Part shown: positions 1-20,999 of the stretch, one piece after another
Layout of the letters: each line of letters begins with the position of its first letter
Position numbering within the stretch: position 1 is the stretch's first letter
Virus record (IMG/VR): IMGVR_UViG_3300030389_000246
Span: 3,851 to 24,849 of that record
Strand: one strand, 5' to 3'
DNA from: a virus
DNA: 20,999 nt
Notes under the pieces: generated by a model
What the model saw: only the letters and a program-made list of their open reading frames with translations
Told to the model about the DNA's origin: nothing
Database searches by the model: none
Program-made: the position numbers and the translations under genes

Positions 1-192
1 GAATTTAAAAATGGTGTGTGGATTCCTAAAAATGCTTCAGCAAGTATTACATTTGGAAGTCAAGATTTTTATTTAAAATTTGAAAATGCTTCTGACCTAG
101 GTAACGACAGCTCTGGTCAAGGCAATGATTTTACAGTCAGCAACCTTAGTGCAGATCATCAAACTCTTAATAGTCCAACATTTGGTTCGTAA
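1..192 (+). CDS. Tail fibre/adhesin-like protein, C-terminal fragment
   Basis: This is an open frame entering from the left edge; the last 63 codons end at TAA 190-192. The visible residues include LKFENASDLGNDSSGQGND followed by DFTVSNL. As far as I can recall, this type of segment is typical of beta-rich, lectin- or SPRY-like domains in marine phage tail fibres. It lies directly upstream of a complete fibre-type gene with a 15-base gap, so the two probably form a tandem of host-recognition proteins. The start and most of the protein are outside the window, so domain structure cannot be judged. The fibre assignment is inference from the motif style and the neighbour. Confidence 0.6.
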   Translation, partial: EFKNGVWIPKNASASITFGSQDFYLKFENASDLGNDSSGQGNDFTVSNLSADHQTLNSPTFGS

Positions 193-207
193 TGAAAGGA
201 GTAAATA

Positions 208-1827
208 ATGACAAGTAGTGGAAATTTCCCTTTATGGTCACCTTTAATAAAAGGGGCAGTAAATCTAAGTAAAGGTAATACAAGGTTTGATGGCTCTACA
301 AGTAGCAGAGGTGCTATGACAAGTTTTGCTGTACCTACTGGCACTAAATTTTATGTAGAATGTTTAGTTACTCACGCAACTGGTTATAATATTGTATTTG
401 GCGTTGCTAACCCAGAATTTAATATAGGTACTTATGATGAATCAGATGCTTCTATGAATGGTATATTATTTCGTGCTAATAACAGTAGTAGTTGGGATAC
501 CTGTTCATTAACTAATGGAAGCAGAGGAAGTTTTGGTTCTAATGTAGGAACAACATCAGCTAGAGTTTTAGCTATGACTATAAATAGAGTAGATAATGAA
601 ATAAAAATGTATTTAGATAATAGTTTAAAACATACTATATCTATCTCTGCTACAGAAGTATATCATATTGTTTGTAGTTTTACAGGTGGCTCTAATTCAG
701 CAATACACATGAATTTAAACTGTGGACACGATTCAACTGGAGCTGGAGATTTTAGTTCTGGTAGTGCAACAGATGAAAATGGCTTTGGTTCGTTCCAATT
801 CTCCCCAAGTACAGAATTTTTAGCACCATCATCAGCTAACTTACCCATAGCAACAGAATTAGACCCAGCTGAAGAAAATCAACCAGCTAAATATTTTGAT
901 GCTATTGCGTATACAGGTAATGGTGGTACACAAAATATAACTGGTTTAGGTTTTCAACCAGATGTAACTTTAATAAAAAATAGAGATCAAACTGATTCTT
1001 GGTGTCATCAAAACAGCACATTAGGAGTAGGTAAAACACAAGCTATAGATACTGCGTCTGCTGTTGCATCTGAAACAGATTGTGTTACAGCATTTAATAC
1101 TGATGGTTTTAGTTTAGGTAGTAATCATAAAGTCAATGCAAGTAGTGAAAATTACATAGCCTATTGTTGGAAAAAAAGTGTTGATGCTGGATTAGATATA
1201 GTAACTTATTCTGGTGATGGTGGTACACAAGCTGTATCTCATAATTTAGGTGTTACTCCTACAATGATTTGGATATTTTTAAATACTGGAAGTAATTTTG
1301 ATTCAACTTGTTATATTGATTCTAATAATGCACCTTCTATGGGTACTGGAAATGGAATATTTATGTCTTTGCCAAATGGTAAACAAGCTACAACTTATGT
1401 TTCTGCAACGTCTTCAAGTTCTTTTAGTGTCACTAGTTCTGCAAATCAAAGTGGTAGAACTTATTTTGCGTATGTCTGGGCAGAAAAACCGGGTTTTTCT
1501 AGGTTTACTGAGTACGAGGGAAATGGAAACTCTGACGGACCTTTCATCAATAACAACTTTCTTGGAAAATTAAATATAATTAAAGCACTAGATTCTAGCC
1601 AAATGTGGGCGACTACAGATATAATAAGAGAAACATTTAACCCATTAGGGGAAAAAATTATAGCTTTAGATAATACTTATGCAGAGTTTGATGCATCTGG
1701 ATTTAATTATGATATGCTTTCTAGTGGAATAAAAATTAGAAGTAGTGATACTAATATAAATTCAAGTGCAAGTTTTTTGAGTTTAAGTTGGGCATCAGTC
1801 CCATTTAAATATAACAATACTTTATAG
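208..1827 (+). CDS. Tail fibre/receptor-binding protein with SPRY-like and DUF7483-like domains
   Basis: A 539-residue protein that probably sits at the tail tip and contacts the host surface. Residues about 1-215 are rich in Ser/Gly/Asn/Thr and resemble SPRY/concanavalin-like domains of marine phage fibres. From about 229 onward, the stretch YFDAIAYTGNGGTQNITGLG, then FQPDVTLIKNRD, a DGFSLGS block and an 'AYCWK' block matches the pattern I know as DUF7483 in phage adhesins. A second copy of the same logic begins near residue 330 (IVTYSGDGGTQAVSHNLG... FAYVWAEK), so the domain appears internally repeated. No signal peptide, coiled coil or membrane segment is seen. The start is fixed by AAAGGAG about eight bases upstream of ATG 208. 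Family assignment is from memory; receptor binding is inference. Confidence 0.75.
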   Translation: MTSSGNFPLWSPLIKGAVNLSKGNTRFDGSTSSRGAMTSFAVPTGTKFYVECLVTHATGYNIVFGVANPEFNIGTYDESDASMNGILFRANNSSSWDTCSLTNGSRGSFGSNVGTTSARVLAMTINRVDNEIKMYLDNSLKHTISISATEVYHIVCSFTGGSNSAIHMNLNCGHDSTGAGDFSSGSATDENGFGSFQFSPSTEFLAPSSANLPIATELDPAEENQPAKYFDAIAYTGNGGTQNITGLGFQPDVTLIKNRDQTDSWCHQNSTLGVGKTQAIDTASAVASETDCVTAFNTDGFSLGSNHKVNASSENYIAYCWKKSVDAGLDIVTYSGDGGTQAVSHNLGVTPTMIWIFLNTGSNFDSTCYIDSNNAPSMGTGNGIFMSLPNGKQATTYVSATSSSSFSVTSSANQSGRTYFAYVWAEKPGFSRFTEYEGNGNSDGPFINNNFLGKLNIIKALDSSQMWATTDIIRETFNPLGEKIIALDNTYAEFDASGFNYDMLSSGIKIRSSDTNINSSASFLSLSWASVPFKYNNTL

Positions 1828-1840
1828 GAGGTGAAATAAT

Positions 1841-2488
1841 ATGTGGGGATTAGTAAAAAATAATAAAGTAGAGGAGATTATTAGATTTCCAAGAACATTT
1901 ATAGACACAGAAAACAATATCAAACACCCAAGAGCTATTTTTAATACTTGGACTTGGGAACAACTAAATGCAATAGGACTTTATGAAGTTATAGATAGTG
2001 GAAAAAAAGGCATAGATAAGTTTGAGATTACATCTCAAGCAACTTATACTTTTAGTGCAAAAAATAAAAATATTACTACCAGCTACACAATAACAGAAAA
2101 AGCATTAGATGATGAAAATGCTAAAAATGAAGATGGCTCTGATATGAAAGACCCTATAACTGGGGAACAAGTAATAAATTATGGTTTAAAAACACAAGCA
2201 AAAAAAAAAGCAAAGCAACAAGCAAATAGCTTTATAAGTCGTTTTAACTGGCTTGTAGAGAGGTCAATTTATGATAGCAGTAAAGCTATACCAGATGCAG
2301 TAAAAACTTATGTAGCATCTATTAGAACTGATTGTGCAGAGATAGAAACAGCAATAGATGGTGCAACAACAATGAAAAAATTTAAAGCATTGTATCAAGA
2401 CACTAATAAAGAAGATGGAAGTATTGATACAATAGCTAGAATAAATAGGTGGACAGATGATAAAACAGTTAAAGAATATCTTAGATAA
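1841..2488 (+). CDS. Conserved phage protein of unknown function, possibly fibre-associated
   Basis: A 215-residue protein that begins MWGLVKNNKVEEIIRFPRTF and has a very strong ribosome site (TAGGAGGTG) eight bases before ATG. The N-terminal half looks beta-rich, with threonine-rich strands around residues 60-85. The C-terminal half (about 115-215) is helical with a lysine-rich segment and an RFNWLVERSIYDSS stretch. Such a layout is reminiscent of tail-fibre assembly or fibre-tip accessory proteins (DUF4376-like), but I cannot identify it with confidence. It directly follows the fibre gene with a 13-base gap and precedes the lysis genes, a usual position for a fibre chaperone or accessory. 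Function remains inference. Confidence 0.7.
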   Translation: MWGLVKNNKVEEIIRFPRTFIDTENNIKHPRAIFNTWTWEQLNAIGLYEVIDSGKKGIDKFEITSQATYTFSAKNKNITTSYTITEKALDDENAKNEDGSDMKDPITGEQVINYGLKTQAKKKAKQQANSFISRFNWLVERSIYDSSKAIPDAVKTYVASIRTDCAEIETAIDGATTMKKFKALYQDTNKEDGSIDTIARINRWTDDKTVKEYLR

Positions 2489-2564
2489 AATAAAAGGTTT
2501 ATTTAAAAAGAAAAAGAAAAAGAAAAAAAAAAGAGGTAGACCACCAAAACTAAGAGGGTTTTAA
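2457..2564 (+). CDS. AT-hook-like basic micropeptide (35 aa)
   Basis: A 35-codon frame starting ATG 2457, overlapping the upstream gene by 32 bases in another frame and ending TAA 2562-2564, whose last A is the first base of the next ATG. It encodes an amphipathic N-terminus (MIKQLKNILDKIKGLF), nine or more consecutive lysines, then RGRPPKLRGF. RGRPPK is the core of an AT-hook minor-groove DNA-binding motif. AGGTGG at 2447-2452 lies four bases before ATG and can serve as ribosome site. The poly-A/AG tract at about 2505-2532 encodes the lysines and could also be a slippage site. The frame fills the otherwise empty gap 2489-2563, which supports translation. A role in DNA binding is inference. 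Confidence 0.55.
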   Translation: MIKQLKNILDKIKGLFKKKKKKKKKRGRPPKLRGF

Positions 2565-2800
2565 TGACCATAGACCCTTTTTTAATTTGGAATGTAATCT
2601 TGTCTTTTATAGTAGTACCTTTTGGGTGGGCGTTTGGTAAAATGTTCTCTGAGGTAAAACGTTTACAAATATTGCTAAACAGAACCAGAGAAGATTATGC
2701 AACCAAGTCAGAACTCAGAAATGAAACAAAGGAGATCAAAGAACTGGTTATACGCATAGAGCAAAAGCTAGACCGATTTATTGAAAAGAATAATGGTTGA
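2564..2800 (+). CDS. Small membrane protein with C-terminal coiled coil (lysis-module)
   Basis: A 78-residue protein with one clear transmembrane helix at residues about 5-27 (FLIWNVILSFIVVPFGWAFG) followed by a charged, heptad-like helix from about 28 to 75. One TM plus coiled coil is the layout of XhlA-type and other accessory lysis or holin-like proteins. The gene sits between fibre genes and endolysin/holin, which fits a lysis-accessory role. ATG overlaps the stop of the AT-hook micropeptide by one base, and its own end overlaps the next gene by eight bases, so the three are probably translationally coupled. I do not recognise a named family; a tail or virion membrane role is an alternative. 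Confidence 0.65.
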   Translation: MTIDPFLIWNVILSFIVVPFGWAFGKMFSEVKRLQILLNRTREDYATKSELRNETKEIKELVIRIEQKLDRFIEKNNG

Positions 2801-3434
2801 ACCAGTAAGTGCCGTATTGACAGGCATTAGCCTTGTAAAAGCTTCAGTTGACTTTGTTAAAAGTAATATCAACACAGTACAAGATATTGGCGATATTATC
2901 AGTCACGTTGATAATGCTTTAAATGGACAACAACAAGTTATTAAAGAACGTGATAAAGCAAATGTTGATGTTTTCGCAACTGAAAATATTGCAACTGAGG
3001 TAATAAACGCACGTCTTGTCCAAGAACAGCTTAATGAGATGAAATTGATGATTGAGCTACGCTTCCCGGGAGCTTGGGGTCAAATACTTGCAGAAAGAAA
3101 AAGAAGAATAGAAGCAAAGAAACAAGCTATTAAAGAGGAAAAAGCTAGAAGGTTAAAGAAAAGACAAGAGATAGAAGAATATGTAAAATACGGATTTATA
3201 GCTATAGCAGTAATATTATTTTTAGCAGTTTCTATTGGTGTTACAGTTAAGTTTTTCGTATCTACTACAGAACCAGTATATGCACACGATATAGAATATG
3301 ATGATGGAAGCTGTGATGTATATTCACCTAGACTGTTTATGGTATGTCTTAATGAAGGAAGAGAATTTGCTGATACTGACTTATATTTAGAATATAAGAA
3401 AAGAAAAAATCAATGGATAACAGAAAATGATTGA
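2793..3434 (+). CDS. Conserved phage membrane protein with long helical N-terminus
   Basis: The start is placed at ATG 2793 (MVEPVSAVLTG). An in-frame TTG twelve bases upstream adds only MKRI and lacks better support. The 213 residues run as a hydrophobic/amphipathic N-terminal helix pair (1-45), a long lysine- and arginine-rich helical segment (about 70-140, AERKRRIEAKKQAIKEEKAR), a transmembrane helix near 145-168 and a C-terminal tail of about 45 residues with two cysteines. If the positively charged side is cytoplasmic, the tail is periplasmic and the cysteines could pair. The MVEPVSA... opening and layout resemble a widespread unnamed family in lysis/internal-virion regions of marine podo- and siphophages (from memory). 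Function is unknown. Confidence 0.65.
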   Translation: MVEPVSAVLTGISLVKASVDFVKSNINTVQDIGDIISHVDNALNGQQQVIKERDKANVDVFATENIATEVINARLVQEQLNEMKLMIELRFPGAWGQILAERKRRIEAKKQAIKEEKARRLKKRQEIEEYVKYGFIAIAVILFLAVSIGVTVKFFVSTTEPVYAHDIEYDDGSCDVYSPRLFMVCLNEGREFADTDLYLEYKKRKNQWITEND

Positions 3435-3497
3435 ACACTTAGAGTGTGCAACATATAATCATTGTGAGGTGAATACGCATCTCATTATTTGTTGCAA
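3435..3497 (+). other. Structured intergenic RNA: nested inverted repeats
   Basis: Downstream of the stop at 3434 lie a 5-bp hairpin (ACACT 3435-3439 with AGTGT 3443-3447, loop TAG) and a larger nested structure. The outer arms are TGCAACA 3447-3453 and TGTTGCA 3490-3496. The inner arms are TGAGGTG 3465-3471 and CATCTCA 3478-3484, with one G-U pair and a 6-base loop. No U-run follows, so it does not look like a plain terminator. It occupies the whole space before the endolysin promoter/hairpin and could be an mRNA end stabiliser, an RNase processing site or a protein-binding site. Confidence 0.5.
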
Positions 3498-3502
3498 CGG
3501 AA

Positions 3503-3553
3503 ATGGGGGTTGTAATATTTATTTCTGGTATAATATTTATATACGACCCCCAT
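3503..3553 (+). other. 12-bp inverted repeat flanking an extended -10 box
   Basis: ATGGGGGTTGTA (3503-3514) pairs with TACGACCCCCAT (3542-3553) over all 12 positions if one G-U pair is allowed. The 27-base loop carries TGGTATAAT. As DNA it would be a near-perfect dyad around the promoter core. As RNA it would be a long stem directly upstream of the endolysin ribosome site. A putative operator or a cruciform/attenuator is possible; the sequence shows only the symmetry. Confidence 0.55.
3526..3534 (+). promoter_or_regulatory. Extended -10 promoter upstream of endolysin
   Basis: TGGTATAAT is a full match to the extended -10 consensus (TGn followed by TATAAT at 3529-3534). No good -35 stands at 17 bases; TTGTAA at 3511-3516 is only about 13 bases upstream. 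Extended -10 promoters can work without a -35. Transcripts would start near 3541 and enter the endolysin/holin genes, fitting late lysis expression. The box lies in the centre of the inverted repeat 3503-3553. Confidence 0.5.
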
Positions 3554-3568
3554 ATAAAAAGGAGAATA

Positions 3569-4018
3569 ATGGAACTATCTAAAAATTTTACACTAGCTGA
3601 GTTATGCAAAAGTCAAACAGCTACCAGGCATAATATTATCAATATACCTACAGAACAGGATATTATTAACAATCTTATAGCTGTATCAAATAATATATTG
3701 CAACCTATAAGAGATAATTATGGTATTCCATTTACACCTAACTCTGGTTATAGGTCACCAGAATTGAATCAACTTTTAAAATCAAAACCTACTAGCCAAC
3801 ATTGTAAAGGTGAAGCTGTTGATGTAGAAGTACCAACTATTAGCAACTTAGAATTAGCAAACTGGTGTAGTGTAAATTTAAACTATGATCAGATCATATT
3901 AGAGTTTTATAAAGAGGGTGAGCCTACTTCTGGCTGGGTTCATATATCTTATAACTTAGAGAACAACAGAAAAAAATATTTAACTTTTGACGGCAGACAA
4001 TATAAGGAAATGAAATAA
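3569..4018 (+). CDS. Endolysin, M15-type zinc peptidase
   Basis: A 149-residue protein that should cleave peptide cross-links or stems of host peptidoglycan at the end of infection. It carries the M15A signature: SGYRSPELN near residues 58-66, then the zinc ligands H78 and D85 in HCKGEAVD, and H125 in WVHIS. Length and order match the D-Ala-D-Ala carboxypeptidase/Peptidase_M15_3 endolysins of many phages. ATG 3569 is chosen because GGAG lies five bases upstream. An upstream in-frame ATG at 3503 would add a hydrophobic 22-residue stretch encoded by the inverted repeat. That stretch would look like a signal-anchor, but it has no ribosome site. The gene overlaps the holin by one base. No cell-wall-binding domain is present. 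Confidence 0.88.
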   Translation: MELSKNFTLAELCKSQTATRHNIINIPTEQDIINNLIAVSNNILQPIRDNYGIPFTPNSGYRSPELNQLLKSKPTSQHCKGEAVDVEVPTISNLELANWCSVNLNYDQIILEFYKEGEPTSGWVHISYNLENNRKKYLTFDGRQYKEMK

Positions 4019-4413
4019 TGGCAATAACATCTTTAATAGCACCAGCTACAAAATTAATTGGTAAATTTGTAAAAGACAAAACTAAACAAATGGAACTTGC
4101 TCACGAGATCAGCACAATGGCTGAGAAACATAGTCAAGAATTAGCATTAGCTCAAATAAAACTAAACACCGAAGAAGCTAAAGGCAACTGGTTTCAGTCG
4201 TCTTGGCGACCCTTGTGTGGTTGGATTTGTGCAATTTCTCTAGGTATAAATTTTATGGTAGCTCCTATTTGTGCTGGATTTGGCATAGATATACCCCAAG
4301 CAGATATGTCAATAATGATGCCACTATTATTAGGTATGCTAGGGATTGGTGGTTTGCGTAGCCTAGATAAAATTAAAAAAGTAGATACTAAAGGAAGTGT
4401 AGGTAAAAAATAG
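4018..4413 (+). CDS. Holin, GTA_holin_3TM-like
   Basis: A 131-residue inner-membrane protein matching the 3TM holin type of gene transfer agents and marine phages. It has an N-terminal amphipathic/charged helix (1-55), the conserved block NWFQSSWRPLCGW near 57-69, a membrane helix about 67-86 and a second about 98-114, then a basic tail. It should permeabilise the membrane so the M15 endolysin reaches the wall. ATG overlaps the endolysin TAA by one base, so the pair is translationally coupled. The 3' end reads GGT AAA AAA TAG; an open frame without a start codon continues in the -1 frame beyond it (see the next entry), so a longer frameshifted form is possible. Confidence 0.85.
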   Translation: MAITSLIAPATKLIGKFVKDKTKQMELAHEISTMAEKHSQELALAQIKLNTEEAKGNWFQSSWRPLCGWICAISLGINFMVAPICAGFGIDIPQADMSIMMPLLLGMLGIGGLRSLDKIKKVDTKGSVGKK

Positions 4414-4568
4414 AAAAAGAAAAAAATGAAATACAAGATATATATTCAGATGAAAAACTATTAGGAACAGATAATGCGTGGAGTGAAAAAGATAAAGTAG
4501 AAACAAAAAAAGAAAATAAAAAATCTTTTTATGATGCTTTTAATTATGTATACTATAGTAAACAATAA
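4410..4568 (+). CDS. Start-less 52-codon frame after the holin; candidate -1 frameshift extension
   Basis: In the -1 frame relative to the holin, 52 codons from 4410 to 4565 are open, ending at TAA 4566-4568. The translation (IEKEKNEIQDIYSDEKLLGT, then DNAWSEKDKV and a final SFYDAFNYVYYSKQ) looks like real, charged, AT-rich-phage protein. It has no ATG, GTG, TTG, CTG, ATT or ATC, only ATA at 4410. The holin ends on A6 followed by the stop (GGT AAA AAA TAG). A one-base backward slip of the lysyl-tRNA at that point would read straight into this frame and give a 183-residue holin. Alternatives are an ATA start, a single-base sequencing or assembly error in the A run, or a decayed gene. I favour frameshift or indel; the frame fills an otherwise empty 155-base gap. 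Confidence 0.4.
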   Translation: MEKEKNEIQDIYSDEKLLGTDNAWSEKDKVETKKENKKSFYDAFNYVYYSKQ

Positions 4569-4579
4569 AGGAGGTTAAT

Positions 4580-4672
4580 ATGCCCTATCATTATGGTAAA
4601 GGAACACACTCAAAAGGAATGAAGAAAAAAGGTAAGAAGAAGAAAAAGAAAATGGGTAAAAGGAAAAGATAG
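4580..4672 (+). CDS. Tiny lysine-rich protein (30 aa, MPYHYG start)
   Basis: Thirty residues beginning MPYHYGKGTHSKGMKKKG and ending in a run of lysines and KRKR. The start is certain by its near-perfect ribosome site AAAGGAGGT at 4568-4576, one of the strongest in the window. MPYH/MPYG-type openings recur in small basic proteins of marine phages (from memory); their function is not known to me. Its extreme basicity suggests nucleic-acid binding, for example DNA condensation or packaging into the virion. Its stop TAG shares its G with the GTG start of the next gene, so it is coupled to it. Confidence 0.65.
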   Translation: MPYHYGKGTHSKGMKKKGKKKKKKMGKRKR

Positions 4673-4854
4673 TGGTAAAAGTTGCATCTATAAAAAAATT
4701 TACTCAAGACCTTACTGCAAGACAACGTAAAACTATGAATAGACATGCACGACACCATAGTTTAAAGCACATGCGTGAAATGGCTAAAGATTTAAGAAAA
4801 GGTAGAACATTTGCACAGGCACACGTTAGAGCAATGAGGTCAGTAGGAAAATGA
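4672..4854 (+). CDS. Small basic His/Arg-rich protein (60 aa), GTG start
   Basis: This protein begins at GTG 4672, overlapping the preceding TAG by one base. No in-frame ATG is suitable, since the first methionines are internal (residues about 22 and 34). It is helical and strongly basic: FTQDLTARQRKTMNRHARHH is followed by KHMREMAKDLRKGRTFAQAH. The regular spacing of Arg/His/Lys with Met/Leu suggests two amphipathic helices that could bind nucleic acid. I do not recognise the family with certainty. It overlaps the next small gene by four bases (ATGA). Together with its two neighbours it forms a cluster of basic mini-proteins just before the transcription terminator. Confidence 0.65.
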   Translation: MVKVASIKKFTQDLTARQRKTMNRHARHHSLKHMREMAKDLRKGRTFAQAHVRAMRSVGK

Positions 4855-4988
4855 GTGGATTTACTACAACTGCAACTATATCAGAACTAATAAATAAACG
4901 CCCTATAAGAAAAAGACGTAAGAGTTTCAAAGCAACAAATAAAAGAAAGAACCTAAGAGCTACCCAAAAGCTCTTAAAACTTTCATAA
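4851..4988 (+). CDS. Small basic protein (45 aa)
   Basis: ATG 4851 overlaps the preceding TGA (ATGA). Forty-five residues start MSGFTTTATISELINKRPIR and continue as a basic tail (KRRKSFKATNKRKNLRATQK) to TAA 4986-4988. No known domain is recognised. It is the last gene before the terminator. Its 3' end contains an 8-bp hairpin (TAAGAGCT 4954-4961 with AGCTCTTA 4969-4976, 7-base loop), so its mRNA end is doubly structured. Tight coupling and absence of a separate ribosome site support co-translation with the two preceding basic genes. A shared role in DNA binding is inference. Confidence 0.55.
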   Translation: MSGFTTTATISELINKRPIRKRRKSFKATNKRKNLRATQKLLKLS

Positions 4989-5006
4989 TACTTTCTCCTA
5001 AAGAAA

Positions 5007-5034
5007 AACCCTAGCTTGTCATAAGGCTAGGGTT
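5007..5034. terminator. Intrinsic terminator, probably bidirectional, ending the late unit
   Basis: AACCCTAGC (5007-5015) and GCTAGGGTT (5026-5034) form a perfect 9-bp stem with a 10-base loop. On the + strand the following ATCTGTTTA is only moderately U-rich. On the - strand the stem is followed by TTTCTTT, a better U-tract. It sits between the late lysis/basic genes and the early promoter, so it separates the two transcription units. Confidence 0.75.
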
Positions 5035-5056
5035 ATCTGTTTAAAATTTATATAGT

Positions 5057-5085
5057 TTGACAAAAATATGTCTGAGAAGTGTATT
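5057..5085 (+). promoter_or_regulatory. Sigma70-type promoter for the early region
   Basis: TTGACA at 5057-5062 is a perfect -35. Seventeen bases later TGTATT (5080-5085) is a plausible -10, with AT-rich TATATA just beyond as an alternative. It lies right behind the terminator and 37 bases before the first early gene, the expected place for an early promoter read by host RNA polymerase. It is the best -35 element I found in the window. Confidence 0.65.
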
Positions 5086-5121
5086 TATATATGAGATAAC
5101 AATAATTAAGAGGAAAAAAAA

Positions 5122-5418
5122 ATGAAATACTTAATAAATTTAGTAACAAAAGAAAATGGCTTTTCAGAAGTTATAGATTCTGAATTATCAACTATTCGTG
5201 ATGTAGATATATCTGTAGTTATGAAAGATAAAGCAAAAGCAATAGAAAAAGCAAAAGAACTTTATATAAATTACTTAATAAAACAAATAGAAGGTAACAA
5301 GGCTGGAATTTTTAAAGCAATTAAAGTAGTTCCGATTTATTCAACTGTTATACAGAATACAGATTGTGAAGTAGTAGATTATTCTGATTACATATATAAA
5401 AAACCTACTGTGTCATAA
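5122..5418 (+). CDS. Early protein of unknown function (98 aa)
   Basis: First gene after the early promoter; AAGAGG precedes ATG 5122 by about nine bases. The protein (MKYLINLVTKENGFSEVI...) alternates short predicted strands with a lysine-rich central helix (about 35-60) and ends with an acidic/aromatic tail (DYSDYIYKK). No cysteine pairs, membrane segments or known motifs are visible. First genes behind strong early promoters in phages are often host-takeover or counter-defence factors, but nothing in this sequence proves that. A weak bulged hairpin (5406-5430) has the stop codon in its loop, like the better ones further on. Confidence 0.65.
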   Translation: MKYLINLVTKENGFSEVIDSELSTIRDVDISVVMKDKAKAIEKAKELYINYLIKQIEGNKAGIFKAIKVVPIYSTVIQNTDCEVVDYSDYIYKKPTVS

Positions 5419-5464
5419 ATATCACATGTAAAATTATTTTTTGTAATTATGAAAATAAATATTG

Positions 5465-5492
5465 AATAACCTAAAAATTCTGCTAGGTTATT
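5465..5492 (+). promoter_or_regulatory. Leader hairpin A of a repeated intercistronic element
   Basis: AATAACCTA (5465-5473) pairs with TAGGTTATT (5484-5492), 9 bp with a 10-base loop. It is followed by AATAATGAA, five AAT units (5509-5523), the ribosome site GAGG (5524-5527) and ATG 5533. The same arrangement, AACCTA-N10-TAGGTT then YTTAATAATGAA, (AAT)n, ribosome site and ATG, recurs at 6405-6469. The repeat argues that it is a functional leader and not chance. Confidence 0.6.
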
Positions 5493-5532
5493 AATAATGA
5501 AGATATTTAATAATAATAATAATGAGGATAAA

Positions 5533-6375
5533 ATGATAGAACTTAATATAAATGAAGAAAGTAAGCAACAACTAGCAGAAGGTGTATTTTTTGCTAAAGC
5601 AACTAAACAAAGGGTGTTAGAGCAAATACAAAGAACTTATATTACTCTAAGTTGTGCTAATAAAGATTTACCAAAAAATATGAAAGGCATTGAGGTAACT
5701 CAAATAAATTGTTATGGGGTACAACACCCATATTCAGCTTTTGTAAACTATGATCTTAGTAAAAGAAAAGCAGAGCAAATAAAAACTAAGTGGGAACAAC
5801 AGTTAAAAGATAATAACGAAACTTTTGACCCAGACAAGCATAGCCAAGTTGTAAGCAGAATGTTTACTCAGTATAATGGGGTTACTTGCTGGGAAAAAAG
5901 AGATGGCAGTTTAGAAGTTGATATGCCAGACAATATTTGTCACGTTTCTGAAAAAAATATGTGGATTGCTAAATATCATAATGTTGACATTAAGGCTTTA
6001 AAAGAATTGATTGAACTTAGAAACGCAGTCAAGGATATGCCAGTTGAAAAACCAGAGCCTAAAAACAAAAAACAAAAGTTATGGGAATCAAAACTAAAAG
6101 ATCATTTGGATTTTGTTTGGGGGAAAAATTGTCCTAAAAGAATTAACATTGAGGATATGTGGATAGGCAAAAATGGTAGGACTATGATGAAGATTGACAA
6201 GACCATTACCTGTGACCCTATATATTGCTATATGAGTGCTACTGGCACAACTTATACTAGAGGTATGTGGACTATTGACGGCAAAGTAGTTAAAGGTATT
6301 GAGGTTATGATACTTATGGAAAAAGCAGAAGCAGAATTTAAAATGAACAATAAAATTAGAAAGGAGTTGGCTTAA
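5533..6375 (+). CDS. Early protein of unknown function (280 aa)
   Basis: The start is ATG 5533, five bases after GAGG. An upstream in-frame ATG (5497) would translate the AAT repeat into poly-Asn and is rejected. The 280 residues are soluble, with no membrane segment. The N-terminal part (1-95) has a helix with QLAEGVFFAKATKQRVLEQI and a strand-rich YGVQHPYSAFVNYD region. The middle carries a GVTCWEKRDGSLEVDMPDN block. A Lys/Pro-rich linker lies near 185-200 and a C-terminal domain contains GRTMMKIDKTITCDP and YCYMSATGTTYTRGMWTIDG. I cannot assign a family. It is the largest unknown in the early region, and its 3' end forms the stop-codon hairpin 6363-6386. Confidence 0.75.
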   Translation: MIELNINEESKQQLAEGVFFAKATKQRVLEQIQRTYITLSCANKDLPKNMKGIEVTQINCYGVQHPYSAFVNYDLSKRKAEQIKTKWEQQLKDNNETFDPDKHSQVVSRMFTQYNGVTCWEKRDGSLEVDMPDNICHVSEKNMWIAKYHNVDIKALKELIELRNAVKDMPVEKPEPKNKKQKLWESKLKDHLDFVWGKNCPKRINIEDMWIGKNGRTMMKIDKTITCDPIYCYMSATGTTYTRGMWTIDGKVVKGIEVMILMEKAEAEFKMNNKIRKELA

Positions 6376-6386
6376 CAGCCAATTCC
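6363..6386 (+). terminator. Stop-codon hairpin, copy 1
   Basis: GGAGTTGGCT (6363-6372) pairs with AGCCAATTCC (6377-6386) as a 10-bp stem with one G-U pair. The 4-base loop TAAC holds the stop codon TAA of the preceding gene. TATTTTAG follows, so it may act as a weak terminator or as an RNA 3'-end protector. A second copy at 6847-6870 keeps GGAG...GCT-TAAC-AGC...TCC but swaps the inner three base pairs with compensation. Confidence 0.7.
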
Positions 6387-6404
6387 TATTTTAGGGTTTG
6401 ACAA

Positions 6405-6426
6405 AACCTAGAAAATAAATTAGGTT
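6405..6426 (+). promoter_or_regulatory. Leader hairpin B of the repeated intercistronic element
   Basis: AACCTA (6405-6410) and TAGGTT (6421-6426) with a 10-base loop match leader A at 5465. Five AAT units (6437-6451), AAGGAG (6455-6460) and ATG 6467 follow. The AAACCT segment can also pair upstream with GGGTTT (6394-6399, loop GACA), giving mutually exclusive stems. A TTGACA at 6398-6403 sits here too, but I see no convincing -10 at the right distance. Confidence 0.55.
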
Positions 6427-6466
6427 CTTAATAATGAATAATAATAATAATAACAAGGAGAAAATA

Positions 6467-6859
6467 ATGAAAGAATATAAAATAAATTATAATAATAAAG
6501 ACTACGATATATCTAAACACGATACTAGCTTTCAACTCAACATAGTTCAGAAAGATGCTTTAGATAGAGAAAGTGCATTATCAGAATTTCAAAGAAAAGA
6601 AATAAAAAAACTTATTTCTTCTGAAAATTGGTTAAAAGAAGAATTAGAAGTAGTAAATTCTGATAATCATTATTATAGAACTATTATAATAAAATTAATC
6701 AAAGCATTGTACCAATCTAATTTTTGTGATCAATTTATACAAAATGATATAGCAAAATTAAAAGGTAAATTAAACTATAGAAATGTAAACTTTATAGATT
6801 TCAATAATACTTTAGCTGATTTTATAGAAAAAGACTTTAATAACAAGGAGAGTGCTTAA
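6467..6859 (+). CDS. Early protein of unknown function (130 aa)
   Basis: ATG 6467 follows AAGGAG (6455-6460) by six bases. The upstream in-frame ATG 6434 lies in the AAT repeat and is rejected. The protein is helical and charged: KDALDRESALSEFQRKEIKK, then a long central helix (about 45-95) and an acidic C-terminus. No recognised domain, cysteine motif or membrane segment is present. It is flanked by a repeated leader hairpin on the 5' side and a stop-codon hairpin on the 3' side, exactly like the gene before it. The two genes have no obvious sequence similarity except the terminal K-E-x-A-stop encoded by the hairpin arm. Confidence 0.7.
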   Translation: MKEYKINYNNKDYDISKHDTSFQLNIVQKDALDRESALSEFQRKEIKKLISSENWLKEELEVVNSDNHYYRTIIIKLIKALYQSNFCDQFIQNDIAKLKGKLNYRNVNFIDFNNTLADFIEKDFNNKESA

Positions 6860-6870
6860 CAGCACTTTCC
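6847..6870 (+). terminator. Stop-codon hairpin, copy 2
   Basis: GGAGAGTGCT (6847-6856) pairs with AGCACTTTCC (6861-6870), 10 bp with one G-U pair, and loop TAAC (6857-6860) contains the TAA stop. Compared with copy 1 the inner triplet TTG/CAA is replaced by AGT/ACT, preserving pairing. TACTAATAATAAT and the ribosome site AAGGAG of the next gene follow directly. Confidence 0.7.
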
Positions 6871-6895
6871 TACTAATAATAATAAGGAGATATAA

Positions 6896-7186
6896 ATGAC
6901 TACACAAACAGAACTACAAAGAGCAAGGCAAATAGTAGAACATAATAAAACTTTTATACTAGATGCTATTAGCCACAGATATGCAGAACTTTTTAAGGCT
7001 TTTACAGACTATGATTTTGTCTACCACAAAGGCACAGAAGAGGAAGAGCAAGAACTTTCAACAGCAATCAATTATCTTTTAACAGAGCTACACATTACTG
7101 AAGATGATGCCAGAAATATGTTTGAAGAATACCAAGTGCAAGTTGATGACTGGAAAAACGCCTGTGGTGAAAGTGAGGATAATTAA
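6896..7186 (+). CDS. Small acidic early protein (96 aa)
   Basis: AAGGAG (6884-6889) lies six bases before ATG 6896, preceded by three AAT units. The protein is mostly helical: an amphipathic helix at 5-40 with ARQIVEHNKTFILDAISHRY, an acidic linker HKGTEEEEQELS and a C-terminal helix. The C-terminal portion (EDDARNMFEEYQVQVDDW) makes it strongly acidic. Small acidic phage proteins may mimic DNA or inhibit host factors, but no specific family is recognised. The next ATG follows its stop immediately, so the two are coupled. Confidence 0.7.
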   Translation: MTTQTELQRARQIVEHNKTFILDAISHRYAELFKAFTDYDFVYHKGTEEEEQELSTAINYLLTELHITEDDARNMFEEYQVQVDDWKNACGESEDN

Positions 7187-7519
7187 ATGCAAATAATTAA
7201 ATTACCTAAAAGGTTATTTTTTGAATATATGGAAATAGCAGATGAGGAGCTAAGACCTTTTCCAGAAATAATTAAAGAAACTAAACAAAATATTTTTGTA
7301 GAAAGAGTTTATGATGACGCTTTAAGGTCTTTATATTATGAAGCACAGTATTGGGCGAGTAATTATTCTATATGTGAAGATGAAGATAGAAGAGCTATAC
7401 AAAAGTCAGCTATGTGGACAGTTAAAGCAATTCAAAAATATTACTTACATTTTATTCTTAAAGAAGATTGGAATAATTGTTTTGATTCAAATGGCAAGTT
7501 TATTAAGGAGGATAATTAA
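7187..7519 (+). CDS. Early protein of unknown function (110 aa)
   Basis: ATG 7187 is the base after the previous stop, with AGTGAGGAT upstream as ribosome site. The 110 residues start MQIIKLPKRLFFEYMEIADE. They contain an aromatic-rich helical centre (SLYYEAQYWASNYSI, then RRAIQKSAMWTVKAIQKYYL) and an acidic C-terminus (SNGKFIKEDN). No metal-binding or membrane motif is visible. It is followed at once by a 53-codon gene with a strong ribosome site (AAGGAGG) lying in its last codons. Function is unknown; the operon context is early. Confidence 0.7.
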   Translation: MQIIKLPKRLFFEYMEIADEELRPFPEIIKETKQNIFVERVYDDALRSLYYEAQYWASNYSICEDEDRRAIQKSAMWTVKAIQKYYLHFILKEDWNNCFDSNGKFIKEDN

Positions 7520-7681
7520 ATGAAAGAACTAAAATATTTTGATCATAATAGTACAGTTAGATTTAAAGTTATCTCTGATAATAAAATAACGTACTATTTT
7601 AAACTGCATCATATAGACGATACTATAGGACTGTATGATAATGATATGAACTTAATAAAAGTAATTAAAGGGAAAATATAA
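7520..7681 (+). CDS. Small early protein (53 aa)
   Basis: Fifty-three codons from ATG 7520 to TAA 7679-7681, with AAGGAGG at 7505-7511 inside the end of the preceding gene. The product (MKELKYFDHNSTVRFKVISD... HHIDDTIGLYDND) looks like a compact beta-rich domain of alternating hydrophobic and charged residues. The final A of its stop is the first base of the next ATG. It fills exactly the space between two neighbours, which supports reality. No family is recognised. Confidence 0.65.
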   Translation: MKELKYFDHNSTVRFKVISDNKITYYFKLHHIDDTIGLYDNDMNLIKVIKGKI

Positions 7682-7863
7682 TGATAGAGCAAGATATTAG
7701 AAAACAGTTAAAACGTATTTTAGAAAGCAGTTTAGAAGAAGGACAAAAAGTAGAACTATTAGCTGAATTGGTTGAACGGACAGTAAAATATATTGATGGT
7801 TATAGAAAAATACATAAAGAATATGAAGAAACTGTAAAAAAAATTTTTAAGAAAGTAGGCTAG
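7681..7863 (+). CDS. Small helical early protein (60 aa)
   Basis: It starts at ATG 7681 within the previous stop (TAATG). It is almost entirely helical with heptad-like spacing (IRKQLKRILESSLEEGQKVE, LLAELVERTVKYI) and a lysine-rich end. A short coiled-coil protein of this type could be a dimerising regulator or inhibitor, but nothing specific is recognised. It ends two bases before the lipoprotein ATG. No ribosome site of its own is strong (AAAGGGAAAATATAATG), so coupling is likely. Confidence 0.6.
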   Translation: MIEQDIRKQLKRILESSLEEGQKVELLAELVERTVKYIDGYRKIHKEYEETVKKIFKKVG

Positions 7864-7864
7864 A

Positions 7865-8257
7865 ATGAACAAACACATTTTAAGACATATATTAAAAAGT
7901 ACCCCTAAAAGGTACACATTTTGGAATACAAATTTGCGTTTCAAAATATTAGTAATTTGCCTAGCTGGTTTACTATTAATTTTTTTATCAAGTTGTAGTA
8001 CAAAACCAATAGTAGACAGCAGAGGTAAATCACCAGCAAATATTGAAGGTATGACGCACGATCGCTTTCACGATGACTACTATACTTGCGTGGCTTTAGT
8101 TAAAGATCAAACTAATGTCATAGTAGATGCTGGTAAGATAGTATATAATAATATACTAAGGATAAAAACTTTATGGCTTACACCCAAGTTAGATACGAGA
8201 AAAGATTTCATTAATAATTGTCTAACTGGGCGTGGCTATTCAGTACTTAATAAATAA
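7865..8257 (+). CDS. Phage-encoded lipoprotein (130 aa)
   Basis: A basic N-region (residues 1-25), a hydrophobic core (ILVICLAGLLLIF, about 28-40) and LSSC at 41-44 form a type II signal peptide. C44 is the expected lipidated residue. Serine at +2 predicts outer-membrane sorting in Gram-negative cells under the E. coli +2 rule. The mature part of about 87 residues contains a DDYYTCVALVKD helix with a cysteine and a second cysteine in NNCLTGRGYSVLN, possibly a disulfide. The C-terminal GRGYSV resembles small bacterial lipoproteins, hinting at host origin. Phage lipoproteins are known to block superinfection at the cell surface (T5 Llp type); that role here is inference. No strong ribosome site is visible. 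Confidence 0.72.
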   Translation: MNKHILRHILKSTPKRYTFWNTNLRFKILVICLAGLLLIFLSSCSTKPIVDSRGKSPANIEGMTHDRFHDDYYTCVALVKDQTNVIVDAGKIVYNNILRIKTLWLTPKLDTRKDFINNCLTGRGYSVLNK

Positions 8258-8274
8258 TAATAAAGGAGAAAAAT

Positions 8275-8700
8275 ATGAAAGAGAACGGAATAATAAACAA
8301 AATATATGATAATAGTGCAGAGAATGATAAAGGGGTCTTTGTCAGTAATTTTACTATAGATTTAGTCAATGGTACTAGGTTGTATTGCAGAGAAAGTCTA
8401 AACCCTATGCCTTCATCTGGCGATAAGATAGGTTATGATGTAATCAACAGGAAAACATCTGCAAGTGGTAACCCATATACTAACGTGCAAAATTTAGTTG
8501 TACTAGGGGAAGGCGAAGGAGTTACCAACACACAATCAGCACCAACTACCAACGGAAACAAATCTGATAGCAATAAAGATAGACTTATTTACGTTACAGG
8601 TATAGTTGGCAGAGCTATGAGTAGTGGTTCTTTTAGTGAAGAAAAAATTGACGTATTAACTGAAAGAGCAGTTGCATCTTTTAATAAGCATCTTGGCTAA
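8275..8700 (+). CDS. Putative single-stranded DNA-binding/OB-fold protein
   Basis: A 141-residue protein behind AAAGGAG, starting ATG 8275. Residues 1-75 alternate strands typical of an OB-fold (INKIYDNSAENDKGVFVSNF... GDKIGYDVINRKTSASGNPY... NLVVLG). A Ser/Thr/Asn-rich linker (about 80-100) is followed by a C-terminal helical segment (FSEEKIDVLTERAVASFNKH). OB domain, flexible linker and short helical tail are what I associate with ssDNA-binding proteins of AT-rich marine phages, although no acidic SSB tail is present. Position ahead of nuclease and replication genes supports a replication/recombination role. The assignment is tentative. Confidence 0.55.
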   Translation: MKENGIINKIYDNSAENDKGVFVSNFTIDLVNGTRLYCRESLNPMPSSGDKIGYDVINRKTSASGNPYTNVQNLVVLGEGEGVTNTQSAPTTNGNKSDSNKDRLIYVTGIVGRAMSSGSFSEEKIDVLTERAVASFNKHLG

Positions 8701-8969
8701 TGAAAGATTACAAAAAACTATTCAGCAGATATTGGGGGTATGAAGATCAAACCCCTATTTGCTGGGGTTGTAATCAAGCTGTAGGGGTGGATATACACCA
8801 TTTGATACCTAAGGGTATGGGTGGAGTAAAAAACAACAGATTGAACAGAATAGACAATTTGTTCTTACTGTGCCGTCAATGTCATAATCACGCCCATAAG
8901 AACAAATCAGTAAATGAAGAATATAAAAAAATATTATTAGAAAGAATAAAACTCAAGGAGCAGTTATAA
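8700..8969 (+). CDS. HNH endonuclease
   Basis: An 89-residue nuclease with all HNH hallmarks: C21-x2-C24 and C58-x2-C61 as the structural zinc site, H33-H34 in DIHHLIPKGMGG, N53 in IDNLFLLC, and H62/H66 after the second CxxC. ATG overlaps the preceding TAA by one base. It is free-standing and very small, so it may be a homing-type nuclease, a recombination nickase or a packaging-associated HNH. Packaging HNH genes usually neighbour the terminase, and this one is about 3.6 kb upstream, so I leave the role open. Confidence 0.85.
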   Translation: MKDYKKLFSRYWGYEDQTPICWGCNQAVGVDIHHLIPKGMGGVKNNRLNRIDNLFLLCRQCHNHAHKNKSVNEEYKKILLERIKLKEQL

Positions 8970-8970
8970 T

Positions 8971-9183
8971 ATGGGAAGAAACACAATCAACTTAGAAGAT
9001 TTTAAAAATGCTGAAAGACCACACAGTAAATTAATTTACAATGTAGCAAAGAAAAATAACTTAACTATTTTTGATGTAGCAAACTTTTTAGATTGCTCTT
9101 ATTCATTTATAGTTGCAGTACTAAAAGGCACACATAATCTAAGCATAGATAAAGCAAATAAAATTAGGCAACAGTATGAGTAA
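8971..9183 (+). CDS. Small HTH-type DNA-binding protein
   Basis: Seventy residues with a helix-turn-helix of Cro/C1-like style: VAKKNNLTIFDVANFLDCS (helix 2 region) followed by YSFIVAVLKGTHNLSIDKAN, resembling the 'S..xI..ilkG...s...a.ki' pattern of XRE repressors. AAGGAG lies about 11 bases before ATG 8971. It could be an early-to-late switch regulator. No operator is visible beside it, although palindromes occur at 10978 and at 3503. Its end overlaps the next small gene by eight bases. Confidence in HTH is moderate, in regulation low. Confidence 0.6.
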   Translation: MGRNTINLEDFKNAERPHSKLIYNVAKKNNLTIFDVANFLDCSYSFIVAVLKGTHNLSIDKANKIRQQYE

Positions 9184-9346
9184 ATATGTAATAAATTATA
9201 GAATGGAGTTTAAGACAAGACCAACTAAAGCAGAAGTTGAGAATAAATTGTTTGATTTATTAAAAGCTGGTTTTAGTTTAAGAACTGTAGAAGAACAAGA
9301 CGAATATATAAGAGCAAAAGAAATAAGAGAAAAGAAAAGTGGCTAA
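9176..9346 (+). CDS. Small charged protein (56 aa)
   Basis: ATG 9176 lies inside the end of the HTH gene; the frame runs to TAA 9344-9346. The product (MSKYVINYRMEFKTRPTKAE, then NKLFDLLKAGFSLRTVEEQD) is helical and charged with no known motif. It overlaps both neighbours by eight bases, typical of a coupled mini-operon. Function is unknown. Confidence 0.55.
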   Translation: MSKYVINYRMEFKTRPTKAEVENKLFDLLKAGFSLRTVEEQDEYIRAKEIREKKSG

Positions 9347-9506
9347 AAAAAAAGAAGGCATAAAATTAATTTACAAAGCAGAGGAGTATTGGCGTAACTT
9401 TGTACACATAAAAGAGTGTGCAATATGCAAAGCACCAGCTGATAGATATGCAAAGTTTAAATTCTACTGTTTAGAGTGTTATGAGAAACTTGTTAAAAGA
9501 GGATAA
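9339..9506 (+). CDS. Zinc-ribbon microprotein (55 aa), GTG start
   Basis: GTG 9339 overlaps the previous gene; the frame ends at TAA 9504-9506. C27-x2-C30 (ECAICKAP) and C44-x2-C47 (YCLECYEK), separated by 13 residues, form a classic four-cysteine zinc ribbon. The N-terminus is lysine-rich. Such microproteins bind nucleic acids or protein partners such as RNA polymerase subunits. No ATG is available upstream in frame, so GTG is taken as start. Confidence 0.6.
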   Translation: MAKKKEGIKLIYKAEEYWRNFVHIKECAICKAPADRYAKFKFYCLECYEKLVKRG

Positions 9507-9507
9507 T

Positions 9508-9864
9508 ATGACTGATATTTATAGCTTACAATTTGACCCACACAAACTATCACACCAACAGGAGCAGTTGGGTTTAGAATTTTCAGATAATGATTGTGCT
9601 TTAGAGTTAATGAAAAAAGAAGAAAAGCTAATCATATCAGAATTAACTCTTCATTATTCACAGAATATAAAGTATAAGAATACATCAGAATTAAATGCAC
9701 ATATTTATTCTGACCCAAGAATTAAGGACTTCAATAAGAGATATGCTGAAGTGCTTAAACTAAGGAATCGATCTAAAATTAGGTTTGAATCCTTCAAGAC
9801 TTTCAGAGAGGACTTAAGAACAAAAGTTGTCAATGAAAGAGAACTGGCAAAACACAACATTTAA
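9508..9864 (+). CDS. Helical protein of unknown function (118 aa)
   Basis: The start is taken as ATG 9508, which follows AGAGGATAAT. An in-frame ATG at 9481 would overlap the zinc-ribbon gene and has no ribosome site. The protein contains an N-terminal segment with SLQFDPHKLSHQQEQLG and an extended helical middle (CALELMKKEEKLIISELTLH). Its C-terminal charged helix (NKRYAEVLKLRNRSKIRFES) leads into FKTFREDLRTKVVNERE. This helical, KxRxxxRFESFKTFRED-type protein recurs in phage recombination regions as far as I recall, but without a named role. It precedes the HTH and nuclease genes by 16 bases. Confidence 0.65.
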   Translation: MTDIYSLQFDPHKLSHQQEQLGLEFSDNDCALELMKKEEKLIISELTLHYSQNIKYKNTSELNAHIYSDPRIKDFNKRYAEVLKLRNRSKIRFESFKTFREDLRTKVVNERELAKHNI

Positions 9865-9880
9865 TAGAAAGGAGTATGTT

Positions 9881-10111
9881 ATGAGCCAACCAAAAATAAA
9901 AAAACTATCACAGAAAGAAATGATATTACAACATTTGAAAGAAGGTAAAGGTATTACAAGTTTAGATGCCTTGCGAAAATTTGGGTGCTTCAGATTAAGT
10001 GATAGAATATTTGTATTAAGAAAAGAAGGTAATGATATTACCACAAACTATATCACTAAAGGTGGAAAAACTTTTGCTGAATATATTTTAGAAGATAATC
10101 AAAATGCGTGA
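9881..10111 (+). CDS. Helix-turn-helix protein (HTH_39-like)
   Basis: ATG 9881 follows AAAGGAG by eight bases; an upstream in-frame ATG at 9827 overlaps the previous gene and is less likely. The 76 residues match the small phage HTH_39-type domain: KLSQKEMILQHLKEGKGITS with DALRKFGCFRLSDRIFVLRK, the first as helices 1-2 and the second as the recognition part, then a beta-wing (NDITTNYI). It probably binds DNA as a regulator or accessory replication factor. Its end overlaps a 24-codon membrane micropeptide by eight bases. Confidence 0.72.
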   Translation: MSQPKIKKLSQKEMILQHLKEGKGITSLDALRKFGCFRLSDRIFVLRKEGNDITTNYITKGGKTFAEYILEDNQNA

Positions 10112-10178
10112 GTATAGTGGTTTTATAATAGGGATAATTATATTTGCGATAGCGATACAGTTATTTGGTGGATTATGA
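10104..10178 (+). CDS. Single-span membrane micropeptide (24 aa)
   Basis: From ATG 10104 to TGA 10176-10178 the frame encodes MREYSGFIIGIIIFAIAIQL followed by FGGL, an N-terminal charged patch and one perfect transmembrane helix. It overlaps the HTH gene by eight bases and the nuclease gene by four (ATGA), so it fills the only gap between them and probably couples translation. Whether the peptide itself acts, for example on the membrane, cannot be told. Chance hydrophobicity in AT-rich DNA is the alternative. Confidence 0.45.
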   Translation: MREYSGFIIGIIIFAIAIQLFGGL

Positions 10179-10963
10179 TAGAGCATTTTAAAAAGTTTGA
10201 TACTAAAGATAAAAAAAGTATTTTACCATTATCATTTAGTCAGCTTACAGAGTTTGCATTTAACAGAGAACGCTGGGCATTGAGAAGAATATTTGGCTAT
10301 GAGTTTGATACAAACCCAGCAATGCAAAGAGGAACTGTTGTAGAAAGTGGCTTAAATATGTGGCTTAATGGAACAGATCAGAAAGAAGCAATACATAAAA
10401 TGCTTAATGAGTATGATGATAACTGTTCTGGTTTAGCTGGTGAAAAGGTAGTTAGTGAAAGAGAAAACCTTATTCCATTATTTAATGAAGGAGTACAAAG
10501 ACTAACTAATTATGCTTTCAAATGGGATTTAATAGGTTACCAAAACAAAGTAGAAATGGATATAGAAGGAATACCATTAGTAGGTTATACAGATTTTCAC
10601 TTTGAGGATAAAAACACAAAGGAAGATTTTTACATAGACCTAAAGACTACCTTGAGAAAACCAACTGGCATTTCATATTCTCACGCAATGCAACAAAGTA
10701 TATACCATCAATGCACCAACGCAGAACAAAGATTATGGTATTTAGTTTGCAAAAAATCTGGCACAGAGTTTTATGAATATAGCTTAGACGATTACCAGAA
10801 ACCTTTGAAGATATGTAACCACATAGTCAAGGTGATGGGGTCATTTTTGCAAAAGGTAGATACCCTAGATGATGTTAAGAACTTGCTAATTCCAAACCCA
10901 GACGACTGGATATGGAAAGAGGAAGCAGTACAAAAAGCTAGAGTTGAGGTATGGGGGTATTGA
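10175..10963 (+). CDS. PD-(D/E)XK exonuclease, RecB/Cas4-like
   Basis: A 262-residue nuclease of the RecB/Cas4 (PDDEXK_1) type, expected to resect DNA ends in phage recombination/replication. The motifs are in order. R52-G53 and E57 lie in RGTVVESGL. The catalytic D140 is in GYTDFHFED, and D155-L-K157 in YIDLKTT. The family-typical QxxxY is Q173/Y177 in MQQSIYHQ. No cysteine cluster for a Cas4 iron-sulfur site is seen, so it is closer to lambda-exo/RecB style nucleases. It is coupled to the upstream micropeptide by ATGA. Its stop codon lies in the loop of a 6-bp hairpin (10954-10970). Confidence 0.85.
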   Translation: MIEHFKKFDTKDKKSILPLSFSQLTEFAFNRERWALRRIFGYEFDTNPAMQRGTVVESGLNMWLNGTDQKEAIHKMLNEYDDNCSGLAGEKVVSERENLIPLFNEGVQRLTNYAFKWDLIGYQNKVEMDIEGIPLVGYTDFHFEDKNTKEDFYIDLKTTLRKPTGISYSHAMQQSIYHQCTNAEQRLWYLVCKKSGTEFYEYSLDDYQKPLKICNHIVKVMGSFLQKVDTLDDVKNLLIPNPDDWIWKEEAVQKARVEVWGY

Positions 10964-10970
10964 TTACCCC
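10954..10970 (+). terminator. Stop-codon hairpin after the exonuclease gene
   Basis: GGGGTA (10954-10959) pairs with TACCCC (10965-10970) around the 5-base loop TTGAT, which contains the TGA stop. TTT follows. It is short but GC-rich for this genome. It may be a weak terminator or mRNA 3' protector, similar in placement to the hairpins at 6363 and 6847. Confidence 0.5.
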
Positions 10971-10977
10971 TTTACCA

Positions 10978-10989
10978 AAATGATCATTT
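10978..10989. promoter_or_regulatory. 12-bp palindrome, possible operator
   Basis: AAATGATCATTT is a perfect 12-bp palindrome in the 57-base gap before the DUF1376 gene. A TATAAA (10998-11003) lies just downstream without a good -35. A protein-binding site is possible; only the symmetry is seen. Confidence 0.35.
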
Positions 10990-11020
10990 AGGTTTATTAT
11001 AAAAGACTAAGGAGAAAATT

Positions 11021-11857
11021 ATGTTTATAAGTAAGGAAAGTAAACCACAGGAAAAGTTGAAGGCGTGGTATTTATTCACAGAAGATTTTATTGCTGGTAC
11101 GCAACATTTAACAAATGAGCAGATAGGAGTGTATATAAGATTGTTATGCTGGAACTGGAACAAGAGATGCCAGGGTATACCAAAAGATAGCAACACATAC
11201 TATAGAATAGCAAACTGTATTACAGAAGAAGAAAAAAAGGCTTGTAAAACAGTATTAAAACAATTTTTTGTAGAGGTTCAAGATCATTACCAGAATGAAA
11301 GACAGCTACAAGAGTATTTATTTATCACTAAAAGAATAGAAGCATCTAAAATAAATGGTAGGCTTGGAGGTAGACCAAAAAAACCTAGACAAAACCCCCC
11401 TACCCTAACCACTACCCCTACCATTAAACCTAAAACCAAAAAGAAGGATAATTTTCCTATATTTTGGAATAAGATAGTTAACAAAGTCAGTAAGGGTATA
11501 GCAGAAAAGAATTTTAAATCTTTAGATGTAGAATGGAAGGAAAAACCAGAAGAATTAGCTAAAATGTATAATAAGTATTATCATAGCATTGAAGATAAAA
11601 AATTTTGTAAGCAGGTTGGTTTCTGGCTATCAGCTAAGAAGTATGAAGATCAAGAAGCTAAAATAGAAAACAAATCTGGAGAAGTATATCCTTTAAGATT
11701 AAAAATGTTCAAACAAGCAATAAAAGATAAAGATAAAAGTTCATTTATTACTAGTTTTGCAAACCAACATTTTCCAGATGTACAAAGAGCAATTAAGGAA
11801 GGAGAAATAACCAAGGAAGATGCAGTTGAATATTTAAATATGGGTAACAGATTATAA
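11021..11857 (+). CDS. Replication protein, DUF1376/replisome-organiser-like
   Basis: A 278-residue protein behind TAAGGAG, ATG 11021. Residues about 15-95 match DUF1376 of phage replication proteins: AWYLFTEDFIAGTQHLTNEQ continuing into GVYIRLLCWNWNK, a winged-helix-like origin-binding domain. A basic hinge follows (KINGRLGGRPKKPRQ, with a GRPKK element) and a Pro/Thr-rich linker. The C-terminal helical domain (about 145-215; FPIFWNKIVNKVSKGIAEKN ... GFWLSAKKYED) resembles the helicase-loader part of such proteins. It likely binds the origin and recruits the host replicative helicase, consistent with the absence of phage polymerase genes here. The C-terminal 50 residues are unassigned. Confidence 0.75.
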   Translation: MFISKESKPQEKLKAWYLFTEDFIAGTQHLTNEQIGVYIRLLCWNWNKRCQGIPKDSNTYYRIANCITEEEKKACKTVLKQFFVEVQDHYQNERQLQEYLFITKRIEASKINGRLGGRPKKPRQNPPTLTTTPTIKPKTKKKDNFPIFWNKIVNKVSKGIAEKNFKSLDVEWKEKPEELAKMYNKYYHSIEDKKFCKQVGFWLSAKKYEDQEAKIENKSGEVYPLRLKMFKQAIKDKDKSSFITSFANQHFPDVQRAIKEGEITKEDAVEYLNMGNRL

Positions 11858-11860
11858 AAT

Positions 11861-12160
11861 ATGCTACAGGTACAAACATACCTTGATAATGGTTTACCAG
11901 TACTGTATGCTCATTTAAACCAGGCTAAAAATGGATTTACTATGGCAGATAGGTTCAAAGACGACAAAACAAAGCAAGATTACACTTTTTACAGTATGAG
12001 TAAAAAGACTGATAAAAAAATAAATATGACTAAATTTATGTATTGTATAAAATGTGCTAGTGAACCTATTATTGCTGTAGATAATGCAAAAGAATATATT
12101 TGTAATAAATGTATAGAAAAAACTTTATCTGAAAAATGGAATATCAGAAACAAAAAATAA
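11861..12160 (+). CDS. Zinc-finger-like protein (99 aa)
   Basis: ATG 11861, three bases after the previous stop, with no strong ribosome site, so probably coupled. The C-terminal half carries two CxxC pairs (YCIKCASE and ICNKCIEK) spaced by about 17 residues, a zinc-ribbon. The N-terminal half (VQTYLDNGLPVLYAHLNQAK ... FTMADRF) looks like a small alpha/beta domain. It could bind nucleic acid or tie replication proteins together. No named family is recognised. Its last codons overlap the next small gene by 25 bases. Confidence 0.65.
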   Translation: MLQVQTYLDNGLPVLYAHLNQAKNGFTMADRFKDDKTKQDYTFYSMSKKTDKKINMTKFMYCIKCASEPIIAVDNAKEYICNKCIEKTLSEKWNIRNKK

Positions 12161-12267
12161 AATTATTTAAAAAGCTAATATGTGAAATAGATATTAGTAA
12201 GTACAATCAAAAAGAATATGAAAAAATAGTAAATTTAATTTATCAAGATATATTTAGAATACAATAA
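12136..12267 (+). CDS. Small helical protein (43 aa)
   Basis: Forty-three codons from ATG 12136 to TAA 12265-12267, overlapping the zinc-finger gene by 25 bases and the terminase small subunit by one. The product (MEYQKQKIKLFKKLICEIDI ... YEKIVNLIYQDIFRIQ) is helical and charged. It bridges exactly the gap before the terminase genes, which supports it. The function is unknown; upstream AATCAG is not a good ribosome site. Confidence 0.45.
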   Translation: MEYQKQKIKLFKKLICEIDISKYNQKEYEKIVNLIYQDIFRIQ

Positions 12268-12572
12268 TGGCTAGACCTAAAAAGTATAAAATCACAGATG
12301 AGGAAGTTTTTAAACTAGCGTCTTATGGGTGTACTAACACAGAGATAGCAGACTTTTATGGTTGTGATGAGAGCTTAATTAGAAAGAGTTTTTCCGAATC
12401 TCTGACAAAAGGAAGATCACAGGGCAAAATTAGACTTAGACAGTTACAATGGACATCAGCAGAAAAAGGTAATGTAACAATGCAGATATTCTTGGGTAAG
12501 AACTTATTAGGTCAACAAGATAGAATAGAAGAGAACCAGTTAGAAGAACCACTAGTATGGACTAATGATTAA
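12267..12572 (+). CDS. terS: Terminase small subunit
   Basis: A 101-residue DNA-recognition subunit of the packaging motor. Residues 1-45 hold an HTH (MARPKKYKITDEEVFKLASY ... TNTEIADFYGCDESLIRKSF). The following block KGNVTMQIFLGKNLLGQQD is a hallmark of small terminases of this kind. It overlaps the large subunit by one base and lies directly before it, the expected order. The length is on the short side but complete. The start ATG 12267 is in a TAATG junction. Confidence 0.82.
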   Translation: MARPKKYKITDEEVFKLASYGCTNTEIADFYGCDESLIRKSFSESLTKGRSQGKIRLRQLQWTSAEKGNVTMQIFLGKNLLGQQDRIEENQLEEPLVWTND

Positions 12573-13789
12573 TGCCACTTACTGAACCACAAAAAACAGT
12601 AACTAATTCTAAAGCTAGATTTAGGGTTCTGATTACTGGAAGAAGGTTTGGTAAAACATATTTAGCAATAAATGAAATAGCTAAATATTCTAGTCAACCC
12701 AATAAAAAGGTCTGGTATGTAGCTCCTACTTACAGACAAGCAAAGGCAATATGCTGGAATGTATTAAAAGAAAAAATGTTAGCACATAGGTGGGTTAAGA
12801 CTATCAACCATAGTGATCTTACTATTACATTAAGAAATAACTCAACTATTACATTGAGGGGGTCAGATAATGAATCAGCACTTAGAGGGGTAGGGTTAGA
12901 TAAATTAATTATTGACGAATTTTCAGACGTAAACAAGACAGCTTGGTATGAAGTATTAAGACCAACACTATCAGATACAAATGGTCATGCTTTGTTCTGT
13001 GGTAGTCCAAGAGGGTTTGGTAACTGGAGCTATGAGTTATTTAAGATGGGTGAAACCAACAATGAATGGGAAAGTTTTAAATATACTACATTAGAAGGTC
13101 AGCAAGTAAGTGAAGATGAGATAGAACAAGCAAAACAAGACCTAGATTTGAGAACATTTCAGCAAGAGTATGAAGCAACCTTTGTAAATTATTCTGGAAT
13201 GATATATTATAACTTTAGTAGGGAAAAAAACATAGTTGAGAAATATAAGGATAATAGTTTGTTTTTACACATAGGATTAGACTTTAACGTTGACCCTATG
13301 TGTGCTGTAGTAACTGTAATAGATAAAAATGTAGTTACAGTAATAGATGAGATACAGATATATTCATCAAACACGAATGAAATGTGTGAAGAAATAAAGA
13401 ACAGATATAAACATCAAAATATTATTGTTTACCCAGACCCTAGTGCAAGACAAAGAAAAACATCTGCTGGAGGTTTAACAGATTTAGCCATATTAAAAAA
13501 TTTTGGGTTTGATGTAAGATGCAAGAACACAGCACCATTAGTTAGAGATAGAATAAACGCAGTAAACTCTAAGCTTAAAAATGTTGCTGGTAAAAGTAGT
13601 TTATTTGTTTTAAATACTTGTAAAAATGTTATAAAGAGTATAGAAAGACAGATATACAAAGAAGGAACTCATATACCAGATAAGGATAGTGGATTTGATC
13701 ATATGAATGATGCTTTGGGTTACTTAATAGAATACAACTATCCGATAAGAAGAAATTTTGTACCAACTGAGCAAAAGAGGTGGAGTTAA
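12572..13789 (+). CDS. terL: Terminase large subunit
   Basis: A 405-residue ATP-driven packaging motor and headful/site nuclease. Walker A is GRRFGKT at residues 23-29. Walker B is LIIDE with D115/E116 and is followed by a coupling-type FSDVNKTAWYEVLRP. The C-terminal RNaseH-like nuclease shows D237 in LHIGLDFNVDPM, D289 in VYPDPSA and D376/D380 in FDHMNDALGYL. Length and motif order are typical. ATG shares a base with the stop of terS. The protein translocates DNA through the portal encoded next. Confidence 0.95.
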   Translation: MPLTEPQKTVTNSKARFRVLITGRRFGKTYLAINEIAKYSSQPNKKVWYVAPTYRQAKAICWNVLKEKMLAHRWVKTINHSDLTITLRNNSTITLRGSDNESALRGVGLDKLIIDEFSDVNKTAWYEVLRPTLSDTNGHALFCGSPRGFGNWSYELFKMGETNNEWESFKYTTLEGQQVSEDEIEQAKQDLDLRTFQQEYEATFVNYSGMIYYNFSREKNIVEKYKDNSLFLHIGLDFNVDPMCAVVTVIDKNVVTVIDEIQIYSSNTNEMCEEIKNRYKHQNIIVYPDPSARQRKTSAGGLTDLAILKNFGFDVRCKNTAPLVRDRINAVNSKLKNVAGKSSLFVLNTCKNVIKSIERQIYKEGTHIPDKDSGFDHMNDALGYLIEYNYPIRRNFVPTEQKRWS

Positions 13790-15220
13790 ATGGATAGAGA
13801 ACAATTACAAGAGAAACATCATTTATGGAAAGCTAACATTGAGAACTGGGAGTTTTATATTCGCAGTTACTTAGGTGGCAACGACTACAAGAACGGATAT
13901 TACTTACATAGATACATATTGGAATCACCAGAGGAGTATGATGCAAGAATAAGACATACCCCATTAGATAATCATTGTAAGAATGTTGTGCAAATCTACA
14001 CCAGCTTTTTATGGCGAGTGCCACCAACAAGAAATTATGGTAGCTTAGACGGAGATGAGCAACTACAGTCATTTATCAAAGATGCTGACTTAGATGGTAG
14101 GAGTTTTAATACAGTTATGAGGGAGGTGCAGATGAACGCATCTATTTATGGTAACTGTTGGGTAATTGTAGATAAACCACAAACTAATGCAAAGACTAGA
14201 GCAGAAGAATTAGCACAGGATATTCGACCTTATGTATCAATATATACCCCAGAGAATATTGTTAACTGGAATTATAGTAGAGCAAGTAGTGGTAGATTTT
14301 ATTTAGATTATTTAGTTGTAGTAGAAGATATAAACTCAGAAAGAGCTATACTAAAAGTATTTACAGAAGAAACTATCAGCACTTATGAGGTAGAAGAATA
14401 TGATAAAGAATATGAGGAAGGAGATGTAAAACTATTAGAAGAAATACCAAACCCAATAGGCGTTATTCCAGCAGTAAATGTATATAACCTAAGAGGAAAC
14501 AAAAGACCGATAGGGATAAGTGATTTATCAGATGTGGCATTTTTACAGCAATCTATTTATAATGATTACTCAGAAAAAGAACAACTGATAAGACTAGCCA
14601 ACCACCCCAGCTTAGTAAAAACCCCTAATGTAGAAGCATCTGCTGGGGCTGGTTCTATAATAGAAATACCAGAGGATATGGATAGTTCTTTAAAACCTTA
14701 CATTATTCAACCTAGTGGACAAAATCTAGATGGTATAATGAAGTGTATACAAAACAAAGTAGATGCTATAGATAGAATAACACACATGGGGTCAGTAAGA
14801 GCTACTGGTACACAGATAGCTAGTGGTATAGCATTACAGACAGAGTTTCAGCTACTTAATGCAAGATTGTCAGAGAAAGCAGATTATTTAGAGAACGCTG
14901 AAGAGCATATCTGGAGTTTATTTGCTAGGTGGTTAGAAAAAGAGTTTGATGGTTCTGTAAATTACCCAGATACCTTTGATATTAGAGATTGGGCGAATGA
15001 TATGCAGTATTTACAGATGGCTAAAGCTAGTGGCGTAAGATCAGAAACATTTAACAAAGAAATAGACAAACAAATAGCAGATACAGTTATAGATGACAAT
15101 GACAAGATCAAAACAATAAATGAAGAGATTGACAACGCAAGAACAGTTAGAGGTCAATTTCAAACAACAAATGTAGAAGGAGTAACAGTTGGCGAAACGG
15201 AAGAAGAAACGAGTTCCTAA
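13790..15220 (+). CDS. Portal protein
   Basis: A 476-residue protein placed directly after terL, with GAGGTGGAG before ATG 13790. It has portal-like features: an N-terminal segment with YYLHRYILESPEEYDARI and the conserved NVVQIYTSFLWRVPP stretch. A strand-rich wing region (YVSIYTPENIVNWNYSRASS) is followed by a long helical stem/crown with IGISDLSDVAFLQQSIYNDY and a tunnel-loop-like QTEFQLLNARLSEKADYLEN. It resembles the DUF4055-type portals of siphophages. It would form the dodecameric ring docking terminase and later the connector. Its last codons overlap the next gene, which uses its own strong ribosome site. Confidence 0.88.
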   Translation: MDREQLQEKHHLWKANIENWEFYIRSYLGGNDYKNGYYLHRYILESPEEYDARIRHTPLDNHCKNVVQIYTSFLWRVPPTRNYGSLDGDEQLQSFIKDADLDGRSFNTVMREVQMNASIYGNCWVIVDKPQTNAKTRAEELAQDIRPYVSIYTPENIVNWNYSRASSGRFYLDYLVVVEDINSERAILKVFTEETISTYEVEEYDKEYEEGDVKLLEEIPNPIGVIPAVNVYNLRGNKRPIGISDLSDVAFLQQSIYNDYSEKEQLIRLANHPSLVKTPNVEASAGAGSIIEIPEDMDSSLKPYIIQPSGQNLDGIMKCIQNKVDAIDRITHMGSVRATGTQIASGIALQTEFQLLNARLSEKADYLENAEEHIWSLFARWLEKEFDGSVNYPDTFDIRDWANDMQYLQMAKASGVRSETFNKEIDKQIADTVIDDNDKIKTINEEIDNARTVRGQFQTTNVEGVTVGETEEETSS

Positions 15221-15374
15221 AGATAAAAAAACCAAGATACCCAAAAAGTATCTATCTGGTTTAAAGGGGTCAAAACGCACCCTTAGAGCTAGTTTAATTA
15301 AGCAAGTTAGTGCATTATATAAAAGTGGTGCAAGGATACCTAGATCATTATTAAAAAGGAGAACAAGGGTATAA
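15189..15374 (+). CDS. Small basic head-region protein (61 aa), TTG start
   Basis: Start TTG 15189 is decided by AAGGAG at 15177-15182, six bases upstream inside the portal gene; no ATG is available. The product (LAKRKKKRVPKDKKTKIPKK, then YLSGLKGSKRTLRASLIKQV and a basic end) resembles the 'K-K-Y-L-x-G-L' small proteins encoded by marine viruses (DUF5872/5824-like, from memory). It is extremely basic and could bind packaged DNA or capsid interior. It is coupled to the next basic gene (stop overlaps ATG 15374). Confidence 0.65.
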   Translation: MAKRKKKRVPKDKKTKIPKKYLSGLKGSKRTLRASLIKQVSALYKSGARIPRSLLKRRTRV

Positions 15375-15640
15375 TGGCAGTAAAAAGAAAACCTTTATCA
15401 GCATCTACAATAAAAACACTTAAAGCAAAGGCTAAAAAGTCTAAGTTATTTAACTTAGCTGATTTAAAAGCTAGTTATCGTAGAGGACAAGGTGCATTTC
15501 TTAGTTCTGGCAGTAGACCACGCATACCTATGAACGCTTGGGCAATGGCAAGAGTAAACAAACTAATAAAAAGAGGTCGTTCTGGAACATTTGACAGAGA
15601 TTTAATTAGAAGAGCAAGTAAAAGAAAGAGAAAAAAGTAA
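15374..15640 (+). CDS. Small basic protein with PMNAWAMARV motif (88 aa)
   Basis: Eighty-eight residues, ATG 15374 preceded by AAGGAG/AAGGG. The centre shows PRIPMNAWAMARVNKLIKRG, which I associate with a conserved motif of marine phage and other virus small proteins (PM.AWAMARVNSF). The tail is Arg/Lys-rich (RRASKRKRKK). Two neighbours of the same size class and basicity flank it. A structural, DNA-binding or assembly role in the head is inferred from place, not shown. Confidence 0.65.
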   Translation: MAVKRKPLSASTIKTLKAKAKKSKLFNLADLKASYRRGQGAFLSSGSRPRIPMNAWAMARVNKLIKRGRSGTFDRDLIRRASKRKRKK

Positions 15641-15927
15641 TGGCAGAATATAGAGGTAAACAAGTAAAGCTAAACAAACCTTTTAGATTATCTGCTAGTG
15701 AATCAAAAAGAAAAAAGTTTGGTGTATATGTAAAAGAAAAATCTACTGGTAAAGTTAAAAAAGTAACCTTTGGTGCAAGAGGTATGAGCATCAAAAAGAA
15801 CATACCAGCTAGGCAGAAGTCATTTCTAGCTAGAATGGGTGGTGTATTGAAGGAAGTCAAAGGGCAAAAGTCTTTATCACCAGCTTACTGGTCTATTAGA
15901 GCTTGGAAAAAGAACTTTCCATTGTAA
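15640..15927 (+). CDS. Small basic protein (95 aa), YRGKxVKLNKPFR family
   Basis: ATG 15640 overlaps the previous TAA. The opening EYRGKQVKLNKPFRLSA, the central KKFGVYVKEKSTGKVKKVTF and the end PAYWSIRAWKKNFPL match the pattern (YRGK.V.LNKPFR ... KF.VYVKN..GKV..V.FG ... ARYWSC..W) of small proteins widespread in marine phages and prophages. There it is often found beside portal/head genes. The usual Cys-containing RARHNCDN segment is replaced by FLARMGGVLKE, a divergent variant. The function is unknown to me, but its association with head genes is consistent. Confidence 0.7.
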   Translation: MAEYRGKQVKLNKPFRLSASESKRKKFGVYVKEKSTGKVKKVTFGARGMSIKKNIPARQKSFLARMGGVLKEVKGQKSLSPAYWSIRAWKKNFPL

Positions 15928-15930
15928 TAA

Positions 15931-17628
15931 ATGTCAAGGATATTAGAAAAACTAGCTGATCAACACGAAGAACGTATAATTAATGTATTATACAAGCTTG
16001 AAGAAGATATTATCAAAGAAGTTAATAGAGCAACTAAAGGTCAACTGGTATCACAAAGAATAGCAATACAACTGCAACCCAAGATCAGACAAGCAATAGA
16101 AAACAACTTTCTCAATGAAGCTGATCTCATCATTAATGAAGAATACAACAAAATAGCAAAAGAAGTATTAGACACTTTTGGAGAACTACCTATACCCAAT
16201 AAGTTTAAAAGTCTTACAGAAGTAAACCTATCTACAATCAATGCACTAAAATTTCAAAGTTATTCTGGCTTTGAAGATATAGGCGAAAGGTTTATCAAGG
16301 TAATTAATGATGAGCTATACCAAAGCACCATAGCTGGTAGACCCTATGAAGATATGGTCAGTAATATTAGATCACATATCAATGGAGTGTATAAAAAATC
16401 AAACCAAAAAGAGATAAATGAGCTGGTAGATTTTATCAATGAAAATAAATATGATAAGTTTAAAAAATCTCAAGTAGAAGAAGCTGTAAGAAAACTACAC
16501 ACCCAATATGCTAGTGATAGAGCTGGTAATAATTTAAGAAGATATGCTGGTCAGATAGCTCACGATAGTGTAATGCAGTTTCACGGACAGTTTACTATAG
16601 CTAAAGCTAAAGAAAGTGGACTAACACATTTTACTTACACCGGAACTTTAGTTAGAGATAGTCGAGACTGGTGCAGAGGAATATTAGGTAAAACCTATAC
16701 AGAAAAACAAATAAGAGAACTATGGAACACTAGGTCTTGGAATGGAAAAGCTAATGGCGACCCATTTATAGTTAGAGGTGGTTATAGATGCAGACATACT
16801 TGGATACCAACAGACCCAGCTTGGGGTGAAGAAACACTTGATGAATTACCACCAGAGGAAGATATAGAAGAAACAACACCAGAAGTATCACAAAATTTAG
16901 CATCAGTTGTAACAGCACCAAAAAGAAAATTTGGCAAATACAAAGGATTAACAGACGAGCAAGTAAAAAATGTAGTAGATAAAGATTTAAAAAGCCAGCT
17001 TACACCTACAACATTAAAAGTATTTAATAATATTCCCTTAGTAAATGCTATTACACTTAATCAGAAAAAAGCATATTTTAGACCAAGTGAAGATACATTA
17101 GTAACAAATACTAAAGCTGGAACTTTGGCTCACGAATACGGACATTACATAGACTATAAAACTGGCAGTAGAAAAATAGGACAGTTTGAAGTTCAACCTA
17201 AACCCTGGTCATTTGAAAATAAAAAATTTAGAGAAGCATTTGAAAAAGATGCAAAAAATTTTACAGCAGATGCTACTAAAGGTTCAAATAAATTGCAAAA
17301 ATACTTTGATGAATTAGTTGAAATTAGATATTACGAAAAAACAGTAAGAGGAAAAAGAAGAAAAACTGGTTATTATGAGGGAAAGTTAGAGGGAGATAAT
17401 AGAATTACTGATATTATAGATGCCTTAGTAAATGGTAGATTTCACTCTCTTTATAAAGCACCTGGACATGGACTTAATTATTACAGAAAAGTAGAACTCC
17501 GAATGACAGAAACATTTGCTAATTTATTTGCAGTACAAAAAAATAAAAGAGCTTTAAATATTTTAAAAGATATAGTGCCTAACACTATGAAACAATTTGA
17601 TGAAAGGATAAAAGAACTTGCTAAGTGA
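15931..17628 (+). CDS. Minor head protein (Mu gpF/SPP1 gp7-like) fused to HExxH metallopeptidase domain
   Basis: A 565-residue two-part protein. Residues about 1-300 are a minor head morphogenesis protein: a long helical N-terminus, then HDSVMQFHGQFTIAKAKESG (211 onward), VRDSRDWCRGILGKTY (241 onward) and GGYRCRHTW (283-291), the metal-binding Cys/His signature of Mu gpF-like proteins. After an acidic linker (about 300-325) the C-terminal part carries H401-E402-Y403-G404-H405 in TLAHEYGHYIDY and, 121 residues later, E527 in RMTETFANLFAV, the candidate third zinc ligand of a gluzincin-like protease. Head-protein-linked peptidases may process capsid components or be injected. No stop or frameshift separates the parts. 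It overlaps the next gene by 11 bases. Confidence 0.82.
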   Translation: MSRILEKLADQHEERIINVLYKLEEDIIKEVNRATKGQLVSQRIAIQLQPKIRQAIENNFLNEADLIINEEYNKIAKEVLDTFGELPIPNKFKSLTEVNLSTINALKFQSYSGFEDIGERFIKVINDELYQSTIAGRPYEDMVSNIRSHINGVYKKSNQKEINELVDFINENKYDKFKKSQVEEAVRKLHTQYASDRAGNNLRRYAGQIAHDSVMQFHGQFTIAKAKESGLTHFTYTGTLVRDSRDWCRGILGKTYTEKQIRELWNTRSWNGKANGDPFIVRGGYRCRHTWIPTDPAWGEETLDELPPEEDIEETTPEVSQNLASVVTAPKRKFGKYKGLTDEQVKNVVDKDLKSQLTPTTLKVFNNIPLVNAITLNQKKAYFRPSEDTLVTNTKAGTLAHEYGHYIDYKTGSRKIGQFEVQPKPWSFENKKFREAFEKDAKNFTADATKGSNKLQKYFDELVEIRYYEKTVRGKRRKTGYYEGKLEGDNRITDIIDALVNGRFHSLYKAPGHGLNYYRKVELRMTETFANLFAVQKNKRALNILKDIVPNTMKQFDERIKELAK

Positions 17629-17830
17629 TAAAGAAATAGATAAAAGACTTGATGAAGCTACATTACCAGAGGACTATGAAAAGTTATATATAGATATGTT
17701 TGGAGAAAAAGTACCAACAAGGAGTGATACTTGGGGTGAATTTCCAGTAGATATGATTTTAGAAGCTATTGATAAAAAGAAACCAATAGAAAAAGAACAA
17801 TTATATGAAGAAGGAAAAATAATCTTATAG
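17618..17830 (+). CDS. Small acidic protein (70 aa), TTG start
   Basis: Begins at TTG 17618 (MLSDKEIDKRLDEATLPEDY), with AAAGGA nine bases upstream in the preceding gene; the first in-frame ATG would lose 26 residues. The protein is acidic with a helix-rich pattern and a WGEFPVDMILEAIDKKK stretch. It overlaps the metallopeptidase-fusion gene by 11 bases. Such close coupling suggests a partner, possibly an inhibitor or chaperone of the upstream protein, but I have no family match. Confidence 0.6.
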   Translation: MLSDKEIDKRLDEATLPEDYEKLYIDMFGEKVPTRSDTWGEFPVDMILEAIDKKKPIEKEQLYEEGKIIL

Positions 17831-17842
17831 TTACAGATAATA

Positions 17843-17871
17843 TAGATTTTACTATAAAACTTTGATATAAA
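17843..17871 (+). promoter_or_regulatory. Candidate promoter before the scaffold/capsid genes
   Basis: TAGATT (17843-17848), 17-base spacer, TATAAA (17866-17871). The -10 is good, the -35 poor. It lies in the only real gap (66 bases) inside the head module, just before scaffold and major capsid, which need high expression. In DNA this AT-rich a chance match is possible. Confidence 0.35.
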
Positions 17872-17896
17872 TAAATTACAACTGGAGAATATACAA

Positions 17897-18613
17897 ATGG
17901 ATAAACAAATGGAACAAGAACAAGTAGAACAAACTACGCAAGTAAATGAAGAAGTGCAACCTACTCAAGTAGAAGAAAAACCAAAAGAAAGAACTTTTAC
18001 ACAAGAAGAACTTAATGAAATAGTAGAAAGAAGATTGCATAAAGAACGACAAACAATTAATAAAAAAATAGGAGTTGATGATTTGGATTCAGCAATCAAC
18101 ATAGTAAAAGCACAGAAAGAAACAGAGGAAAAACAAAAAATCCAAAAGGGTGAGTTTGAAGAAATACTAAAAAACAAAACCCAAGAATGGAACAAAGAGA
18201 AATCTAATTTAGAAACACAATTAAAAGATATTAAGATCAATAAGTCTTTATTATCTTCAGCATCAAAGAACAGGGCAATAAATCCAGACCAAGTTGTAGA
18301 ATTGCTAAACAAAAATATAAAATTAAATGAATCTGGCAACGTAGAAATCCTAGACAAAAACGGATTAGCCAGATATAACAGTAATGGGGAACTCTTAACT
18401 ACTGACGAATTAGTCCAAGAGTTTTTAACACAGAACCCACACTTTGTTAGTGCTACTCCTAGTGGCTCTGGCTCGGTGTCAAATGTGGATAGAGGAGAAC
18501 TCAGCTCCAGTTTTAAAATTGAGGATTTAGATATGAGTAATCCAAAGGATAGAGAAAAATATGCTAAGTGGAAACAAAAACGTAATTCTCAACCCAGAGT
18601 AATTAACTCATAA
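17897..18613 (+). CDS. Capsid scaffolding protein
   Basis: A 238-residue, Glu/Lys/Gln-rich helical protein directly before the major capsid gene, the normal scaffold position. The N-terminal 33 residues are Gln/Glu-rich and disordered. FTQEELNEIVERRLHKER (34-51) is the conserved opening of scaffolds of the GP20/DUF4355 kind, and a coiled coil runs to about 115. The C-terminal part holds an NPHFVSATPSGSGS loop and a basic end (KYAKWKQKRNSQPRVINS), the sort of tail that docks onto capsid subunits. TGGAG lies 11 bases before ATG 17897. No protease domain is fused to it. Confidence 0.85.
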   Translation: MDKQMEQEQVEQTTQVNEEVQPTQVEEKPKERTFTQEELNEIVERRLHKERQTINKKIGVDDLDSAINIVKAQKETEEKQKIQKGEFEEILKNKTQEWNKEKSNLETQLKDIKINKSLLSSASKNRAINPDQVVELLNKNIKLNESGNVEILDKNGLARYNSNGELLTTDELVQEFLTQNPHFVSATPSGSGSVSNVDRGELSSSFKIEDLDMSNPKDREKYAKWKQKRNSQPRVINS

Positions 18614-18642
18614 TTTTTAATTTTTATTTTATGGAGTAAACT

Positions 18643-19482
18643 ATGGCAAACGAAACTACAAGTAGTACTATATCAGAACTTTATACTGAGATAGTAGCAG
18701 AAGCATTATTTGTTGCTAATGAGCAATCAATAATGAGAAATTTGGTAAGAAACTACACAATCGCTGGTGGAGGTAAATCTGTTGAAGTACCTATTTATTC
18801 AACTGTATCAGCATCAGCAGTTAATGAAGCAACTGACCTATCAAACACAGCAGTAAACCCAAGTTCTGTAACTATTACAGCATCAGAGGTAGGAATTATG
18901 ACAACACTAACTGATTTAGCAAGAAACTCAGCATCAAGAAATGTAGCTGGAGATATTGGTAAATTATTCGGTGAAGCTATTGCAAAAAAAATTGATTCAG
19001 ACTTGTCAGCGTTATTTACAGGGTTCTCTACTGAAAAAGGTGGTGGAGCTGGTAACGAAATAACAGTAACAGATTTATTTGAAGCAAGTGCTGAGTTAGT
19101 AACAGCAAATGCACCAGCACCTTATTATGGTGTGTTTCACCCAAAGATGATTTTTAATGTTAAAAAATCTCTAACTAATACATTTGTAGGTAGAGATACA
19201 GAACTTTCAAATGAAGCTATGAGAAGTGGATTTGTAGGAACTATTGCTGGTATACAGATTTTTGAAAGCTCAAATGTTTCAGTAGATGGTTCAGATGATT
19301 CTATCGGTGGTGTATTCTCACAAGACGCTTTAGGTTTAGCAATGATGCAAGACCTTAAAATTGAATCACAAAGAGATGCGTCTTTAAGAGCAGATGAGAT
19401 TGTAGCTACAGCAGTTTATGGAGTTGGCGAACTACACGACAGTTATGGAGTTAAATTAACTGGCGACACTTTAGCTAACTAA
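18643..19482 (+). CDS. Major capsid protein
   Basis: A 279-residue HK97-fold-type capsid protein, without an N-terminal delta domain because a separate scaffold gene precedes it. Recognisable elements are the N-arm (MANETTSSTISELYTEIVAE), a strand with SVEVPIYSTVSASAVNEATD, a spine helix region (VAGDIGKLFGEAIAKKIDSD), PYYGVFHPKMIFNVKKS and a C-terminal VYGVGELHDSYGVKL strand. Codon use is a little richer than neighbours, as expected for a highly expressed gene. ATGGAG lies before ATG 18643. A strong hairpin terminator follows eight bases after the stop. Confidence 0.9.
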   Translation: MANETTSSTISELYTEIVAEALFVANEQSIMRNLVRNYTIAGGGKSVEVPIYSTVSASAVNEATDLSNTAVNPSSVTITASEVGIMTTLTDLARNSASRNVAGDIGKLFGEAIAKKIDSDLSALFTGFSTEKGGGAGNEITVTDLFEASAELVTANAPAPYYGVFHPKMIFNVKKSLTNTFVGRDTELSNEAMRSGFVGTIAGIQIFESSNVSVDGSDDSIGGVFSQDALGLAMMQDLKIESQRDASLRADEIVATAVYGVGELHDSYGVKLTGDTLAN

Positions 19483-19490
19483 TAACTTAT

Positions 19491-19512
19491 GGGGTGGGAA
19501 ACCACCCCTTTT
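19491..19512 (+). terminator. Intrinsic terminator after the major capsid gene
   Basis: GGGGTGG (19491-19497), GAAA tetraloop (19498-19501), CCACCCC (19502-19508) and TTTT (19509-19512). It is a perfect 7-bp all-GC-rich stem with a stable GNRA loop, the most stable short hairpin in the window. It probably truncates or protects most capsid mRNAs while some read through to the neck genes. Confidence 0.82.
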
Positions 19513-19527
19513 ACAAAGGAGTTACCT

Positions 19528-19725
19528 ATGGATATGGTGAAATTAGTAAAGGGCGATAGAATTATAGAAAGAAGTAAAGTTGATTATGATAACAACCAAG
19601 GTATGTGGACAATAAGAGGTTGGAGTTTATACGAAGGTAAACCAAAGGCACAACCTAAACCAACACCAAAAACAGAGCCAAAAAAAGAAACAGTAAAGAA
19701 AACTACAACTAAAAAGGCTAAATAA
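19528..19725 (+). CDS. Small head-region protein with Lys/Pro tail (65 aa)
   Basis: The start is ATG 19528, six bases after AAAGGAG. An in-frame ATG at 19489 lies in the terminator hairpin and is rejected. Residues 1-36 form a compact strand-rich domain (MDMVKLVKGDRIIERSKVDY ... MWTIRGWSLYEG). Residues 37-65 are a lysine/proline/threonine-rich disordered tail (PKAQPKPTPKTEPKKET). Similar small proteins after the capsid gene occur in many siphophages as head-tail or decoration factors; the role here is not determined. Its stop overlaps the next ATG. Confidence 0.65.
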   Translation: MDMVKLVKGDRIIERSKVDYDNNQGMWTIRGWSLYEGKPKAQPKPTPKTEPKKETVKKTTTKKAK

Positions 19726-20201
19726 TGGCTACAACAGAATTTAGCGTAGCAAATTCTAACTTACAAGCTATACAACCAGATATACTAGGCTTTGGTATAA
19801 CGGACTTTGGCGACCAGTTACAATTTGCAGAAAATGACGTATTGAGAAGAGTAAGAGAAGAATGGTGGGAAAGATACAGACACCAGGTACGATATAAAGA
19901 TATTACTAAAGTTACGTCTGTTGAAATGACCAACAGCAAACTAACTAATGCACAATGGACACAATCCGTAGTTTATTTAGCATTGTGGAAATATATTTAC
20001 CCAATTCTAACAAAATGGCGTGACCCAGATACAGGAGAAGGTAAAGACACTTTCCAAGTGCAAATAGATTTTTACAGAGATAGATATGAAGAGGAGTTTC
20101 AAGCTGTATTAAGAGATGGTGTTGAGTATGATGAGGATAGTTCTGGAGCAGTAAGTGATTCAGAAAAAGAACCAATCCATCATTTAAGGTTAGTCAGATA
20201 A
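19725..20201 (+). CDS. Head-tail connector/adaptor protein
   Basis: A 158-residue helical protein in the position of the gp6/gp15-type adaptor that binds below the portal. Features are an N-terminal acidic-aromatic section (DILGFGITDFGDQLQFAEND), then VLRRVREEWWERYRHQVRYK, a helix with TNAQWTQSVVYLALWKYIYP, a DPDTGEG turn and YRDRYEEEFQAVLRDGVEYD. This pattern of one long helical bundle with aromatic helices is what I see in connectors of marine siphophages. It has a disordered acidic C-tail. It is coupled by one-base overlaps to both neighbours. Assignment rests on order plus style. Confidence 0.7.
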   Translation: MATTEFSVANSNLQAIQPDILGFGITDFGDQLQFAENDVLRRVREEWWERYRHQVRYKDITKVTSVEMTNSKLTNAQWTQSVVYLALWKYIYPILTKWRDPDTGEGKDTFQVQIDFYRDRYEEEFQAVLRDGVEYDEDSSGAVSDSEKEPIHHLRLVR

Positions 20202-20665
20202 TGGAAGTTAAGGTTGAAGTAAATACTATCAATGTTGTGAATGAACTCAAGAGAATGACTAGAAAACAGAAATCATCTGTTTTAAAAGCATTAAATAAAG
20301 TTTCTAATATGGCAATATTTATGATAACTAAAAGAACTCAAAGTGGAAATTTACCAGATGGAGGTAAAATGATTCCTTATGCAAAATCTACAGTAAAAAG
20401 CAGAAAGAAAAGAGGAAGGCAGACTGGTTTTGTAGATTTAACTGATTCAAAACAAATGTTTAGAAGTTTAACTTATGACATTAAGGGATTAAAAAGTTCT
20501 TTATTTTTTAGAGGGCAAGATCAAAATAAAAAAGCATCATACCACGATATATTCGGAGTTGGAAAAAAGAAAACAATAAGACCTTTTTTCTCTGTTGGTA
20601 ATAAAGAAGAAGATAAAATAAGACAAGAGTTCACTAAAACTTATTTCAAAGAAATGAAAATATGA
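20201..20665 (+). CDS. HK97 gp10-like/virion morphogenesis protein (neck)
   Basis: A 154-residue basic protein. The N-terminal strand and helix (VEVNTINVVNELKRMTRKQK, then SSVLKALNKVSNMAIFMITK) and the central YAKSTVKSRKKRG...GFVDLTDSKQMFRSL fit the gp10-like/virion-morphogenesis family that completes the head-tail interface. A C-terminal IRPFFSVGNKEEDKI stretch ('RPF.g.s..d...i') matches the usual end motif. One-base overlap upstream and four-base ATGA overlap downstream place it in the neck operon. Confidence 0.8.
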   Translation: MEVKVEVNTINVVNELKRMTRKQKSSVLKALNKVSNMAIFMITKRTQSGNLPDGGKMIPYAKSTVKSRKKRGRQTGFVDLTDSKQMFRSLTYDIKGLKSSLFFRGQDQNKKASYHDIFGVGKKKTIRPFFSVGNKEEDKIRQEFTKTYFKEMKI

Positions 20666-20999
20666 GCAAACGAGAAAACATTGCTAGTGATATAATTACA
20701 AAACTTGATGCAGTTACCAGTCCTATTGAGTTTAAAAAGATTACTAGAGAACCATTTGAGGTAGAAGAATTATCAGATGCACAGTTTCCAGCTTTATTTG
20801 TGCAATCTGGCGACGAAACAAGAGAAGTATCTAGTATCGGTGATACTGGTGCTGGTAGCTATAGAGGTTCTATTGATTTCTTAATAGTTGCTTTTGGCAA
20901 AGGTACAGATAGCAATATAGATACAGTAAGAAACCAATTAATAGAAGTAGTTGAAGAAACACTAGATAATGATATAACTAGGAATGGTAATGCTTTAGA
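20662..20999 (+). CDS. Tail-terminator-like protein, N-terminal part
   Basis: ATG 20662 overlaps the preceding TGA and the frame is open to the window edge (112 codons). It reads as a tail terminator/completion protein: an N-terminal helix (NIASDIITKLDAV), then TREPFEVEELSDAQFPALFV and a strand with SYRGSIDFLIVAFGKG, followed by a helix NIDTVRNQLIEVVEETL. Order after the gp10-like gene is the standard one. The protein is truncated by the window end, so C-terminal features are unseen. Confidence 0.7.
   Translation, partial: MSKRENIASDIITKLDAVTSPIEFKKITREPFEVEELSDAQFPALFVQSGDETREVSSIGDTGAGSYRGSIDFLIVAFGKGTDSNIDTVRNQLIEVVEETLDNDITRNGNAL

Follow-up and report, generated by a model that had tools for sequence, protein, structure and literature searches.

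Two adjacent early genes of an uncultured marine phage, whose proteins share no family, end in the same kind of RNA hairpin, whose loop contains the stop codon. What does such a hairpin do at the ends of unrelated genes? The window, i.e., the whole stretch of 20,999 nucleotides analyzed here, belongs to a 25,992-base IMG/VR virus record, and its large terminase shows 55-56% identity to those of Pelagibacter phages HTVC111P, HTVC026P, HTVC112P, and HTVC202P. The viruses that infect SAR11-type bacteria rank with the most abundant on Earth, and to our knowledge little has been learned about the swapping of their small early genes. Judged from sequence comparison, the group that carries these hairpins appears to be that of the uncultivated, Pelagibacter-phage-like (pelagiphage-type) viruses.

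Two hairpins with a stop codon in the loop

The region contains the following features.
5533..6375, + strand: gene 1, 280 aa, no known family, C-terminus ...RKELA, hairpin 1 at its end
6362..6387, + strand: hairpin 1, 5' arm 6362-6372, loop TAAC 6373-6376 with the stop TAA, 3' arm 6377-6387; 41.5 bits (covariance model)
6455..6460, + strand: ribosome site AAGGAG of gene 2, read from the sequence
6467..6859, + strand: gene 2, 130 aa, no known family, C-terminus ...NNKESA, hairpin 2 at its end
6846..6871, + strand: hairpin 2 (common type I), 5' arm 6846-6856, loop TAAC 6857-6860, 3' arm 6861-6871; 47.4 bits (covariance model)
6884..6889, + strand: ribosome site AAGGAG of gene 3, preceded by an (AAT)n leader, read from the sequence
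6896..7186, + strand: gene 3, 96 aa, the first gene past hairpin 2

The core of hairpin 1 is GGAGTTGGCT-TAAC-AGCCAATTCC at 6363-6386 and that of hairpin 2 is GGAGAGTGCT-TAAC-AGCACTTTCC at 6847-6870. An extra outer A-T pair in each (6362/6387 and 6846/6871) brings both stems to 11 bp and -15.6 kcal/mol; the first-pass annotation, which had described two stop-codon hairpins with TAA in a TAAC loop, gave the right coordinates and stems of 10 bp. In both cases the loop TAA is the stop of a real ORF, namely gene 1 or gene 2. Neither gene matched a PHROG or Pfam family, and the two proteins have no family in common, in agreement with the initial view that the capped genes are otherwise unrelated. 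The TTG/CAA version of the hairpin was found only in the window and two near-identical contigs, AGT/ACT being the common form. A homologue of gene 3 in contig L019 is likewise preceded by a hairpin.

Both hairpins rank among the strongest of the window, which holds three hairpins that reach or exceed 10 pairs and -14 kcal/mol. In 100 dinucleotide shuffles, the mean number of such hairpins was 0.08 and the maximum 1. The third one is intergenic (5007-5034, AACCCTAGC...GCTAGGGTT). It separates the lysis genes from the early genes and is the probable end of the late operon.

A covarying hairpin family in related phages

Variants of the stop-codon hairpin cap about 18 gene families (about twenty different genes) in uncultivated pelagiphage-type contigs, and the same 26-nt hairpin stands behind many unrelated ORFs. 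Across relatives, 43 of 879 ORF stops (4.9%) are found in hairpin loops (folding energy of -9 kcal/mol or better), versus 67 of 21,428 out-of-frame stop triplets inside ORFs (0.3%), a comparison in which related loci are not independent. Three hairpin types emerged from wider scans: type I (AGGAGAGTGCTTAACAGCACTTTCCT), type II (AGGAGAGTGCTTAATTGCACTCTTCT), and type III (AGAGTGCTTAACGGCACTCTTTTTT). A covariance model recovers copies in the direction of the gene, mostly at 38-53 bits. No Rfam family matched above its gathering score, BLAST searches of the element against named phages returned chance-level partial matches only, and seven named phage records, including six of cultured pelagiphages, yielded no copy of the hairpin (read over the first 30 kb in the case of HTVC023P and HTVC027P). 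The exact pattern AGAGTGCNTAANNGCACTYT had 54 scattered matches in genome contigs of unrelated bacteria, with no pointer to a host.

The stem changes on both arms together. When the inner triplet was left free, the pattern was found in 23 viral contig stretches. With three unrelated contigs left out, the triplet was complementary in all matches, and these fell nearly always on the stop of a different short ORF. When 34 distinct copies are aligned on their stops, 92.8% of the pairs are standard and changes on both arms affect 7 of 11 stem pairs, a value reached in 0 of 500 shuffles; the search patterns fixed part of the stem and many rows were found by pattern, which favors pairing at the fixed positions. 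A fairer scan, in which inner triplet and loop were both free, gave full pairing in 41 of 43 matches in low-GC contigs, 40 of those 41 ending an ORF, and mostly unpaired matches in GC-richer contigs. Five compensated triplet pairs are present (AGT/ACT, TTG/CAA, GAT/ATC, GAG/CTC, and TCA/TGG). Because relatives carry such covarying homologues, selection on the hairpin structure is supported, as had been argued from the two window copies. Among the roles suggested at first, a repeated element comes closest to the observation, in the sense that a single hairpin joint recurs where unrelated genes end. We also considered, and rejected, selection on a C-terminal peptide tag (KESA), since conservation extends to wobble bases and to the non-coding arm, and the S gives way to L, V, or other residues with compensation.

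A separate stop-in-loop hairpin ends the PD-(D/E)XK nuclease gene.
10953..10971, + strand: hairpin at the end of the nuclease gene, stop TGA 10961-10963
It is independent of hairpins 1 and 2 and is present in most orthologues and absent in some. Changes in its coding arm are matched in the non-coding arm, a G-C to C-G swap among them; pairing is kept in 85% of cells with modest covariation, in rows that were chosen for having the hairpin.

Possible terminator or 3'-end role

A hairpin followed by a U-tract is the textbook shape of a terminator, and sister contigs of the same phage group have just that, a stop-in-loop hairpin with a U-tract (AGAGTGCTTAACGGCACTCTTTTTT). The window copies share with intrinsic (Rho-independent) terminators that overlap a stop codon the GC-richer stem, the short loop, and the position of a stable hairpin at the gene end. 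They differ in that no U-tract follows the stem on the coding strand, the tails being TTCCTATTT and TTTCCTACT (TTCC/TTTCC), and in that their sequence is nearly invariant and common to unrelated genes. A terminator scan called neither window hairpin on the + strand.

A promoter- or operator-like palindrome, supported by relatives and alignment, lies directly past hairpin 1, and a second copy is located upstream of gene 1.
6398..6426, + strand: palindrome TTGACA-AACCTA-N10-TAGGTT
5465..5492, + strand: second copy, AACCTA...TAGGTT
The group-wide form is TTGACA-AACCTA-N8..11-TAGGTT, followed by an (AAT)n AAGGAG leader, and in relatives this promoter-like palindrome precedes genes at about 35 places. 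It is preceded by hairpin 1 in the window and L002 and by a canonical hairpin in L016, L029, and L024; the canonical hairpin carries a U7 tract in L016 and L029. Of the observations that point indirectly to a terminator or 3'-end function, we regard this substitution as the strongest. The first-pass annotation had linked the structure to translation termination; a special event at that step finds no support in the form proposed, since sister clades show the plain terminator shape and, ahead of the promoter-like palindrome, a canonical U7 terminator can take the place of hairpin 1.

Just past the capsid gene, the window has another hairpin (GGGGTGGGAAACCACCCC, 19491-19508), whose counterparts in HTVC111P, HTVC026P, and HTVC202P differ from it in sequence. 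The U-tracts of these post-capsid hairpins are short or absent in the window and in the cultured relatives. Because hairpins without a U-tract also follow the capsid gene in cultured relatives, protection of the 3' end may equally be the role of the window hairpins, level with terminator function.

Exchange of genes at hairpin joints

The genes on either side of the hairpin vary, and mosaic breakpoints fall at the hairpin itself. (i) L003 and L024 share an F4 gene upstream (94% identity) and the next gene downstream (99%) and differ by exactly one cassette, extra in L003, with two hairpins as its bounds. (ii) The two ends of contig 3300029319_000322 represent the versions with and without two cassettes, the F11 gene upstream being 95% identical. 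(iii) L009, L016, and L029 have the gene before the hairpin in common (94-97%), and past the hairpin L009 differs from the other two. The compared contigs overlap at the joint in AAGGAGAGTGCTTAA (about 15 nt). Gene 2 is replaced by other genes in L002 and L003, a distant homologue of gene 1 (34%) carries the AGT/ACT hairpin in L017, L112, and L122, and in some contigs two or three capped genes follow one another. A hairpin-capped homologue of gene 1 is also present in a 60-kb contig that lacks the terminase of the window and has one of the HTVC023P type (73%); the cassette thus crosses phage types.

The capped genes include the ArdC antirestriction gene. A full ArdC gene in L018 (487-1416) is capped by a GTG/CAC hairpin, and ORFs with only the ArdC-N part are capped by U-tract versions in L108, L111, and L124. 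In L100, the 5' arm is still present and the 3' arm has been lost. An ORF of L002 (3519-3740) looks chimeric, its first ~54 nt repeating the start of the next gene, and may reflect recent recombination or an assembly artefact.

At 46 distinct hairpin joints, clustering of neighbors yielded 18 families upstream and 26 downstream, and pairs with a common upstream family had different downstream families in 78% of cases at hairpin joints versus 32% at other joints. Against joints within 1 kb, the extra partner diversity at hairpins was not significant (p 0.06 and 0.27). The hairpin may therefore simply sit in a shuffled region, and a role of the hairpins as shuffling hotspots beyond their neighborhood is unsupported at 1 kb.

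Proposed role and alternatives

Taking these observations together, we consider the hairpins to be probably gene-end stem-loops (a terminator or 3'-end element) of exchangeable early-gene cassettes of uncultivated Pelagibacter-phage-like viruses. A cassette would consist of a ribosome site and a small gene; the hairpin would take its 5' arm and loop from the final codons and the stop of that gene and its 3' arm from the spacer ahead of the next one. After departure of the terminating ribosome, the RNA hairpin would fold and either end the transcript, weakly so in the window copies without a U-tract, or set and protect its 3' end; the fold would also hide the AAGGAG just upstream of the stop. 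At the DNA level, the common ~15-nt AAGGAGAGTGCTTAA might serve as a short homology by which any gene could be joined in frame, the hairpin being rebuilt at each exchange. We put forward only tentatively the idea of a self-rebuilding gene joint: because one cassette brings the 5' arm (last codons and stop) and the next brings the 3' arm, any two cassettes joined at AAGGAGAGTGCTTAA could restore the stop in frame, together with a hairpin at the gene end and a new ribosome site.

Somewhat unlikely, in our judgment, is the simpler possibility that these are plain terminators or 3'-end mRNA stabilizers which overlap the stop to save space and have spread by descent and by homologous recombination anywhere in the variable region, without a role in exchange. 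The U-tract versions in sister contigs, the gene-end hairpins with short or absent U-tracts behind the capsid gene of the window and of cultured relatives, and the nearly equal shuffling of joints within 1 kb would all fit. Against it stand the near-invariant sequence, wobble codons included, behind unrelated genes, the sharp breakpoints and whole-cassette indels that coincide exactly with the hairpin, and the occurrence of the element in two unrelated phage types.

We regard as improbable a translation-gated switch, in which a terminating ribosome on the loop stop would hold the hairpin open, so that transcription or translation of the next gene is tied to translation of the upstream one and the AAGGAG of the 5' arm is exposed or hidden. 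The stop is in the loop in nearly all copies, the 5' arm contains the Shine-Dalgarno (SD)-like AAGGAG, and at other joints the same arm is followed by an overlapping TAATG start, which keeps the initial idea of a hidden ribosome site plausible. On the other hand, a separate AAGGAG for the next gene lies about 25 nt downstream, and SD-TAATG joints with a control spacer are nearly as common (at least 120 loci with the AGTGC spacer versus 93), so that this joint is generic and a special status of its AGTGC version is rejected.

Least probable is the site of a dedicated site-specific recombinase or homing enzyme, as in an integron-like cassette array: the indels bounded by hairpins and the runs of two or three capped genes recall integron attC cassettes, where a hairpin likewise stands at the 3' end of each small gene and cassettes are gained or lost between hairpins, but the window hairpins have a short perfect stem with the stop in the loop, no integrase or transposase was seen among the 20 of about 41 window proteins scanned (the source record being incomplete), and the PD-(D/E)XK nuclease of the phage is compatible with ordinary phage recombination.

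Comparison with known systems and significance

Promoter early stem-loops (PeSLs) were reportedly treated by Arbiol in 2010 and by Comeau in 2014. As far as they are outlined in PMC4503421, PeSLs of T4-type phages are stem-loops combined with promoters; they mark gene borders of a hypervariable early region and are linked to gene shuffling. The window hairpins also lie at the borders of shuffled genes, and the first border combines a stem-loop with a promoter-like element. Compared with that outline, the window differs in phage group (the terminase is nearest to those of the Pelagibacter phages HTVC111P/026P/112P/202P and not of a T4-like myovirus), in that the putative promoter palindrome follows hairpin 1 and not hairpin 2, many borders having no promoter, and in that the stop codon is inside the loop and the 5' arm is coding. 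These differences place the window hairpins outside the PeSL family, although they appear to work like its cassettes. The target hairpins of DGRs have a GRRA-type loop. They resemble the window hairpins as short hairpins in the 3' part of a gene (PMC3240598), whereas in the window the loop is TAAC and no reverse transcriptase or template repeat was noticed.

A 26-nt cassette-end tag would allow accessory and candidate anti-defense genes to be collected directly from metagenomes, and the ArdC antirestriction gene is already among those that such a tag collects. The finding also makes it testable how a terminator-like hairpin works with a stop codon in its loop. If the self-rebuilding joint is true, it would constitute a plug-in system for accessory genes, including anti-restriction genes, across unrelated pelagiphage types.
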